Below, in pieces: positions 1 to 64,000 of a stretch of DNA of 64,000 bases (position 1 is the first letter of the stretch; each line of letters starts with the position of its first letter). The stretch spans positions 8,370,001 through 8,434,000 of the forward strand of contig NZ_CP023689.1 in assembly GCF_008704715.1 (NCBI RefSeq), read 5' to 3'. A program made the position numbers and the translations under genes. The notes beneath the pieces are model-generated. The model was not told where the DNA came from and did no database searches. It worked only from the letters and a program-made list of their open reading frames with translations. The stretch is from Streptomyces chartreusis (GTDB lineage: Bacteria; Actinomycetota; Actinomycetes; Streptomycetales; Streptomycetaceae).

Positions 1-2
1 AG

Positions 3-395
3 CCCGTGCACACCGTGCACCGCTCGCGCGTGACGCACGGTCAGCCCGTCGCCGCAGAACTGCTGTACATCCCCCAGTCGTCGGTGCCCGACCTCTCCGG
101 CATCGACGCCCCGTCCGGTGCGGCACGCGCGCGTGCCGTGCTGCGCGAACTGCACCGGCTGGAGCTGGAGGGCCAGGACAGCGCCGTCGAGCTTGGCTCG
201 GCCCGCGCGGACGACGCCAAGGCGCTGGACCGCCTCCCCGGGGCGCCCGTCCTCGTCGTGACGACCCGCTACATCGCCGCGGGCCGCACCGCCGCGCTCT
301 CCGTCGCCACGTACCGCGCGGACACCTGCCGCCTGACCTTCGGCGACTCCGGCGGCGTGGAGATACACGAGGACCCGCAGCGCCGCGCGTCCTGA
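3..395 (+). CDS. GntR-family regulator, C-terminal UTRA domain (5' end outside window)
   Basis: The reading frame is open at the left edge, so only the last 130 or so residues are visible; the DNA-binding domain lies outside the window. What remains reads like the ligand-binding UTRA domain of HutC-type GntR regulators: an effector pocket region, a central 'VLVVTTRYIAAGRTAALSV' strand pair and a short 'RLTFGDSGG' end. UTRA domains bind small metabolites, often sugars or amino sugars, and control DNA affinity. A strong hairpin follows the stop codon. The effector cannot be told from this fragment. Confidence 0.7.
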   Translation, partial: PVHTVHRSRVTHGQPVAAELLYIPQSSVPDLSGIDAPSGAARARAVLRELHRLELEGQDSAVELGSARADDAKALDRLPGAPVLVVTTRYIAAGRTAALSVATYRADTCRLTFGDSGGVEIHEDPQRRAS

Positions 396-413
396 CGACC
401 GCACAGACCGAAC

Positions 414-454
414 ACGGCCGCGCGCCCCGGATGTCGTCCGGGGCGCGCGGCCGT
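414..454. terminator. Bidirectional terminator between the GntR and ROK genes
   Basis: An inverted repeat with perfectly paired arms of about 18 bp (414-431 and 437-454) around a TGTCG loop lies between two convergent genes, 20 bp after one stop and 48 bp before the other. Long GC-rich hairpins without a U-tract are the usual Streptomyces terminator form. Confidence 0.8.
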
Positions 455-501
455 CGTACGGGGCCCGATCATGGAATCGACCGGAGCCGGGGCCGGGCCG
501 G

Positions 502-1659
502 TCAGCGGCGGCCCGTCACCGTGCCCTCCACCGCGAACAGCTGCTCCTCCACATGGTCGAGGGCGAGCCGCAGGGCGCCGGTCGCGACCGCTGCCTCGCC
601 GAGGAGGGAGAGGGCCACGTTCGGGGGGCGCAGGCAGTAGCGGGCCAGCTCGCGTCGCAGGGGCTCCAGCACGCCGTCGAGCCCGGCCGCCCAGCCGCCG
701 ACGACGACCAGCTCGGGGTCGAGGGCGAGCACGAGCGCGGCCACGTCGTGGACCAGGCGCTGGATGAAGCGGTCGACGGCTGCGAGGGCCTGCTGGTCGC
801 CCTCGCGTGCCTGGGCGAACACCTCGGCGACGGCGTGCTCGTCCAGCGGCCGCAGGGGTTCGTCCGTGGTCGACAGCAGGGTCTCCGGCGTCGCCTCACG
901 GCCCAGCAGATGCAGGGCGCCGATCTCACCGGCCGCCCCGCCGTACCCCCGGTGCAACTGTCCGCCGATCAGCGACCCGGCGCCCGGGCTGAGCCCGGCC
1001 AGCACCATCACCACGTCGTCGGACTCGGTCGCCGAACCCTTCCAGTGCTCGGCGACCGCCGCCGCGTTCGCGTCGTTCTCCACCAGGACCGGGCACTTGA
1101 AGGACCGGCTCAGCCGCTCACCGAGCCGCAGCCCGGTCCACTCCGGCAGCGCGGCGCCCAGCCGCACGGTGCCGTCCGCGTCCACGATGCCCGGCGTCGC
1201 GACCCCCACGGCCCGCAGCGAACCACGGGAGACACCGGCCCGCCGCAGCAGCTCGGCGACGCCCGTACGCACCCGCTCCAGCCGCTCGTCCGCCGGCGCC
1301 GTCTCGTCCACGTCCTTGGCGATGGAGCCCAGCACCCGGCCGTCGAGGTCGGCGAGGAGCGCGGCGACCCGGTGCGCGCCTATCTCCACGCCCAGCAGAT
1401 GCCCCGCCTCCGCCCGGAACCGGAACCGCCGCGCGGGCCGCCCCTGACGCCGTACGACACTCTCGTCCGCCGCCTTCTCGACGACGTACCCCGCCTCGAT
1501 GAGTCCCTCGACCACGCCCTCGACGGTCGGCCGGGACAGTCCGGTCACCCGGGTGATCTCCGTCAGCGTGGCGGCGTCCGTGGCACGCAGGGCGTGCAGC
1601 ACCACCGCGGAGTTGATCCTTCGCAGCAGCGAGGGATCCCCGCCGGTCAGCTGCCCCAA
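502..1659 (-). CDS. ROK-family transcriptional regulator
   Basis: NagC/XylR-type regulator: an N-terminal winged helix-turn-helix (about residues 10-70, 'TEITRVTGLSRPTVEGVVEGL') followed by a ROK sugar-kinase fold ('LLGVEIGAHRVAALLADLDG', then 'ENDANAAAVAEHW' and 'GAAGEIGALHL'). The usual ROK zinc Cys cluster (CxCGxxGC) is not seen, so kinase activity is unlikely. The start chosen is a TTG at 1659, which gives 385 residues beginning LGQLTGGDPSLL, because GGGAGGA lies about 7 nt before it. A GTG at 1734 would add 25 Pro/Arg-rich residues and swallow the palindrome at 1700-1725. Likely senses a sugar; target genes are not evident from the neighbours. Confidence 0.85.
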   Translation of the reverse strand: MGQLTGGDPSLLRRINSAVVLHALRATDAATLTEITRVTGLSRPTVEGVVEGLIEAGYVVEKAADESVVRRQGRPARRFRFRAEAGHLLGVEIGAHRVAALLADLDGRVLGSIAKDVDETAPADERLERVRTGVAELLRRAGVSRGSLRAVGVATPGIVDADGTVRLGAALPEWTGLRLGERLSRSFKCPVLVENDANAAAVAEHWKGSATESDDVVMVLAGLSPGAGSLIGGQLHRGYGGAAGEIGALHLLGREATPETLLSTTDEPLRPLDEHAVAEVFAQAREGDQQALAAVDRFIQRLVHDVAALVLALDPELVVVGGWAAGLDGVLEPLRRELARYCLRPPNVALSLLGEAAVATGALRLALDHVEEQLFAVEGTVTGRR

Positions 1660-1699
1660 CGTCCGTCCTCCCAGCTCGTGCGCGTGTTGGGCGGATGGT

Positions 1700-1725
1700 A
1701 CTCGCCGGTGCGGACCCCGGCGAGT
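1700..1725. promoter_or_regulatory. Inverted repeat upstream of the ROK gene, candidate operator
   Basis: Arms ACTCGCCGG (1700-1708) and CCGGCGAGT (1717-1725) are perfect 9-bp complements with an 8-bp spacer. The repeat sits about 40 bp upstream of the preferred TTG start, where an autoregulatory operator would be expected. Function is inferred from position only. Confidence 0.4.
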
Positions 1726-1771
1726 GGTGGGCACCGCCTACCTGGCCCCGGCCCGCCCGCGGCCGGGTGGA

Positions 1772-2434
1772 TCACCCCGGTGCCACGAACCCCGACTCGA
1801 ACGCCGTGATCACCGCCTGCGTGCGATCGCGTGCCCCCAGTTTCGCCAGGACGGCACTCACATGCGACTTCACCGTCTCCGTCCCCACCACCAGCCGGGC
1901 GGCGATCTCCGCGTTCGACAGCCCCCGCGCCATCAGCCGCAGCACCTCGGCCTCCCGCTCGGTCAGCCGCGCCCGCTCCAGCTGGGCGCGTGCCGCCCGG
2001 TTCCCGCCGTCGTCGCCGTACTGCGCGGCCAGTTGCCGCACCGAGGCCGGGAACAGCAGCGACTCGCCCTCGGCGACCAGCCGCACCGCGTGCACGATCT
2101 CGGCCGGCCGGGCCCGCTTCAGCAGGAAGCCGTCGGCACCGGCGCGCAGCGCTTCGTTTACGTACTCGTCGTTCTCGAAGGTCGTGACGACGAGGATCTT
2201 CGGCGGCTCGTCCACCGTCCGCAGCACCGCGCGCGTGGCCTCGATCCCGTCCAGCAGCGGCATGCGCACGTCCATGGCGACGACGTCGGGCCGCAGTTGC
2301 CGCACCAGCGGAATCACCGCGGCCCCGTCGGCCGCCTCCCCGACGACCTCGATGTCGGGCTGCGCCTCCAACACGGCCCGCAGACCCGCGCGTACGAGGG
2401 GTTCGTCGTCGACGAGGAGAACGGTGACCGGCAT
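1772..2434 (-). CDS. NarL/FixJ-type response regulator
   Basis: Receiver domain at residues 1-120 with the acidic pair VDDE near residue 9, phospho-acceptor Asp55 in '[13 protein letters not shown]' and a Lys in the 'LLKRA' position. A LuxR-type helix-turn-helix follows at about 150-210 ('[22 protein letters not shown]', '[15 protein letters not shown]'). Full length (220 aa) for the family. The partner kinase is encoded just upstream on the same strand with a 14-bp gap, so the two form an operon. They are divergent from an ABC exporter, which is the likely regulated target. Confidence 0.93.
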
Positions 2435-2448
2435 CCGGTCAGCCTAGA

Positions 2449-3618
2449 TCAACTCACCGGCAGCTCCACATGCACCTGCCAGTCACCCTCGGCGGGACCG
2501 GTCAGCGCGTGTCCGCCCAGCATGGCCGCCCGCTCGCGTATGCCACGCAGGCCGCTGCCCCTGCCGGGCCCGGGTATCTCGGCGGTCAGGGGATTGCGGA
2601 TGTCGAGGGTGAGCGTGCCGTCCGCGACCCCGATGCGCACCCGCGCCGGCACGGAACCCCCGTGGCGCAGCACATTCGTCAGCGACTCCTGGAGGATGCG
2701 ATAGCCCTCCCGGGAGACCGGCCCCGGCACGGTGTCCAACGGCCCCGTCATCTCGACGTCGACCTTGGTGCCGGAGGCCCGCGCGGACTCCAGCAGACGG
2801 TCGGCGTCCGTGAGCGTAGGACGGCTGCTGACGGGCCGCTCGGACTCCCGCAGCACGCCGAGGACCCGCTCCAGGTCCTCCAGGGCGGCCCGGCCGGTGT
2901 CCTCGATGGCGGCCAGGGCCCGGTCGGTGAAGGCCGGATCACCGGCCGCGCGGGCCGCACCCGCCTGCACGACCGCCACGGTCAGGGCATGGCCGATGGA
3001 GTCGTGCAGTTCGCGGGCGATGCGCGTGCGTTCCAGGAGCTGTTCGGTGCGTTCCTCCAGGGCGGCGAGGCGCTCGGCCGGGGACGGGCCCAGCAGGCGC
3101 AGCGCGAGCGCGGTGACGAGATGTCCCGAGGCCACGACCGTCCCCGCGAGGGCGGCCAGCGGCACGGGCACGAGCAGGACGTGCCACCAGGCGTGACCGG
3201 CGAGGACGAACAGGTCGGCATCGGTGTCGTCCCCGCCGAACGGCGCCGCGATCAAGTCCACGATGAAGAACAGCAGTTGGGCGGCGAGGGTCGTGGCCAC
3301 GCAGCCGAGCACCAGTCGCGCCTCCAGCCACACGACGACTCGTCCCCGGTCGCCCCAGGAGGCGGACGGTGCGACGACGATGTCGTTGCCGCCCCGGTCG
3401 TGCCGCTGACCGGTCAGCAACAGCCTGGCCTGGAGCCCCTCCACGGTCCGCATCGCGGGCACCAGGCCCGCCGGCGCCAGCAGTGCGGCGGCCACCACCC
3501 AGGTCCACCACTCCTCCCGGACGAACAGCAGCATGGCGGGCCACACGATGGCGATGATCAGGTGCAGCAGTCGTGTGTACGTCACCGCCCGGCCGAACGG
3601 GCGCAGCAAGCGGACCAT
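2449..3618 (-). CDS. Two-component sensor histidine kinase (HisKA_3 type)
   Basis: 389 residues. The N-terminal half has four predicted membrane segments (about 15-34, 38-55, 103-125, 143-172). The phosphorylated His205 lies in 'TRIARELHDSIGHALTV', the HisKA_3 signature, followed by a HATPase domain with 'LQESLTNVLRHG' (N box) and 'GRGSGLRGIRERAAMLGG' (G box). ATG at 3618 is chosen; the frame stays open far upstream, but that region is antisense to the divergent ABC ATPase gene. Pairs with the response regulator downstream. No extracellular sensor domain of any size is present, so the signal may be sensed in the membrane. Confidence 0.92.
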   Translation of the reverse strand: MVRLLRPFGRAVTYTRLLHLIIAIVWPAMLLFVREEWWTWVVAAALLAPAGLVPAMRTVEGLQARLLLTGQRHDRGGNDIVVAPSASWGDRGRVVVWLEARLVLGCVATTLAAQLLFFIVDLIAAPFGGDDTDADLFVLAGHAWWHVLLVPVPLAALAGTVVASGHLVTALALRLLGPSPAERLAALEERTEQLLERTRIARELHDSIGHALTVAVVQAGAARAAGDPAFTDRALAAIEDTGRAALEDLERVLGVLRESERPVSSRPTLTDADRLLESARASGTKVDVEMTGPLDTVPGPVSREGYRILQESLTNVLRHGGSVPARVRIGVADGTLTLDIRNPLTAEIPGPGRGSGLRGIRERAAMLGGHALTGPAEGDWQVHVELPVS

Positions 3619-3652
3619 TTCGTCATCGTGCCAGCCACCACTGACAACGGAC

Positions 3653-3670
3653 CTCCCCCGCACGGGGGAG
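3653..3670. promoter_or_regulatory. Inverted repeat in the kinase/ABC divergent promoter region
   Basis: CTCCCCCG-CA-CGGGGGAG is a perfect 8-bp-arm repeat midway between the two divergent starts, with a second GGGGGAG at about 3687. Position suggests a response-regulator operator or a 5'-UTR hairpin. Inference only. Confidence 0.4.
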
Positions 3671-3726
3671 ACGATCTCCACCGGCGGGGGAGGGCCCGGA
3701 CCGGCCCCCGCGGCCAGGCTGATGCC

Positions 3727-4647
3727 ATGACCAGCATCGAGATCCAGGCACTCACCAAGGAGTACGGCACCCGGCGCGCCGTGGACGACCTCACCTGCAC
3801 CGTCCTCCCCGGCCGCGTGACCGGTTTCCTCGGCCCCAACGGCGCCGGGAAGTCCACCACCATGCGACTCGTGCTCGGCCTCGACCGGCCGACCTCCGGC
3901 ACCGCCACCGTCGGCGGCCGGGCCTACGCGACCCTGAACGAACCCCTGCGCCACGTGGGCGCGTTGCTGGACGCCCAGGCGGCCCACGGCTCGCGCACCG
4001 GCCGTGACCATCTGCGTGTCCTGGCGGCGAGCAACCGCATCCCGGACCGCCGGGTCGACGAGGTGCTCCAGGAGACGGGGCTGTCGTCCGTGGCCCGTCG
4101 CCGGGTGAAGACGTACTCGCTCGGCATGCGCCAGCGGCTCGGCATCGCCGGGGCGCTGCTCGGCGATCCCGAGGTCGTCATGCTCGACGAACCGTCCAAC
4201 GGCCTGGACCCGGAAGGCATCATCTGGATCCGCGGCCTGCTGCGCCGCCTGGCGGAGGAGGGGCGCACGGTGCTGGTCTCCAGCCACCTCATGAACGAGA
4301 CCGCGTCCTTCGCCGATCACCTGGTGGTCCTCGGCCGCGGGCGTCTCCTGGCGGACACCCCGATGCGCGAGTTCATCCACGCACGCGTGGAACCCCGTGT
4401 CCGCGTCCGCACCCCGGACGCCACCGCGCTCAGGACCGCGCTCGCCCGGCACGGGCACGACGCCGTCCAGCACGAGGACGGGCACTGGATCGTGCGCCAC
4501 GCACGCGTGGACGACATCGGCCGGCTCGCCTCCGAGGCAGGCGTCCCGCTCCTCGAACTCGCCTCGGAGGAGGGCACCTTGGAACAGGCCTACCTCGATC
4601 TGACGGCCGGCGAGACCGAGTTCACCGCACAGCCCCAGGAGGCCTGA
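3727..4647 (+). CDS. ABC transporter ATP-binding protein
   Basis: Drug/lantibiotic-exporter-type ABC ATPase, 306 aa. Walker A is GPNGAGKST (residues 36-44), the signature is 'YSLGMRQRLGIAGALLG' and Walker B is 'VVMLDEPSNGLDPEG', with an H-loop in 'LVSSHLMNE'. The C-terminal 80 residues form the small accessory domain typical of CcmA/BcrA-like ATPases. The membrane partner starts 2 bp downstream. Divergent from a NarL-type two-component operon, an arrangement typical of inducible export of antimicrobials or envelope stress agents; the substrate is unknown. Confidence 0.93.
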   Translation: MTSIEIQALTKEYGTRRAVDDLTCTVLPGRVTGFLGPNGAGKSTTMRLVLGLDRPTSGTATVGGRAYATLNEPLRHVGALLDAQAAHGSRTGRDHLRVLAASNRIPDRRVDEVLQETGLSSVARRRVKTYSLGMRQRLGIAGALLGDPEVVMLDEPSNGLDPEGIIWIRGLLRRLAEEGRTVLVSSHLMNETASFADHLVVLGRGRLLADTPMREFIHARVEPRVRVRTPDATALRTALARHGHDAVQHEDGHWIVRHARVDDIGRLASEAGVPLLELASEEGTLEQAYLDLTAGETEFTAQPQEA

Positions 4648-4649
4648 TC

Positions 4650-5375
4650 ATGGCATTCACGCCCGTACTCCATGCGGAATGGCTCAAGATCCGTACGCTG
4701 CGCTCGCTGCCGGGATCGCTGCTTGCGCTGTTCGCGGTGACCACGGCGTTCGCAGCGCTGGCCGGAGCCGACGGGAGCTCCGACCCCGACTTCGACCCCT
4801 TGTTCACCTCGTTCTTCGGGGTCCTGCCCGGCCAGATCGCCGCCGTCTCGTTCGGCGCCATGGCGGTGTCGTCGGAGTACCACGGCGGCGCCCTCCGGCT
4901 GACACTCGCCGCGGTGCCGCGGCGCGGGCGGTGGTTCGCCGCCAAGATGACGGCCATCGCGGTACCGGCCCTGCTCGTCGGACTGGTCACCGCCCTCGCG
5001 GCACTGGCCGTCGCCCGCGCGGGACTCGGCTCGGCGGCGAACGGACTCACAACTGCCCAGCAGGTGCGAGGCGTTCTCGGCTGCGGTGTCTACCTCATGC
5101 TCATGGCCCTGTTCGCGGCCGGTCTCACCGCCGTGCTCCGCAGCGGGGTCGCCACCCTGTCCGTCCTCATCCCGTTCATCCTCGTGGTGTCCTTCGTCGT
5201 CGGCGACGCCGTGGGCACCGTGGCCGACTACCTGCCCGACAAGGCCGGCCAGATCGTCCTGCACCAGACCTACGACGGCACCCTCGGACCGTGGTCGGGC
5301 CTGGCGGTGACCGCGCTCTGGACGGCTGCCGCCCTGCTGGCGGGGGTCTGGAGCGTGCGGCGCCGGGACGCCTGA
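4650..5375 (+). CDS. ABC transporter permease (ABC-2 type)
   Basis: 241 residues starting 'MAFTPVLHAEWLKIRTLRS', the usual opening of ABC-2 permeases that sit beside BcrA-type ATPases. Six hydrophobic segments are visible: one near 20-40 and the rest spread between about 55 and 235. Translationally close to the ATPase gene (2-bp gap), so the two subunits form one exporter. No other domain is present. Confidence 0.88.
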   Translation: MAFTPVLHAEWLKIRTLRSLPGSLLALFAVTTAFAALAGADGSSDPDFDPLFTSFFGVLPGQIAAVSFGAMAVSSEYHGGALRLTLAAVPRRGRWFAAKMTAIAVPALLVGLVTALAALAVARAGLGSAANGLTTAQQVRGVLGCGVYLMLMALFAAGLTAVLRSGVATLSVLIPFILVVSFVVGDAVGTVADYLPDKAGQIVLHQTYDGTLGPWSGLAVTALWTAAALLAGVWSVRRRDA

Positions 5376-5416
5376 CGGCACGCCAATTGTCAGTGCGGCC
5401 GGGTTTACTGGACCCC

Positions 5417-5845
5417 ATGAACATCGCGCGGCACATCGCCCTCGTCGACGAGTTGTGCTCCCGCCCGTTCACGGCGGAACACAGCACGTACGAGGGCGGC
5501 GAGAGCGGACCCGGGTACCACCTCGCCGTGTTAGAGAGCAGCCACGGCGACTGCGGGACACGGGCATCGACGGTGGAGCAGTTCGAGAAGTACCGCGACG
5601 CACTCCACGAACCGCTCGCCGCGCGGTGGGGGGAGAAGCCCCCGTGGAACGGCCAGACCACCTTGCTGCGCACCGCGGACGAGGAGATACCCGAGCCCTG
5701 GGCGTTGCTCGGCAAACGCGTCCGCGTGGCCTACGTCTGGGAAGCGGTGGGCACGGGCCGTTGGCTGGTGCTGGCTGTCGCCGACCGCGACGAGTCCGAC
5801 GACGTGAAGCTCATAGCTGTGGCGACGGAAACCGACCCGCCGTGA
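5417..5845 (+). CDS. Hypothetical protein with a TTA codon
   Basis: 142-residue soluble protein without a motif I recognise. It is acidic, with a 'STVEQFEKYRDALHEPLAARWG' helix and a C-terminal beta-rich half ('RVRVAYVWEAVGTGRWLVLAVADRDE'). Chosen start is ATG 5417. Codon 39 (5531-5533) is TTA, the rarest Streptomyces codon, read only by the bldA tRNA, so full translation is expected late in development. It follows the ABC permease by 41 bp and may be separately transcribed. Confidence 0.7.
   Translation: MNIARHIALVDELCSRPFTAEHSTYEGGESGPGYHLAVLESSHGDCGTRASTVEQFEKYRDALHEPLAARWGEKPPWNGQTTLLRTADEEIPEPWALLGKRVRVAYVWEAVGTGRWLVLAVADRDESDDVKLIAVATETDPP
5531..5533 (+). other. In-frame TTA (bldA-dependent) codon
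   Basis: Codon 39 of the hypothetical gene starting at 5417 (GTG TTA GAG). TTA is the target of the developmental leucyl-tRNA gene bldA in streptomycetes. It is one of only two in-frame TTA codons I found in this window. Confidence 0.75.
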
Positions 5846-5875
5846 CCACCTGACCTGACCGACCGGAGCGCCCCG

Positions 5876-6424
5876 TCAGGTGTCGTCCGCCGCCACCCGC
5901 AGCCGCCCGTATTCCTCCGCCATCGTCGCCGCAGTCCAATGCGCGTTCAGCCCGCTCGGGTTCGGCAGGACCCACACGCGCGTGTCCCCGATCGTCCGCT
6001 CCTGGGGACCCACCTGCGCCTTGCGGTCGTCGAAAGCCGCCCGGTAGGCGGTGACCCCGACGACGGCCAGCCAACGCGGCCGCAGCCGCCCCACCTTCGT
6101 CGCGAGCAGCCGCCCGCCCTCCCGGTACTCCTGCGCGCTCAGTTCGTCGGCCCGTGCGGTCGCCCGCGCGACGACGTTCGTGATGCCGAGCCCGTACGAG
6201 AGCAACTCATCCTGCTCCGACGGCTTCAAGAGCCTCGGTGTGAAGCCGGACAGATGCAGCACCGGCCAGAAGCGGTTGCCGGGGCGGGCGAAGTGATGGC
6301 CGGTCGCGGCCGTCATCAGACCCGGGTTGATACCGCAGAACAGCACATGGAGGCCGTCCGCGACGACATCGGGGACGAGTCGGTCACGGGCGGCCGCCAG
6401 CTGCTCCTGCGTGAAGCGAGTCAT
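5876..6424 (-). CDS. mug: G/U mismatch-specific uracil-DNA glycosylase (Mug)
   Basis: 182 residues. Motif 1 of the Mug/TDG branch of uracil-DNA glycosylases, GINPG, is followed by 'GHHFARPGNRFWPVLHLSG'; the second catalytic loop is 'NPSGLNAHW'. The enzyme removes uracil or ethenocytosine opposite guanine by base flipping in base-excision repair. It is convergent with the hypothetical gene on its left and sits 13 bp downstream of purB on the same strand, so it may be read through from purB. Confidence 0.92.
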   Translation of the reverse strand: MTRFTQEQLAAARDRLVPDVVADGLHVLFCGINPGLMTAATGHHFARPGNRFWPVLHLSGFTPRLLKPSEQDELLSYGLGITNVVARATARADELSAQEYREGGRLLATKVGRLRPRWLAVVGVTAYRAAFDDRKAQVGPQERTIGDTRVWVLPNPSGLNAHWTAATMAEEYGRLRVAADDT

Positions 6425-6437
6425 ACCGGGAGAGGCG

Positions 6438-7880
6438 TCAGAGGATGGCCCCGGGCGTGTAACCGGCGGCCTCCGGGCGCTGCTTCACGATCTCCTCGAT
6501 CCGGCCGACGACCACGCCGACCTGGTCCGCCGCGGCACCCGTGAAGGACAGCTTGTCGGCCATCAGCGCGTCCAGCCCGGCACGGTCCAGCGGGATCCGC
6601 TCGTCGGCGGCCAGCTTGTCGAGCAGCTCGTTGCGCTCGGCACCCTGCTCGCGCATCGCCAGCGCGGAGGCGACGGCGTTCTCCTTGATCGCCTCGTGCG
6701 CGACCTCACGGCCGACGCCCGCGCGCACCGCGCCCATCAGCACCTTGGTGGTGGCGAGGAAGGGGAGGTAGCGGTCCAGCTCGCGGGCCACGACGGCCGG
6801 GAACGCCCCGAACTCGTCCAGCACCGTCAGGAACGTCTCCAGCAGGCCGTCCAGCGCGAAGAACGCGTCCGGCAGCGCGACCCGGCGCACCACCGAGCAG
6901 GACACGTCGCCCTCGTTCCACTGGTCGCCCGCCAGCTCGCCGGTCATCGAGGCGTAGCCGCGCAGGATGACCATGAGGCCGTTGACGCGCTCGCACGACC
7001 GCGTGTTCATCTTGTGCGGCATCGCGGAGGAGCCGACCTGGCCCGGCTTGAAGCCCTCGGTGACCAGCTCGTGCCCGGCCATCAGCCGGACCGTCTTGGC
7101 CAGCGAGGACGGCGCCGCCGCCAGCTGCACCAGCGCGGTCACGACCTCGTAGTCCAGCGAGCGCGGGTAGACCTGGCCGACCGAGGTGAACGCCTGCGAG
7201 AAGCCCAGGTGCCGGGCGATTCGGTCCTCCAGCTCGGCGAGCTTCGAGGCGTCCCCGCCCAGCAGGTCCAGCATGTCCTGTGCCGTGCCGACCGGGCCCT
7301 TGATGCCGCGCAGCGGGTAGCGGGCAAGCAGCTCCTCGACCCGGCCGTACGCCACGAGCAGCTCGTCGGCGGCGGTCGCGAACCGCTTGCCCAGCGTCGT
7401 GGCCTGCGCGGCGACGTTGTGCGAGCGGCCGGCCATGACCAGCTCGCCGTACTCGCCTGCCAGCTTGCCGAGGCGCGCCAGCACGGCCACCGTACGGTCG
7501 CGCACCAGCTCCAGCGAGAGCCGGACCTGGAGCTGCTCGACGTTCTCCGTGAGGTCGCGGGACGTCATGCCCTTGTGGACGTGCTCGTGCCCGGCGAGGT
7601 CGTTGAACTCCTCGATCCGCGCCTTCACGTCGTGCCGCGTGACCTTCTCGCGCTCGGCGATCGAGGCCAGGTCGACGGTGTCGAGGACGCGCTCGTAGTC
7701 GGCGATCGCCTCGTCCGGCACCTCGATGCCGAGGTCCTTCTGGGCCCGCAGTACGGCGAGCCAGAGCCGGCGCTCGAGCTTCACCTTCTCCTCGGGGGAC
7801 CAGAGCGTGGCGAGCTCGGTGGAGGCGTAGCGTCCGGCGAGGACGTTCGGGATGCGGGGCTTGGCGGGCGCAGAAGTCAC
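6438..7880 (-). CDS. purB: Adenylosuccinate lyase
   Basis: 480-residue fumarase/aspartase-superfamily lyase. The family signature appears as 'GSSAMPHKMNTRSCE', and the conserved 'MTSRDLTEN' and 'GRSHNVAAQATTLGKRFA' (catalytic His region) are present. It cleaves SAICAR and adenylosuccinate with release of fumarate, acting twice in purine synthesis. Start is GTG at 7880. No other pur genes are adjacent, which is usual for this locus in Streptomyces. Confidence 0.95.
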   Translation of the reverse strand: MTSAPAKPRIPNVLAGRYASTELATLWSPEEKVKLERRLWLAVLRAQKDLGIEVPDEAIADYERVLDTVDLASIAEREKVTRHDVKARIEEFNDLAGHEHVHKGMTSRDLTENVEQLQVRLSLELVRDRTVAVLARLGKLAGEYGELVMAGRSHNVAAQATTLGKRFATAADELLVAYGRVEELLARYPLRGIKGPVGTAQDMLDLLGGDASKLAELEDRIARHLGFSQAFTSVGQVYPRSLDYEVVTALVQLAAAPSSLAKTVRLMAGHELVTEGFKPGQVGSSAMPHKMNTRSCERVNGLMVILRGYASMTGELAGDQWNEGDVSCSVVRRVALPDAFFALDGLLETFLTVLDEFGAFPAVVARELDRYLPFLATTKVLMGAVRAGVGREVAHEAIKENAVASALAMREQGAERNELLDKLAADERIPLDRAGLDALMADKLSFTGAAADQVGVVVGRIEEIVKQRPEAAGYTPGAIL

Positions 7881-8194
7881 GTGTACGGAGTTTACCCGGC
7901 GTCCTGCGGGCCCCCGACGGAGCGGCCCAGGTCAGCGATGCTCCCCGTGCGGCCGTCGCCCCGGTCCGCGAGACGGACGGTATCGGCGCGGGCGATCGGG
8001 TGAATTCCCAGTACATCGACGCGTCCCGGTTTCCTGGGGCCTCCACATTTCGTTCATAGTCTGCAAGTCGTGGCGAGTTTGAGCGCGCGGCATCCCGGCT
8101 CCTCCCACGACCTAGCCGATCCCGGCATTCGACGACATCGCGTCAATGACCGGCGTCGGCTTCCCCATTTCTCCCGAGAGAAAGACGAACGACA
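7881..8194. other. Intergenic region between purB and the repeat-protein gene
   Basis: 314 bp between divergent genes, so it must hold both promoters. It has a lower-GC stretch (about 8035-8200), as expected for the repeat-protein promoter and leader. I see no convincing gene, riboswitch or strong hairpin. The ribosome-binding site before ATG 8195 is weak (GAGAAAG). Confidence 0.4.
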
Positions 8195-9250
8195 ATGCGA
8201 CAGGCTCTGACCAGGGGATTGATCGCGGCCGCCGCCGCGACGAGCGCCCTGTCCCTGTACGGCACAGGCGCGTCCGCCGCCCCACTCGTGCAGGGAGCCG
8301 TGGCGAAATCCGCCGCCGCACTGCCGGGCCATTCGGATCCCTGGGACTCGGACGGGCTGAACGAGCAGCTGGACGAGAAAATCGGCAACATGCACGAGAA
8401 ATTCGGCGAGGCGCAGGACCAATTCCAGGAGGTGCAGAAGAAGCTCGACAACCTGGATCTGCCTCGGCCCACCTCCAGCGAGACGTCGGGTCACGGCAAC
8501 TCCGGCTACGGCACCGACGCGCCGAGCTCCGAGGGATACGGCTCCGAGAAGCCGGCCGACCACGGGTACGGCTACGGCAGCGAGAAGCCGACCGACCACG
8601 GCTATGGCTACGGCAGCGAGAAGCCCAAGGACCACGGGTACGGCTCCGAGAAGCCGAAGGACCACGGCTACGGCTCCGAGAAGCCGGCCGACCACGGGTA
8701 CGGCTACGGCAGCGAGAAGCCCAAGGACCACGGGTACGGCTCCGAGAAGCCGACCGACCACGGCTATGGCTACGGCTCCGAGAAGCCCAAGGACCACGGC
8801 TACGGCAGCGAGAAGCCGAGCGACCACGGCTACGGCTCCGAGAAGCCCAAGGACCACGGCTACGGCTACGGCAGCGACAAGCCGAGCGACCACGGGTACG
8901 GGCACGACAAGCCCGGCGACCACGGTTACGGAAACGACCACGGCTACGGGGACGACCACGGCTACGGGGACGACCACGGCTACGGGGACGACCACGGCTA
9001 CGGGGACGACCACGGCTACGGGGACGACCACGGCTACGGGGACGACCACGAGTGCGGCTACGGAGACGACCACGGCCACGGCTGTGACGGGCCGGACAAG
9101 AGGGGGCCGGGCAAGCCGGGCCACCCCCACATGCCCGACACGGGCATCGGAACCGAGGGCGTCATCGGCGGCATCGCCGCCAGCGGTGCGCTGCTCGTCG
9201 CCGGCACCGTCCTGTACCGGCGCAGCCGGGCCACGTCCCGTCAGTCGTAG
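8195..9250 (+). CDS. Secreted His/Gly/Tyr-rich repeat protein with sortase-like C-terminal anchor
   Basis: 351 residues in clear modules. A signal peptide occupies 1-28 (cleavage near 'GASA-AP'). Residues about 55-90 form a charged amphipathic helix ('LDEKIGNMHEKFGEAQDQF'). Residues about 113-297 are low complexity: twelve KPxDHGYG-type units, then GYGNDH, six perfect GYGDDH units and a Cys-bearing 'ECGYGDDHGHGC' cap. The end has an LPxTG-like MPDTG (313-317), a hydrophobic helix (about 324-342) and an RRSR tail, the layout of a sortase substrate. Dense DH pairs suggest metal binding; this is inference. Gly/Tyr repeats could also be structural, as in wall or sheath proteins. I know no described family. 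Confidence 0.85.
   Translation: MRQALTRGLIAAAAATSALSLYGTGASAAPLVQGAVAKSAAALPGHSDPWDSDGLNEQLDEKIGNMHEKFGEAQDQFQEVQKKLDNLDLPRPTSSETSGHGNSGYGTDAPSSEGYGSEKPADHGYGYGSEKPTDHGYGYGSEKPKDHGYGSEKPKDHGYGSEKPADHGYGYGSEKPKDHGYGSEKPTDHGYGYGSEKPKDHGYGSEKPSDHGYGSEKPKDHGYGYGSDKPSDHGYGHDKPGDHGYGNDHGYGDDHGYGDDHGYGDDHGYGDDHGYGDDHGYGDDHECGYGDDHGHGCDGPDKRGPGKPGHPHMPDTGIGTEGVIGGIAASGALLVAGTVLYRRSRATSRQS
8531..9083 (+). repeat. Coding tandem repeats (KPxDHGYG and GYGDDH)
   Basis: The second half (8942-9049) is six identical 18-bp copies reading GYGDDH. The first half is a degenerate mix of SEKPxDHGYG units with and without an extra GYG. Identical neighbouring copies at the DNA level suggest recent expansion by slippage or unequal exchange, so copy number probably varies between strains. 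Confidence 0.9.
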
Positions 9251-9308
9251 TGCGCAGGGCGTCGGCGCACGACACGTAGCGGTCGTGCGGTCCGGCGCCC
9301 TGGGGCAG

Positions 9309-9338
9309 GCGTAGGCCCGGGATCCTGCGGGCCTACGC
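9309..9338. terminator. Terminator hairpin overlapping the SGNH hydrolase stop
   Basis: Arms GCGTAGGCCCG (9309-9319) and CGGGCCTACGC (9328-9338) are perfect 11-bp complements. It lies between convergent genes and can serve both. Confidence 0.7.
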
Positions 9339-10115
9339 CGCCGGGCCCTCGTACGGCAGCAGTTCGGGACGCTTCGCCGGCAGTCCGTCTCCGGAGGAGC
9401 GTCCCGTCAGCCGTCGGCCTATCCAGGGCAGCAGGTACTGACGCGCGAATCGTGCGTCGGTGACCCGCCGCGTCATCCAGCCCGGCGGCACCGTGGCCGG
9501 CATCGGCGTCCGCCACTCGGTGTCCTCGGGGTCGTAGCCCAGGCGCTGCCACACGGCCTCGGCGACCCGGCGGTGGCCCTCGGCCGTCAGATGCAGCCGG
9601 TCCACGTCCCACATGCGGGGGTCGCTGAGTGAGGCGGCGCCGTAGAGGTCGACGACGACCGCGCCGTGCCGCTCGGCCAGCTCTTCGACGCAGACGAACA
9701 GCTCCTCCATGCGCGACCGGAACCGCTCCAGGACCGGGCCCTGGCGACCCGGGCTGCGCATCAGCACCAGTTGCCGGCACGCCGGGGCGAGCTTCTCGAC
9801 GGCCTCTTCCAGCAGGCCGCGCACCCGCCCCATGTCGCACTTGGGGCGCAGGGTGTCGTTGAGGCCGCCGACGAGGGTGATCACATCGGCGTTCATCGCG
9901 GCCGCCACGTCGACCTGTTCCTCGACGATCTGCCCGATCAGCTTCCCGCGGACCGCGAGGTTGGCGTACCGGAAGCCGGGGGTGCGGGCGGCCATCCGGC
10001 CGGCGAGGAGGTCGGCCCAGCCTCGGTAGGAGCCGTCGGGGAGCAGGTCCGACATGCCCTCGGTGAAGGAGTCGCCGACCGCGACCAGGCTGCTGTATGT
10101 GGGGTTCGTCTGCAT
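9333..10115 (-). CDS. SGNH/GDSL-type lipase or esterase
   Basis: 260 residues. The four SGNH blocks are visible: 'VAVGDSFTEGMSD' (nucleophile Ser), Gly in 'ANLAVRGKLIGQ', Asn in 'LVGGLNDTLRP' and the catalytic 'DRLHLTAEGHRRVAE' (Asp/His). No signal peptide, so it is likely cytoplasmic. ATG at 10115 is chosen (first residues MQTNPTYSSLVAVGDS); an upstream GTG at 10184 would add 23 residues without family support. Family members deacylate small esters or glycans; the substrate is unknown. Confidence 0.85.
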   Translation of the reverse strand: MQTNPTYSSLVAVGDSFTEGMSDLLPDGSYRGWADLLAGRMAARTPGFRYANLAVRGKLIGQIVEEQVDVAAAMNADVITLVGGLNDTLRPKCDMGRVRGLLEEAVEKLAPACRQLVLMRSPGRQGPVLERFRSRMEELFVCVEELAERHGAVVVDLYGAASLSDPRMWDVDRLHLTAEGHRRVAEAVWQRLGYDPEDTEWRTPMPATVPPGWMTRRVTDARFARQYLLPWIGRRLTGRSSGDGLPAKRPELLPYEGPAA

Positions 10116-10196
10116 GGCGACAGGAATGGTATCCCGGCTCCATACCCGCCGGTCGGTCGGGCATGAGCCGGGCACACCATCCACTCGGCCCCACCG

Positions 10197-11210
10197 TCAG
10201 GCGCGCTGTCCGAACAGCTTCCGCAGCACGTCCTCCATGGTCACCAGGCCGGACAGGAGCCCGTCGCTGCCCAGCACGGCCGCCACATGAGTGCGGCTGC
10301 CCCGCATCGCGGTCAGCACGTCGTCCAGCGGTGTGCTCTCCCGCACCCGGGCGATCGGACGCATGTCCGCCACCTGGAACGGGACGTCCTGCTGGACGGC
10401 GTCCAGCGCGTCCTTCACATGCAGGTAGCCGACGATGCGGCGCCCGTCGTCGACGACCGGGAAGCGGGAGAACCCGGACTCGGCCGACAGCCGCTCCAGC
10501 TCCTCCGGCGTGACGCCCACGCGCGCGTAGACGACGCGTTCCAGCGGAAGGACCACGTCACGCACGGGCCTGCGGCCCAGCTCCAGGGCGTCGTGCAGCC
10601 GCTCGCGCGCACGCTCGTCGATGAGCCCGGCCTCGCCGGAGTCGCGCACCAGCCGTGCCAGTTCCGCGTCCGAGAAGGTCGCCGTGACCTCGTCCTTGGT
10701 CTCGACGCGCAGCAGCTTCAGGAGCATGTTGGCGAAGGCGTTGATCGTGAAGATCACCGGCCGTACCGCGCGGGCCAGCGTGACCAGCGGCGGTCCGAGC
10801 GCCAGGGCGCTGCGCACCGGCTCGGCCAGCGCGATGTTCTTCGGCACCATCTCGCCGAGCAACATGTGGAGGTAGGTGGCCAGCGCCAGGGCGATCGCGA
10901 AGGAGATCGCGCGTCCGGCGCTCTCCGGCACCCCGACCGCGTGGAACACCGGCTCCAGCAGGTGCTCGATCGCCGGTTCGGCGACGACACCCAGCACCAG
11001 CGTGCACAGCGTGATGCCGAGCTGTGCGGCCGCCATCAGGGCGGACACGTGCTGCAAGCCCCACAGCACGCTCTTGGCGCGCCGGTCGCCCTGCTCGGCG
11101 TACGGCTCGATCTGGGAGCGGCGCACGGAGATCAGCGCGAACTCGGCGCCCACGAAGAAGGCGTTGACGACCAGCGTCAGAAAGCCGATGAACAGCTGTA
11201 CGGCGGTCAT
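10197..11210 (-). CDS. CNNM/CorC-type membrane protein, short form
   Basis: 337 residues: DUF21 transmembrane domain (about 1-190, with 'NAFFVGAEFALISVRRSQIE') and a CBS pair (about 215-335, 'VVLPLERVVYARV', 'LGSDGLLSGLVTMEDVLRKLFG'). It ends directly after the second CBS and lacks the C-terminal CorC_HlyC domain that its upstream paralogue has. CNNM proteins are linked to Mg2+/Co2+ export and are often mis-named hemolysins. ATGA overlap with the upstream paralogue implies translational coupling and probably a heteromer. Confidence 0.88.
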   Translation of the reverse strand: MTAVQLFIGFLTLVVNAFFVGAEFALISVRRSQIEPYAEQGDRRAKSVLWGLQHVSALMAAAQLGITLCTLVLGVVAEPAIEHLLEPVFHAVGVPESAGRAISFAIALALATYLHMLLGEMVPKNIALAEPVRSALALGPPLVTLARAVRPVIFTINAFANMLLKLLRVETKDEVTATFSDAELARLVRDSGEAGLIDERARERLHDALELGRRPVRDVVLPLERVVYARVGVTPEELERLSAESGFSRFPVVDDGRRIVGYLHVKDALDAVQQDVPFQVADMRPIARVRESTPLDDVLTAMRGSRTHVAAVLGSDGLLSGLVTMEDVLRKLFGQRA

Positions 11211-12547
11211 CGCCCGTCCTCCTTCTCGCTCGCGGCGGCGTCGTCCAGCGGCGCGTGCAGCAGCACCCGCGCGGCCCGGCGCCCGGCGGCGTCCACGACG
11301 TCGAGCTGCCAGCCGGCGACCTCGACGCGGTCACCCACGGCGGGGATCCGGCCCAGTTCGCTGGCGACGAGACCGGCCAGGGTCTCGTACGGCCCTTCGG
11401 GTGCCCTGAGGCCGACGCGTGCGAGCTGGTCCACCCGTGCGGAGCCGTCGGCCGAGAACAGCGCCCGGCCCAGGTCGTCGCTGCCCGCGGGGGCGAGGTC
11501 GGGTGTCTCGTGCGGGTCGTGCTCGTCGCGGACCTCGCCGACGACCTCCTCGACGATGTCCTCGAGGGTGGCGACACCGGCCGTACCGCCGTACTCGTCG
11601 ATGACGACGGCCATGGTGCGCTTGCCGGACAGCCGGTCGAGGAGCCGGTCGACGGTGAGCGTCTCGGGGACCAGCAGCGGCTCGCGCATCAGCTCGGAGA
11701 CGGGGACGCGGGGCCGGCGCTCGGCCGGTACCGCGAGGATGTCCTTGATGTGCGCGGTGCCCACGACCGCGTCGAGGCTGCCGCGGTAGACCGGGAACCG
11801 GGACAGCCCGGTCGCCCGGGTCGCGTTCGCCACGTCCTCGCAGGTCGCCTGGGCGTCGAGGGCGACTACCTGGACGCGCGGCGTCATCACGTTCTCCGCG
11901 GTGAGGTCGGCCAGGTTCAGGGTCCGTACGAAGAGCTCGGCGGTGTCCGCCTCCAGGGCGCCCTCCCGGGCGGAGTGCCGCGCGAGGGCGGCCAGCTCCT
12001 GGGGGCCGCGGGCAGCCGCCAGCTCCTCGGTGGGCTCCACGCCGAAGCGGCGCACGATGCGGTTCGCCGTGTTGTTCAGGTGCGTGATGAACGGGCGGAA
12101 GATCGCGCTGAACCAGCGCTGGGCGTTGCCGACCCGCTTGGCCACGGCCAGCGGGGAGGAGATCGCCCAGTTCTTGGGCACCAGCTCGCCGACGACCATC
12201 AGGACGACGGTCGACAGGGCCGTGCCGATGACCAGCGCGATCGAGCTCGCCGTCGAGCGGGAGATCCCCATCGACTCCAGCGGGCCCGCGAGCAGCGTGG
12301 CGATCGAGGGCTCAGCGAGCATGCCGACGACCAGGTTGGTGACGGTGATGCCGAGCTGTGCGCCGGAGAGCTGGAACGTCAGGTTCCGTACGGCCTTCAG
12401 GGCGCCGGCCGCGCCCCGCTCGCCGCGCTCCACGGCCCGCTCCAGCTCACCGCGCTCGACGGTGGTCAGGGAGAACTCGGCCGCGACGAAGGCACCGCAG
12501 GCGAGCGACAGCAGGATCGCCACCAGAAGGAGGAGCACTTCGGTCAT
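11207..12547 (-). CDS. CNNM/CorC-type membrane protein, long form (hemolysin C family)
   Basis: 446 residues: DUF21 domain (about 1-200, 'GAFVAAEFSLTTVERGELERAV'), CBS pair (about 215-340, including 'VVIDEYGGTAGVATLEDIVEEVVGE') and a C-terminal CorC_HlyC (transporter-associated) domain (about 355-435). Complete for the family. It is the first gene of a two-gene operon with the shorter paralogue. The leader has GGAGGTGA before the ATG and a 12-bp palindrome at 12615-12626. Confidence 0.9.
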   Translation of the reverse strand: MTEVLLLLVAILLSLACGAFVAAEFSLTTVERGELERAVERGERGAAGALKAVRNLTFQLSGAQLGITVTNLVVGMLAEPSIATLLAGPLESMGISRSTASSIALVIGTALSTVVLMVVGELVPKNWAISSPLAVAKRVGNAQRWFSAIFRPFITHLNNTANRIVRRFGVEPTEELAAARGPQELAALARHSAREGALEADTAELFVRTLNLADLTAENVMTPRVQVVALDAQATCEDVANATRATGLSRFPVYRGSLDAVVGTAHIKDILAVPAERRPRVPVSELMREPLLVPETLTVDRLLDRLSGKRTMAVVIDEYGGTAGVATLEDIVEEVVGEVRDEHDPHETPDLAPAGSDDLGRALFSADGSARVDQLARVGLRAPEGPYETLAGLVASELGRIPAVGDRVEVAGWQLDVVDAAGRRAARVLLHAPLDDAAASEKEDGR

Positions 12548-12614
12548 CGGGTCACCTCCGTCCCATGGTCGGACAGGGTGGGGAGGATCGCTCGATGTCT
12601 GCTACTGGGAGGCT

Positions 12615-12626
12615 CGCCCATGGGCG
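12615..12626. promoter_or_regulatory. 12-bp palindrome in the CNNM operon leader
   Basis: CGCCCATGGGCG is perfectly self-complementary and lies about 70 bp upstream of the long-form CNNM start. Possible operator; not otherwise supported. Confidence 0.25.
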
Positions 12627-12690
12627 GACGCTCACACCTTTCATTGGAGGACCGAAGTGGTTCACCAATAGTAAAGGATCGGCAAAGCAG

Positions 12691-13116
12691 TCAGTCTGTG
12701 AGCGGCTTCACCCACCGCCGCCAGTGCTCCTCGGGCGTGTACCCGGCCGCGCGCCAGGCATGATGCGCGATCTCGTTCCGCTTCAGCACCATCGCGTCGC
12801 CCCGGCGCCCGCCGAGCCGTACGAACCGCTCCTCCGCCGCTTCGAGCAGCGCCGCGCCGATGCCCCGGCGCCGCCGCTCGGGGTGCACCGCCAGCCGGTA
12901 CAGATGGCACCGCCAGCCGTCGAAGCCCGCGATCACCGAGCCGACCAGCTCACCGTCCAGCTCGGCCAGGATCAGCGCCTCGGGGTCGCGGGCGACCAGC
13001 CGTTCCACGCCGTCCCGGTCGTCGCTGATGCTCGTGCCCTCGGCGGCCGTCTTCCAGAAGGCCAGCACGGCGTCGAGGTCGTCGGCCGTCGCGGCCCGTA
13101 TCCGCAGATCAGTCAT
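12691..13116 (-). CDS. GNAT-family N-acetyltransferase
   Basis: 141 residues covering the whole GNAT fold: beta1 'MTDLRIRAATADDLDAVLAF', motif A 'LYRLAVHPERRRRGIGAALLEAAE' with the acetyl-CoA pyrophosphate loop RRRGIG, and motif B 'AWRAAGYTPEEHWRRW'. The acceptor substrate cannot be inferred. Stands alone between a divergently regulated membrane operon and an F420 enzyme gene. Confidence 0.88.
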   Translation of the reverse strand: MTDLRIRAATADDLDAVLAFWKTAAEGTSISDDRDGVERLVARDPEALILAELDGELVGSVIAGFDGWRCHLYRLAVHPERRRRGIGAALLEAAEERFVRLGGRRGDAMVLKRNEIAHHAWRAAGYTPEEHWRRWVKPLTD

Positions 13117-13172
13117 GCCGTGATCCCATCACGGGCGGCGGGCCGCGGCGCCGAATTCCGGCATGCGGACGG

Positions 13173-14078
13173 CTACTTGCCGCGCAGCCTCTCGATCACC
13201 GGCGCGAACGCCTCCATGCATGGCTCCAGCACGGTCAGGTACGAGAACCCGAACCGCTCACGCTGGGCGAGCACCTGCGCGGTGATCTGCTCCAGGGTGC
13301 CGATCAGGAGGATGGGCAGGGCCAGCGCCTCCTCGAGCGTGATCTCCGGGACCCGGTCCAGGAGGGGCTGGACCACGGCCTCACGGTCCTGCGTCACGGT
13401 CACCATCTGCAGGAGCAGGTTCAGCTCGGCCGGCTCCGCACGGTCCGCCGCGAACCCGCGGTACCGGTCCACCCGCTCGTCGAGCCGGTCGGCCGTGACG
13501 GGGATCAGCCGCCCGGTCGAGCTCTTCGGGTCCGGGTACGCGCCCCCGAACGCCGCGATGTCGGCGTGCTCGGCGGTCAGCCGCAGAACCCGGTCGCCAT
13601 TGCCCCCGACCAGCAGCGGCACCCGTGGCCGCTGCGCCGGCCGGGGCTCGTACGACTCGGACCCCAGCAGCCGGTCCAGCTCCTCGACGGTGCGCCGCAG
13701 ATGGTCCACGCGCTCGCCGGGGGTGCCGAAGGGCAGCCCCGCCGAGTCGTGCTCCGCCTGTACGTAGCCCGCGCCGAGCCCGAGTTCCAGCCGCCCGCCG
13801 GTCAGGGCGTCCGTCGTCGCCACCTCGCGGGCGAGCAGCGCCGGGTTCCACAGGCCCGCGTTCAGCACGAACGTGCCCAGGCGCGGCCGCTCGGTCGCCT
13901 CCGCCGCCGCGACCAGGGCCGGGAACGGCGCGGGCATGCCCAGATGGTCGGGGACCAGGATCACGTCGTAGCCGAGCTCCTCGGCCCGGCGGCACTTGGC
14001 CCGCCACTCCTCGGCAGGGGCGGAGGTCATCAGATTGACGCCGAAGCGGAACGGACGCGGGCTCACCGGATGCGACAC
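13173..14078 (-). CDS. F420-dependent LLM-class oxidoreductase
   Basis: 301-residue luciferase-like TIM barrel. Typical elements are 'RFGVNLMTSAPAEEWRAKCRRAEELGYD', 'ILVPDHLGMPAPFPALVAA', 'LGTFVLNAGLWNPALLAREVATTDALTGGRLELGLGAG' split over the barrel, and a C-terminal 'ERFGFSYLTVLEPCMEAFAPVIE'. Most actinobacterial members of this subgroup use reduced or oxidised coenzyme F420 rather than FMN. GTG start at 14078 is preceded by GAGGAGA. The substrate is unknown. Confidence 0.85.
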   Translation of the reverse strand: MSHPVSPRPFRFGVNLMTSAPAEEWRAKCRRAEELGYDVILVPDHLGMPAPFPALVAAAEATERPRLGTFVLNAGLWNPALLAREVATTDALTGGRLELGLGAGYVQAEHDSAGLPFGTPGERVDHLRRTVEELDRLLGSESYEPRPAQRPRVPLLVGGNGDRVLRLTAEHADIAAFGGAYPDPKSSTGRLIPVTADRLDERVDRYRGFAADRAEPAELNLLLQMVTVTQDREAVVQPLLDRVPEITLEEALALPILLIGTLEQITAQVLAQRERFGFSYLTVLEPCMEAFAPVIERLRGK

Positions 14079-14124
14079 GAACTCTCCTCACCTGCAAGGG
14101 ACTTGAGTGCCTGCCGCGATTCCA

Positions 14125-16698
14125 TCACTCGTGCGCGATGGCCGCCAGCACATTCATGCGCGATGCACGCAGCGCGGGCAGCAACGCCGCCACGACACCC
14201 ACCACGGCCGAGCCGATCACCACCGCGACGATCGTGGGCCACGGGATCGCCAGCGCCGTCATGCCCTGCAACGCCAGCACCTGCTGGGTGCACACGCCCC
14301 ACACCAGCCCCAGCGCGAGCCCCAGGACCGCGCCGAACACCGCGATCACCACCGACTCCAGCCGGATCATCCGGCGCAGCTGCCGCCTGGCAAGACCGAT
14401 GGCCCGCAGCAGTCCGATCTCCCGGGTGCGCTCCACCACCGACAGGGCGAGCGTGTTGACGACGCCGAGCACCGCGATGATGATCGCGAGCCCGAGCAGG
14501 GCGTACACGAGGTAGAGCAGCACGGCGATCTGGTCGTGGACCAGGTCCTTGTAGTCGGCGATGTCGCGGACCTGCACCTGCGGGTACGGGTCGAGTGCCT
14601 TCTCCAGCCCGGCCCGCAGGTCGTCCGCGTTCGTGCCGGCGGCGGCGTTGACGTAGACGGCCGCGTCCTGCCCGCCCGGCGCGTACTTCTGGAGGGTGGC
14701 CAGGCCGAAGTAGATCCCGCCCTGACTGCCGAACCCGTCCGCGGACTCCTGGTCGGTGAGGGCGCCCACCGTCAGCTCGGCCGTGCGGCCGCCCTGGAAC
14801 TCGACGGGGACGGTGTTGCCGACCCGCACACCGTGGTCCCCGGCGAAGTCCTTGTCCATCGCGAGGTGCCCGGCGGCGAGCGCGGCCGCGGAGTCCCCCT
14901 GGGCGTAGGTGATGTTGGCGACCTTGTCGAGCTGCGGCTCGTAGGCCGCGGCGGTCGTCTTCACACGGTCGCCGTCCGGGAGGCGTACGGCGATCGTCGC
15001 GAACTGCGAGCGCACGACGAGCCCCACGCCCTCGGTGTCGCGGATCCGCTCGGTGACCTCGCGCGGGAACGGCACGAAATTGCCGTTCTGCACAACGAAG
15101 TCGGCGCCCAGCGTCTTGTCGATCTGCTGGTCGAACGACTTGGTCATCGAGGCGCTCGCCACCGACATCCCGCCGACCAGCGCGAGGCCCACCATCAGGG
15201 CGGCCGCGGTGGCGCCGGTGCGGCGGGGATTGCGCAGGGCGTTGCGCTGGCTCATCCGGCCGATCGAGCCGAACAACGCGGGGAAGGCCCCGCCGAGCAC
15301 CCGGATCACCGGCCTGACGAGCAGCGGCCCCGCGATCACGGTCGCGATCAGCGTCAGCAGCACACCCAGGCCCAGCAGGGACGCCGCCGAAGAGGTCTTC
15401 GACGCCGTCGCACAGCCGGCCAGGGCGGCCGCGCCGGCCGCCCCGATCACCGCGCCGAGGATCGCGCGCAGCCGGAGCGGCCGTCCGATCTCGGCGATCT
15501 CCGCGTCCGCGAGGGCCGCCATCGGCGAGACGCCGGCCGCGCGCCGGGCCGGGAGGTAGGCGGCCACGAAGGTGACGCCCAGGCCGACGACGTACGCGGT
15601 CACCGGCGTGCCCCAGCCGACGACCATCTCGTCCGTGCGGATGTTCATGCCCAGCAGACCCATCAGCCCGATGAGTCCGACGGCCAGTCCGATGCCGGCC
15701 GCGAGGCCCGCCGTCGAGCCGACCAGGCCCAGCAGCAGCGCCTCGGTGAGCACCGAGCGGCGCACCTGGCGCCGGTCCGCGCCCAGCGCCCGCAGCAGGC
15801 CCAGCTCACGGGTGCGCTGGGCGATCAGCATGGAGAAGGTGTTGACGATCAGGAACACGCCGACGAGGACCGCGACCCCGGCGAAGCCGAGCATCACGTA
15901 CTTGATGATGTCGAGGAATCCGCCCAGTTGCTCGACGTCCGACTCGGCCTGCTCGTCGGCGGTGCGCAGTTCGTAGGCGCCGCGGTCGCCGCCGAGCGCG
16001 TCGGCCACGCGCTGCTTGAGCTCGGGGTCGCTGACGCCGTCGGCGGCGTCCAGCGTGATGCCGGTGGCGCCCTTCGGGTCGCCGATCAGCTTGCTCTGCG
16101 CGGTCGGGGTGTCGAAGAAGACCAGCGCGGCACCGGGGTTGGTGGTGGTGAACGTGACGATGCCGACGACCTCGACCGGGAAGGAGCCCTCCTGCCCGAT
16201 GACCGTCAGCCGGTCGCCGATCCTTACGTCCTTGTCGTCGGCGGTGTCCGCGTCGATCATCACCTGCCCGTCGCCCTTCGGGGCGTGACCGGAGGTCAGC
16301 TCCACGGGGCTGCGCTCGGTCGGGTTCCAGGCGGTGCCGATCGTGGGGGCGCCCGTGGTCGGGCCCACCGACTCGCGGTCCTTGTCGACGACCGTGAGGC
16401 CCTCCACGTCCACGTCCGCACGGGCCGCGGCGACACCGGGGACCCTCGCGAGGCGGTCGGCGAGCGAGGCCGGCAGGGTCAGGGTCCGGCCCGAGGGGAT
16501 CGTCTCGTCGAAGGTCTCCTTCGGAGTGACCGTGACGTCGGCGGCGGTCGAGGCGAAGAGCCGGTCGAAGGTACGGCTGACGGTGTCCGAGAAGATCAGG
16601 CTGCCCGCGACGAACGCCACGGAGAGGATCACCGCCAGGGCGGACAGCAGCAGCCGGCCCTTGTGCGCGAGGAAGCTCCTGAGTGTCGCCTTGAGCAC
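14125..16698 (-). CDS. FtsX-like ABC transporter permease
   Basis: 857 residues with the duplicated FtsX/MacB layout: a first transmembrane helix (about 15-37), a large periplasmic-side domain, three helices near 260-410, a second half starting with helix about 480-510, another extracytoplasmic domain, and three final helices (about 745-845). No separate substrate-binding domain. Three base pairs separate it from the ATPase gene upstream, so they form one transporter. Such systems in Actinobacteria handle lipids, lipoproteins or antibiotics; the substrate cannot be read from sequence. Confidence 0.92.
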   Translation of the reverse strand: MLKATLRSFLAHKGRLLLSALAVILSVAFVAGSLIFSDTVSRTFDRLFASTAADVTVTPKETFDETIPSGRTLTLPASLADRLARVPGVAAARADVDVEGLTVVDKDRESVGPTTGAPTIGTAWNPTERSPVELTSGHAPKGDGQVMIDADTADDKDVRIGDRLTVIGQEGSFPVEVVGIVTFTTTNPGAALVFFDTPTAQSKLIGDPKGATGITLDAADGVSDPELKQRVADALGGDRGAYELRTADEQAESDVEQLGGFLDIIKYVMLGFAGVAVLVGVFLIVNTFSMLIAQRTRELGLLRALGADRRQVRRSVLTEALLLGLVGSTAGLAAGIGLAVGLIGLMGLLGMNIRTDEMVVGWGTPVTAYVVGLGVTFVAAYLPARRAAGVSPMAALADAEIAEIGRPLRLRAILGAVIGAAGAAALAGCATASKTSSAASLLGLGVLLTLIATVIAGPLLVRPVIRVLGGAFPALFGSIGRMSQRNALRNPRRTGATAAALMVGLALVGGMSVASASMTKSFDQQIDKTLGADFVVQNGNFVPFPREVTERIRDTEGVGLVVRSQFATIAVRLPDGDRVKTTAAAYEPQLDKVANITYAQGDSAAALAAGHLAMDKDFAGDHGVRVGNTVPVEFQGGRTAELTVGALTDQESADGFGSQGGIYFGLATLQKYAPGGQDAAVYVNAAAGTNADDLRAGLEKALDPYPQVQVRDIADYKDLVHDQIAVLLYLVYALLGLAIIIAVLGVVNTLALSVVERTREIGLLRAIGLARRQLRRMIRLESVVIAVFGAVLGLALGLVWGVCTQQVLALQGMTALAIPWPTIVAVVIGSAVVGVVAALLPALRASRMNVLAAIAHE

Positions 16699-16701
16699 CG
16701 G

Positions 16702-17526
16702 TCAGCCCTTCTCGGGCGGCTCTGGGGGAGGGGTCCGGTCGCCGCCTGGCGGGTTCCCGCCGGCGAACAGGCGCATCCGCTCCAGTACGGCCTCCGCCGT
16801 CGGGCGCTCCATCTCGTCCACGATCCGTCCGTCGCCCAGGAACAGCACCAGGTCGGAGTGGGCGGCGGCGCCCGGGTCGTGGGTGACCATCACGACGGTC
16901 TGCCCGAGCTGGTCGACGGCCTCGCGCAGGAAGCCGAGGACCTCGAGACCGGCCCGGGAGTCGAGGTTGCCGGTCGGCTCGTCGGCGAAGATCAGCTCCG
17001 GCCGGGAGGCGAGCGCGCGGGCGCAGGCGACGCGCTGCTGCTGGCCGCCGGAGAGCTGGGAGGGCCGGTGCCGCAGCCGGTCCCGCAGCCCGAGGGTGTC
17101 GATGACCTGGTCCAGCCACTTCTCGTCGGGCTTCTTGCCCGCGATGTCCATGGGCAGCGTGATGTTCTCGGCCGCGTTCAGGGTCGGGATGAGGTTGAAC
17201 GACTGGAACATGAACCCGATCCGGTCCCGCCGCAGCCGGGTCAGCTCGCGGTCCTTCAGTCCGGTGATCTCGGTGTCGCCCAGCCAGACCTGGCCCGCCG
17301 AGACGTTGTCGAGGCCCGCGAGGCAGTGCATCAGCGTGGACTTCCCGGAGCCGGACGGGCCCATGACCGCCGTGAAGCGGCCGCGCGCGATGTCGACGTC
17401 CACCGCGTCGAGGGCCAGCACGGTCGTCTCACCCGAGCCGTACGCCTTGGTCAGGCCGCGGGCGCGGGCCGCGATCCCGTCCGCCGACGCGGGGCCCGGG
17501 ACGTACTGGGCAGCTGCTGTGGACAA
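16702..17526 (-). CDS. ABC transporter ATP-binding protein (LolD/MacB type)
   Basis: 274 residues. Walker A is GPSGSGKST, signature 'LSGGQQQRVACARALA', Walker B 'LIFADEPTGNLDSR', H-loop 'VVMVTHDPGAAAHSD'. The start is a TTG at 17526 with AGGAGG five bases upstream. Partner of the FtsX-like permease encoded next. The C-terminal tail (about 245-274) is Pro/Gly-rich and not part of the ABC fold. Confidence 0.93.
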   Translation of the reverse strand: MSTAAAQYVPGPASADGIAARARGLTKAYGSGETTVLALDAVDVDIARGRFTAVMGPSGSGKSTLMHCLAGLDNVSAGQVWLGDTEITGLKDRELTRLRRDRIGFMFQSFNLIPTLNAAENITLPMDIAGKKPDEKWLDQVIDTLGLRDRLRHRPSQLSGGQQQRVACARALASRPELIFADEPTGNLDSRAGLEVLGFLREAVDQLGQTVVMVTHDPGAAAHSDLVLFLGDGRIVDEMERPTAEAVLERMRLFAGGNPPGGDRTPPPEPPEKG

Positions 17527-17697
17527 GACCGCCTCCTACACGGAACGGACGCAACGACACTCATCCCCGCCGAGCGTAATGTGATCCACCACACACCGGG
17601 TATCCCTCCGAGGTCCCGGTCGCTCTCCGCCCCAGGTCGGGCCCCCGATATCGGTGTAAGGGGCACCCTCTCGCCGTGCGGCGAAGCCCTTGCCGGT

Positions 17698-17717
17698 GCT
17701 AGCGCAACCGCGCTAGC
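17698..17717. promoter_or_regulatory. Inverted repeat just upstream of the RHH antitoxin gene (operator)
   Basis: GCTAGCGC (17698-17705), spacer AACC, GCGCTAGC (17710-17717): perfect 8-bp arms ending 8 bp before the antitoxin ATG. Antitoxins of the ribbon-helix-helix class normally repress their own promoter through such palindromes, so this is a strong operator candidate. Confidence 0.6.
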
Positions 17718-17725
17718 TTCGAGGT

Positions 17726-18001
17726 ATGGCGAAGACCCAGCTGAACGTGAGAGTGGACGAGGGCACGGCCCGCGCCGCCCGTGAGCGCGCCGTGGCCCGC
17801 GGCATGAGCGTCAACCGCTACATCGAGGAACTGGTCAAGCAGGACACCGGCGAGGTCGGCCACACGTTCGTGGAGGCCGCCGCCGACTTCATGAAGCAGT
17901 ACGAGTCGGTGTTCGCCGAGGAGTTCGATGGGGGTGCCCCCGCTCGAGCGAAGCCGAGAGTGGGGGAGGACCGCGAGGGCCCGCGCGAAGGTCGCCACTG
18001 A
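17726..18001 (+). CDS. Ribbon-helix-helix antitoxin of a toxin-antitoxin pair
   Basis: 91 residues. The N-terminal 45 form an Arc/CopG-type ribbon-helix-helix ('KTQLNVRVDEGTARAARERAV', then 'GMSVNRYIEELV'). The next stretch to about residue 68 is the toxin-binding region ('EAAADFMKQYESVFAEEF'). Residues about 68-82 are encoded by a repeat-like palindrome (17927-17972) that keeps the frame and seems to be an insertion in the tail; the original ending 'REGRH' follows. The toxin gene starts 4 bp after the stop. Likely autorepressor together with the toxin. Confidence 0.8.
   Translation: MAKTQLNVRVDEGTARAARERAVARGMSVNRYIEELVKQDTGEVGHTFVEAAADFMKQYESVFAEEFDGGAPARAKPRVGEDREGPREGRH
17927..17972. repeat. 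REP-like palindromic element inside the antitoxin gene
   Basis: The stretch GGGGGTGCCCCCGCTCGAG...CGAGAGTGGGGGAG is an imperfect inverted repeat. I recognise it as a small element dispersed between Streptomyces genes (from memory). Here it lies within a coding sequence and adds about 15 codons without breaking the frame. Confidence 0.6.
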
Positions 18002-18005
18002 TCCG

Positions 18006-18380
18006 TTGAACGAACTGAACATCGACCTTGCCTGGCTGCTCATGCTCGCCGAGAAGAGGACGCCGGGGGACCCCCAGGTCACCGACTGGGGAGCCCTCGT
18101 CGCGGCCGTCGCACGCCATGATGCCCGGATATTCGACGTCCCGGTCTACGACAGCCCGCACGCCCGAGCCGCGTCCCTGCTCCAACTGCTCGTCCACGTC
18201 CCCGCGTTGGAGCGCTCCAACGCCATGTTCGCGTCCGCCGTCGCCTACGCCTACCTGGTCGCCAGCGGCCTGAAGGTGGTCACCTCGCCCGAGCAGGTGC
18301 GCGACCTGGCCCGGCTGGTGAAGAGCGGCGAGGCCACCGTGCACGACATCGCGCAGGAACTGCGCCGGTGGAGCCTGTGA
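18006..18380 (+). CDS. Doc/Fic-like toxin with degenerate Fic motif
   Basis: 124 residues, TTG start four bases after the antitoxin stop. The whole length aligns by eye with P1 Doc: 'DWGALVAAVARHDARIF', the central helix 'ARAASLLQLLVHVPALERSNA', and the end 'VTSPEQVRDLARLVKSGEATVHDI', which matches Doc 'DSPELVDLTVGAATGEISV'. The catalytic Fic motif HxFx(D/N)xNKR is, however, HVPALERSN: the His remains but Phe, Asp, Asn, Lys and Arg are replaced. AMP or phosphate transfer by the normal mechanism should therefore be lost. Family name in related genomes is 'fic family toxin'; true activity is open. Confidence 0.75.
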   Translation: MNELNIDLAWLLMLAEKRTPGDPQVTDWGALVAAVARHDARIFDVPVYDSPHARAASLLQLLVHVPALERSNAMFASAVAYAYLVASGLKVVTSPEQVRDLARLVKSGEATVHDIAQELRRWSL

Positions 18381-19067
18381 CTAATGGCTGACCGGCGGCC
18401 GCCACGCCGTGCCCAGGAAGCAGTACGACGAAGGGAGCGTCGGCCCGTTCTCCGGCATCATCACCTGCCGGTACGGGCCGAGTTCGAAGCCGGCCTCCCT
18501 GATCGCCGCGACCGGATCGCGCGACACATGGCAGCCGCCGCTCACCAGCGGCCACACCGTCCGGTCCAGCGCGCGCTGGGTGAGGAGCATCGCGCGCCCG
18601 CCGCCCCGGCCGTGCTCGAAAAACCGCACGACACCGCCGGGCCTGAGCACCCGCCGTACCTCACCGAGCGCACGCGGCACGTCCCGGACACTGCACATCA
18701 CCAGCGACAGCACCGCCGCGTCGAAGGCCTCGCTCTTGACCGGCAGAGCCTCCGCCGCGCCCGGCACCACGTCCACCGGCACCTCGGCGCGCCGGCCGGC
18801 GTCCACCGCCAACGTGCGCAGCAGGCGCTCGGGTTCGATGGCGACCACCTCCGAGACGGAGCTCGGATAGTGGGCGAAGTTCAGACCGTTGCCGGCGCCG
18901 ATCTCGATCACCCGGCCGGACAGCCCGGTCAGCAGCCGGTCGCGGATGCCGGCCATACCCATCCGGGTCTCGGCGTTGACGCTGATCCGGGCGTAGCAGC
19001 GGGCGAACAGCGGATGGTGCACGGCATCCCGTGCCACCTTGCCGGAACCGGCGGACCGCAGGGCCAT
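18381..19067 (-). CDS. Class I SAM-dependent methyltransferase
   Basis: 228 residues. SAM-binding motif I is 'VIEIGAGNGLNFAHYP', the acidic residue after beta2 is in 'VVAIEPERLL', motif post-II 'FDAAVLSLVMCSV' and motif III 'LRPGGVVRFFEHGRG'. The C-terminal part ('RDPVAAIREAGFELGPYRQ') resembles the METTL7-like/UbiE branch acting on small hydrophobic or thiol substrates. Its stop abuts the stop of the convergent toxin gene. Confidence 0.88.
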   Translation of the reverse strand: MALRSAGSGKVARDAVHHPLFARCYARISVNAETRMGMAGIRDRLLTGLSGRVIEIGAGNGLNFAHYPSSVSEVVAIEPERLLRTLAVDAGRRAEVPVDVVPGAAEALPVKSEAFDAAVLSLVMCSVRDVPRALGEVRRVLRPGGVVRFFEHGRGGGRAMLLTQRALDRTVWPLVSGGCHVSRDPVAAIREAGFELGPYRQVMMPENGPTLPSSYCFLGTAWRPPVSH

Positions 19068-19144
19068 GAGGACCTCCCGGGCAGGAACGACTCACCCTGA
19101 TTGTCCCCACTTACCGGGCCCGCGCACCATCCGCTGTTCGCTCA

Positions 19145-19163
19145 GGCCGCCGACCGGGCGGCC
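19145..19163. terminator. Hairpin downstream of the lipase gene
   Basis: GGCCGCC and GGCGGCC arms around GACCG, 7 bp beyond the stop codon of the minus-strand lipase. Short but well placed. Confidence 0.45.
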
Positions 19164-19169
19164 CCGGGC

Positions 19170-19856
19170 TCAGCCGATGAAGTCCCGGACCTGCTCGTAC
19201 ACGCCGTGGTCGTTGTTCATGTCGGTGTGCGAGACGCACCCGACCTCGACGTTCGTCGCGCCGCTCAGGATCGCCGTGGTGTCGGGCGTGAGCGCGTCGT
19301 CGCAGTTCGACCAGTAGCTGGCGTACGACACGCTGCCCGGGGTCTCGTCGCCGGAGTTCAGCGAGGTCAGGAACGAGCTGCCGGTGTTCATCTCCGCGCA
19401 GGAGGTGTACAGCCACGCGCACCACGAAGCGGTGGACGTGCCGTGGTTCACGCCGGCCGTCGAGACGAAGTCGTCGACGTACGACGTCCCGCCGAGGTTC
19501 TTCAGGTAGTAGCGGGCGCTGAGCGTGCCCATCGAGTGGACGACCAGGTCGACCTTCGAGGCGCCCGTGCGGGCGAGCACGTTTCTGATCTCGGTCGCGA
19601 GCTGCTGGGCGGTGGTGACGTTCGACTGGGCCCAGTCGTATGACCAGGAGTCCAGCTCACCGGCGGCGTAACCGTCGGTCCTGAAGTAGCCGGCCCAGTC
19701 GTCCCAGCTGCTCGCCGAGCTGCTCAGGCCGTGCACGAAGACGACGGGGTTGTGGGCGGCGGCCTGCGCGGGTGTGGGGGAGAGGGAGAGTGACAGAAGG
19801 AGCGTGGTGGCCAGGGCCGTGAGACCCGTGGCGATGCGACGCGGGGTGCGCTGCAT
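19170..19856 (-). CDS. Secreted lipase (alpha/beta hydrolase, lipase class 2)
   Basis: 228 residues. The signal peptide ends near residue 33 ('TPAQA-AAHN'). The mature chain starts with the oxyanion strand '[15 protein letters not shown]', carries the nucleophile in '[22 protein letters not shown]' (GxSxG as HSMG) and ends '[20 protein letters not shown]', which supplies the catalytic His. Several Cys suggest disulfides. ATG 19856 follows AGGAGG. Similar to Bacillus LipA-type small lipases. Divergent from a large LuxR regulator, an arrangement reminiscent of lipase/LipR pairs in Streptomyces. Confidence 0.9.
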
Positions 19857-19945
19857 GATGCCTCCTGAAACGTGTGGGGTTGCCAGGAGTGTCGAGCCGG
19901 GTCTACGCGCGCCGCATCGGTGAAATCGCCGGTCTTTACGATTCA

Positions 19946-19962
19946 AGTAACCCGCCAGTAAC
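19946..19962. promoter_or_regulatory. AGTAAC direct repeat between lipase and LuxR genes
   Basis: AGTAAC occurs at 19946-19951 and 19957-19962, exactly 11 bp apart (one helical turn), in the lower-GC part of the divergent intergenic region. A plausible binding site for the adjacent LuxR protein; inference. Confidence 0.35.
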
Positions 19963-19971
19963 GTCATTTGT

Positions 19972-22500
19972 GTGGTGACTCCGGTGAACCCCCCACCTCT
20001 TGACCGCACTTCGCCACCGCAGCGCACGGACGCGTGGCGCCAACCGGCCGCCGGCCTCACGGAGGGCGTCCGGGTGCGCGTGCTGCGTGCCGTGTACGGC
20101 GATCGGCGCGCCGCCGCCGAGCTTCTCCCGCGCCTCACCGACCGTCAGCTGACCGGCACCGACCCGCTCCCCACGGAGCCGGCCGAACTCGCCCCGGCCC
20201 TGCTGCGCGAACACCGGGCGGAGATACGCGCGTTGCCGGACGACACCCGCCTCCTGCTGCTCCTCGCCGCGGCCGACCAGTACCCGGTCTCCACCGACGC
20301 CTTCCTGCGCGCCGTCGTCGCGGCCCGTCTCGACACCCGGTGCCTGGACGCCGCCGAGGCGGCCGGGATCGCACACGCCGGAGCGGGCGGGGTGGCGTTC
20401 CGCGACGCGTGGACGCGGATCGCTGCCTACGAGACCGGCACGCCGGCCGACCGCCGCGATGTCCACCGGCTGCTGGCCCGTGTGCTGCGCGGCGAGGGCG
20501 AGACACCGTCGCGCTCCTGGCACCGGGGCGCGGGCGCGCTCGGCCCCAGCGGGCGACTGGCCGCGGAACTCTCCGCCGCGGCGGGCACGGCGGCCGACAC
20601 CGGACGCCTGTCGGTGGCACGGACACTGGCGGAGCGGGCCGCGGCGCTGTGCCCCGACGCCGCCGAACAGCATCGCCTGACGGCCCGAGCCGCCGCCTAC
20701 GCCTGGCGCTCCGGCGACGGTGACCGAGCCCGCCGCCTGGCGTCGAGCGCGACCGACGACGCGCTGAGCGGGGTGCTGGCCCTGCGGGCGGGAAACGCGA
20801 CGGAGGCGTTCGACGCGCTGCTGATCGGGGTGAGTGCCGCGGCGCCGACGTCATCGGACCGGGGTGCCCCGCCCCTCGCCGCCCCGGCTTCGGTCGCCCC
20901 GCGCGCGGTCACTCCGAGCACGTCGCGCACCGCGACCCCGGCCGCCTCACACAGCGTGGCCCCGGCCGACCCGCGCATCACGACCCCGGCCGCCTCGCGC
21001 ACCGCGGCCCCCTCCGACCCGCGCATCTTCACACCGGCCGACCCGCGCACCGCGGCCCCGGCCGCCTCGCGCACCGCGGCCCCCTCCGACCCGCGCACCT
21101 TGACCCCGGCCGACCCACGCGCCGTGACGCCGGCCATCCCGAGCGCCCGCACCTCAGTCACCCCGTCCACCATCACCCCGCCAACCCTCGCCACCCACCT
21201 CCTCGCCCGCGCCACCGAAGCCGCCATCTACACCGGTGATCTGCGCCGACTGCGTGAGGCGGCGAGAGCTGCCGGTCGGCTCGGTGTCGTGGCGCCCGGC
21301 ACGCTGGGCGGGCTGGTGGCCGCGTTCGACGGGCGGTACGCGGACGCGCGTGACCTGCTGAAGTCGGCCGCAGGGCGGTGCGGGCCCGGCGGTGATCCCA
21401 CCGTCCTGATCCACGCCGCGATCGCCGCCCTGCTCCTCGGCGACCACACCCGCGCGGTCACCGCGACGGTCCGCGCGGCCGCCTCCGCCCGGGCGCGGGG
21501 CACCCCGGTGACCGTGCCGCAGGCCATGGAGTTCCGGGCGTACGCCGACTTCTGGACGGGACGCCCCCGGGCCGGCGAGGCCGCCGCGGCGGACGCGCTC
21601 TGGCAGGCCCACGCCACCGGCCAGGACAACGGCGCCTGCCACCTCCAGGCCGCCCTCGCCATGTTCGCGGCGCTGACCGGGGACGCCGACGTCTGCCGTG
21701 AACGGGCGGCGACCGCACGGTCGTACGCCCTGGCGCGTGGCCTGGGCCTGCCCGCCGCCCTCGCCCAATGGGCGCTCGCGTTCCTCGACCTGAGCAGCGG
21801 CCGTTTCGCCGCCGCCGCGGCCCGGCTGCGTGCCCTCGCCGGATTCGGCCCCGGCCACGGCCACCGGGCCATCCGGCACCTGGCCACCCCGCACTACGTG
21901 GAGGCGGCCGTCCGCACCGGCGACACCCGGGTCGCCCGCGTGGCGCACGCCGACTACGAACGCTGGGCCGGCACGGTACTCAGCCCCGACGACCTGGCCC
22001 TCAGCGCCCGCTGCCGAGCCCTGCTCGCGCCCGGCGAGGAGGCCGTGGACCACTACCGCGCGGCGCTCGATCTGCACTCCCGCGGCACCCGCGACTTCGA
22101 ACGCGCCCGCACGGAGCTGCTGTTCGGCAGCGCCCTGCGCCGACTGCGCCGCCGTTCGGAGGCACGCGACCGTCTGCACAGCGCGCTGGAGGCGTTCGAC
22201 TCCTTCGGCGCCCCGCACTGCGCCACCCGGGCCCGCACCGAACTCCGCGCCCTCGGCACCCCGGCGGCCCCGGCCCGCACCGCCCCCGACAGCCCGACCG
22301 CCACCCTCACGGCCCAGCAACTCCTGGTCGCCCGCATGGCCGCCGACGGCGCCACCAACCGCGAGATCGCCGTCCGCCTGGCCCTCAGCCCCCGCACCAT
22401 CGACCACCACCTGCGAGGCGTCTTCACCCGCCTGGGCATCCGCTCGCGCATCGAACTGGTACGCCTCCTCGCCGAGAGCGGCGAGCCCGAGTCCGGCTAG
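19972..22500 (+). CDS. Large LuxR-family regulator without P-loop, with internal 8-residue repeats
   Basis: 842 residues. The end (about 780-840) is a LuxR helix-turn-helix ('[38 protein letters not shown]' in two blocks). The middle and second half are TPR-like alpha-helical repeats ('[17 protein letters not shown]', '[21 protein letters not shown]'). The N-terminus resembles the tail of a LAL-type ATPase ('[22 protein letters not shown]') but has no Walker A or B motif. Residues 314-393 are ten tandem 8-residue units of the type TPADPRTA. Divergent from a secreted lipase, which it may activate. Confidence 0.85.
20911..21150 (+). repeat. Ten in-frame 24-bp tandem repeats in the LuxR gene
   Basis: Ten units of 24 bp encode variants of (T/A)P(A/S)(D/A)(P/S)R-x-x. 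The pairs [16 protein letters not shown] and APSDPR-x-x recur as a higher-order block. The region replaces nothing obvious and looks like a flexible linker between two helical domains. Confidence 0.85.
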
Positions 22501-23057
22501 CCCTCGGAGAACGCGCGGGCGAACCCGGCGAGATTCCGCGGGCAGGCCCAGACCTCCCGAGTCATCCCGCCTGCGAACCAGTCGTCCGACTCACCGTCGG
22601 CGGACGAGCCTTCGCCGTCGTCATCGGCGCCCCGCTCCGGACGGGCCAGCGTCTCCAGCACATACCGGAGGTTGTCCAACTCGTCGTCGTCCGGCATGTC
22701 GTCGCACGGATGCTCGTCGTGCCCGCAGTCCGCCTGACCGAGAGTCCGCTCGACGGCGGCCATCGCCTTGAGCACATGCGCCTCGGCAGCCGGGTCCGGA
22801 TGGGCGTAGATCACGTAGGGGCCTATGAGCACCAGCCCGAACGTCCACAGAGCCGTGTCCGGGCCGCCCGCCGCCAGGCTCGCCTCGAGACTTCTAGCGC
22901 ACGCCAGGACCGTCCCTGGCGTATCGCCGAGGTGGTAGCCCTGCCGGATCTCGTCCCACTCCGTGATCAGGGCGTCCCACTCGGCGGGCGTGGCGGGCCC
23001 CGGAGCGGGAGGCGCTTCATCGTCGTGGAGGTCTTCGACCCTGTCCGTGTTCACCAT
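22497..23057 (-). CDS. Hypothetical acidic protein
   Basis: 186 residues, strongly acidic, soluble. The first half has 'TPAEWDALITEWDEIRQGYHLGDTPGTVLACARSLEASLA'-type helices (two blocks); the second half has 'DCGHDEHPCDDMPDDDELDNLRYVLETLA', a Cys/His/Asp-rich patch that could bind a metal. No family recognised. Its stop codon overlaps that of the convergent LuxR gene (22497-22500). Confidence 0.7.
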   Translation of the reverse strand: MVNTDRVEDLHDDEAPPAPGPATPAEWDALITEWDEIRQGYHLGDTPGTVLACARSLEASLAAGGPDTALWTFGLVLIGPYVIYAHPDPAAEAHVLKAMAAVERTLGQADCGHDEHPCDDMPDDDELDNLRYVLETLARPERGADDDGEGSSADGESDDWFAGGMTREVWACPRNLAGFARAFSEG

Positions 23058-23093
23058 GATCAGAGCATTGCACGCGGGTCTGACAACCCGGCC

Positions 23094-23810
23094 TCAGACC
23101 GTCACCCGCCCCCGGAACCCCTCCGCGTCCCACGTCCCGAACAGCCTCGGCGCGAGCCAACCCGGTGCCTCGGTGCGGAAGTCGGCGGGAGCCAGCGCCC
23201 CCGAGCCGGCCGGGACCGCGCCCAGCAGCGGTGCACCGGCGACCTCGGGCAGGTCCGCGACGTTGCAGCGCGACGCCAGGTCCGCTTCCTCGGGCCAGCT
23301 GCCGATCACCACGCCGAGCAGGTCAAGGCCCCGACGGCGGAGTTCACGTGCCGTCAGTTCCGTCGTGTTCAGGGTGCCCAGGCCCGCCGAGGCGACCACC
23401 AGGACCGGCGCCGCCATCAGCTCGGCCGCGTCCGCCAGGGTGCCGCCCGACTCGTCGAAGCGGACGAGGAGACCGCCCGCTCCCTCCACCAGCACCAGGT
23501 CGTGCCCGGCGGCCAGCTTGGCGGCGGCCTCCGCGATCTCGTGCGGGCGCACCGCCTCCCGGCCGGCCCGGCGGGCGGCCGTCGCCGGGGCCAACGGGTC
23601 GGGGTAGCGCGCGAGTTCGGCTGTCGTCACCGGGCCCGCGAGGCGCGCGACCTCCTGGGCGTCGCCGTCCTCGTCAGGCCGTACGCCCGTCTGCGCGGCC
23701 TTGAGCACGGCCACCGACCGGCCCGCGCCCCGCGCCGCCGCGGCGACCGCGGCGGTCGTGACCGTCTTGCCGACCTCCGTGCCCGTGCCCGTGATCACCA
23801 GTACCGGCAT
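23094..23810 (-). CDS. bioD: Dethiobiotin synthetase
   Basis: 238 residues. P-loop 'VITGTGTEVGKTVTT' at the N-terminus, catalytic Lys in 'AVLKAAQTGV', and 'LVLVEGAGGLLV' which contacts the substrate. It forms the ureido ring of dethiobiotin from DAPA, CO2 and ATP. ATG at 23810 lies one base beyond the bioA stop, so it is the last gene of bioB-bioA-bioD. Confidence 0.95.
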   Translation of the reverse strand: MPVLVITGTGTEVGKTVTTAAVAAAARGAGRSVAVLKAAQTGVRPDEDGDAQEVARLAGPVTTAELARYPDPLAPATAARRAGREAVRPHEIAEAAAKLAAGHDLVLVEGAGGLLVRFDESGGTLADAAELMAAPVLVVASAGLGTLNTTELTARELRRRGLDLLGVVIGSWPEEADLASRCNVADLPEVAGAPLLGAVPAGSGALAPADFRTEAPGWLAPRLFGTWDAEGFRGRVTV

Positions 23811-23811
23811 G

Positions 23812-25110
23812 TCAGCCCTCTCCCGCCGCCGCGCACACCGCGCGGGCGATCCGTGCGACGTCCGCGTCGCCCGTGACGTACGGCGGCATCGTGTAGATGA
23901 GGTCGCGGAACGGCCGCAGCCACACGCCCTCGCCCACGGCGGCCGCCGTCGCCGCCCGCATGTCCACCTCGTGGTCCAGCTGGACGACCCCGATGGCACC
24001 GAGGACGCGTACGTCCCTCACACCCGGAAGGTCCGACGCGGGCGCCAGCCCTTCCCGCAGGCCCGTCTCGATCCGCTTGACCTCGGCCTGCCAGTCCTGC
24101 CCGAGCAGCAGCTCGATCGAGGCGCAGGCCACCGCGGCCGCCAGCGGGTTGCCCATGAAGGTCGGGCCGTGGGCGAGGACCGGCACCTCGCCGCGCGAGA
24201 TGCCGTCGGCCACCCGCGCGGTGCACAGCGTGGCCGCCATCGTCAGATAGCCGCCGGTCAGCGCCTTGCCCACGCACATCACGTCCGGCGTCACCGCCGC
24301 GTGGTCCGCCGCGAACAGCGCACCGGAACGGCCGAACCCGGTGGCGATCTCGTCGAACACCAGCAGCACGTCGTGCGCGTCGCACGCCTCGCGCAGCACC
24401 CGCAGATACGCGGGGGAGTGGAACCGCATCCCGCCCGCGCCCTGCACGACCGGCTCGACGATGACCGCCGCCAGTTCGTCCGCGTGCCGCTCGATCAGCG
24501 ACCGCAGCTGCTCGGCGTACGACTCGTCGTACTCGGCAGGCGGCGGGTCCGCGAACACCTGGCGCTGGAGCACGCCGGTCCACAGCTCGTGCATGCCGCC
24601 CTCGGGGTCGCACACCGACATCGGCTGCCAGGTGTCCCCGTGATAGCCGCCGCGCCAGGTCAGCAGGCGCTGCTTGCCGGGACGGCCCAGCGAACGCCAG
24701 TACTGGAGGCACATCTTGACCGCGACCTCGACCGACACCGAACCGGAGTCGGCGAGGAACACATGCTCCAGACCATCCGGAGACATGTCGACAAGGAGCT
24801 TCACCAGGCGTACGGCGGGCTCGTGGGTGAGCCCGCCGAACATCACATGGCTCATCCGCGCCAGCTGCTGCTGCACGGCCTCGTTGAGCACCGGGTGGTT
24901 GTAGCCGTGGATCGCCGACCACCAGGACGACATGCCGTCGACCAGTTCACCCGAGCCGTCCGCGAGATTCAGCCGCACCCCGCTCGCCGACTCCACGACG
25001 AGCGGTTCGCTGCGGCCGGGCATGGGGCCGTACGGGTGCCACACATGCCGCCGGTCGAGTTCCAGCAGCTCGGGCACGGTCAGGCCGGGCACGGTGAGCG
25101 GGTCAGGCAT
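23812..25110 (-). CDS. bioA: Adenosylmethionine-8-amino-7-oxononanoate aminotransferase
   Basis: 432-residue class III PLP aminotransferase. BioA hallmarks: 'WHPYGPM' near residue 20, '[16 protein letters not shown]', '[18 protein letters not shown]', '[14 protein letters not shown]' and the PLP Lys in '[14 protein letters not shown]'. It converts KAPA to DAPA with SAM as amino donor. Its ATG (25110) overlaps the bioB stop by 8 bp, indicating translational coupling. Confidence 0.95.
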
Positions 25111-26329
25111 TGGGCGCGAGGTCCGTTCCGGCGCCCCGGCGGCGTACGGCGACCAGGTCGGTGCGCGGCTCGCCGGCCGGAGCGGCAGCGGCGGCGGGCG
25201 TACCGCACACACCGCCCCCCTCGTGCGACCCGCACCCGGCGCCCTCGTGCGACCCGCAGCCCGCGCTGTCGTGCGAACCGCAACCGGCGGCCTCGTGCGA
25301 ACCGCAGCCGCCCCCGGCCGTCTCCGTCCGGTGCTCGGGCAGCGTCACCTGGTCGGTGCCCTCCACCACGAAGCCGGCGTCGGCGATCATCTCCAGGTCG
25401 GCCTTGCCCGCCTGGCCCTCGGTCGTGAGGTAGTCACCGAGGAAGATCGAGTTGGCCAGGTTCAGGGCGAGCGGCTGCATGGTGCGCAGGTGGACCTCGC
25501 GGCCACCGGCGATGCGCACCTCGACGTCCGGGCACACGAACCGAACCATCGCCAGGATCCTGAGGCACCGCTGCGGGGTGAGGTTCCACTCCTTGGCCAG
25601 CGGGGTGCCCTCGACCGGGATCAGGAAGTTGACCGGCACCGAGTCCGGGTCCAGCTCGCGCAGCGAGTAGACGACGTCGACCAGGTCCTCGTCGCTCTCG
25701 CCCATGCCGGCGATGAGACCGGAGCACGCGGACAGCCCGGCCCCGTGCGCCTTCTGCACGGTGTCGACACGGTCGGCGTAGGTGTGCGTGGTCGTGATGT
25801 CCCCGTACGTCCCCTCGGACGTGTTGAGGTTGTGGTTGTACGCGTCGGCGCCAGCGTCGCGCAGCCGCTCCGCCTGGCCGTCGGACAGCAGGCCGAGGCA
25901 GGCGCACACCTCGACGCCCTCGTTCTGGTCCTTGATGGTCCTGATGGTCTCGGAGACCCGGTCCACGTCACGGTCGGTCGGGCCGCGCCCGGACGCCACC
26001 AGACACACCCGCTTGGCGCCACCCGCCAATCCGGCGGCGGCGGCCTGGGAGGCCTGGTCCGGCTTGAGCCAGGTGTACTTCAGGATGCCGGTGGTGGAGC
26101 CGAGGCGCTGCGAACAGTAGGAGCAGTCCTCGGGGCACAGGCCCGACTTCAGGTTGACCAGATAGTTGAGTTTCACCCGTCGGCCGAACCAGTGCCGGCG
26201 CACCTTGCCGGCCGCGGCCACCACATCGAGCAGGTCGTCGTCGGAAGTGGCGAGGACGGCCAAGGCTTCCTCGCGGGTCGGCAGCTCGCGCCGAAGCCCC
26301 TTGTCCACCAGCGTGTTCAGCAGGTCCAT
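25103..26329 (-). CDS. bioB: Biotin synthase with Cys/His repeat tail
   Basis: 408 residues. The radical-SAM cluster is CxxxCxxC in '[13 protein letters not shown]'; the conserved 'LVASGRGP', '[10 protein letters not shown]', '[11 protein letters not shown]' and '[10 protein letters not shown]' (Arg of the auxiliary [2Fe-2S] site) are all present. The core ends near residue 330. Residues 341-372 are four copies of an 8-residue unit GCGSHE(A/G)(A/G), followed by 'GVCG' and a basic tail, which adds about 70 residues to the E. coli-type enzyme. BioB inserts sulfur into dethiobiotin, sacrificing its [2Fe-2S] cluster. First gene of bioBAD, divergent from bioF. Confidence 0.95.
25214..25309 (-). 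repeat. Four 24-bp repeats encoding GCGSHExx in bioB
   Basis: Four contiguous 24-bp units on the minus strand (25286-25309, 25262-25285, 25238-25261, 25214-25237) encode [24 protein letters not shown] and GCGSHEGG. Each unit has one Cys and one His in the same spacing. Confidence 0.9.
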
Positions 26330-26397
26330 GGGAGCTGATCCTGACGTACGGAGGGCGTCCGAGCCAAGGTGAGTTTGCACAACCCTGTCGTTTCGAT

Positions 26398-26415
26398 GTG
26401 TGGGTATTGCCACAC
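26398..26415. promoter_or_regulatory. Palindrome in the bioB-bioF divergent promoter region
   Basis: GTGTGG-GTATTG-CCACAC has perfect 6-bp arms and lies between the divergent bioB and bioF starts. Actinobacterial biotin genes are commonly controlled by a BioQ (TetR) or BirA-type repressor from one shared site; this is the best candidate I see. I cannot say which protein binds. Confidence 0.45.
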
Positions 26416-26502
26416 CGTGGGCGGGCCGCCGTACGGCTAGGGTCTGTCCACTGCCTACAAAAGCGACGTCTGCGTACCGCTCACCAAAGCCCCGGAGGAA
26501 CC

Positions 26503-27630
26503 ATGGCGTTCGGCTGGATCGACGAGCAGGCGGAGCTGCGCCGCCGCGCCGGGCTCGTACGGACCCTGCGCCCCCGGCCCGCCGAATCACCCCTCCTCGA
26601 TCTCGCGAGCAACGACTATCTGGGCCTGGCCCGCCATTCGGAGGTCACCGAGGGCGCGGCGCGCGCCTCGCGCACCTGGGGCGGCGGCGCGACCGGCTCC
26701 CGGCTCGTCACGGGGACGACGGAACTGCACGCCGAGCTGGAGCGCGAGCTGGCCGACTTCTGCGGCTTCGAGGCCGCGCTGGTCCTCTCGTCGGGCTACG
26801 CGGCCAACCTCGCCGCGGTCACCGCGCTGGCGCCGCACGGCTCGCTGATCGTGTCGGACGCCGGCAACCACGCCTCGCTCATCGACGGCTGCCGGCTGGC
26901 CCGGGGCACCACCCAGGTCGTCCCGCACTCCGAGCCGGAGGCGGTGCGCAAGGCGCTGCACACGCACGAGGGCACGGCCGTCGTCGTGTCCGACACCGTC
27001 TTCTCGGTCGACGGCGACGCGGCCCCGCTGGCCGAGTACGCCGAGGCGTGCCGGGAGCGCGGTGCAGGCCTGCTGGTCGACGACGCCCACGGCCTGGGCG
27101 TCCTGGGTGACGGCGGGCGCGGCGCGGCGCGGGCGGCGGGGCTCGCGGGGGCGGACGACGTCGTCGTCACCGTCACGCTGTCCAAGTCCCTCGGCAGTCA
27201 GGGCGGCGCCGTCCTCGGTCCCGCGCGGGTGATCGAGCACCTCGTCAACACCGCGCGGACGTTCATCTTCGACACGGGGCTCGCCCCGGCGTCCGCGGGC
27301 GCGGCCCTGGCGGCGCTCAGGTTGCTGCGCCGTGAACCGGAGCGGGCGGCGCGGGCGGGCGCGGTGGCACGTGAACTCCACGCGCGGCTGACCGCCGCGG
27401 GCCTGGAGGCGGTACGTCCGGACGCCGCGGTCGTCTCCGTGCGCGCCCCGTCCCCGGAGAAGGCCGTGCGCTGGGCGGCCGAGTGCCGTGCGGCGGGCCT
27501 CGCCGTGGGCTGTTTCCGTCCTCCCTCCGTCCCCGACGGCATCTCACGGCTGAGGCTGACCGCCCGCGCGGACCTCTCCGAGGCCGAGATCGAGCGCGCT
27601 GTTCGAGTGATCGGCGAGACACGACCATGA
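26503..27630 (+). CDS. bioF: 8-amino-7-oxononanoate synthase
   Basis: 375-residue alpha-oxoamine synthase. Signatures: '[17 protein letters not shown]', '[21 protein letters not shown]', '[18 protein letters not shown]', 'SVDGDAAPL', '[16 protein letters not shown]' and the PLP Lys in '[16 protein letters not shown]'. It condenses pimeloyl thioester with alanine. ATG 26503 follows GGAGGA. No bioC/bioH partner is nearby, so pimelate supply is encoded elsewhere. Confidence 0.95.
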
Positions 27631-27689
27631 GTCGGCGTGACACGGCCCTGCTCGCACATCGGATGGAACTGATCAGAATCGATCAGGGT

Positions 27690-27704
27690 TGATCGGACCG
27701 ATCA
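27690..27704. promoter_or_regulatory. GATC-rich palindrome between bioF and the DUF397 gene
   Basis: TGATCGG-A-CCGATCA is a perfect palindrome within a cluster of GATCAG/GATCGG words (27669-27706) located between two convergent stop codons. It probably acts as a bidirectional terminator, though the repeated GATC words are unusual. Confidence 0.4.
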
Positions 27705-27710
27705 GGGTGG

Positions 27711-27938
27711 TCAGGACTGGAGCGCGGCCGTGAAACCCGCCCAGCTCTCGGGGGAGAAGAGCAGCGCGGGGCCGGCCGGGTCCTTGGAGTCGCGCACCGC
27801 GAGCAGCCCGGTCCAGGGACCGGAGTGCGGCCGTGCCGTCTCGACGCAGTTGTTCGCACCGGTGCTGTAGCTGCTGCGCAACCACCGTGCACCTGGCAGT
27901 TCGGTGCTGGACATGAGGTTCCGAGGCAATGCTGTCAT
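27711..27938 (-). CDS. DUF397 protein
   Basis: 75 residues with the DUF397 pattern: 'GARWLRSSYSTGANNCVETA' then 'VRDSKDPAGPALLFSPESWAGFTAAL'. These small proteins are encoded next to XRE/DUF5753 regulators and, in the WhiJ/BldB-type systems, are thought to counteract or bind them. AGGAGG precedes ATG 27938. A second in-frame ATG exists 8 codons in. Confidence 0.92.
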   Translation of the reverse strand: MTALPRNLMSSTELPGARWLRSSYSTGANNCVETARPHSGPWTGLLAVRDSKDPAGPALLFSPESWAGFTAALQS

Positions 27939-27947
27939 GGTGCCTCC

Positions 27948-28817
27948 TTACACACCGCCACCTAGCGCGGCGATGTAATCCAACGATTCCTCGGGCGAAA
28001 GGGCGTGGATCCGAAGGGTGTTGAAGGCCTCCGTGTAGGCCTGGAGGTCTTCTTTCCGTTCGAGGTAGAGGCTACTCGTCAAGTGGTCGAGAACAACCAC
28101 ATCCAGATCAGAAGTGCTCGAAAATGAGAAGATAACGAAAGGGCCAGTGATGCCGACATGCTCGCCGGCCCTGAACGGCAGCACCTGAAGACGGACTTGG
28201 GGCAGCCGGGCCGCCTCCATCAGCCGGCTCAGCTGCCGCGCCATCACCTCGGGCCCGCCGATCTCCCGGCGCAGCACCGCCTCGTCCAGCACCGCGCTCA
28301 GCTTCAGCGGCGGATCCGCGCGCAGCACGTCCTGCCTGGCCAGACGCACCGCGACCAGCGCGTCGAGGCGGTCGTCGGTGTCGCCGTCGAGCCCGCCGAC
28401 GGCGGCCCGGGTCACCGCCCGGGCGTACTCGGGCGTCTGGAGCAGGCCGGGCACCACCGACGTCTCCAGCGTGCGCATCGCCCTCGCCTGGGACTCCAGG
28501 CTGATGAAGTCCCGGTACGTCGGCGGCAGTACTCCGCGGTACGCGTGCCACCAGTGATGCCGGCCGCCGCCCTCGTCGGAGCCCGCCAACACCACCAGCA
28601 GCTCCCGCAGTTGGGCGTCCTCCACGCCGTAGACGTCGAGCAGTAACCGCACATCGGCCGGTTTCACCCCGCTGGCGCCGGTTTCGATCCGGCTCACCTT
28701 GGATTGATGCCAGCCCGCCAGCCGGGCCGCCTCACCGCTGGTGAGCCCCGCCCCGGTGCGTAACGCACGCAGTTCCGCGCCCAGTTTCCGGCGGCGTACC
28801 GCGGGACCGTGCTGCAT
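27948..28817 (-). CDS. XRE-family regulator with DUF5753 (WhiJ/AbaA-like)
   Basis: 289 residues. The helix-turn-helix is at about 10-65 ('RALRTGAGLTSGEAARLAGWHQSKVSRIETG'-type, in two parts). The remainder is the DUF5753 ligand domain ('FISLESQARAMRTLETSVVPGLLQTPEYARAV' in two parts, 'LSRLMEAARLPQVRLQVLPF'). Codon 58 (28644-28646) is TTA, so expression depends on the bldA tRNA. Forms an operon with the DUF397 gene (9-bp gap) and is divergent from an ATP-binding anti-sigma-like gene, the standard developmental trio of Streptomyces. Confidence 0.93.
   Translation of the reverse strand: MQHGPAVRRRKLGAELRALRTGAGLTSGEAARLAGWHQSKVSRIETGASGVKPADVRLLLDVYGVEDAQLRELLVVLAGSDEGGGRHHWWHAYRGVLPPTYRDFISLESQARAMRTLETSVVPGLLQTPEYARAVTRAAVGGLDGDTDDRLDALVAVRLARQDVLRADPPLKLSAVLDEAVLRREIGGPEVMARQLSRLMEAARLPQVRLQVLPFRAGEHVGITGPFVIFSFSSTSDLDVVVLDHLTSSLYLERKEDLQAYTEAFNTLRIHALSPEESLDYIAALGGGV
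28644..28646 (-). other. In-frame TTA codon in the XRE regulator gene
   Basis: Codon 58 on the minus strand (Leu in 'ADVRLLL') is TTA. It places the WhiJ-like regulator under bldA control and ties the trio to the developmental switch. Confidence 0.8.
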
Positions 28818-29030
28818 GGGCTACTCCTTACTCCAACCGAGCCACCCAAATACGGTCTGCCGTCGCAGAGTTCACCGCTTCGAGCGACAGATATATGCAT
28901 ATCTTGGTGGATCGCCACCCGTGACGGGTGCGGTAATGGCAGTCTGGCGACGAAGCACCAGTCCGGGACCGTACTCGAACCATCCGCTCCGTGTCGGACT
29001 ACGGTCCCGTGGGAAAGGGACGACGTCGCC

Positions 29031-29489
29031 ATGGCAGATCACCTGGAAGCATCCGTCACTCTGCCGAGCGATCCCGCCTCGGTCTCCGCGGCCCGGGCCT
29101 ACGTGCTCACCACCCTCGCCGAATGGGGCCTGCCACCGGACACGGAAGTGGCCGACACCATCCGCCTGATCGTCTCCGAACTCACCACCAACGCCGTACA
29201 GCACACCCTCGGCCAGTCACCCACCTTCACGGTGGACCTCGCGCTCGACCGTGACGAACACCTGCGCATCGGTGTCACCGACAGCCATCCGCGTTTCCCC
29301 AAGCGGCTGCCGGCCGCCGTGCAGCAGGACAACGGACGCGGCATGGTGATCATCCGCTGGCTGACCGCGGAATGCGGCGGCAAGCTGAGAGTGCGCCCCA
29401 CCCGCGAGGGCGGCAAGACCGTCTCCATCGAACTGCCGTGGACGGTCCCCGCCGAACCGGTCGCCGCAGCGGGACCGCAGGAGTCCTGA
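29031..29489 (+). CDS. ATP-binding protein of the RsbW/anti-sigma kinase family
   Basis: 152 residues forming one HATPase domain: 'DTIRLIVSELTTNAVQHT' (N box) and 'VTDSHPRFPKRLP', 'NGRGMVIIRWLTAECGG' (G boxes). No transmembrane or dimerisation helix, as in RsbW-type anti-sigma factors. Divergent from the XRE/DUF397 operon with 213 bp between. Its likely role is regulation by protein binding or phosphorylation of an unknown partner in the same developmental module. ATG 29031 lies downstream of GGGAAAGGGACG. Confidence 0.88.
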   Translation: MADHLEASVTLPSDPASVSAARAYVLTTLAEWGLPPDTEVADTIRLIVSELTTNAVQHTLGQSPTFTVDLALDRDEHLRIGVTDSHPRFPKRLPAAVQQDNGRGMVIIRWLTAECGGKLRVRPTREGGKTVSIELPWTVPAEPVAAAGPQES

Positions 29490-29493
29490 CCCT

Positions 29494-30417
29494 TCACGGC
29501 TGCAGCGGCTGCCCGGAGCGGGCGAACGTGCCGCGCAGCAGAGCCCGGAAGGCGTCCGCGGCGGGAGCCGCCTCGTCGCCGCGGTAGGCGACCGAGATCG
29601 TACGGCGCAACCGCCCGCCTTCCAGCGCGCGCACCCCCACCGGAGCGACCGACGTGCGCGCCACCATCTCCGGTACGACCGCGACTCCGAGCCCCGCACT
29701 GGCCAGGGCGCACACCAGCAGATACCCCGGCGTCGCCACCAGCACCGACGGCATGGCCCCCGCCTCGGTCAGCGCCGCCTCCACACCCCGCCGAGCCGGA
29801 GCGTCCGGCGCCATGCTGATCAGCGGCTGCCCGGCCAGCTCGGTCAGCGGCAGCCGCGTGGCGCCGCTGGTGAGCACATGGCCCGGCGCGGACACCAGGA
29901 CCAGTTCCTCGACGAGGATCGGCTCGACGCCCACCGACGCGGGCAGCGGGGCCGGTTCCGCGGGCTCGTAGGTGTGCGTCAGCGCCAGATCGACCTCGCC
30001 CGCCGCCACCGCGGCGACACCGGCCGACGGTTCGTAGTCGGCGACCGTCAGCTCCACGTCCGGATGCGCCCGGCGGAAGGCGCTCAGGGCCGGCGGCAGC
30101 AGATGGATGCCGGCCGTCTGGAAGGTGCCGAGCCGCAGCGTGCCGCCGGACAGGCCGGTCAGCCGGGCCAGCTCGTGCCGGGCCCGGTCCAGCTCGTCGA
30201 GCACCCGCCGCGCCCGGGCCACCAGCAGCTCACCCGCACCCGTCAGCCGCGTGCCCCTGTGATGCCGTACCAGAAGGGCCGTGCCCGCCTCGCGCTCCAG
30301 CTTGGCCAGCTGCTGGGAGAGCGCGGGCGTGGTGTACCCCAGCCGTTCGGCGGCGCGGGTGATCGAGCCGGCCTCCGCGACCGCCACCAGGGCGGCGAGC
30401 CGGACCGGGTCGTACAT
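29494..30417 (-). CDS. LysR-family transcriptional regulator
   Basis: 307 residues. Winged helix-turn-helix at 1-60 ('RLAALVAVAEAGSITRAAERLGYTTPALSQQLAKLE'-type, in two parts) and a periplasmic-binding-protein-like effector domain from about 90. Complete. Divergent from a LysE-family exporter gene, which it probably controls, as ArgP/LysG control LysE exporters. Candidate sites lie in the 108-bp intergenic region. Confidence 0.93.
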   Translation of the reverse strand: MYDPVRLAALVAVAEAGSITRAAERLGYTTPALSQQLAKLEREAGTALLVRHHRGTRLTGAGELLVARARRVLDELDRARHELARLTGLSGGTLRLGTFQTAGIHLLPPALSAFRRAHPDVELTVADYEPSAGVAAVAAGEVDLALTHTYEPAEPAPLPASVGVEPILVEELVLVSAPGHVLTSGATRLPLTELAGQPLISMAPDAPARRGVEAALTEAGAMPSVLVATPGYLLVCALASAGLGVAVVPEMVARTSVAPVGVRALEGGRLRRTISVAYRGDEAAPAADAFRALLRGTFARSGQPLQP

Positions 30418-30449
30418 GCGGCCCTCCCTCCGCGTCGGTCACGCATCTG

Positions 30450-30484
30450 CCTTAAGAAGTGCTTTAGGGATTGCCAGAATATTC
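30450..30484. promoter_or_regulatory. Candidate LysR operator sites
   Basis: CCTTAAG-AAGTG-CTTTAGG (30450-30468, one mismatch) and the perfect palindrome GAATATTC (30477-30484) lie side by side between the divergent LysR and LysE genes. Both are AT-rich in a GC-rich genome, the usual setting for LysR recognition and activation sites. Confidence 0.45.
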
Positions 30485-30525
30485 GAAATACCTACTGAAG
30501 GCTTGCGGGCGGCACGCTGGGGTCC

Positions 30526-31140
30526 ATGGACGCTCAGCTCATCGCCTTCACCGGTGTCTCCGCCGGCCTGGTCGCCATGCCCGGGGCCGACTTCACCGTC
30601 GTCGTACGCAACGCCCTCGTCTCCCGCCGGGCCGGCATCGCCTGTGCGCTCGGGATCGGCGCGGGGCTGCTGGTGCACGTGACGATGGCGGTCGTCGGCG
30701 TGGCGGCGGTCCTGGCCGCCGTACCGGCGCTGTTCCGCGCGCTCCAGCTGGTCGGCGGCGTCTATGTGCTGTACCTGGGCGTGCAGACCCTGCGGCAGCG
30801 GCCCACCGAAGTCGTTGACACGCGCGAGGAGTCCACCGCGCGGCCACTGCGACAGGGCTTCGTGACCAACGCCCTCAACCCGAAGGCGTCCCTCACGTTC
30901 CTCAGCGTGCTGCCGCAGTTCGTGCCCGCGGGCGCTCCGGCCCTGCCCCGGACACTGCTGCTGGCCATGATCGTGCTGGCCATCGCCCTGGTGTGGTTCC
31001 AGGTGGTCGCCCTGCTGGTGGACCGGCTCGGCAGATGGCTGCGCCGGCCGCGCGCCGCACGTGCGGTCACGGTCGCCACCGGCGCCGCACTGACGGCCTT
31101 CGGCGCGGCCCTGCTCGCGGGGCCGCTGCTCGCCCTGTGA
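30526..31140 (+). CDS. LysE-family amino-acid exporter
   Basis: 204 residues with six predicted membrane helices and the family's N-terminal 'FTGVSAGLVAMPGADFTVVVRNAL' (two parts; equivalent to the PGP motif in RhtB/LysE), plus 'GGVYVLYLGVQTLRQRP' and 'GFVTNALNPKASLTFLSVLPQF'. RhtB-type members export homoserine, threonine or other small amino acids; the substrate is not predictable. Divergent from its likely LysR regulator. Confidence 0.92.
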   Translation: MDAQLIAFTGVSAGLVAMPGADFTVVVRNALVSRRAGIACALGIGAGLLVHVTMAVVGVAAVLAAVPALFRALQLVGGVYVLYLGVQTLRQRPTEVVDTREESTARPLRQGFVTNALNPKASLTFLSVLPQFVPAGAPALPRTLLLAMIVLAIALVWFQVVALLVDRLGRWLRRPRAARAVTVATGAALTAFGAALLAGPLLAL

Positions 31141-31148
31141 GGCCCCGA

Positions 31149-31184
31149 GGGCGGTGACGGCGCGTCAGGGTGCCGCCACCGCCC
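31149..31184. terminator. Bidirectional terminator between lysE-type and NlpC/P60 genes
   Basis: Arms GGGCGGTGACGGC and GCCGCCACCGCCC pair over 13 positions with one G-T pair, between two convergent genes and close to both stops. Confidence 0.65.
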
Positions 31185-31193
31185 CCGGGCAGG

Positions 31194-31667
31194 TCACTTG
31201 ACCCGGCCGTACCAGACGCTCCTGGTCCAGATCTTCTGAAGCTTGACCACGTCCCCGGTCTTCGGGGAGTGCCAGATCTTTCCCTTCCCGGCGTAGATGC
31301 CGACGTGGTAGACGTACGACCCCGAGTGGAAGAACACCAGGTCCCCGGCCTTGCGGTTCTTGGCCGAGATGTGGCGGGTCTTGTTGTACTGCTGGGCAGC
31401 CGTGCGGGGCAGCTTCTTGCCCGCCTTCTTGAACGAATACAGCGTGAGCCCCGAGCAGTCGAACCGGTTCGGGCCCGTGGCGCCCCACCGGTACGGGGAG
31501 CCCTTCTTGGAGGCCGCGACCTGAAGTGCCTTCGACGCCGGCGTGGCTGCCTCGGCCTCGGACGTGAAGCCGGGTGCCACTATCGAGCCGCCCACTGCGG
31601 CGATGGTGAGAGCCGAAGCCGTACCGGCCCGGACCATGAGCGACGGGACACGATTGAGCGCAGTCAT
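31194..31667 (-). CDS. Secreted NlpC/P60 (C40) peptidoglycan peptidase
   Basis: 157 residues: signal peptide to about residue 37 ('TSEAEA-ATPASK'), then an NlpC/P60 domain with catalytic Cys in 'RFDCSGLTLYSFKKAG' and His in 'YVYHVGIYAGKGKIWH'. It should cut the D-iGlu-DAP bond or the equivalent cross-link region in the wall. ATG 31667 is chosen because the upstream 50 in-frame codons coincide with the riboswitch. Expression is probably set by c-di-AMP through that element, like other Streptomyces wall hydrolases. Confidence 0.9.
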   Translation of the reverse strand: MTALNRVPSLMVRAGTASALTIAAVGGSIVAPGFTSEAEAATPASKALQVAASKKGSPYRWGATGPNRFDCSGLTLYSFKKAGKKLPRTAAQQYNKTRHISAKNRKAGDLVFFHSGSYVYHVGIYAGKGKIWHSPKTGDVVKLQKIWTRSVWYGRVK

Positions 31668-31669
31668 GC

Positions 31670-31860
31670 GCAACCCTTCGTCAGCCGCCTGAGAAGGATG
31701 ACCTGTCGGATTCGGGCTGGCGAAGTTGCCCGGCCGCGTTGCCGCGGCTTCACCCCAAGGGTTGCTCGGATCGAACGAACGTCCGCTCCGGCGACCCGTC
31801 TTGCTCGGGTCCTCCACTCCTGCCGATCCACTCCTGTCGACCGGTCATCCGGGCGGCGGC
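31670..31860 (-). ncRNA. c-di-AMP riboswitch (ydaO-yuaA class)
   Basis: Read on the minus strand, the leader holds the conserved pieces of this class in order: a CCCG...CGGG hairpin (31793-31815), 'TTGGGGTGAAGCC' (about 31745-31757), an internal CCGCGGCAACGCGG hairpin, and the highly conserved 'CCCGAATCCGACAGG' (31702-31716), followed by 'CAGGCGGCTGACGAAGGG'. CAACCCTT pairs with GAAGGGTTG just before the start codon. In Streptomyces this riboswitch controls rpf and other wall-lytic genes; ligand binding normally turns expression off. Confidence 0.8.
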
Positions 31861-31982
31861 AGGACTCGGCGTCCGCCCGGACCGCCCCGCCGCTGTGGCG
31901 GGGGCTTGTCGTCAGACAGGGATCTTGACGCACGGATGAGCGAAATACCCAACGGAATCGGGGGTTTGTGGTGTTACTCACC

Positions 31983-32022
31983 ACTCACCCGTTCGGGTGG
32001 GTGACCCCCCGTTCGGGTGAGT
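31983..32022. promoter_or_regulatory. Paired inverted repeats upstream of the riboswitch
   Basis: ACTCACCCG (31983-31991) and CGGGTGAGT (32014-32022) are perfect 9-bp complements. Nested inside are two small CCCG-TT-CGGG palindromes. It lies upstream of the c-di-AMP riboswitch, in the expected promoter zone, and may be an operator. The rest of 31861-32222 shows no gene I can support. Confidence 0.45.
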
Positions 32023-32222
32023 GTCCAGGCACCCGAGGAGTCCCGGACCAGGGGCGGAGCGCGTGATTCCGTCTGCCGGTCATGCCTGTTGCGCAACCCT
32101 GACGGCCGCACGGAAGGAGGGCCGACTACGCCGAAAGGGGGTACGCCGTTCGGTCCGTTTCAACTCCGTTCCGGACGCCTCGGCAGTGGGCCGGGGCGCC
32201 CGGAATCCGGCTGTAGGGGTCG

Positions 32223-32531
32223 TCAACTGTCGGAGCGCGGGGGCACCGTGACGCGAGCCGTGCGGCGCTCGCCGTCCAGCACGCGCAACGCACGCGCCAG
32301 CGTGGGAGCGTGCAGCTCCGTCTCACCGCGCTGGTGCATCAGCGCCAGCGCGTCCCGCAGCTCGGTCGCCCTGCTCACGAGCGCCTGGGCGGCCCGCAGC
32401 CCGCGATAGGTGTCGCCGTGGTGCGCAGGGTTGATCCGGCCGAGCAGGTCCACGACGTCCAGATAACGGTCGATCAACTCGCCCTCCGCCCGCGTCAACG
32501 CGGGCAGCGGCGGCAATTCGGGTGGCAGCAC
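32223..32531 (-). CDS. Hypothetical protein downstream of clpP
   Basis: 102 residues, all-helical, soluble, no recognised motif ('LTRAEGELIDRYLDVVDLLGRINPAHHG', 'QALVSRATELRDALALMHQRGE', each a likely long helix). GTG start 7 bp after the clpP stop, so it is very likely co-transcribed. It could be a small helical partner or adaptor of the protease; this is inference from position only. Confidence 0.65.
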   Translation of the reverse strand: MLPPELPPLPALTRAEGELIDRYLDVVDLLGRINPAHHGDTYRGLRAAQALVSRATELRDALALMHQRGETELHAPTLARALRVLDGERRTARVTVPPRSDS

Positions 32532-32538
32532 CGGCCGG

Positions 32539-33174
32539 TCACCGCCCCGTGGGCGGAGCGAGCGTCTCCTTGCGGCTGGGGATGATCCGGTCCACCAGTC
32601 CGTACTCCAGCGCCTCTTGGGCGGTGAGGATCTTGTCCCGTTCGATGTCCTCGGCCACCTGCTCGCGGGTGCGTCCGGTGTGCCGGGCGAGCATCTCCTC
32701 CAGCCGGGCCCGCACCCGCGTCAGCTCGGCGGCCTGGATCGCCAGATCGCTGGCCTGCCCCTCGACCGGCTCGGTCAGCGCCGGCTGATGGATCACCACC
32801 CGCGCCCCCGGCAGCGCGAACCGCTTGCCCGGTGTGCCCGCCGCGAGCAGTACGGCGCCGCTCGACCCGGCCTGGCCCAGGCAGATCGTCTCCACGTCGC
32901 AGGAGACGAACTGCATCGTGTCGTAGATCGCCGACATGGCGCTGAACGAGCCGCCCGGTGAATTGATGTAGAGCGAGATGTCCTGGTCGGGGTCCTTGTG
33001 CTCCAGGTACATGAACTGGGCCATCACGTCGTTCGCCGACGTGTCGTCGACCGGTGTGCCGAGAAAGACGATCCGTTCCTCCAGCAGCTTCGAGTACGGA
33101 TCCTGCGTCCTGAGGCCGGAACTGGTGCGTTCGGTGAACTCGGGCAGTACGTAGCGGGCGGACGGTCGGGTCAT
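32539..33174 (-). CDS. clpP5: ATP-dependent Clp protease proteolytic subunit (ClpP5-like)
   Basis: 211 residues. Catalytic Ser lies in '[35 protein letters not shown]' (split: GQAGSSGAV; the usual form is GQAASMGA), His in '[11 protein letters not shown]' and Asp in '[21 protein letters not shown]'. The substituted nucleophile loop fits the accessory ClpP3/4/5 group of Streptomyces rather than ClpP1/P2. Location beside urease agrees with clpP5 in S. coelicolor as I remember it. Divergent from an orphan antitoxin-like gene. Gene number 5 is a positional guess. Confidence 0.88.
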
Positions 33175-33210
33175 GGCTCACGCCTCCCTTGCCGGGGTGC
33201 CTGTAAAAAA

Positions 33211-33225
33211 TGTACAGGACGTACA
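33211..33225. promoter_or_regulatory. TGTACA-type operator of the YefM-like gene
   Basis: TGTAC-AGGAC-GTACA is a perfect inverted repeat, and TGTACA is itself a palindrome. YefM-YoeB complexes bind palindromes with the core TGTACA, so this AT-rich site 19 bp upstream of the YefM-like start is probably its autoregulatory operator. It also lies in the clpP promoter region. Confidence 0.6.
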
Positions 33226-33243
33226 TGACGTAATGTGGGGAGC

Positions 33244-33531
33244 ATGGCCTACGAGATTCCGGTGACGCAAGCCAGGGCTGAGCTCGCCGATCTGATCAAT
33301 CGCGTGGTGTACGGCGGTGAGCGCGTCGTCGTGACGCGTCACGGGAAGCCCCTTGTCGCCCTTGTCTCCGCCTCTGACCTCGAACGACTGGAAAAGCTCG
33401 GGGAGCCCGCCGACCTCGCCGAGGAGCAGGTGATCACCGCGGTCTCCAGCGTCCGCGAGGTCGCTTCCGCTCCCCGCGAACGGCAGCGCTTCGGCATCGC
33501 CGCCGAGCATCGCGGGTCGAGCCCCTCCTAG
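33244..33531 (+). CDS. Phd/YefM-family antitoxin-like protein without adjacent toxin
   Basis: 95 residues. N-terminal Phd/YefM fold: 'YEIPVTQARAELADLINRVVYGGERVVVTRHGKPLVALVSASDLERLE' is complete (shown in pieces: start, HGKPLVALV core). The C-terminal 30 residues are flexible and charged. ATG 33244 is chosen. No RelE/YoeB/Doc toxin is encoded on either side; instead clpP5 is divergent and a membrane-protein gene is convergent. It may be an orphan regulator or antitoxin acting in trans. Confidence 0.85.
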   Translation: MAYEIPVTQARAELADLINRVVYGGERVVVTRHGKPLVALVSASDLERLEKLGEPADLAEEQVITAVSSVREVASAPRERQRFGIAAEHRGSSPS

Positions 33532-33562
33532 CACCGGCCGCCACCGGCCCCGGACACGACGA

Positions 33563-33602
33563 GACCGTGCACCCCCGTCCGCTACAGCGGGGGTGCACGG
33601 TC
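33563..33602. terminator. Bidirectional terminator
   Basis: Perfect 15-bp arms GACCGTGCACCCCCG (33563-33577) and CGGGGGTGCACGGTC (33588-33602) with a 10-base loop, between convergent genes. Confidence 0.85.
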
Positions 33603-33644
33603 GGTTCGGTGTGACCGGGGCCGGTCGCCGTTCCTCGTCGGTGG

Positions 33645-34661
33645 TCAGCCGACGGTCGCCAGTTCGCGCTCGGGTGCCTGCTCGGTGCTCGTCGCGCGGG
33701 CCTTGAGCGCGTTCCCCAGCAGTACGGCGCCCAGGCCAAGCGCGGCCCACCAGGTCAGGGTGAGGGCCGGGCCGATCGCCGCCGAGCCGTCGAAGAAGGA
33801 CACCGAGCGCAGCAGGGTCGTGCCCGCCCCCGGCGGCAGCCACTGGCCGATCGCGCCGACCGGCTCCGGCAGCATCTGCGGCGCCGAGGCCGCCCCGGAG
33901 AACGGGTTGCCGATCAGCATGATCGTGGCCGCAGTGATACCGATACCGGCGGTGCCGACCAGGGCGGCGAGACCCGCGACGGCCCCGCTCACGGCCAGTG
34001 TCGTCAGTGCGAACACGCCGGCCTCCGCCCACCAGTCGCCGGTGAGCACGCCCAGCCAGCTGTGCGCGATCGACGCCGCGACCAGGCCGATCAGGGTGGC
34101 GACACCGACCAGGGCGCCGACGGCACGGACGCCGCGCAGCCCGAGCAGGGTCACCGCCGCGCCCGCCGCCATGCCGGCCAGGGCGAGCGGCAGGACGCTG
34201 GAGGTCAGGCCCGCGCCACGCGGGTCGCTCTCCGGCGCGGGCACGACGTCGACGGTCTTCACCTGGGTGCCCTCGGCGGCGGCCTGCTGCGCCACCGCCT
34301 GCTGGAGCAGCTGGGCGACCGCCGGGCTCGCCGCCGACGCTGTCAGCAGCTCCGGGCCCTGGGGGGTCACGACGACGGCGCCGTATACGGTCCGGTCCTC
34401 GATGGCCTCGCGGGCGGCGGCCTCGTCGGCGTAGCGGTGGATGTCGAAGGCGCCCTCGTGCCGACCTAGCTGCTGCTCCACCTGTGCGGTGGCGGCGGCC
34501 GGTCCTGCGACGCCCAGCGGCAGGTCGCGCGGGGCGGTGCGGGCGGCCGGCCAGGCGAAGGCCCACAGCGCGAGGGCGGCGAGGAGCGGAACGAGGAGGA
34601 CGACCGCGATCAGGCGCCGGGACTCGGCGCTCTTGTGCGGTGTAGCGGACCGGGTGGACAT
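33645..34661 (-). CDS. Integral membrane protein, ABC-2/YhgE-like exporter component
   Basis: 338 residues. One N-terminal helix (about 17-37), an extracytoplasmic domain of about 120 residues ('DIHRYADEAAAREAIEDRTVYGAVVV'), then five to six helices and a short C-terminal tail. This resembles the YhgE/Pip and ABC-2 membrane families. No ATPase gene is adjacent. Divergent from a TetR gene, so it is probably an efflux component repressed by that regulator. Confidence 0.8.
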   Translation of the reverse strand: MSTRSATPHKSAESRRLIAVVLLVPLLAALALWAFAWPAARTAPRDLPLGVAGPAAATAQVEQQLGRHEGAFDIHRYADEAAAREAIEDRTVYGAVVVTPQGPELLTASAASPAVAQLLQQAVAQQAAAEGTQVKTVDVVPAPESDPRGAGLTSSVLPLALAGMAAGAAVTLLGLRGVRAVGALVGVATLIGLVAASIAHSWLGVLTGDWWAEAGVFALTTLAVSGAVAGLAALVGTAGIGITAATIMLIGNPFSGAASAPQMLPEPVGAIGQWLPPGAGTTLLRSVSFFDGSAAIGPALTLTWWAALGLGAVLLGNALKARATSTEQAPERELATVG

Positions 34662-34683
34662 GGGAGCTCCCTGGATCTCTAAA

Positions 34684-34762
34684 AAGAAGGATCGTTCGTT
34701 TTTGCTGTGTCATCACCGTGCGCGCAAGGTCCGGTCCTTGTCAAGAAGGAATGTTCGTTTTA
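34684..34762. promoter_or_regulatory. Pair of direct repeats in the TetR divergent promoter
   Basis: AAGAAGGATCGTTCGTTTTT (34684-34703) and AAGAAGGAATGTTCGTTTTA (34743-34762) match at most positions. One copy lies in each promoter of the divergent TetR/membrane-protein pair, consistent with one repressor controlling both. Confidence 0.55.
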
Positions 34763-34772
34763 GTTTTGGAGC

Positions 34773-35420
34773 ATGGCCCGCGTATCCCAGGAACACCTCG
34801 ACGCCCGCCGCCGGCAGATCCTCGACGGCGCCGCGATCTGCTTCGCCCGGAACGGCTTTCACGCCACGTCCATGCAGGACGTGCTGAAGGAGGTCGACCT
34901 GTCGGCGGGGGCCGTCTACCGCTACTTCAGCGGCAAGGAGGAGCTGATCGGCGCGATCGTCGGCGAGGTGCTCGGCTCGGTCCATGAGGCCTTCGAGGAA
35001 GCGGCGCGGCAGAGCCCGCCCCCGCCGCCCGACGAGCTCGTCGCCGCCGTCCTGGGCCGGACGCTCGCCGCCCGCGAGTCCCTCGTCGTCGACGGCAGGC
35101 CCGCCTTTCCGCGGCTCGTCGTCCAGGTCTGGACGGAGACGCTGCGCAACGAGGAGCTCGCGGCCGTCCTGCGCGAGGGCTACCTCTCGGTGCGCGCGGC
35201 CTGGGGGCGGATCGTCGAGGGCTACCAGAAGGCCGGGATGATGCGCACCGACGTGGAGCCGGACCATGTGGCCCGCACGATGATCGCCGCCGTGCTGGGC
35301 TTCATCGCCCAGCAGTCCCTCTTCGGGCCCGCCCCGGTCGAGGTCCTGCGCGACGGGCTGCGCGCCCTGACGGGCATGCGGGACGACGACGCCGCGACCG
35401 GAGGATCACAGCTTGGTTAA
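34773..35420 (+). CDS. TetR-family transcriptional regulator
   Basis: 215 residues. TetR helix-turn-helix at about 10-57 ('[46 protein letters not shown]', several blocks), followed by an all-helical ligand domain. GGAG precedes ATG 34773. Divergent from the membrane protein it probably represses; the direct repeats between them are candidate operators. Confidence 0.92.
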
Positions 35421-35533
35421 CTTGCTCGAAACGCGGTCCAACTAGCCTGCCGAACCAGCCACCAGGCACTTTTGCCCGGTGGCCGCGGCAACCGGACCCC
35501 GCACGGTCCGGAGCGAGGACTGTGAGGTGGGAC

Positions 35534-35836
35534 GTGCAACTGACCCCGCACGAGCAAGAGAGGCTGCTCATCCACGTGGCGGCCGACGTCGCCGAGAAGC
35601 GCCGGGCCCGCGGGCTGAAGCTGAACCACCCCGAGGCGGTCGCCCTCATCACGTCGCACATCCTCGAGGGCGCCCGCGACGGCCGTACGGTCGCCGAACT
35701 CATGTCCTCCGGACGCAAGTTGCTCACCCGCGACGACGTCATGGAGGGCATCCCCGAGATGATCCACGACGTCCAGGTCGAGGCGACGTTCCCCGACGGC
35801 ACCAAGCTGGTCACCGTCCACGACCCGATCGTCTGA
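35534..35836 (+). CDS. ureA: Urease gamma subunit
   Basis: 100 residues beginning [20 protein letters not shown], the standard UreA opening; '[20 protein letters not shown]' and '[17 protein letters not shown]' are conserved. The GTG at 35534 is chosen because it gives the family length and has GAGGTGG upstream; an earlier GTG at 35522 would add four residues. Structural subunit of the trimeric Ni-urease. First gene of ureABC-F-G-D. Confidence 0.94.
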
Positions 35837-35846
35837 GGGGGCCTCG

Positions 35847-36158
35847 ATGATTCCCGGAGAGATCCTGTTCGCCGACGGGCCGATCGTCTACAACGAAGGC
35901 CGTGAGGTCACCCGGCTCACCGTCCTCAACGCCGCCGACCGGCCCGTCCAGGTCGGCTCCCACTACCACTTCGCCGAGGCCAACCCCGGCCTGGACTTCG
36001 ACCGCGCGGCGGCCCGCGGCAAGCGACTGAACATCGCCGCCGGCACCGCCGTGCGCTTCGAGCCCGGCATCCCGGTCGACGTCGAACTCGTCCCGCTCAC
36101 CGGCGCCCGAGTGGTGCCCGGACTGCGCGGGGAGACCGGAGGTGCCCTCGATGCCTGA
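35847..36158 (+). CDS. ureB: Urease beta subunit
   Basis: 103 residues of UreB: '[20 protein letters not shown]', '[20 protein letters not shown]' and 'GTAVRFEPG'. It lies 10 bp after ureA and overlaps ureC by 8 bp (ATGCCTGA), as usual for translationally coupled urease subunits. Confidence 0.95.
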
Positions 36159-37872
36159 GATCTCCCGCGCCGCGTACGCCGATCTGTTCGGTCCGACGAC
36201 CGGTGACCGCATCCGGCTCGCCGACACCGATCTGCTCGTCGAGATCGAGGAGGACCGCTCCGGAGGTCCCGGACTCGCCGGGGACGAGGCCGTGTTCGGC
36301 GGCGGCAAGGTCATCCGCGAGTCCATGGGACAGTCGCGTGCCACGCGCGCGGAAGGCACCCCCGACACGGTCGTCACCGGTGTCGTGATCATCGACCACT
36401 GGGGCATCGTCAAGGCCGACGTCGGCATTCGCGACGGCCGGATCACCGGCATCGGCAAGGCGGGCAACCCCGACACGATGGACGGGGTGCACCCGGACCT
36501 CGTCATCGGCCCCGAGACCGAGATCATCGCCGGCAACGGACGGATCCTCACCGCCGGCGCCATAGACGCGCACGTCCACTTCATCTGCCCCCAGATCGCC
36601 GACGAGGCCCTCGCCTCCGGCATCACCACGCTCGTCGGCGGCGGCACCGGACCCGCCGAGGGCTCGAAGGCGACCACCGTGACGCCCGGCCCGTGGCATC
36701 TGGCGCGGATGCTGGAGGCGATGGAGCAACACCCCGTCAACTTCGGCCTGTTGGGCAAGGGCAACACCGTCTCCCACGAGGCGATGCTGTCCCAGATCCG
36801 CGGCGGCGCCCTCGGTCTGAAACTGCACGAGGACTGGGGCTCCACCCCGGCCGTCATCGACGCCTCGCTGACCGTCGCCGACCGGACCGGCATCCAGGTC
36901 GCGATCCACACGGACACCCTCAACGAAGCCGGCTTCGTCGGCGACACGCTCGCCGCCATCGCCGGCCGCGGCATCCACGCCTACCACACCGAGGGCGCGG
37001 GCGGCGGGCACGCGCCGGACATCATGAGCGTGGTCTCCGAACCGCACGTGCTGCCGAGCTCGACGAACCCGACCCGGCCGTTCACCGTCAACACCGCTGA
37101 GGAACACCTCGACATGCTGATGGTGTGCCACCACCTCAACGCGGCCGTGCCCGAGGACCTCGCCTTCGCCGAATCGCGGATCCGGCCGTCGACCATCGGG
37201 GCCGAGGACATACTCCACGACCTGGGCGCGATCTCGATCATCTCGTCGGACTCGCAGGCCATGGGACGCGTGGGCGAGGTCGTCATGCGGACCTGGCAGA
37301 CCGCGCATGTGATGAAGGGGCGGCGCGGCGCGCTGCCGGGGGACGGACGCGCCGACAACCACCGGGTGCGGCGGTACGTGGCCAAGTACACGATCAACCC
37401 CGCGCTCGCGCAGGGCCTCGCGCGTGAGATCGGCTCCGTGGAGAGCGGCAAGCTCGCCGACCTGGTGCTGTGGGAACCGGCGTTCTTCGGTGTGAAGCCG
37501 CAGCTCGTCATCAAGGGCGGACAGATCGCCTACGCGCAGATGGGCGACGCCAACGCGTCCATCCCGACGCCGCAGCCAATCCTGCCCCGGCCGATGTTCG
37601 GCGCGATCGGACGGGCACCGGCCGCCAACTCGGTCAACTTCGTCGCCCCGCTCGCCATCGAGGACGGGCTTCCGGAGCGGCTCCGGCTCGGGAAGCGGTT
37701 CGTGGCCATCGACTCCACGCGTGGCGTCACCAAGGCCGACATGCGGCAGAACGACGCGCGGCCCGACGTACGGATCGACCCCGACAGCTTCGCCGTGCAC
37801 ATCGACGGGGAGCTGGTGGAGGCCACGCCCGCCGCCGAACTCCCCATGGCACAGCGGTACTTCCTCTTCTGA
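36151..37872 (+). CDS. ureC: Urease alpha (catalytic) subunit
   Basis: 573 residues. The metal site is complete: '[12 protein letters not shown]' (HxH), carbamylated Lys in '[13 protein letters not shown]', His in '[20 protein letters not shown]', the flap His in 'LMVCHHLN' and Asp in '[13 protein letters not shown]'. It hydrolyses urea to ammonia and carbamate with two Ni ions. ATG 36151 ([16 protein letters not shown]) is preferred over an upstream in-frame GTG at 36142. Confidence 0.96.
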
Positions 37873-37886
37873 CGGCCGGAACCGCG

Positions 37887-38561
37887 ATGACACGAGCAGC
37901 ACTTCTCGTCCTGGCCGACGGCCGCTTTCCCGCCGGGGGGCACGCGCACTCCGGCGGGGCCGAGGCAGCCGTCAAGGCGGGCCGGATCACCGGGGCCGCG
38001 AGCCTGGAGGACTTCTGCCGGGGACGGCTGCACACGGCCGGGCTCGTCGCGGCCTCGCTCGCGGCGGCGGCCGCGGCCGGGGGTGACCAGGTGGAGCTGG
38101 ACGCCGCCGCCGACGCCCGTACGCCGTCGCCCGCTCTGCGACTCGCCGCGCGGAAGCTGGGACGGCAGTTGATGCGGGCCGCTCGGGCCACGTGGCCCTC
38201 GGCGGAGCTGGAGGAGTTGGCGGGGCGGTTTCCCAAGGGGGCGCATCAGCCTGTCGTGCTGGGGGTGGCCGCTCGGGCCGCGGGGCTGGGGGCCGTCGAG
38301 GCGGCGTACTGCGCGGCGTACGAGAGTGTCAGTGGGCCGGCGAGTGCGACGGTGCGGCTGCTGAGTCTCGATCCCTTCGAGGCCACGGCCGTGCTGGCCC
38401 GGTTGGCGCCGGAGATGGATCGGGTGGTGGATCGGGCCGTGGAGGCGGGGCGGGGTGTCGTCGCCGGCGGGGTCGATGCGCTGCCCGCCGCATCGGGGCC
38501 GTTGCTGGAGATCGGGGCGGAGGTGCATGCGGCTTGGGCCGTACGGCTGTTCGCGTCGTGA
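37887..38561 (+). CDS. ureF: Urease accessory protein UreF
   Basis: 224 residues. N-terminal 'LLVLADGRFPAGGHAHSGGAEAAV' matches UreF (usual form D-x-R-x-P-x-G-x-x-x-H-S-x-G), followed by an all-helical bundle. UreF acts with UreD/UreG in Ni insertion. ATG 37887 is 14 bp after ureC. GGG-rich codon use in its second half differs slightly from ureC. Confidence 0.92.
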   Translation: MTRAALLVLADGRFPAGGHAHSGGAEAAVKAGRITGAASLEDFCRGRLHTAGLVAASLAAAAAAGGDQVELDAAADARTPSPALRLAARKLGRQLMRAARATWPSAELEELAGRFPKGAHQPVVLGVAARAAGLGAVEAAYCAAYESVSGPASATVRLLSLDPFEATAVLARLAPEMDRVVDRAVEAGRGVVAGGVDALPAASGPLLEIGAEVHAAWAVRLFAS

Positions 38562-38726
38562 GTTCTTCTCGCCCCCGCCGCCCCTACCCGTCCCGTCCTG
38601 AAGGGGCTCCGCCCCTTCGACCCCGCCGGGGCTGCCGCTCCGGACCCCGCTCCGGCCGACACGGCCTCGTCCTCAATCGCCGGACGGGCTGTCATTTCCG
38701 GCCCGGCACCGAGAAAGGAACTGCCC
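38562..38726. repeat. Dispersed Streptomyces intergenic repeat between ureF and ureG
   Basis: 165 non-coding bp inside the urease operon. It holds a GAAGGGGC-TCC-GCCCCTTC hairpin (38600-38618) and the phrase TCCTCAATCGCCGGACGGGCT (38670-38690, here with a break after 20 bases). From memory this is a very common dispersed element between Streptomyces genes. The hairpin may attenuate or process the transcript before ureGD. Confidence 0.65.
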
Positions 38727-39404
38727 ATGCACCTCGACCACTTCCACGACGGCCCCTCCGCCGTCAGCGCTGATGCGCGCCGGCCCGACGGGTCGCGGCG
38801 GGCGTTGCGTATCGGTCTCGGTGGGCCCGTCGGGTCCGGGAAGACGGCCACCGTCGCCGCGCTCTGCCGGGCACTGCGCGAGACGCTGTCACTGGCCGTC
38901 GTCACCAATGACATCTACACCCGTGAGGACGCCGAGTTCCTGCTGCGGGAGGCCGTGCTGCCGCCCGAGCGGATCACCGCCGTGGAGACGGGAGCGTGCC
39001 CGCACACCGCGATCCGGGACGACATCTCCGCGAACCTGGAGGCCGTCGAGGACCTGGAGGACGAGGTCGGGCCCCTCGACCTGATCCTCGTCGAGTCCGG
39101 TGGCGACAACCTCACCGCCACCTTCTCCAAGGGGCTCGTCGACGCGCAGATCTTCGTGATCGACGTGGCCGGAGGGGACGACATCCCCCGCAAGGGAGGG
39201 CCCGGCGTCACCACCGCCGACCTGCTCGTCGTCAACAAGACCGACCTCGCGCCGTACGTCGGCTCCGACCTCGCGCGGATGGCGGCCGACGCCAAGGCGC
39301 AGCGCGCCGAACTCCCCGTCGTCTTCCAGTCGTTGCGGAGCGAGCCCGGAGTGACGGACGTCGCCGACTGGGTGCGGGACCGGCTCGCGGCGTGGACCGC
39401 ATGA
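38727..39404 (+). CDS. ureG: Urease accessory GTPase UreG
   Basis: 225 residues. P-loop '[16 protein letters not shown]', Ni-binding CPH in '[14 protein letters not shown]', '[16 protein letters not shown]' and '[14 protein letters not shown]' (G4 NKxD). GTP-driven Ni delivery to urease. The N-terminus has no His-rich stretch, so Ni storage is not built in. Stop overlaps ureD by ATGA. Confidence 0.95.
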
Positions 39405-40165
39405 CGACCGCGACCGGTGGCATACGGGCGCACGCGCGGATCGTCGCCCGGGACGACGGGCGGGGTGGTACGTCGCTGCCCGTGCTCGACGGCGACGGGC
39501 CGCTGGCACTCAGACGCACCCAGGGCAGCGGGGCCGAGGCGCGGGTGATGCTCGTGGGCGCGATGAGCGGGCCGCTCGGCGGCGACCACTTCACCGTCGA
39601 GGCCGACGTCGAGAGCGGCGCCCGGCTGAAGATCGGGTCGGCCGCCGCCACGATCGCGCTGCCGGGCCAGGGCAAGAGCGAGGCCCGCTACGACGTACGG
39701 CTGTCCGTGGCGGACGGCGGCGAACTGCACTGGCTGCCCGAGCAGTTGATCTCCGCCCGGGGCAGCGACCTGCACGTCACGACCCACGTCGACGTCGGTG
39801 CCGCCGGGCGGCTCGTGCTGCGTGAGGAGCAGGTGCTCGGGAGGGTGGGGGAGGAGCCCGGACGGCTCGGCAGCCGGATCCGGGTGCGTGTCGCGGGGCG
39901 CCTGGTGCTCGACCAGGAGCTGGCCTGCGGGCCCGGGGCGCCGGGTGGCTGGGACGGGCCCGCAGGACTCGGCGGCTGCCGGGCCGTCGGACAACTCGTC
40001 GTCGTACGGCCCGAGTTCGGTGCGAATCCGGTGGCGGCCCGGGTGCTGGGGGAGAACGCCGCGGTGCTGCCCCTCGCAGGGCCCGCCGTCCTGGTGAGCG
40101 CGGTGGCGGCCGACGCCCTGCGGCTGCGCCGGCTGCTCGACGAGGCGCTCGACGCCCTCGCCTGA
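39401..40165 (+). CDS. ureD: Urease accessory protein UreD
   Basis: 254 residues. '[27 protein letters not shown]' and '[18 protein letters not shown]' (split) are the conserved UreD/UreH strands. It forms the UreD-UreF-UreG activation complex on apo-urease. ATG 39401 is coupled to the ureG stop. No ureE gene follows; ureE-less clusters are normal for Streptomyces. Confidence 0.92.
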
Positions 40166-40189
40166 GCAGCCGCTCGGCCGGCAGCCGCG

Positions 40190-40927
40190 TCAGCTGATGG
40201 GCAGCCTCGGGAACCTGCGCTCCTTCTCCGCCTTGGCCGCCTTTGCCGCCGCCTCTTCCTCGGCCTTGGCGACGGCCGCGTACTGATCGACGTACTCCTG
40301 CTCGGACAGCGACAGGATGGCGTACATGATCTCGTCGGTGATCGCGCGCAGGATCGCCTTCTCGTTCTCCATGCCTTCGTAGCGGGAGAAGTCGAGGGGC
40401 TTGCCGAAGCGGATCTTCACCGGGTGGATGTTGGGGATGACCTTGCCGGGCGGCTGGGCCTCGAACGTGCCGATCATCGCGCAGGGGATCACCGGGACCC
40501 CCGCCTTCAGGGCCATCACGGCGACGCCGACCTTGCCCTTGTAGAGGCGGCCGTCGTGCGAGCGGGTGCCCTCGGGGTAGATGCCGAGGAGTTCGTCCTT
40601 GCTCAGGACGCCGAGCCCTTCACGGATCGCGGCCTGGCCCGCCTCCTTGCCGGTGCGGTCGACCGGGATCTGGCCGGCGCTGCGGAAGAACGCCGCGGTG
40701 AGGCGGCCCCTGATCCCCGGGCCGGTGAAGTACTCCTTCTTCGCCAGGAAGGTGATGCGCCGCTTCAGTATCGCCGGCATCAGGAAGTGGTCGGAGAACG
40801 ACAGGTGGTTGCCGGCGACGATGGCCGCGCCCGTGGCCGGCACGTGCTCAAGGCCTTCTATTCGCGGCCGGAAGACCAGTCTCAGCAGCGGTCCCAACAA
40901 TACGTATTTGAGTACGTAGTAGAACAA
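40190..40927 (-). CDS. 1-acyl-sn-glycerol-3-phosphate acyltransferase (PlsC family)
   Basis: 245 residues. Acyltransferase motif I is NHLSFSDH (HxxxxD), motif III 'LLGIYPEGTRSHDGRLYKG', and 'GVPVIPCAMIGT' is motif IV. N-terminal hydrophobic helix 'FYYVLKYVLLGPLLRLVF'. It transfers acyl chains to lysophosphatidic acid at the membrane. A TTG at 40927 is preferred as start (GAGGAG 8-13 bases upstream; homologues begin MFYYVLKY); a GTG at 40942 is the alternative. The C-terminal 25 residues are Ala/Lys/Glu-rich. Confidence 0.88.
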   Translation of the reverse strand: MFYYVLKYVLLGPLLRLVFRPRIEGLEHVPATGAAIVAGNHLSFSDHFLMPAILKRRITFLAKKEYFTGPGIRGRLTAAFFRSAGQIPVDRTGKEAGQAAIREGLGVLSKDELLGIYPEGTRSHDGRLYKGKVGVAVMALKAGVPVIPCAMIGTFEAQPPGKVIPNIHPVKIRFGKPLDFSRYEGMENEKAILRAITDEIMYAILSLSEQEYVDQYAAVAKAEEEAAAKAAKAEKERRFPRLPIS

Positions 40928-40942
40928 AGGGGCGCTCCTCAC

Positions 40943-41249
40943 TCAGGGGGATCAGCTCGGGCCGCCGCGTTCTGGCAGGTCAACCAGCGTGCCGTGGGGA
41001 GGCCAGTGTAGGCGCAGGGTTGACCGGCCGGAACCGGGCCGGTCGGGACCGATACCGACTCATTCCGACTTTCCTGACCGGGTGTCAGGCGGCCGGTGGA
41101 CGGCGTCGTTTGCGGGTGGGGAGGACCGCCTGACCAGCCTGGTCTTCGGGGCCGGTGCGCGGCAACCCGATGGCCGGGTTTGGCGTGATCACGATCGCCG
41201 GGCGGCAGGTGGTCCGTTCTTGCCGGCGGCCGTCGCCGCTGTCCGCTTC
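40943..41249. other. Intergenic region between plsC and a phosphatase gene
   Basis: 307 bp upstream of plsC and downstream of the minus-strand phosphatase gene. It contains a GACCGGCC-(7)-GGCCGGTC hairpin (41022-41044), a possible terminator for the phosphatase operon. I see no supported gene in it. Confidence 0.4.
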
Positions 41250-42476
41250 TCACAGGCGCACGATGATCAAGGCCGTGTCGTCGGTCGCGCCGCCCGGTGG
41301 CAGCAGCTCCGTCAGCACGGCGTCGGCGAGGTGCTCCGGGTCGGCGGTGCGATGCCGCACGAGCGAGTCGGCGAGGCGCTCCAGCCCGGTGTCGATGTCC
41401 TCGTGACGGCGTTCCACCAGGCCGTCCGTGTACAGCGCGAGGGTGGCGCCGCTCGTGTAGGTGGTCACCGCCTGTGGTCTCGGTACGGGGTCGGGCCGGG
41501 CGTCCAGCGGCGGGTCGGTGGCCTGGTCGAGGAACTCCACCCGGCCGTCGGGATGGACCAGGACGGGAGGCGGATGGCCCGCGCTGCTGTAGGTGACGGT
41601 CCGGGCGTCGAAGTCGATGAACGTCGTGGCCACGGTGGCCGATTCGGCGCCGTCGACGACATGGGCGTAGCGCCCCAGCACGTCCAGCGCCTGCGCGGGG
41701 CCGTCGGCGACCCGGGAGGTGGCGCTCAGCGCGCTGCGCAGCTGCCCCATCACGCCGGCCGCGCCGAGGCCGTGCCCGACCACGTCGCCCACCGATACGC
41801 CGATGCGGTTGCCGCCGACCAGGTCGACCACGTCGTACCAGTCGCCGCATACGTTCAGCGCGCCGACCGCGGGCCGGTAGCGCACGGCGGCCCGGCCGGT
41901 GCGCACCTGCCGGCGCGGCGGCAGCATGGCCTCCTGGAGGGCGAGGGCCACCTCGCGCTCGCGGGCGTGGGACTGCCGCAGTCGTTCGTTGAGCTCCTGG
42001 AGCTCCCTCGCCCGCGTGTACAGCTCCGCCTCCAGCACCCGCGCCCGGCTGTTGCTGCCCGTGCCGCCGCGCAGCCGGATGAGTTCGGTGACCTCCTCCA
42101 CGCGGTGCACGAGGAGTGCCACTTTCCCGTCGGGGCCGAAGACGGGCGCGTTGACCGGGCTCCAGTAGCGCTCCGACCACTCGCCGGGGGGATCCTCGAC
42201 GTCGTAGCGCTGCAGCGCCATCGCGTCCCGCTCGCCGGTGGCCACCACGCGCAGCAGCGACGCGTGGAGGTTGCGCATGCCGCTGGCGGTCGTGTCGTTG
42301 GGGTTGTCGGGGAAGACATCGAAGAGGTACCGGCCCACCAGTTCCTCGCGTGGGCGTCCGGACAGGCGCTGGAAGTCCTCGTTGGCATCGACGTAGACCA
42401 GGTCGGGGGTCAGCAGCGCCACCATTCCGGGCAGGCACTGGAAGATCGCCTCGTAGTCGACAGCCCTCTCGTTCAT
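41250..42476 (-). CDS. PAS-SpoIIE (PP2C-type) phosphatase
   Basis: 408 residues. A PAS domain fills about 8-125 ('YEAIFQCLPGMVALLTPDLVYVDANEDFQRLSGR', in parts), then a coiled-coil ('LYTRARELQELNERLRQSHARE') and a SpoIIE/PP2C phosphatase from about 175. Metal-binding Asp residues are present in 'CGDWYDVVDL', 'VSVGDVVGHGLGAAG', 'LALYTDGLVE' and 'GATDDTALIIV'. Such enzymes dephosphorylate anti-anti-sigma factors. ATG 42476 with GGGAG upstream is preferred to the GTG at 42515. Second gene of an operon with the larger phosphatase (64-bp gap). Confidence 0.9.
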   Translation of the reverse strand: MNERAVDYEAIFQCLPGMVALLTPDLVYVDANEDFQRLSGRPREELVGRYLFDVFPDNPNDTTASGMRNLHASLLRVVATGERDAMALQRYDVEDPPGEWSERYWSPVNAPVFGPDGKVALLVHRVEEVTELIRLRGGTGSNSRARVLEAELYTRARELQELNERLRQSHAREREVALALQEAMLPPRRQVRTGRAAVRYRPAVGALNVCGDWYDVVDLVGGNRIGVSVGDVVGHGLGAAGVMGQLRSALSATSRVADGPAQALDVLGRYAHVVDGAESATVATTFIDFDARTVTYSSAGHPPPVLVHPDGRVEFLDQATDPPLDARPDPVPRPQAVTTYTSGATLALYTDGLVERRHEDIDTGLERLADSLVRHRTADPEHLADAVLTELLPPGGATDDTALIIVRL

Positions 42477-42513
42477 GGCTCCCGCCTCACCACCGGAATC
42501 CGTCCAGTTCTTC

Positions 42514-42547
42514 ACGCCATATGGCGTATCTATCGATGTACTACATC
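42514..42547. promoter_or_regulatory. Two palindromes between the two phosphatase genes
   Basis: ACGCCATATGGCGT (42514-42527) is a perfect 14-bp palindrome, and GATGTA-C-TACATC (42535-42547) a perfect 13-bp one that overlaps the upstream gene's stop codon. AT-rich for this genome; they probably mark an internal promoter or operator for the smaller phosphatase. Confidence 0.45.
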
Positions 42548-45075
42548 TGTGCCGATTCGTCAGGTTGGGGCGGCTGATCGGTCAGGGGCTGCTCGGCCCA
42601 GATGATCTTCCCCTCGGGGACGAACCGGGTGCCCCAGCGCTGGGTGAACTGGGACACCAGCAGCAGTCCGCGGCCCCCCTCGTCCGTGGTGCGCGGATGG
42701 CGCAGGTGCGGGGCGGTCGCGCCGCCGTCGAAGACCTCGCAGACCAGGGCGCGCTCCCTGATCAGGCGCAGCCTGATGGGTCCGGCCGCGTACCGGATCG
42801 CGTTGGTGACCAGCTCGCTGACCACCAGCTCCGTGGTGAACGCCAGCTCGTCCAGACCCCACTCCGTCAGCAGCCGGGCGGCCGTCTTACGGGCGTCGGC
42901 GACGGCCGCCGGGTCCGCGGGCAGGTCCCAGTCGGCGACCTGCTCGGTTCCGAGCACCCGGGTGCGGGCCATCAGCAGCGCCACGTCGTCGTGCGGGCGG
43001 TCCGGGACCAGCGCCTCCACCACGGTCCGGCACTGGTCGTCGAGCGAATCCGTGCGTCCTTCCAGGGCCTGGCGCAACCGCTCCCGGTCCGGCTCCACGG
43101 CCCGGTCCCCCTCCTCCCGCGCCAGCAGCCCGTCGGTGTGCAGGGCGAGCGTGCTGCCCGCCGCGAGCGCCAGCTCGACCGACTCGAACGGCGGGCCGCC
43201 GACCCCCAGCGGCGCCCCCTGCGGAAGATCCACGAACGTGACCTCGCCGTCGGGCAGCACCACGGCCGGCGCCGGATGCCCCGCGGCCGCCATCGTGCAC
43301 TGCCCGTCGACCGGGTCGTAGACGACGTACAGGCACGCGGACCCCACCGACTGGGCGACCGCGGCCTCCTCGGAGCTCGCCTCGACGCCCTCCTCGTGGG
43401 CGGAGCGCGCGACCAGGTCGTCGAGGTGGGCCAGCACCTCGTCGGGCGGCAGGTCCAGCGCCGCGAGGGTCCGTACGGCGGTCCGCAGCCGGCCCATCGC
43501 CGCGGCGGCGTCGATGCCGTGCCCGGGGACCTCGCCCACCACCAGCGCGACCCGCCCGCCGGACAGCGTGATCAGGTCGTACCAGTCACCGCCGAGGCCG
43601 GTCAGCTCGTCGGCGGGGCGGTAGCAGGCGGCGACCTCCACGGCGTCCTGATCGGGCAGCCGGTGGGGGAGCAGGCTGCGCTGCAGGACCAGCGCGGCGT
43701 CCCGCTCGCGGGTGTAGCGGCGGGCGTTGTCGACGCAGACGGCCGCCCGTGAGACCAGGTCCTCCGCCAGCGTCAGGTCGTCCTCGTCGAAGGGGTCCCG
43801 GCGGCGGTGCCGGAAGAAGGTGGTGACGCCGAGGGTGACACCCCGGGCGCGTATCGGCACGATCATCACGCTCTGGAGACCCAGCTCCAGGAAGGTCGCG
43901 GGCCGGCCCCCGGACGCGTTCGTGGCCCAGTCCCTGGCGAGCGGGTCGAGTCGTGCCTGGCGCCAGGGCAGGCCCGTCGCCAGGACCCGCAGCGGCGGTG
44001 AGCCGGTGAGGTAGGTGGCCGCCTCACCCACGGCGAAGCTGGCCTCCGGCAGGTTCTCGTTCACCGACATCTGCCCGGCCCGGCGCAGTGGGACCACGGC
44101 CGTGTCGCCGGGCGGCCCGGAGGTGAGTTCGGCGCCCGCCAGCACCGGTTCCAGCAGGTCCACGGAGACGAAGTCGGCGAACGTCGGGATCGCCACGTCG
44201 GCCAGTTCCTGCGCGGTCTGCATGATGTCGAGGCTGCGGCCGATGTGCTCGCCGGCCCGGTCGAGCAGGTCGAGGCGCTGCCGGGCGCGGTGCCGCGCGC
44301 TGACGTCGACGACGGTGTAGTAGACGCCCATGGGGTGGCCCTGCTCGTCCTCGAGCCGGGTGAACGACATCATGTGCGCCGTCTCGCGGTGCGGCGCGGA
44401 CCGTACGAGTCCCACGTGCTCGTAGCCGACCACCGGATCACCGGTCTCCAGCACCCGGCGCATCTGCGCCTCGATGGACCGGGAGTTCAGGCCCGGCTGG
44501 ACGTTGGCCAGCCGCATCCCCAGCCGGTTGCGCGCCGGGCCGCCGCCGAACTGCTCCAGGGCGGCGTTCGACCACACGTACCGCAGATCGGTGTCCACGA
44601 TCGCCATCCCGACGGGGGACCCGGCGACCATCTGCTCCAGCACCCGCCGGCTCATCGCCCACCCCGGGGCGTCGCCCATCTCGGCGACCAGCACCAGCCA
44701 GCGCGACGGGCCGGGCGCCTCCTGGGCGGAGGTCACCCGCACCATCACCTTTACCGGCTCGCCGCCCCTGCGCATCGCGGCCAGCAGTCCCGACCAGCTG
44801 CCGTCCCTGCGGCAGCGCCGCGCGAGGTCGGGCACGCGCAGGGCGTCCTCGGCCGAGAGCAGGCTCTCGGCCTTCGCGCCGACCACCTCGGCGGCGGAGT
44901 ACTCCAGCAGCCTCTGCGCGTCCCTGGTCCAGCCCGTCACCCGCCCCTGGGCGTCGAGCAGCAGAGCCGCGGCGTCAGCCACGTCGAACCACTGCCGGGC
45001 AACGTCCTGCTCCTCGTATGCGCCCACGGCCGACCTCTCTGTCGCTGAGAGCGGTCTACCACCTCTTGTCCCCAT
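42541..45075 (-). CDS. PAS/GAF/SpoIIE phosphatase fused to an RsbW-like ATPase domain
   Basis: 844 residues in five modules: two PAS domains (about 15-130 and 140-270), GAF (about 290-440), SpoIIE/PP2C (about 465-690) and a C-terminal HATPase of the RsbW type (about 715-835; 'TTELVVSELVTNAIRYAAG', 'EGGRGLLLVSQF'). One protein thus joins sensor, phosphatase and anti-sigma-kinase activities. In the phosphatase part the usual GD-V-x-GHG reads 'VVGEVPGHG', Asp replaced by Glu, while other metal ligands (GGDWYDL, LHTDGL, HDDVALL) remain. ATG 45075 follows GGAAGG; the open frame extends upstream without a good start. Confidence 0.9.
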   Translation of the reverse strand: MGTRGGRPLSATERSAVGAYEEQDVARQWFDVADAAALLLDAQGRVTGWTRDAQRLLEYSAAEVVGAKAESLLSAEDALRVPDLARRCRRDGSWSGLLAAMRRGGEPVKVMVRVTSAQEAPGPSRWLVLVAEMGDAPGWAMSRRVLEQMVAGSPVGMAIVDTDLRYVWSNAALEQFGGGPARNRLGMRLANVQPGLNSRSIEAQMRRVLETGDPVVGYEHVGLVRSAPHRETAHMMSFTRLEDEQGHPMGVYYTVVDVSARHRARQRLDLLDRAGEHIGRSLDIMQTAQELADVAIPTFADFVSVDLLEPVLAGAELTSGPPGDTAVVPLRRAGQMSVNENLPEASFAVGEAATYLTGSPPLRVLATGLPWRQARLDPLARDWATNASGGRPATFLELGLQSVMIVPIRARGVTLGVTTFFRHRRRDPFDEDDLTLAEDLVSRAAVCVDNARRYTRERDAALVLQRSLLPHRLPDQDAVEVAACYRPADELTGLGGDWYDLITLSGGRVALVVGEVPGHGIDAAAAMGRLRTAVRTLAALDLPPDEVLAHLDDLVARSAHEEGVEASSEEAAVAQSVGSACLYVVYDPVDGQCTMAAAGHPAPAVVLPDGEVTFVDLPQGAPLGVGGPPFESVELALAAGSTLALHTDGLLAREEGDRAVEPDRERLRQALEGRTDSLDDQCRTVVEALVPDRPHDDVALLMARTRVLGTEQVADWDLPADPAAVADARKTAARLLTEWGLDELAFTTELVVSELVTNAIRYAAGPIRLRLIRERALVCEVFDGGATAPHLRHPRTTDEGGRGLLLVSQFTQRWGTRFVPEGKIIWAEQPLTDQPPQPDESAQM

Positions 45076-45153
45076 CTTCACCCTTCCGCTCACGCCTGCC
45101 TCTTTGCGAGGGCCGGGAGTGTGCGGGGCGGGGGTGACGGGGCGAGGTCGGAT

Positions 45154-45198
45154 GCCCGGCGGCCCGGCCCCCTCTCCTGGGACCGGGCCGCCGGGCAA
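45154..45198. terminator. Terminator of the rocD-ddaH operon
   Basis: Perfect 15-bp arms TGCCCGGCGGCCCGG (45154-45168) and CCGGGCCGCCGGGCA (45184-45198), 7 bp past the aminotransferase stop codon. Confidence 0.85.
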
Positions 45199-45205
45199 CA
45201 GCCCC

Positions 45206-46423
45206 TCAGCCGAGCACCTTCTCCAGGGTGTCGAGCGCCCCGGTCAGCTCCTCCGGGGTGATCGTGAGCGGGGGAGCGAGGCGGATCGTGGAGCCGTGGG
45301 TGTCCTTGACCAGCACGCCCTCGTGCATCAGCCGCCGGCTGATCTCACGGCCCGTACCGACCGCCGGGTCGACGTCGACGCCCGCCCACAGGCCACGCGC
45401 CCGGAAGCCGACGACGCCCTTGCCGAGCAGCGCCGACAGACCGCCGCGCAGCACCACGCCGAGCTCGGTGGCCCGGCGCTGGAACTCGCCCGTCTCCAGC
45501 AGCTCGACCACGGCCGTGCCGACCGCGGCGGCCAGCGGGTTCCCGCCGAACGTCGAGCCGTGCTCGCCCGGCCGCAGCACCCCGAGCACCTCGCGGCTGC
45601 CCACCACCGCCGACACCGGCACGATGCCGCCGCCCAGCGCCTTGCCCAGCAGCAGCACGTCCGGCACGACCGAATCGTGGTCGACGGCGAGCGTACGGCC
45701 CGTGCGGCCGAGGCCCGACTGGATCTCGTCCGCGATGAAGAGGCAGCCCTTGCGGGTGGTCAGCTCACGCACGCCGGCCAGATAGCCCTGGTCCGGGATG
45801 AGCACGCCCGCCTCGCCCTGGATGGGCTCCAGCAGCACCGCCGCGGTCGTCTCGTCGATCGCCGCCTCCAGCGCCGGCAGGTCGTTGTACGGCACGACCC
45901 GGAAGCCCGGCGTGAACGGGCCGAAGCCCTGCCGCGCGGTCTCGTCCGTCGAGAAGCTGACGATGGTCGTCGTACGGCCGTGGAAGTTGTCCGCCGCCAC
46001 CACGATCGTCGCCTGGTCGGCCGGAACGCCCTTCACCTCGTACGCCCACTTGCGGGCCACCTTGATGCCGCTCTCCACGGCCTCGGCGCCCGTGTTCATC
46101 GGCAGCACCATGTCCTGGCCGGTCAGCGCCGCCAGCCGCTCCGCGAACCCGGCGAGCCGGTCGTTGTGGAAGGCGCGGGACGTCAGCGTCAGCCGGTCGA
46201 GCTGGGCGTGCGCCGCCTCGGTCAGCGCCGGGTGGCGGTGGCCGAAGTTCAGCGCCGAGTAGCCCGCCAGCATGTCGAGGTAGCGGCGGCCCTCCACGTC
46301 CTCCACCCAGGTGCCCTCGGCGCGGGAGACGACCACCGGGAGGGGGTGGTAGTTGTGCGCCAGGACCGGTTCCTCGGCGCGGATCAGATCGGCGGACGAA
46401 CGGGTCTGCGCGGGCGCGGTCAT
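45206..46423 (-). CDS. rocD: Ornithine aminotransferase
   Basis: 405-residue class III PLP enzyme. Characteristic are 'NYHPLPVVVSRAEGTWVEDVEGRRYLDMLAGYSALNFGHRHP' (several pieces), 'FHGRTTTIVSFS', 'FIADEIQSGLGRTG' and the PLP Lys in 'LLLGKALGGGIVPVSA'. It converts ornithine and 2-oxoglutarate to glutamate semialdehyde and glutamate. ATG 46423 has AGGAG upstream and overlaps the ddaH stop by ATGA. Works with the dimethylargininase and Lrp regulator next door in arginine or ornithine catabolism. Confidence 0.94.
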   Translation of the reverse strand: MTAPAQTRSSADLIRAEEPVLAHNYHPLPVVVSRAEGTWVEDVEGRRYLDMLAGYSALNFGHRHPALTEAAHAQLDRLTLTSRAFHNDRLAGFAERLAALTGQDMVLPMNTGAEAVESGIKVARKWAYEVKGVPADQATIVVAADNFHGRTTTIVSFSTDETARQGFGPFTPGFRVVPYNDLPALEAAIDETTAAVLLEPIQGEAGVLIPDQGYLAGVRELTTRKGCLFIADEIQSGLGRTGRTLAVDHDSVVPDVLLLGKALGGGIVPVSAVVGSREVLGVLRPGEHGSTFGGNPLAAAVGTAVVELLETGEFQRRATELGVVLRGGLSALLGKGVVGFRARGLWAGVDVDPAVGTGREISRRLMHEGVLVKDTHGSTIRLAPPLTITPEELTGALDTLEKVLG

Positions 46424-47232
46424 GAGCGGATCTCCTGAGTGCAGCACTTGATGCCGCCGCCGGCCTTGCGGAACTCCGACAGGTCGACGGGGACGGGGAC
46501 ATAACCGCGCTCGTCCAGCCGGGCGGCCAGCGCCTCGGCCTGGGGCGCGATGAAGACGTGACGGCCGTCGGAGACGGAGTTCAGGCCGAAGGCGGAGGCG
46601 TCGTCGCGGGTGGCGAGCACCGCGTCCGGGTACAGCCGCGCGAGCACCTCACGGCTGCCCGGCGAGAAGGCCTCCGGGTAGTAGGCGATGTTGTCGTCGT
46701 CGAGGACGAACAGCGCCGTGTCCAGGTGGTAGAAGTACGGGTCCACCAGCGTCAGGCTCACGACCGGATGGCCGAAGAACTCCTGCACCTCCCGGTGGGC
46801 GTCCCGGGTGGTGCGGAAACCGGTGCCGGCGAGCACATAGCGGCCCGTCCACACCAGATCGCCCTCGCCCTCGCACACGGACTCGGGCGTGTACACGTCG
46901 AAGCCCGCCGTCTTGAACCACGTCGCGTAGTGCGTGGACTCGGGACGGCGCTCGGGCGCGTGGAAGAGGGAGCCGAAGACACGGCCGCCGACGACGACCG
47001 CCGAGTTCGCGGCGAACACCATGTCGGGCAGACCGGCGACCGGCTCCAGCGTGTCGACCTCGTGACCGTGGGCACGGTAGGCACGGATCAGCGACTGCCA
47101 CTGCTCCCGGGCCAGATCGACGTCGACCTGGATGTCGGGTTGCATCCAGGGGTTGATCGCGTACTGCACGGCGAAGTGTCTGGGCTCGCAGACGAGGAAG
47201 CGCCGCCGGCGCGGCACACGGGTTTCGGGCAC
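46420..47232 (-). CDS. ddaH: Dimethylarginine dimethylaminohydrolase (amidinotransferase superfamily)
   Basis: 270 residues of the guanidino-modifying pentein fold. 'LPDMVFAANSAVVVGG' carries the substrate-binding Asp, 'EGEGDLVWTGRYVLAGTG' the Glu and Asp pair, 'FYHLDTALFVLDDD' the catalytic His, and the C-terminal 'GGGIKCCTQEIRS' the nucleophilic Cys (263 or 264). DDAH activity has been shown for the S. coelicolor homologue as I recall; arginine deiminase-like use is the alternative. GTG 47232 is chosen; product is citrulline plus dimethylamine. First gene before rocD. Confidence 0.85.
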   Translation of the reverse strand: MPETRVPRRRRFLVCEPRHFAVQYAINPWMQPDIQVDVDLAREQWQSLIRAYRAHGHEVDTLEPVAGLPDMVFAANSAVVVGGRVFGSLFHAPERRPESTHYATWFKTAGFDVYTPESVCEGEGDLVWTGRYVLAGTGFRTTRDAHREVQEFFGHPVVSLTLVDPYFYHLDTALFVLDDDNIAYYPEAFSPGSREVLARLYPDAVLATRDDASAFGLNSVSDGRHVFIAPQAEALAARLDERGYVPVPVDLSEFRKAGGGIKCCTQEIRS

Positions 47233-47355
47233 AGAGGGGTTCCTCCGCTTCCTACGGTGTCGATGAGGATTGACACCAAGGTAGAAAGACACGCCGACGC
47301 CCGACAAGAAACAAGAATTGCGCGTTCACGCAGGAATGCTGCGAATTTTGCGGTG

Positions 47356-47880
47356 TCAGCGCACGTCTGCTGCGCGGTTTGCCGGAACGCCGGCCTCCGG
47401 CGGGACGGCCTGGGTGGCGCCCGCCTCCGGACTGTCCGGGATCAGGTGCGACAGGACCATCACGCTGATCGTCTTCCGGATGAACGGCTCGACACGAATC
47501 CGCTCCAGCACCTCCTCGAAGTGCTCCACGTCCCGCGCCCGCACATGCAGCAGTGCGTCCGCGCCCCCGGTCACCGTCATCGCCGCGGTGATCTCCGGAT
47601 GGTTGCGGACGACCTCCGCGAGCCGCCGCGGCGGCGCCGCGCCCTCGCAGTACACCTCGACGTACGCCTCCGTACGCCAGCCGAGCGCCGACGGCTTGAC
47701 CGTGGCCGTGAAGCCGGTGATCACGCCGGTCTCGCGCAGCCGGTCCACGCGCCGTTTGACCGCCGTCGCCGACAGCCCGACGCTGGAGCCGATCTCCGCG
47801 AAACTCGTCCTGGCGTTCGCCATCAGAGCGGTGATGATCTTCCGGTCGAGTTCGTCGAAGGAGGCAGCGCCGCTGTTCAT
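47356..47880 (-). CDS. Lrp/AsnC-family regulator
   Basis: 174 residues: winged helix-turn-helix at about 8-55 ('FDELDRKIITALMANARTSFAEIGSSVGLSATAVKRRVDRL' in parts) and an RAM/ligand domain from about 70 ('EAYVEVYCEGAAPPRRLAEVV', 'VTGGADALLHVRARDVEHFEEVL'). The last 30 residues are an Ala/Pro-rich tail. It sits directly upstream of ddaH-rocD on the same strand and is the obvious candidate regulator of that operon, with arginine or ornithine as effector. Confidence 0.92.
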   Translation of the reverse strand: MNSGAASFDELDRKIITALMANARTSFAEIGSSVGLSATAVKRRVDRLRETGVITGFTATVKPSALGWRTEAYVEVYCEGAAPPRRLAEVVRNHPEITAAMTVTGGADALLHVRARDVEHFEEVLERIRVEPFIRKTISVMVLSHLIPDSPEAGATQAVPPEAGVPANRAADVR

Positions 47881-47968
47881 GAGGGCACTGTAAGCGGCAC
47901 GGTACCCAGCGCGAACGTCCACGCAGAGCACATGTCCAGGCGTGCCCATTGCTCTTACACTCCCGTTC

Positions 47969-48718
47969 ATGCTGCGCGCCCTGGCTGTCGACGACGAACG
48001 CCCCTCGCTGGAGGAGCTGCTCTACCTCCTGAACGCGGACCCGCGCATCGGCAGCGCGGAGGGCGCCGGCGACGCGACCGAGGCGCTGCGGCGCATCAAC
48101 CGCGCCCTGGAGTCGGGACCCCACGGCCCCGAGTCGATCGACGTCGTCTTCCTCGACATCAACATGCCCGGCCTGGACGGCCTCGACCTGGCCCGTCTGC
48201 TCACCGGGCTCGCCAAGCCGCCGCTGGTCGTCTTCGTCACCGCCCACGAGGACTTCGCCGTTCAGGCCTTCGACCTCAAGGCCGTCGACTACGTACTCAA
48301 ACCGGTGCGCAAGGAACGCCTCGCCGAGGCCGTCCGCCGGGCCGCCGAACTGCGCGACGCCGCCCCCCGAATACCCGTGAGCGAACCCGACCCCGACCAC
48401 ATCCCGGTCGAGCTGGGCGGTGTGACCCGCTTCGTCGCCGTCGAGGACATCACCCATGTCGAGGCCCAGGGCGACTACGCCCGTCTGCACACCGTCAGGG
48501 GCAGCCACCTCGTCCGCATCCCGCTGTCGACGCTGGAGGAGCGCTGGCGCTCCCGCGGATTCGTCCGCATCCACCGCCGCCACCTCGTCGCCCTGCGCCA
48601 CATCGGCGAACTCCGCCTCGACGCGGGCACCGTCAGCGTCATGGTCGGCGCCGAGGAACTCCAGGTCAGCCGGCGCCACGCGCGTGAGCTGCGGGACCTG
48701 CTGATGAGGAGGCCGTAG
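47969..48718 (+). CDS. LytTR-type response regulator
   Basis: 249 residues. Receiver domain (1-120) with acidic pair VDDE, phospho-acceptor Asp63 in 'VVFLDINMPGLDGLDLA' and Lys in 'DYVLKPVRKERL'. LytTR DNA-binding domain at about 145-245 ('ITHVEAQGDYARLHTVRGSHLVR', 'GFVRIHRRHLVALRHI'). ATG 47969 lies only a few bases after a TACACT -10-like box, so the transcript may be nearly leaderless. It is followed by a small membrane protein gene, a symporter and its LytS-type kinase. Confidence 0.93.
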   Translation: MLRALAVDDERPSLEELLYLLNADPRIGSAEGAGDATEALRRINRALESGPHGPESIDVVFLDINMPGLDGLDLARLLTGLAKPPLVVFVTAHEDFAVQAFDLKAVDYVLKPVRKERLAEAVRRAAELRDAAPRIPVSEPDPDHIPVELGGVTRFVAVEDITHVEAQGDYARLHTVRGSHLVRIPLSTLEERWRSRGFVRIHRRHLVALRHIGELRLDAGTVSVMVGAEELQVSRRHARELRDLLMRRP

Positions 48719-48720
48719 CC

Positions 48721-49083
48721 GTGCCCAACCAGGACCCCGCCGAGCGCCGCGTCGTCGTCACCGGCCCGCCCCGCAGCCGCCGCCCCGCCTCCGGCTACTA
48801 CCGCCCCCGCACCGAGATCGACGAGCAGACCACCCTCGGCCACACCTACGTACGGTCGCTGATGCGCACCCAGCTCCGCGCCGGCCTGACCGTGTTCGCC
48901 GTCCTCGGCCTGCTCATCGGCCCGCTGCCACTGCTGTTCGCCGCCATGCCGGACGCCCGCGGCCTGGAATGGCTGGTCCTCGGCTTCTGCCTCTACGCCC
49001 CGATGGTCCTCCTCGCCCGCTGGTACGTACGACGCGCCGAACGCAACGAACGCGACTTCGTCCGCCTCGTCGAAGACCGCTGA
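48721..49083 (+). CDS. Small two-helix membrane protein in the LytTR/symporter operon
   Basis: 120 residues. An N-terminal basic cytoplasmic part ('GYYRPRTEIDEQTTLGHTYVRSLMRTQLRAG', in parts) precedes two membrane helices (about 55-77 and 83-100) and a charged tail. The layout resembles the DUF485/DUF4212-like small partners of sodium:solute symporters. It starts 2 bp after the response regulator, before the symporter gene, supporting a symporter-subunit role. Confidence 0.75.
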   Translation: MPNQDPAERRVVVTGPPRSRRPASGYYRPRTEIDEQTTLGHTYVRSLMRTQLRAGLTVFAVLGLLIGPLPLLFAAMPDARGLEWLVLGFCLYAPMVLLARWYVRRAERNERDFVRLVEDR

Positions 49084-49118
49084 GCGCTCCGCTGGGAGGG
49101 CCGGGATATGTCGTCGTT

Positions 49119-49178
49119 CGTCTGCGGGGTCGTCGTGGCTGGTCGCGCAGTTCCCCGCGCCCCTTTCGGGTCGCTGCC
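49119..49178 (+). repeat. Dispersed intergenic repeat, copy 1
   Basis: Contains the core GGTCGCGCAGTTCCCCGCGC CCCT (49141-49164), a small GCGC...GCGC hairpin found at two more places in this window (60854-60877 reversed, 63015-63038). Known to me as one of the commonest intergenic repeats of Streptomyces. Confidence 0.7.
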
Positions 49179-49202
49179 GGACCGTGAACTCAAGGAGCGG
49201 CC

Positions 49203-50915
49203 GTGAACTCCGGCTACGCCGTCCCCGCCGTCGCCCTGGTGGTGCTGGCGACCATCCTCGTCGGTGCCTTCGGGCTGCGCATATCGCGTACCACCTCCGA
49301 CTTCTACGTCGCCTCGCGCACCGTCGGCCCCCGGCTCAACGCGGCCGCCATCAGTGGTGAGTACCTCTCCGCCGCCTCCTTCCTCGGCATCGCGGGCCTC
49401 CTGCTCGTGCAGGGACCCGACATGCTCTGGTACCCGGTCGGCTACACCGCCGGATACCTCGTCCTGCTGTTGTTCGTCGCCGCCCCGCTGCGCCGCTCCG
49501 GTGCCTACACCCTGCCCGACTTCGCCGAGGCCCGGCTGTCCTCGCAGGCCGTGCGACGGCTCGCGGGCGCCTTCGTCGTCGGCACCGGCTGGCTGTATCT
49601 GCTGCCCCAACTCCAGGGCGCCGGACTGACGCTGACCGTGCTGACAGGCGCCCCCGACTCGCTCGGCGGACTGATCGTCGCGGTCGTCGTGGTCGCCATC
49701 GTCGCCGCCGGCGGCATGCGCAGCATCACCTTCGTGCAGGCCTTCCAGTACTGGCTCAAACTGACCGCGCTGCTCGTCCCCGCCCTCTTCCTGATCCTCG
49801 CCTGGCAGGGCGACGGCGCCCCCCGGCACGCCTTCGACGAACCGGCGACCTTCCGCGAACAGAGCGTCGTGCGCGTCGACGACAGCATCAAGCTGAAGCT
49901 CGACCGGCCCCTCGATGTCACCGTGAGCGGCACGATCGACGGCCGCGACCACGAGGAGCAGAAGCTTCGACTCCCCGCCGGCACCCACCACATCGAGGCC
50001 GGCACCCGGCTGACCTTCGCCAAGGGCGCCGAGGTCCCCGAACGCGACCGCAGCGCGGGCGGCGGCCTGTCCCCGTCGCAGGCCGAGAGCCGCGGCGAAC
50101 GCCCGCTGTACGCCACGTACGGACTGATCCTCGCCACCTTCCTCGGCACCATGGGCCTGCCGCACGTCGTCGTCCGCTTCTACACCAGCCCGCACGGCGT
50201 CGCCGCCCGCCGCACCACCGTCGCCGTGCTCGGTCTGATCGGCGCCTTCTACCTGCTGCCGCCGGTCTACGGTGCCCTCGGCCGCCTGTACGCCCCCGAA
50301 CTCACCCTCACCGGCGACGCCGACGCGGCCGCCCTGCTGCTGCCCGACCGCATGATCGGCGGCCTCGGCGGCGACCTCCTCGGCGCGCTGGTCGCGGGCG
50401 GCGCCTTCGCCGCGTTCCTGTCCACGGCGTCCGGCCTGACCATGGCCGTCGCCGGCGTGCTCACCCAGGACGTCCTGCCGACCCGCGGCGTACGCCACTT
50501 CCGGCTCGGCACGGTCCTCGCCATGGCCGTCCCGCTCGCCGCGAGCGTCCTCGTCGGCGGACTGCCGGTGGCCGACGCGGTGGGCCTCGCCTTCGCGGTG
50601 TCGGCGTCCTCGTTCTGCCCGCTGCTCGTCCTCGGCATCTGGTGGCGCCGCCTCACCCCGCCCGGCGCCGCCGCCGGAATGCTGGTCGGCGGCGGCTCCG
50701 CGCTGCTCGCCGTCGCCGCGACGATGGCCGGCTTCCCCGGCTCCGGCGCGGCCCACGCCCTGCTCGCCTGGCCCGCGCTCTGGTCGGTGCCGCTGGGCTT
50801 CCTCACGATGATCCTGGTGTCCCTGGCCACCCCCGGCCGGGTGCCGCCCGGTACGGCGGCGATCCTCGCCCGGTTCCATCTGCCGGAGGAACTGCGGGCG
50901 GAGGCGAAGGCATGA
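49203..50915 (+). CDS. Sodium:solute symporter (SSS family, ActP-like)
   Basis: 570 residues with 13 or so predicted helices. Family signature pieces are 'FYVASRTVGPRLNAAAISGEYLSAASFLGIAGL' (in parts) and 'FLGTMGLPHVVVRFYTSPHG'. Between helices at about residues 213-300 is a soluble domain ('VDDSIKLKLDRPLDVTVSG', then 'HHIEAGTRLTFAKGAEVPE'), predicted to be beta-rich. Nearest functional guess is uptake of acetate, pyruvate or another monocarboxylate with Na+ or H+. GTG start after AAGGAG. Encoded between response regulator and kinase. Confidence 0.92.
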   Translation: MNSGYAVPAVALVVLATILVGAFGLRISRTTSDFYVASRTVGPRLNAAAISGEYLSAASFLGIAGLLLVQGPDMLWYPVGYTAGYLVLLLFVAAPLRRSGAYTLPDFAEARLSSQAVRRLAGAFVVGTGWLYLLPQLQGAGLTLTVLTGAPDSLGGLIVAVVVVAIVAAGGMRSITFVQAFQYWLKLTALLVPALFLILAWQGDGAPRHAFDEPATFREQSVVRVDDSIKLKLDRPLDVTVSGTIDGRDHEEQKLRLPAGTHHIEAGTRLTFAKGAEVPERDRSAGGGLSPSQAESRGERPLYATYGLILATFLGTMGLPHVVVRFYTSPHGVAARRTTVAVLGLIGAFYLLPPVYGALGRLYAPELTLTGDADAAALLLPDRMIGGLGGDLLGALVAGGAFAAFLSTASGLTMAVAGVLTQDVLPTRGVRHFRLGTVLAMAVPLAASVLVGGLPVADAVGLAFAVSASSFCPLLVLGIWWRRLTPPGAAAGMLVGGGSALLAVAATMAGFPGSGAAHALLAWPALWSVPLGFLTMILVSLATPGRVPPGTAAILARFHLPEELRAEAKA

Positions 50916-50952
50916 GGCACTCCATCGCCGGACGGCGCGAGGTGGTGACGGC

Positions 50953-52158
50953 ATGAGCGGATTCCTCGCCGGTCTGTGCGTGGCGATCCTGCCGCTGCTC
51001 GCCGCCGGCTTCTGGCTCGGCCGCCGCACCGCCCGCCCGCAGAACCTCGGCGACCTCGGCACCCCCGTCGAGCACGCCACCTTCGAGACCCTGCACACCG
51101 CCTCCCTCGCCGCACCCCCGCTGCGCGCCGGACTCACCGAGGAGACCGCCCGCAAGTCCGCCCGCCGGCTCCGCTCGCTCCTCGGCACCGACGCGCTGTG
51201 CCTGACCGACCACAAGGACGTGCTGGTCTGGGACGGGGTCGGCGGCCATCACCGTACGGAGATCATGGAACTCCTCGCCGGCCCCCTGGAGTCGGGCCGC
51301 GGCGAGGCGTTCCCGCTCACCTGCGCCACCCCCGACTGCCCGGTGCGCTGGGCCGTCGTCGCCCCGCTCACCGTCGACGACCGCGTCCACGGCGCCCTGG
51401 TCGCCTGCGCGCCCCGCGAGTCGGCGGTCCTGGTGCGAGCGGCGGGCGAAGTGGCCCGCTGGGTGTCCGTGCAGCTGGAGCTGGCCGACCTCGACCAGTC
51501 CCGCACCCGGCTCATCGAGGCCGAGATCAAGGCCCTGCGCGCCCAGATCTCCCCGCACTTCATCTTCAACTCGCTCGCCGTCATCGCCAGCTTCGTGCGC
51601 ACCGACCCCGAACGCGCCCGCGAACTGCTCCTGGAGTTCGCCGACTTCACCCGCTACTCCTTCCGCAGGCACGGCGACTTCACCACCCTCGCCGACGAAC
51701 TCCACGCCATCGACCACTACTTGGCGCTGGTCCGGGCCCGCTTCGGCGACCGTCTCTCGGTGACCCTCCAGATCGCCCCCGAGGTGCTGCCGGTCGCCCT
51801 GCCCTTCCTCTGTCTCCAGCCGCTGGTGGAGAACGCGGTCAAGCACGGCCTGGAGGGCAAGGCCGACAAGTGCCGGATCCAGATCACCGCACAGGACGCG
51901 GGCGCCGAGGCCCTCGTCGTCATCGAGGACGACGGCGCAGGCATGGACCCCGTGCTGCTGCGCCGCATCCTCGCGGGGGAGGACAGCCCCTCGGGCGGCA
52001 TCGGACTGTCGAACGTCGACGACCGGCTCCGCCAGGTCTACGGCGACGACTACGGCCTCGTCATCGAGACCGCCCCGAACGCGGGCATGAAAGTGACCGC
52101 CCGGCTGCCGAAGTACCAGCCGGGCGTGCACTCGGCGGGGCGACTCACCCGGGAGTGA
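50953..52158 (+). CDS. LytS/YehU-type sensor histidine kinase
   Basis: 401 residues. One N-terminal membrane helix (5-25), a GAF-like domain (about 65-175, with 'CATPDCPVRWAVVAPLTVDDRVHGALVA' in parts), the His_kinase region with phospho-acceptor His202 in 'QISPHFIFNSLAVIASFVRTD' (in parts), and HATPase ('LVENAVKHGLEGK', 'GGIGLSNVDDRLRQVYG'). Partner of the LytTR regulator at the start of the operon. It lacks the multi-helix 5TM-LYT sensor of BtsS/LytS, so signalling may come through the symporter or the GAF domain. Confidence 0.92.
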   Translation: MSGFLAGLCVAILPLLAAGFWLGRRTARPQNLGDLGTPVEHATFETLHTASLAAPPLRAGLTEETARKSARRLRSLLGTDALCLTDHKDVLVWDGVGGHHRTEIMELLAGPLESGRGEAFPLTCATPDCPVRWAVVAPLTVDDRVHGALVACAPRESAVLVRAAGEVARWVSVQLELADLDQSRTRLIEAEIKALRAQISPHFIFNSLAVIASFVRTDPERARELLLEFADFTRYSFRRHGDFTTLADELHAIDHYLALVRARFGDRLSVTLQIAPEVLPVALPFLCLQPLVENAVKHGLEGKADKCRIQITAQDAGAEALVVIEDDGAGMDPVLLRRILAGEDSPSGGIGLSNVDDRLRQVYGDDYGLVIETAPNAGMKVTARLPKYQPGVHSAGRLTRE

Positions 52159-52161
52159 GGC

Positions 52162-52332
52162 TCACGTCGGACGGCTGACCACCATCCCCAGCGTGATGAG
52201 CCCCAGCACCACCCACCCGAACCACAGCCAGCCATTGCTCCCGAGCGCCACCGTGTAGGCCGTCACCGCGACGAGGCCGCCGACGGTGAGCACCCCCATC
52301 GCCTTCGTAGAACCGTCCGTAGAACCGGGCAT
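52162..52332 (-). CDS. 56-residue membrane microprotein downstream of the kinase gene
   Basis: Small reading frame MPGSTDGSTKAMG..., with two predicted hydrophobic helices (about 13-30 and 35-51) and the end 'MVVSRPT'. TAGGAGG lies 7 bases before ATG 52332. It begins 12 bp after the Ser/Thr kinase stop on the same strand, so it is probably the last gene of that operon. Its stop is 4 bp from the stop of the convergent LytS kinase. No family recognised. Confidence 0.7.
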   Translation of the reverse strand: MPGSTDGSTKAMGVLTVGGLVAVTAYTVALGSNGWLWFGWVVLGLITLGMVVSRPT

Positions 52333-52344
52333 CGCAACACCCTC

Positions 52345-54318
52345 CTAAGGTTCGTCCCCCTCCATGGTGCCCCCGTTCTGCCTCCGAACGGTGCACACGA
52401 CGAAATGGGTGCCGTTCTTCCAGGGCCCGTCGCTCGTCCAGGAACCCGCCGTATGGACGGAAGGATCGAATCCGTAGTCGCGCGGCGGCACCTCGCGGGC
52501 GCACGCCGTGTCCGATTCCGTGCGTGCCTCGGCGAGCGTGACGTCGGCGCCCAAACGGGTGAATCCGAGCACCTGCTCGTCGTGCGGCTCCGCACAGGAC
52601 ACCAGCCGGGCGTCCCGGTGCGAGCGGACGTCCAGACAGTCCCGGCGCTGCATGGTCGCCGTGTCCGCGAAGGCCACCCCCGGCCTGCGGTGCCCGCCCA
52701 GCGGCCCGTACACCGGCCCGTGCGCCCCCAGCACCAGACAGGCCGTGCGCCGCCCGGCCGCCTCGAACCCGGCCTCCGTCGGTACGACGGCGAGGCTGCG
52801 CACGTCCGCGAGGCGCCCGCGCAGCTCTCGCGTCCGCTCCTCGCACGCCGCCGGACCGTCCTGCCGTGCCTCGGCGGCGGAAGCGGCCTCCACGAACGCC
52901 GTCACCTGCCCGTCGGGCGCCTTCTCCCCGCAACTGGCGTCGAGGCTCAGCCGCGGCGTGCCCTGGAAGGCGGTCCTGCCGGGCCAGTCGGCGAGCACGC
53001 AGTCACCGTCCTTGAGCGACGCCCGGAGCCCCACGGAGTTCCCGTACGGCCGTCCCGTGCCGCCGGGGTCCGCTTCCTGGGACGTGGCGTACCAGACGCC
53101 GGCTCCCGCGAGCGCCAGCCCGAGCAGGCCGGCGACGACCGCGTGCGCGACGCGAGGACGGGTCCGATGTCGGTCACCGTCCCCGGGAACCAAGCCCAGC
53201 GGTCCACCGGGAGGCTGAGTCGGCGAACCGCCGGGCTTTCCGCTCACCGTGCCGGAGCCTGGGCCCGTCTGCGCGCCGGGACGTCCGGACGGGGGACCGA
53301 AGCCCTGGACACCACCCGGTCGCCCGGACACCGACGGGAACACCTGCGGGGTGCCGAACCCCGCCGGATCGGGTACGGGCCCGGGCGGCGGCGCACCGCC
53401 CCAGTGCGGCTGCGAACCGAGGTCGGTCTGCGTCCGCGCGTACGCGTCGGCCTCCGGCGTGACGATCCGTGAGAGCGCCGCCTCCGCCTCCGCGGCCGGC
53501 GTGCGCCGCGCCGGGTCCTTCTCCAGCAGCCCCCACAGGACGGGCCCCAGCGCCCCGGCCCGCCCGGCCGCCCGGGGCTCCTCCGTGACGACCGCCGTCA
53601 GCTCCGCCAGATGCGACTCGCGCTCGAAGGGACCCCGGCCCTCCACGCCGTGGTACAGCGTGCAGCCCAGCGAGAACAGATCGGTCGCCGGTGTGGGCGC
53701 CCCGCCCGTGACCCGCTCCGGCGCCAGATAGCCCGACGTGCCCACGAGCACCGACGCCAGCGTGTACCGGGTCTCACCGGCGTCCGGCTGCACCGAGATG
53801 CCGTAGTCGGTGAGCAGGATGCGTCCGTACGGCGCCCCGGTGCGGTCCGGCGCCAGCAGGATGTTCGCCGGCTTCACGTCCCGGTGCAGGACGCCCCGCG
53901 CGTGTCCGGCGGTCAGCGCGTCCAGCACGGCGAGGCCGACGCGGGCGCACTGAGCGGGCGCCAGGGGGCCGTGCCGGGCGACCAGATCACGCAGGTTCAC
54001 GGCGCCCTCGACGTACTCCATGACGATCCACGGCAGGCCCTCGTGCTCCAGCACGTCGTGCACGGTCACCACATGCGGATGCCCGCGCAGCCCCGCCGCG
54101 TGCCGGGCCTCCGCACGGGCCCGGGCCACCCGTGCCTCGCGCTCGTCGGCCTCGGCCGGATCCCGGAACACGATCTCCTTGAGCGCGACCTCGCAGGCGA
54201 GTCTCCGGTCGTGGGCGAGCCAGACATGGCCCATGCCGCCGCTGCCGAGCGGGTGCAGCAGCAGATAACGGCCGGCGATGACCCGGCCCACTCCCGACGT
54301 CGGTGATCCTGAGGGCAT
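52345..54318 (-). CDS. Transmembrane Ser/Thr protein kinase
   Basis: 657 residues. Kinase domain at about 15-275: glycine loop 'LGSGGMGHVW', VALK Lys47, catalytic 'VLHRDVKPANILL' (Asp147), metal Asp171 in DYG instead of DFG, 'GTSGYLAPERV'. A Pro/Gly-rich linker follows, then one membrane helix at about 389-412 and an extracellular Cys-containing domain (about 430-640) without PASTA repeats. The lipoprotein gene immediately upstream encodes a PASTA domain. Likely envelope-sensing kinase. Confidence 0.93.
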   Translation of the reverse strand: MPSGSPTSGVGRVIAGRYLLLHPLGSGGMGHVWLAHDRRLACEVALKEIVFRDPAEADEREARVARARAEARHAAGLRGHPHVVTVHDVLEHEGLPWIVMEYVEGAVNLRDLVARHGPLAPAQCARVGLAVLDALTAGHARGVLHRDVKPANILLAPDRTGAPYGRILLTDYGISVQPDAGETRYTLASVLVGTSGYLAPERVTGGAPTPATDLFSLGCTLYHGVEGRGPFERESHLAELTAVVTEEPRAAGRAGALGPVLWGLLEKDPARRTPAAEAEAALSRIVTPEADAYARTQTDLGSQPHWGGAPPPGPVPDPAGFGTPQVFPSVSGRPGGVQGFGPPSGRPGAQTGPGSGTVSGKPGGSPTQPPGGPLGLVPGDGDRHRTRPRVAHAVVAGLLGLALAGAGVWYATSQEADPGGTGRPYGNSVGLRASLKDGDCVLADWPGRTAFQGTPRLSLDASCGEKAPDGQVTAFVEAASAAEARQDGPAACEERTRELRGRLADVRSLAVVPTEAGFEAAGRRTACLVLGAHGPVYGPLGGHRRPGVAFADTATMQRRDCLDVRSHRDARLVSCAEPHDEQVLGFTRLGADVTLAEARTESDTACAREVPPRDYGFDPSVHTAGSWTSDGPWKNGTHFVVCTVRRQNGGTMEGDEP

Positions 54319-54360
54319 CCGGTGACTCCAGGGTCTGCGGGTGCGCTGAGCGCGCGGTTG

Positions 54361-55884
54361 CTAGGCGAAGGTGCTCGCGGGGGTCGCGGGGGACAGGGCG
54401 CCGGTTCCGACGCGGCCTGTGGCGGGAGCGCCGGCCCCGGGGCGGCTTGCGACGGGGCCGCTGGTCGTCTCGGGGCGGCTTGCGGTGGGCCCGCCGGTGA
54501 CGGGCGGCGGCGCGCTGCTGGTGACCGTCGGCGGCGAGCTGGTGGGCTGCGTCGGCGGGCTGGACGAGGGCGGAGGGGGCGGCGGTGCCGAGCTCGTCGT
54601 GGGGGATTTGGTCGTCGCCGGTGGCGAGGAACTGGTGGGCGGGTCGGAGGGGGGCGGCGCCGTGGAGGACGTGCCCGAGGACGGGGGCCCGCTCGTGGGG
54701 CCCGGAGCGGAGCTGCTCGGGCCGGAGCCGCTGGGGCCGGAACCGCTCGGCCCGGGACTCCCGGAGCCGGAGGACGGGCCCGAAGGCGACGAGCCCGAGG
54801 GCGCCGGAGTCGGTGTCGGATTCGAGGCCGACGGATCCCGCGTCGACGGGGACGACCCCGAGCCGCCCGAACCGCCCGGGGGAGTGGACGTCGTAGTCCC
54901 GTCCGACGACCCGCCGGAGCTCCCCCCGGCCACGCTCAGCGTCACGTACTCGCCGAACCGCAGTTCCGTCCCGGCCGGCGGATCCGACGCCGTCACCCGG
55001 GCACCGTCCGGCGGCAGCCCGCCGCCCTCGAACGCGACGGCCAGCCCCTTGCCGGCCAGCTCCCGGCTCGCCTGCCCGAAAGTGGCCCCCGCGAGGTCGG
55101 GCACCGCGCGGCGCTCGCGTGTGTCGAAGGCGGTGTCCTTCTCGCCGGTGGTGCCGACGGGACGGGTGATGCCCCGGTCCGGCTCATGGACGTCGACGAG
55201 GGCGAGCCGCTCCACTTTCCGCGTAGCGGGCCGCACGGCCACCACGGAGGATTTCTCGTAGCCCTTCCACTCCTCGTTCCGGTCGTCGAACTCGACCCTT
55301 ATCCGGTTCGTGTCACCGTCGAACGGCCGCAGTGGATTTCCGCACGAGCACTTCACCGCGGGAAGTCCCTGCTCGTCGACGAGAATCGCGATTCCCGTCT
55401 GGAGCAGCGCGTTGAAGGGGGTCGCCTTTCCCTTTTTGTAGTCGTGGTTCTTCACGAGCGTGTCGTGACGCAGGAGAACCGGAGTGAGCCGATCGAGATA
55501 TCCGGGAATCTCGGCCGTGGTGATGGAGAGCGCGGTCGCCCACGCCTGCGCTTTGCGGCCATTGGCGGGATCGGTGAGAAACTCCTTGAGCCGTACGACA
55601 TCACAGACCGTCGGCTGCTCGGATCCCCCGTACAGACCGGGTGTGTCCCCCTGTTGGAGACCACCGGGTGCTTGCTGCGCCGTGACCTGCTCGTCGTCCC
55701 GCCCGAGCCCCTGATTCTCGTCGAAGAAAGGGGCCGGCGAGGGAACTCCCGCGGCCACGGCCTTCACCAGGAACAGCGGTGTGCCCCGATCGCACGCACC
55801 GAGCGCCAGAACGAGGACCAAAAGGACGGTGATCCTCCGAATCGCCGCTGTTCCGGACCTGTGTACGAAAACACGAAACGCCAT
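54361..55884 (-). CDS. Lipoprotein with DUF6777-like domain, PASTA domain and Pro/Ser-rich tail
   Basis: 507 residues. Signal peptide with lipobox 'LALGAC' (lipid Cys about residue 31). Residues about 35-240 form a domain with 'TPGLYGGSEQPTVCDVVRL' and 'LPAVKCSCGNPLRPF' that I believe is DUF6777. One PASTA domain follows (about 257-317, 'VPDLAGATFGQASRELAGKG' to 'LRFGEYVTLSVAG'). The last 190 residues are Gly/Ser/Pro/Thr-rich, suited to span the wall. PASTA domains bind muropeptides or lipid II. ATG 55884 with GGGGGAG upstream. 42 bp before the Ser/Thr kinase gene. Confidence 0.85.
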   Translation of the reverse strand: MAFRVFVHRSGTAAIRRITVLLVLVLALGACDRGTPLFLVKAVAAGVPSPAPFFDENQGLGRDDEQVTAQQAPGGLQQGDTPGLYGGSEQPTVCDVVRLKEFLTDPANGRKAQAWATALSITTAEIPGYLDRLTPVLLRHDTLVKNHDYKKGKATPFNALLQTGIAILVDEQGLPAVKCSCGNPLRPFDGDTNRIRVEFDDRNEEWKGYEKSSVVAVRPATRKVERLALVDVHEPDRGITRPVGTTGEKDTAFDTRERRAVPDLAGATFGQASRELAGKGLAVAFEGGGLPPDGARVTASDPPAGTELRFGEYVTLSVAGGSSGGSSDGTTTSTPPGGSGGSGSSPSTRDPSASNPTPTPAPSGSSPSGPSSGSGSPGPSGSGPSGSGPSSSAPGPTSGPPSSGTSSTAPPPSDPPTSSSPPATTKSPTTSSAPPPPPPSSSPPTQPTSSPPTVTSSAPPPVTGGPTASRPETTSGPVASRPGAGAPATGRVGTGALSPATPASTFA

Positions 55885-55927
55885 CACCGCTCCCCCTTGC
55901 GGTTCCCCCGACGCGCTTCATGCTACT

Positions 55928-55944
55928 GAAAGGCGAAGCCTTTC
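55928..55944. terminator. Terminator after ctaG
   Basis: GAAAGGC-GAA-GCCTTTC hairpin, 8 bp beyond the ctaG stop on the minus strand. Less GC-rich than others here. Confidence 0.5.
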
Positions 55945-55951
55945 GGTTTCG

Positions 55952-56902
55952 TCAGTTTCCGCGTGCGTTCAATGAGGCCAAATAGGCGTTGTACGCCTCG
56001 AGTTCCTTGTCGCCGTCGCGGTCGGCGGCCCGGTCCTTGCGCTTGGCCTGCCGCTGCTCGGAGCCGTACCACTGGAACAGCAGCGCGATCAGCACCAGCA
56101 CGGACGGAACCTCACTGAACGCCCAGGCGATGCCGCCGGCCGCGTTCTGGTCGGAGAGCGCGTCGATGGCGAGGGAGCCGGGCGGGTTCTTGAACGTCTC
56201 GACCATCGGCTCGGACGCCATCATCAACGCGATGCCGAAGAACGCGTGGAACGGCATTCCCGCGAACAGCTCCAGCATCCGCATCAGATACCCGGGCCGG
56301 TGCGGACCGGGATCCACGCCGATGATCGGCCAGAAGAACACCACGCCGACGGCGAGGAAGTGGATCATCATCGCGATGTGCCCCGTCTTCGAGCCCATCA
56401 GGAAGTCGAAGATCGGCGTGAAGTACAGCGCGTAAAGGCTGGCGATGAACAGCGGAATGGTGAACGCCGGGTGCGTGATGATCCGCATGTACCGGCTGTG
56501 CAGCAGCGCCAGCAGCCATTCCCGCGGCCCCTTGCGGCCCCGCCCGGCGGGCGGCATCGCGCGCAGCGCCAGCGTGATGGGCGCACCGAGCAGAATCAGG
56601 ATCGGCGACAGCATGCTGATCACCATGTGCTGCACCATGTGCACGCTGAACATGACCATTCCGTAGTCATTCAGCCCGGTGCACATCACGAGCATCACGG
56701 ACAGCACTCCGGCGACATAGGAAATGGTCCGCCACACCGACCATGCGTCCCCACGCCGCCGCAGTCGCACGACCCCCCACGCGTAAAGCGCGAGCCCCAC
56801 AAGACAGGCGACCAGAAAGAACGGGTCAGCGGACCAGGAAAGCCCCCGCCCCAGCGTGAACGGCGGCAGATCCATCATCATGCCGTGCCCGCCGTGATCC
56901 AT
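55952..56902 (-). CDS. Cytochrome c oxidase assembly protein (CtaG family)
   Basis: 316 residues with seven predicted helices. The N-terminal 'MDHGGHGMMMDLPPF' is His/Met-rich and fits copper handling; conserved 'SVHMVQHMVISMLSPILILLGAP' (in parts) and 'GPHRPGYLMRMLELFAGMPFHAFFGIALM' are caa3_CtaG motifs. Needed for Cu insertion into cytochrome oxidase. A Lys/Arg/Asp-rich cytoplasmic tail ends the protein. Confidence 0.9.
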   Translation of the reverse strand: MDHGGHGMMMDLPPFTLGRGLSWSADPFFLVACLVGLALYAWGVVRLRRRGDAWSVWRTISYVAGVLSVMLVMCTGLNDYGMVMFSVHMVQHMVISMLSPILILLGAPITLALRAMPPAGRGRKGPREWLLALLHSRYMRIITHPAFTIPLFIASLYALYFTPIFDFLMGSKTGHIAMMIHFLAVGVVFFWPIIGVDPGPHRPGYLMRMLELFAGMPFHAFFGIALMMASEPMVETFKNPPGSLAIDALSDQNAAGGIAWAFSEVPSVLVLIALLFQWYGSEQRQAKRKDRAADRDGDKELEAYNAYLASLNARGN

Positions 56903-56957
56903 CCTGCGGCTCCTGTTTCGTGGGGGTTGTGCGCCGTCTGTCCCCCACAGACTAGAA

Positions 56958-56989
56958 CTGCCCCCGGCCGACCCAACGACCGGGGGCAG
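56958..56989. terminator. Terminator downstream of pfkA
   Basis: CTGCCCCCGG (56958-56967) and CCGGGGGCAG (56980-56989), perfect 10-bp arms, 15 bp past the pfkA stop. It is followed by a direct repeat TACAGCACGC around 56991-57013. Confidence 0.75.
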
Positions 56990-57003
56990 CTACAGCACGC
57001 CCC

Positions 57004-58029
57004 TTACAGCACGCACTCAGCCTCTTCGTACCGATCCTCCGGCACCGTCTTCAACGTCTCCACGGCCTCGGCCAACGGCACCATCACGATGTCCGTCCCC
57101 TGGAGCGCCGTCATGTGCCCGAACTCCCCCCGGTGCACGGCCTCCACCGCGTGCCACCCGAACCGGGTCGCCAGCACCCGGTCGTACGCCGTGGGCGTCC
57201 CGCCGCGCTGCACATGCCCGAGAATGACCGGCCGTGCTTCCTTGCCGAGCCGCTCCTCCAGCTCGATCGACAGCTGGCGGGCGATCCCGGCGAACCGCTC
57301 GTGGCCGTAGATGTCCTTGCCGCCCTCGTCGAACGCCATGCTCCCGGGCCGGGGCTTGGCCCCCTCCGCCGCGACGACGATCGCGAACCGCTTGCCCGCC
57401 TGGAACCGCTCGCCGACGACGCGGGTCAACTCGTCGATGTCGAAGGGCCGCTCCGGCACGACGACGGCGTGCGCGCCGGCCGCCATGCCGGAGTGCAGTG
57501 CGATCCAGCCGGTGTGCCGCCCCATGACCTCGACCACCAGCACGCGCTGGTGGGACTCGGCGGTGGTCTTGAGCCGGTCCAGAGCCTCGGTCGCCACGGT
57601 CACCGCCGTGTCGAAGCCGAAGGTGACGTCGGTGACGGCGATGTCGTTGTCGATGGTCTTGGGCACGCCCACCACGGGCAGGCCGCTGTCCGACATCAGG
57701 CGGGCCGCCTTGAGCGTGCCCTCACCGCCGATCGGGATGATCGCGTCGAGGCCGAGCTCCTCGACATGGCCCTTGGCCCGCTCCACACCGTCCCGCAGAT
57801 GGGACGGCTGGACCCGGGAGGAACCGAGAATCGTGCCGCCGCGGGCGAGGATGCCGCCCACCGCGTCGAGGTCGAGCTTGAGGTAGTCGCACTCCAGGAG
57901 GCCCTTCCAGCCGTCCCGGAAGCCGATGACCTCGTCGCCGTGGTCGACGACGGCACGGTGCACGACGGACCGGATGACGGCGTTCAGGCCGGGGCAGTCG
58001 CCGCCGGACGTGAGGACACCAATGCGCAT
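57004..58029 (-). CDS. pfkA: 6-phosphofructokinase
   Basis: 341 residues. N-terminal 'MRIGVLTSGGDCPGLNAVIR' binds ATP; the specificity loop is 'IPIGGEGTLKAARL' (Gly at the 104-type position, as in ATP-users) with 'VGVPKTIDNDIAVTD' (Lys at the 124-type position, group III). Catalytic Asp lies in TIDND. Phosphorylates fructose 6-phosphate in glycolysis. ATG 58029 is preferred to an upstream in-frame start. Streptomycetes carry several pfkA paralogues. Confidence 0.94.
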   Translation of the reverse strand: MRIGVLTSGGDCPGLNAVIRSVVHRAVVDHGDEVIGFRDGWKGLLECDYLKLDLDAVGGILARGGTILGSSRVQPSHLRDGVERAKGHVEELGLDAIIPIGGEGTLKAARLMSDSGLPVVGVPKTIDNDIAVTDVTFGFDTAVTVATEALDRLKTTAESHQRVLVVEVMGRHTGWIALHSGMAAGAHAVVVPERPFDIDELTRVVGERFQAGKRFAIVVAAEGAKPRPGSMAFDEGGKDIYGHERFAGIARQLSIELEERLGKEARPVILGHVQRGGTPTAYDRVLATRFGWHAVEAVHRGEFGHMTALQGTDIVMVPLAEAVETLKTVPEDRYEEAECVL

Positions 58030-58198
58030 AGCCCGAAAAACCTTCTCAACGTGGGCCGGGACCGGACCACGCTGTCCGGCTCGAATCCCCGCCACCCTAG
58101 CGGCATCAGGGGGCGGGGCCGAACCGTGCGTCCGCCTGCTGGACGACCCCGCTCACCTGTGCGGACGTGCCGTCAGACGGGCTGTCGAGCGACCCGGT

Positions 58199-58927
58199 TC
58201 AGGCGGGCTGCTGCGCGGACGCGATGCGCTCGTTGCGCAGCGCCTCGTACCACCGGTCGTCGGTCGGCGGCAGCGCGTTCACATCGAGCGCCAGCTTCAG
58301 CAGCAGGTCCGCGATCAGCGGGTTTCGGGCGAGCACGGGGCCGTGCATGTACGTACCGAAGACGGTCTCGTTGTACGCGCCCTCCGTGCCGTCCCCCGTG
58401 CCGTTGCCGTTGCCGAGGCGGACCTGGGCGAAGGGGCGGGCGGTCGGGCCGAGGTGGGTGACGCCCTGGTGGTTCTCGAAGCCGGTCAGCGGAGGCAGGC
58501 CGAGGCGCGGGTCGATGTCGCCGAGCACGTCGCCGACGCACCGCGCGCCCTCGCCGCGCACGGACACGACGTCGATCAGCCCGAGGCCGGGCTCGCGCTG
58601 ACCGAGGTCGTTGATGAACTCGTGGCCGAGGATCTGGTAGCCGGCGCAGACGGAGAACACGATGGCGCCGTTCTCCACGGCCCGGGTCAGACCGCCGTCC
58701 CGGCGCAGCCGCTCGGCCGCCAGTCGCTGCGGGCGGTCCTCACCGCCGCCGATCAGATAGATGTCGCCGGATGTCGGGATCGGCTGGTCGCTGCGCACGT
58801 CGAGGCGGGCCACGTCGAGGCCGCGCTGACGGGCACGGCGCTCCACGACGAGGACGTTGCCCTGGTCGCCGTAGGTGCTGAGCAGGTCCGGGTAGATCCA
58901 GACGACCCGCAGTTGGTTGTCGCTCAC
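58199..58927 (-). CDS. gatD: Lipid II isoglutaminyl synthase, glutaminase subunit GatD
   Basis: 242-residue class I glutamine amidotransferase of the CobB/CobQ type. Nucleophilic Cys in 'IVFSVCAGYQILGHEFI' and a His in 'VFGTYMHGPVLARNP'. It supplies ammonia to MurT for amidation of the D-Glu of lipid II. GTG 58927. The murT gene lies 23 bp upstream on the same strand, so the two subunits are co-expressed. Confidence 0.92.
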   Translation of the reverse strand: MSDNQLRVVWIYPDLLSTYGDQGNVLVVERRARQRGLDVARLDVRSDQPIPTSGDIYLIGGGEDRPQRLAAERLRRDGGLTRAVENGAIVFSVCAGYQILGHEFINDLGQREPGLGLIDVVSVRGEGARCVGDVLGDIDPRLGLPPLTGFENHQGVTHLGPTARPFAQVRLGNGNGTGDGTEGAYNETVFGTYMHGPVLARNPLIADLLLKLALDVNALPPTDDRWYEALRNERIASAQQPA

Positions 58928-58950
58928 TTAAGTCCCCTGAAGTCTCGTGC

Positions 58951-60189
58951 TCAGTTGCCGACCCGGCGGCGCAGGTCCTGGAACGCGGTGTAGTTGGCGA
59001 TGACCTCGATCCGGCCCGGCGGGCACTTCTGCACCGCCTGGTCGAGGTTCTCGCACACCTGGAACTGCTGGTTCGCGACCTCCAGGCGCACCGCGAGGTC
59101 GAGCCTGCGGTCGCCGATGACGCAGATCGGGTGCCCGGTCAGCCGCGTGTAGTCGACGTCCCACAGCCAGGAGGTGTCGGTGCCGTCGGCGCCGCGCGCG
59201 TTGACGGAGAGGATCACCGGGGTCGGCGGCGGGTCGATGAGGGAGAACGTCTCCAGCCAGCCGGCCGGGTTCTTGGCCAGCAGCAGCCGCAGGTCCCGCC
59301 CCTCGAACTGCACGACGTCATAGCGGCCTGCGACGGCCTGCACCTGGTACATGCGCTCCAGGGCGACCTGCGGCGGCACCCCGAACACGGCGGCGACGGC
59401 GGCCGAGGAGGTGGCGTTGGCCTTGTTGGCGCGCCCCGGCAGCTGGAGGTGGATCGGCCAGGCCGAGCCGTGCGGGTCCAGGACATGGTCGCCGGACAGT
59501 GCCCAGCTGGGCGTCGGACGACGGAAGCCGCACTCGCCGCAGAACCAGTCGTCGCCCGGCCGCTGCATCACACCGCCGCAGGACGGGCACGACCAGGCGT
59601 CGTCCTTCCACATCTGCCCGGCGGCGACCCAGATCACATTGGGGGACGACGACGCGGCCCACACGACCAGCGGGTCGTCCGCGTTGGCCACGATCACGGC
59701 CTTCGAACCCGTCAGCCCCTCGCGCCAGTTCTCGGCGAGCATCCGGGTCTCGGCGGCCCGGTCCAGCTGGTCGCGCGAGAGGTTGAGCAGCGCGATGCAC
59801 TTGGGGTCCGTGTCCCGGGCGACGCCGGCGAGGTACTTCTCGTCGACCTCGATGACGCCGTAGCGGGCTTCCGAGCCGCCGGCGAGCGCCGAGGTGATGC
59901 CCGCGGGCATGTTGGCGCCCAGCGCGTTCGAGACGACCGGCCCGGCGGCCCGCAGGGCCTCCGCGATCAGCCGGGTCGTGGTGGTCTTGCCGTTGGTCGC
60001 CGACACCAGGACCACGTCCAGGTTCTGAGCGAGCCTGGCGAGGAGGTCGGGGTCGAGTTTGAGCGCCACCCGGCCGCCGATCACCGAACCGCTGCCGCGC
60101 CCTGCGGCGCGCGATGCCGCCGCGACCGCCTTGCCCGCGGTCACGGCGATCTTGGCCCGCGGCGTGAGCGGGTCCGAGTTGCCTGCCAT
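58951..60189 (-). CDS. murT: Lipid II isoglutaminyl synthase, Mur-ligase subunit MurT
   Basis: 412 residues. ATP loop 'VLVSATNGKTTTTRLIAEAL' (63-82), central Mur-ligase domain with an inserted zinc ribbon (CPSC...CGEC, about 200-222) and a C-terminal DUF1727 domain ('WLWDVDYTRLTGHPICVIGDRRLDLAVRLEVA', in parts). It activates the alpha-carboxyl of D-Glu in lipid II, using ammonia from GatD. Typical of Gram-positives with amidated stem peptides. Confidence 0.93.
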   Translation of the reverse strand: MAGNSDPLTPRAKIAVTAGKAVAAASRAAGRGSGSVIGGRVALKLDPDLLARLAQNLDVVLVSATNGKTTTTRLIAEALRAAGPVVSNALGANMPAGITSALAGGSEARYGVIEVDEKYLAGVARDTDPKCIALLNLSRDQLDRAAETRMLAENWREGLTGSKAVIVANADDPLVVWAASSSPNVIWVAAGQMWKDDAWSCPSCGGVMQRPGDDWFCGECGFRRPTPSWALSGDHVLDPHGSAWPIHLQLPGRANKANATSSAAVAAVFGVPPQVALERMYQVQAVAGRYDVVQFEGRDLRLLLAKNPAGWLETFSLIDPPPTPVILSVNARGADGTDTSWLWDVDYTRLTGHPICVIGDRRLDLAVRLEVANQQFQVCENLDQAVQKCPPGRIEVIANYTAFQDLRRRVGN

Positions 60190-60300
60190 CAGTTCTCGAT
60201 CCTCCTTGCGTACGCGCCGCGCTTCTGCCCTACGGCAACGTGGTGGTGGTCAGCCTATCGAGATCCATTCGCACTCCCGAATCGCCGTACCCTTGCGGCC

Positions 60301-60840
60301 ATGCGCAACGCCTCCATTCCGGGCACTCACGGACGTGTTCGGCCCCTGACCCTGCTCGGAAAGCCCGTTCTGCACACCCCTTGCGAGGAGGTCACCGACT
60401 TCGGTCCGGAACTGGCGAGGCTCGTGGACGACTTGTTCGCCACGATGTACGCCGCGCAGGGCGTGGGCCTCGCCGCCAACCAGGTGGGGGAGTCGCTGCG
60501 GGTCTTCGTCTACGACTGTCCCGACGACGAGGACGTACGACACCTCGGTCATGTGGTGAACCCCCGGCTGGTGGAGGCGGACGGTGTGGTGATCCGCGGC
60601 CCCGAGGGCTGCCTGTCCCTGCCGGGCCTGGAGGCCGGGACGGAACGGTACGACCACGCGGTGGTCGAGGGTTTCACGATGACCGGGGAGCCGGTGACGA
60701 TCCACGGGACGGGTTTCTTCGCGCGCTGCCTGCAGCACGAGTGCGACCACTTGGAGGGGAAGGTGTACGCGGACCGCGTCGGCGGATGGCGCCACCGCCG
60801 CCTCATGCGCCAGGTGGCCCGGGCTGCTTGGCGCCGGTGA
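60301..60840 (+). CDS. def: Peptide deformylase
   Basis: 179 residues. All three motifs: 'AAQGVGLAANQVG', 'GPEGCLSLPGLEAG' (metal Cys) and 'CLQHECDHLEGKVYADRV' (HExxH-type metal site). Removes the N-formyl group from new proteins. ATG 60301. Divergent from murT. Confidence 0.95.
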   Translation: MRNASIPGTHGRVRPLTLLGKPVLHTPCEEVTDFGPELARLVDDLFATMYAAQGVGLAANQVGESLRVFVYDCPDDEDVRHLGHVVNPRLVEADGVVIRGPEGCLSLPGLEAGTERYDHAVVEGFTMTGEPVTIHGTGFFARCLQHECDHLEGKVYADRVGGWRHRRLMRQVARAAWRR

Positions 60841-60845
60841 CCGTG

Positions 60846-60899
60846 GTGCCGTCAGGGGCGCAGGGAACTGCGCGACCAGCCCCCACGGACCCGCAGCCG
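60846..60899 (-). repeat. Dispersed intergenic repeat, copy 2 (reverse orientation)
   Basis: Complement of the 49141 core (60854-60877, one base different), between the convergent def and TetR genes, where its hairpin may also terminate transcription. Confidence 0.7.
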
Positions 60900-60910
60900 G
60901 AACGCAGGGT

Positions 60911-61555
60911 TCAGAACCCCGGACCGCCGATCCTGTCCCCCGCCGCGGCGAGCCGTCCCCACAACAGGTCGGCCAGGCTCCGGACCAACTCCGTCCGGGA
61001 GCAGGGCCGTTCCCCCAGCCACCAGTCCCCGGCGGCGTGCATCATGCCGACTATCCCGTGCCCCCACACCCGGGCCAGCTGCTGGCTGCCCGGCCCGAGG
61101 TCCAGCCGCTCCTCGATGACGGTCGCCAGCTCCTCGCCCATCGTGCGCAGGAGCGGCATCGAGTGCTTGCCGACGTCGAATCCCTGATCCGCCGTCTGAC
61201 CGCCCTCGGTCGGATGCATCAGGAACCGGTACACCTGGGGCCGGGCCTCGATCGCGGCGAGGTAGGTGTCCAGCGTCGCCTCGACCCGCTCGCGGCGATC
61301 CGCGGGAGCGTCCAGCGCGGCCCGCAGCGAGTCCAGCAGCGCGTCCGTGTGCCGCTTGGCCAACGCGGCGTAGAGTCCGCTCTTGTCGCCGAAGTGCCGA
61401 TAAAGAATCGGCTTCGTAATACCGGCCTCGGCCGCGATCGCGTTCATCGAGGCCTGGGGACCGTCGCGCAGCACCACCCTGTCGGCAGCCTCCAGCAGCT
61501 CGCGCCGACGGCGGTCGGCGGACCGTTGCTGGTCGGTCCGCTGTGTGGTGTCCAT
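60911..61555 (-). CDS. TetR-family regulator next to acyl-CoA dehydrogenase
   Basis: 214 residues: TetR helix-turn-helix about 15-60 ('MNAIAAEAGITKPILYRHFGDKSGLYAAL' in parts) and helical effector domain. Divergent from an acyl-CoA dehydrogenase gene with 185 bp between. By analogy with fatty-acid-responsive TetR proteins it may sense acyl-CoA; inference. Confidence 0.92.
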   Translation of the reverse strand: MDTTQRTDQQRSADRRRRELLEAADRVVLRDGPQASMNAIAAEAGITKPILYRHFGDKSGLYAALAKRHTDALLDSLRAALDAPADRRERVEATLDTYLAAIEARPQVYRFLMHPTEGGQTADQGFDVGKHSMPLLRTMGEELATVIEERLDLGPGSQQLARVWGHGIVGMMHAAGDWWLGERPCSRTELVRSLADLLWGRLAAAGDRIGGPGF

Positions 61556-61667
61556 GAGCTCTCCCCACCCGTGCTTATTCGCTGACGCCTGCGCAAACTA
61601 ACACTCAACCTGCCACAACCATCGAACGGGCTGACGATCCGGCGTCGCGAGTTGACTTTACCTACTG

Positions 61668-61701
61668 GCAAGTAACAAACTAGGGTTACCGCAAGTAACA
61701 A
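61668..61701. promoter_or_regulatory. Operator candidates upstream of the acyl-CoA dehydrogenase
   Basis: An 11-bp direct repeat GCAAGTAACAA (61668-61678 and 61691-61701) overlaps a perfect inverted repeat GTTAC-CGCAA-GTAAC (61685-61699). TTGACT at 61652-61657 could be the -35 box. The AT-rich site lies between divergent TetR and target genes. Confidence 0.5.
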
Positions 61702-61740
61702 GCATGCGCCAAGCCATGCACGTACGCCGCTGGAGGGGAC

Positions 61741-62967
61741 ATGGCCGAGTTCACCATGGAGCTCAACGACGAACAGAAGGAGGTCCGGGACTGGCTGCAC
61801 GGTTTCGCTGCCGATGTGATCCGCCCCGCGGCCGCCGAATGGGACGAGCGTGAGGAGACTCCCTGGCCGGTCATCCAGGAAGCCGCGAAGGTCGGCATCT
61901 ACTCACTCGACTTCTACGCCCAGCAGTACTTCGACCAGACGGGCCTCGGCATCCCGATGGCCATGGAGGAACTGTTCTGGGGCGATGCCGGCATCGCACT
62001 GTCGATCGTCGGCACCGGTCTCGCCGCCGTAGGCGTCCTCGCCAACGGCACCGAGGAGCAGATCGGCACCTGGGTGCCCCAGATGTACGGCGACGCCAAC
62101 GACGTCAAGCTCGCCGCCTTCTGCTCCTCCGAGCCCGACGCCGGCTCCGACGTGGCCTCGATGCGCACGCGTGCCGTCTACGACGAGGCCAAGGACGAGT
62201 GGGTGATCAACGGCACGAAGACCTGGGCGACCAACGGCGGCATCGCCAACGTCCACGTGGTCGTCGCGGTCGTCGACGCCGAGCTCGGCTCCAAGGGCCA
62301 CGCGTCCTTCATCGTGCCGCCGAACACGCCGGGCCTCTCCCAGGGCCAGAAGTTCAAGAAGCACGGCATCCGGGCCTCGCACACCGCCGAGGTCATCCTG
62401 GACAACGTGCGTGTGTCGGGCTCCTGCCTGCTGGGCGGCAAGGCGAAGCTGGACGAGCGCCTGGCGCGGGCCCGCGAGCGGGCCAAGGCCGGCGGCGAGC
62501 GGGTGAAGAACGCGGCGATGGCCACGTTCGAGGCCTCCCGGCCGGCCGTCGGCGCGATGGCGGTCGGCACCGCCCGTGCCGCGTACGAGGTAGCCCTCGA
62601 CTACGCGATGACGCGCGAGCAGTTCGGGCGCCCGATCATCGACAACCAGGGTGTGGCCTTCCAGCTGGCGGAGATGCGGACGCAGATCGACGCGGCGCGG
62701 CTGCTGGTGTGGCGGGCGTCCTGGATGGCGATCAACGGCAAGCCGTTCACGGCGGCCGAGGGGTCGATGTCGAAGCTGTTCGCGAGCGAGACGTCCAAGA
62801 AGGTTACCGCTCAGGCCATACAGATCCTGGGCGGCAACGGCTACACGCGGGAGTACCCCGTGGAGCGGATGCACCGCGACAGCGCGATCTACACGATCTT
62901 CGAAGGGACGAGCGAGATCCAGCGGCTGGTGATCGCCCGCACGTTGTCGGGTATGCCGATTCGGTAA
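61741..62967 (+). CDS. Acyl-CoA dehydrogenase
   Basis: 408 residues. FAD/substrate motifs 'AAFCSSEPDAGSDVASMRTRA' (in parts), 'WVINGTKTWATNGGIANV', 'GTARAAYEVALDYAMTREQFGRPI' (in parts) and the catalytic-Glu loop 'AIYTIFEGTSEIQRLVIARTLSG' (in parts). A basic insertion 'KLDERLARARERAKAGGE' at about 237-255 is seen in this actinobacterial subgroup. First step of beta-oxidation; chain length not predictable. GGAGG precedes ATG 61741. Confidence 0.94.
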   Translation: MAEFTMELNDEQKEVRDWLHGFAADVIRPAAAEWDEREETPWPVIQEAAKVGIYSLDFYAQQYFDQTGLGIPMAMEELFWGDAGIALSIVGTGLAAVGVLANGTEEQIGTWVPQMYGDANDVKLAAFCSSEPDAGSDVASMRTRAVYDEAKDEWVINGTKTWATNGGIANVHVVVAVVDAELGSKGHASFIVPPNTPGLSQGQKFKKHGIRASHTAEVILDNVRVSGSCLLGGKAKLDERLARARERAKAGGERVKNAAMATFEASRPAVGAMAVGTARAAYEVALDYAMTREQFGRPIIDNQGVAFQLAEMRTQIDAARLLVWRASWMAINGKPFTAAEGSMSKLFASETSKKVTAQAIQILGGNGYTREYPVERMHRDSAIYTIFEGTSEIQRLVIARTLSGMPIR

Positions 62968-62989
62968 GCGCCGTAGGGGTTCTGCGCGA

Positions 62990-63055
62990 TGCGGTCCGCG
63001 GGTGAGTCGTGACCGGTCGCGCGGTTCCGCGCGCCCCTCGGGGCGTGGACCGCAG
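62990..63055 (+). repeat. Dispersed intergenic repeat, copy 3
   Basis: Core at 63015-63038 (GGTCGCGCGGTTCCGCGCGC then CCCT) matches the copies at 49141 and 60854 with two substitutions. It sits between two same-strand genes. Confidence 0.65.
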
Positions 63056-63076
63056 CCGAGTCGATGGAGGATGTCG

Positions 63077-63682
63077 ATGACGGACAACCCGCTTGTGCCG
63101 CTGATCGCCCGGGGAGAGGCCGATCTCGGCACCCTTGGCGCGCTCGCGCTCGAACAGAGCCGGGTGATCCCGGCAGACCGTCTCGCCTTCCTCCATCTGG
63201 CCCAACGGGCCACGCCCGACGCTCCCGAGTCCGCCGCCTTCTTCACCTTCCTCGCCGAGGGCGAGGTGCTTGCGGGGGAGCGCCTCGGGGCTTTCGCGGC
63301 GGCGTGCGGTGTGACGGAGGCGCAGTCGGCCGCCTACGAACCCCTCCCGGGCTGCCAGGGATACCCCGCGTACGTGGCCTGGCTGGCCCTGAACGCCGCG
63401 CCGGCCGAGGCCGTGTTCGCGCTGACGGCCAACTTCGCGGCCTGGGGCGGCTACTGCGCGACGATCGCCGAGGCCCTGCGTACCCGCTACGGCTTCGAGG
63501 ACGAGGCCTGCGCCTTCTTCGACTTCTTCGCGGAACCGTCCCCGGAACTGGACCGGCTGGCACGTGCGGCGCTGGAGGCAGGTGGACCGAACGAGCCGCG
63601 GGCCAACCGGTACGCGCGCTTGCTCCAGTCCTACGAGGACCAGTTCTGGTCGACGCTGAGCGCACTCACCCCTACGGCGTAG
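63077..63682 (+). CDS. TenA/heme-oxygenase-fold-like hypothetical protein
   Basis: 201 residues, all-helical. The helices 'YPAYVAWLALNAAPAEAVFALTANFAAWGGYCATIAEALRTRYG' (in parts) followed by 'EACAFFDFFAEPSPELDRLARAALE' resemble the TenA/PqqC fold, including an active-site-like 'YEPLPGCQGYPAYV' region. The catalytic Cys and Glu of thiaminase II cannot be confirmed by eye. ATG 63077 has GGAGG upstream. Function unknown. Confidence 0.7.
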   Translation: MTDNPLVPLIARGEADLGTLGALALEQSRVIPADRLAFLHLAQRATPDAPESAAFFTFLAEGEVLAGERLGAFAAACGVTEAQSAAYEPLPGCQGYPAYVAWLALNAAPAEAVFALTANFAAWGGYCATIAEALRTRYGFEDEACAFFDFFAEPSPELDRLARAALEAGGPNEPRANRYARLLQSYEDQFWSTLSALTPTA

Positions 63683-63908
63683 TCCCACTGCTGTGGGCGA
63701 TGCACGCCACGTCGATCCGGTCGGCGAGCTTGGCCAGCTCGATGGTCAGCGCGGCCACCGTGTCCTCGTCGAGCCCCTCCTCCCCGGCCTCGACAAGGTG
63801 CAGCCACCGACCACCCACCGTACGCAGCAGCTTGCTCACATCGGCGGCAGCAACCTGCAAGGTCCCCCGGTCGTCGACGATCAGCGGCAGAGTAACTTCG
63901 CGATTCAC
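63672..63908 (-). CDS. Small hypothetical protein (DUF6213-like)
   Basis: 78 residues: 'NREVTLPLIVDDRGTLQVAA' then 'TVGGRWLHLVEAG' and a C-terminal helix 'DTVAALTIELAKLADRIDV'. I believe related Streptomyces proteins are called DUF6213. GTG 63908 is chosen since upstream codons look non-coding. Its 3' end overlaps the convergent gene by 11 bp. Confidence 0.7.
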   Translation of the reverse strand: MNREVTLPLIVDDRGTLQVAAADVSKLLRTVGGRWLHLVEAGEEGLDEDTVAALTIELAKLADRIDVACIAHSSGTTP

Positions 63909-64000
63909 ACCCGGGATCGTAGCTGCGCGGCGCTCACGCACCCTGCCAAACCGTAGTGATGTTGCAGAACTCGCGGATTCCGTGCCCGGACAGCTCACGG

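Follow-up and report, generated by a model that had tools for sequence, protein, structure and literature searches.

The window, i.e., the whole 64,000-nucleotide stretch of Streptomyces chartreusis DNA that was analyzed, carries a gene whose product combines a signal peptide, a helix, a long GYG repeat, a two-Cys cap, the pentapeptide MPDTG, a membrane helix and a basic tail (Table 1). All of these elements had been named in the original prediction and were confirmed in the translated reading frame. The frame opens with an ATG just 3' of the RBS-like GAGAGAAAG, homologs keep both the position of the start codon and the 5' leader, and the 9.9-Mb genome of the strain holds a single copy of the gene. 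Neither Pfam nor NCBIfam gave a match of the protein above cut-off, and a search of PLSDB with the protein gave no match. A long antisense ORF spans the repeat; since GC-rich repeats often yield such ORFs, it was not counted as a gene. Tandem repeats also occur elsewhere in the window. At 20923-21135, inside the large, regulator-like ORF 19972-22500 on the forward strand, 24/72-bp repeats encode units of the TPADPR / TAAPAAS type and perhaps form a linker between two parts of that protein, and at 25218-25310 a 24-bp unit is repeated 3.9 times with 84% match.

Table 1 Features at the repeat-protein locus, in positions of the window.
Feature	Position	Strand	Basis
Conserved upstream neighbor, presumably purB	6438..7880	-	named from protein sequence
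Promoter box 1, CGATCGGGTGA	7993..8003	+	upstream alignment, pattern scan
Promoter box 2, TCGTTCATAGTCTGCAAGTC, starting 57 nt after the start of box 1	8050..8069	+	
CDS, 351 aa, wall-anchor anatomy	8195..9250	+	ORF list and translation
Signal peptide, MRQxLTRGLIxAAAATSALSLYG type	8195..8278	+	cleavage after ASA inferred
Remnant SAAALPGH, where relatives start the chaplin domain	8279..8335	+	
Amphipathic helix with heptad pattern, candidate coiled coil	8369..8455	+	AlphaFold2, heptad test
Gly-Tyr-rich acidic repeat, EKPxDHGYG(YG) units, then GYGDDH units	8495..9052	+	
18-bp tandem array, 7.4 copies, 97% match, far above chance	8917..9050	+	
Two-Cys cap, Cys287 and Cys297	9053..9085	+	
Sorting pentapeptide MPDTG, aa 313-317	9131..9145	+	
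Membrane helix and basic tail YRRSRATSRQS	9152..9247	+	
Conserved downstream neighbor, presumably an SGNH-type hydrolase	9333..10184	-	named from protein sequence

In a protein search of 199 genomes of the genus, 42 had a match at E<=1e-3, eight of them a strong one (own genome included, E<1e-37). Scanning genome contigs yielded 19 loci, all from Streptomyces, including S. regalis, viridochromogenes, cyaneus, caeruleatus, lanatus, curacoi, bicolor and cyaneochromogenes. The ortholog set studied comprises 18 loci (L001, L010-L016, L060-L066, L068, L070, L072); loci in which the N-terminal profile matches none of the six frames were left out (L020, L023, L026, L028, L031-L033, L035-L038). The flanking genes, which we take to be purB and an SGNH hydrolase gene, are conserved. 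The former lies upstream in all 18 orthologs and the latter downstream in 16, the two exceptions being L014, with a short weak match, and L063, which ends with its contig. Searching 61 genomes with the SGNH protein and evaluating the best 30 loci, we found an empty site in 15, where the purB and SGNH matches lie 82-252 nt apart and the family gene is absent, and an occupied one in four (own included). Two of the remaining loci have a gap of 913 or 1218 nt without the family motif and nine have no purB in the flank. In genome G022 the site is empty and a member of the same clade (L017, see below) is located elsewhere. Because of the empty sites in relatives, we read the gene as an insertion at this place.

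The fold of the protein was predicted with AlphaFold2 (eight orthologs). The model contains helices at residues 2-21, 55-85 and 320-348, no structure over residues 90-307 (mean pLDDT 44.6, a low value), and no strand anywhere, cross-beta fibers still being compatible with it. In the second helix the ten-residue mean pLDDT is 56-71. Over residues 59-87, hydrophobic residues occupy eight of the nine heptad a/d positions and none of the 20 others. A helix after the signal peptide with such a pattern is present in 17 of the 18 orthologs, scoring above at least 98% of 300 shuffles; only L064 fails. The amphipathic helix proposed earlier is thus supported both by the model and by the heptad pattern. 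Among 17 orthologs (L063 left out; pairs not independent), the median dN/dS is 0.83 for the helix segment (134 pairs), indicating fast evolution, and 0.40 for the N-terminus (136 pairs), indicating constraint.

The repeat that follows is built at two scales, with an array of period 30/66/96 bp at 8503-8931, far above chance, preceding the 18-bp array. Five exact, in-register copies of the 18-bp unit start at 8951, 8969, 8987, 9005 and 9023. As an array this unit was not found in the other 17 ortholog loci, and its 17-bp core, with five occurrences at the window locus, has a single one in L068 and is absent from the remaining 16 loci. This distribution supports a lineage-specific expansion of the unit, and the recent repeat growth that had been proposed is borne out. 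Across the family, the scored repeat stretch ranges from 99 residues in L063 (a partial count, the locus being cut by its contig end, yet included among the 18) and 100 in L016 up to 201 in the window protein, and the order of units differs. Composition is steadier: in all 18 orthologs the repeat contains 16-28% Gly and 11-15% Tyr and carries a net charge of -7 to -24. The earlier suggestion of an extended Gly-Tyr polymer is likewise supported. The variable length and unit order, together with the unstructured model, would also suit a passive stalk, in which the repeat acts only as an entropic spacer and holds out the N-terminal helix, the part that would bind a ligand or surface. However, the Tyr content and acidity kept in all 18 proteins would be needless for a mere spacer, and we consider this explanation rather unlikely.

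The density of Asp-His pairs had led the original prediction to surface metal binding, and the window protein taken by itself could be read as a surface metal binder or store for Zn, Ni or Cu. Its mature part holds all of the 26 GYG triplets (overlapping ones counted) and of the 27 His, 20 of the latter within aa 101-286. There are 20 Asp-His pairs, the His content of the mature part (8.4%) is the highest among the 18 orthologs, and DH is preserved in the recent 18-bp expansion. Over all orthologs, however, His directly precedes only 101 of 228 GY blocks, ranging from 18 of 21 in the window protein to 1 of 12 in L072 and 1 of 8 in L013; Ser, Asp, Gln and other residues take its place. In the non-syntenic relatives L018, L024 and L073 the repeat is nearly His-free. 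Asp at the preceding position is still common (56% of GY blocks). Conservation of His in homologs, whose absence had been named beforehand as a point of refutation, is thus not found, and since Gly, Tyr and net acidity are conserved but His is not, His turnover among the 18 orthologs rules out metal binding as the conserved function. The two neighbors are not metal genes, and the Zur site that the prediction had suggested looking for was not seen when the window was scanned for a Zur box with as many as 3 mismatches allowed. Judged from sequence, the feature that is kept is the acidic Gly-Tyr chain, with His as an allele-level elaboration, and metal binding or storage as the main function is distinctly unlikely, although this one His-rich allele might bind metal.

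Tyrosine in such a setting has a further possible use. Resilin-type materials provide an analogy for a sheath in which the Tyr residues of GYG units are oxidized to dityrosine and weld the coat together. The presence of Tyr-Gly repeats in 18/18 orthologs would fit this, but neither immediate neighbor is an oxidase, and we regard a cross-linked sheath as highly unlikely.

The C-terminus bears out the predicted wall-anchored anatomy, with MPDTG followed by the membrane helix and basic tail. A sorting signal is present in 17/18 orthologs, the exception being truncated at the end of its contig. Against PF00746 (Gram_pos_anchor) the window protein reaches 10.9 of the 20 bits required, and L024 reaches 21.0; against TIGR01167 the ortholog L012 scores 17.8 with a cut-off of 15.9, and L010 gives no match. 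The own genome holds 11 sortase matches. From this anatomy, we infer that the window protein would be joined to peptidoglycan by sortase.

An N-terminal profile of the family pointed to its relatives. In the own genome it retrieves the gene itself, then chaplins (5e-9, 2e-8 and 7e-4) and then only matches at 0.006 or above, the chaplin matches being favored by two chaplin-bearing rows in the profile. Applied to 121 genomes, it matches in 119 at E<=1e-6. At E<1e-13 there are 48 matches in 48 different genomes, as if each genome held at most one gene of this type. The 103 distinct matches comprise 32 short and 71 long proteins (73 were first classed as long, of which two are really short chaplins). 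The relatives have in common an N-terminal style, MRQxLSRGxxxAAAATSxLSLYGxxAxA, and a C-terminal one, [LM][PA]xTG-membrane helix-YRRxRAxSRR, and their middles are very different.

These middles form a graded series. L086, L110 and L112 carry a pair of chaplin domains and a GYG linker, and one domain with GYG units is found in L030, where the domain is followed by GYGDDHGYGDDE, and in L088. The domains are eroded in L114, L121, L122 and L111, only their first residues are left in L022, L024 and L073, and the window protein has none. Where L030, L086 and L088 carry the intact domain, L022 and L024 have SxxVLSGNTVQ and the window protein has SAAALPGH. The Pfam profile PF03777 (ChpA-C) gives 168 bits for L086, 153 for L110, 87 for L030, 85 for L088, 31 for L114 and 28 for L121. 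L114 and L121 therefore pass the Pfam cut-off as partial domains despite having no intact domain in our count, which demands more than 25 bits against a profile built from 30 short chaplins and in which both are entered with 0 domains. The clade member L024 scores 21.4 bits against PF03777 (cut-off 21), covering profile positions 3-28 of 57, i.e., the first half only; L073 scores 21.0, L022 16.9, and L010 gives no match. The window protein has no PF03777 match up to E 1, i.e., no recognizable chaplin domain, which comprises ~40 hydrophobic residues. It also differs from the definition of the long chaplins ChpA-C, with zero domains instead of two and MPDTG instead of LAxTG.

A tree was built from the 66 proteins that reach 130 aa and whose sorting signal could be read (91 columns from the signal peptide and anchor ends; L063 not included). 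Here the window protein falls into a clade of 17 rows (100/99), which in turn is part of a domain-less clade of 24 rows (100/98). The latter is nested among chaplin-domain-bearing rows, with the root at the canonical long chaplins; of the 63 forks 22 are open, bootstrap values had not stabilized, and L040, a row on a long branch and one of the six forming the outgroup, was placed within the ingroup. The domain state changes at least six times on this tree. A single clade of all domain-less proteins was not rejected by the AU test (p 0.137), and the domain may have been lost once or several times. The Cys pair of the cap is present in 8 of 25 clade members (the window protein, L010, L011, L065, L017, L022, L024 and L073). 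Two domain-less relatives, L117 and L120, have a very long linker of PPTK-type repeats ending in LPPTG.

Among the 66 long relatives, the second position of the sorting signal is A in 17 and P in one of the proteins with at least two domains, A in four, P in nine and S in one of those with one domain, and A in four and P in 30 of those with none. A change from xAxTG to xPxTG tied to domain loss was not significant after correcting for relatedness, and since the supported branches hold just a single independent pair, we claim no causal link between signal and domain.

The original assignment to an unknown family is not borne out. By the N-terminal profile, the graded domain series and the tree, the window protein looks like a member of a chaplin-derived lineage, not itself a chaplin by definition, with the reservation that signal peptides resemble one another by composition, which weakens the inference of relatedness. 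The literature covered, which leaves most subscription papers outside, yielded no paper on a domain-less chaplin or on the GYG repeat.

The upstream region is also shared with chaplin genes. Aligning it revealed two boxes that can be written as CGnTCGRGTGA-57 nt-TCGTTC..GTC, a pattern drawn up after seeing the alignment and looser than a first one, which missed the CATAG form (0/18 orthologs). The two boxes are present in 18/18 orthologs, 7/7 other, non-syntenic clade members and 17/32 short-chaplin genes, where an element like box 2 also occurs, and in one of 46 other long relatives (L121). Within the 310 nt directly preceding each gene, they are not found in the remaining 45 long relatives and 15 short chaplins; since only this stretch was scanned, a long relative gets no credit for a promoter located 5' of the short chaplin gene that precedes it. 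Such an arrangement, in which a short chaplin gene precedes, in the same orientation, the gene of an anchored relative with one or two domains, is seen in L030, L088, L110, L112 and related loci. In L030 and L088 the promoter of the short chaplin matches that of the window gene, and in L110 and L112 a similar one differs slightly in letters or spacing.

In 36 of 43 cases the boxes are spaced by exactly 57 nt. The pattern occurs in none of 14,610 shuffled segments (which keep letter counts, not dinucleotides), and the two strands of the 64-kb window taken together contain it once. Its stricter GGGTGA form occurs once in the whole own genome, at 7993, and the GAGTGA form is absent from it. An extended box 1, CGATCGGGTGAATT, is found with at most one mismatch at four places in the genome, and the reversed control at none. 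In PMC4125116, the 16-bp consensus site for BldM / BldM-WhiI has CGnnCGGGTGA as its right 11 nt, and chaplin and rodlin genes are named as key sigma-BldN targets. Box 1 corresponds to these right 11 nt, and the left half-site is unmatched (PMC4125116). Our literature search found nothing on ECF121 with BldN.

Loss of the domain, and the eroded domains of several relatives, could make the gene a decaying chaplin relic without function, but with the promoter in 18/18, the heptad pattern in 17/18 and the sorting signal in 17/18 orthologs (all those uncut), and with a constrained N-terminus, this is scarcely credible.

The best reading of the locus is a developmentally expressed, sortase-anchored coil with a disordered brush that would be part of the coat of aerial hyphae or spores. 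We hold it reasonably likely that the protein is a long chaplin minus its amyloid domain, having kept promoter, anchor and GYG chain and now carrying a predicted coiled coil. The gene may descend from a short/long chaplin pair, of which it would have been the anchored member. From this ancestor it would have retained a copy of the promoter found in chaplin clusters, a signal peptide of chaplin type, a disordered GYG linker and a sortase signal, which now reads M/LPxTG. The chaplin domain would have been lost, and the gene would have ended up between purB and the SGNH hydrolase gene, with the predicted coiled-coil helix now at the former place of the domain.

Judging by its promoter, the gene would be expressed with the chaplins as aerial hyphae form. 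The protein would then be exported and joined to peptidoglycan by sortase, its Pro-rich part crossing the wall and its acidic Gly-Tyr chain projecting as a flexible, hydrated, self-adhering brush, in which Tyr residues may permit reversible contacts. The distal helix might oligomerize or bind a partner in the sheath, so that coils tie the ends of the brush. The protein thus probably belongs to the aerial coat, with metal binding not being its primary role. A bolder proposal, which we put forward only tentatively, is that in a Streptomyces lineage a coiled coil took the place of the amyloid module in an anchored chaplin, with promoter and wall anchor retained, and that the lineage thereby gained a second, non-amyloid coat polymer, a Tyr-Gly brush tied by coils. 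If true, such a brush might add to the texture of the spore surface. A link to spiny or hairy spores is speculation, and our literature search found no paper on it.

Chaplins are a well-studied functional amyloid, and a relative that has the expression signal and the anchor but not the amyloid fold would show which parts of the coat are replaceable. It would also provide a natural test of whether the job of long chaplins is amyloid seeding or the anchoring of a flexible polymer. The chaplin-cluster promoter signature can serve in searches for additional coat genes.

Among known systems, the long chaplins ChpA-C of Streptomyces (PF03777) come closest, sharing with the window protein the style of the signal peptide, the anchor with membrane helix and basic tail, and a Gly-rich linker; related proteins with intact domains have the same kind of GYG linker. 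In contrast to ChpA-C, the window protein has no chaplin domain, MPDTG in place of LAxTG, a predicted coiled-coil helix and a repeat that is 100-200 residues long in the family. Short chaplins consist of one chaplin domain and have no anchor, unlike the window protein, and 17/32 of their genes have the same two-box promoter with ~57-nt spacing. The sequence likeness of box 1 to BldM / BldM-WhiI sites (PMC4125116) extends to the right 11 nt, and the left half-site differs. CwpA and CwpB of Actinoplanes are sortase-anchored, partly disordered proteins without a chaplin domain that act in morphogenesis (PMC13251363), and SspA of Actinoplanes is a sortase-anchored spore-surface protein of 191 aa with a mature part predicted to be disordered, which is needed for rigid sporangia (PMC13293333). 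CwpA and CwpB are hydrophobic, unlike the window protein, and both they and SspA are likened to it by their published descriptions. On these descriptions, SspA (PMC13293333) and CwpA/CwpB (PMC13251363) are precedents for disordered, sortase-anchored proteins that shape actinomycete surfaces.
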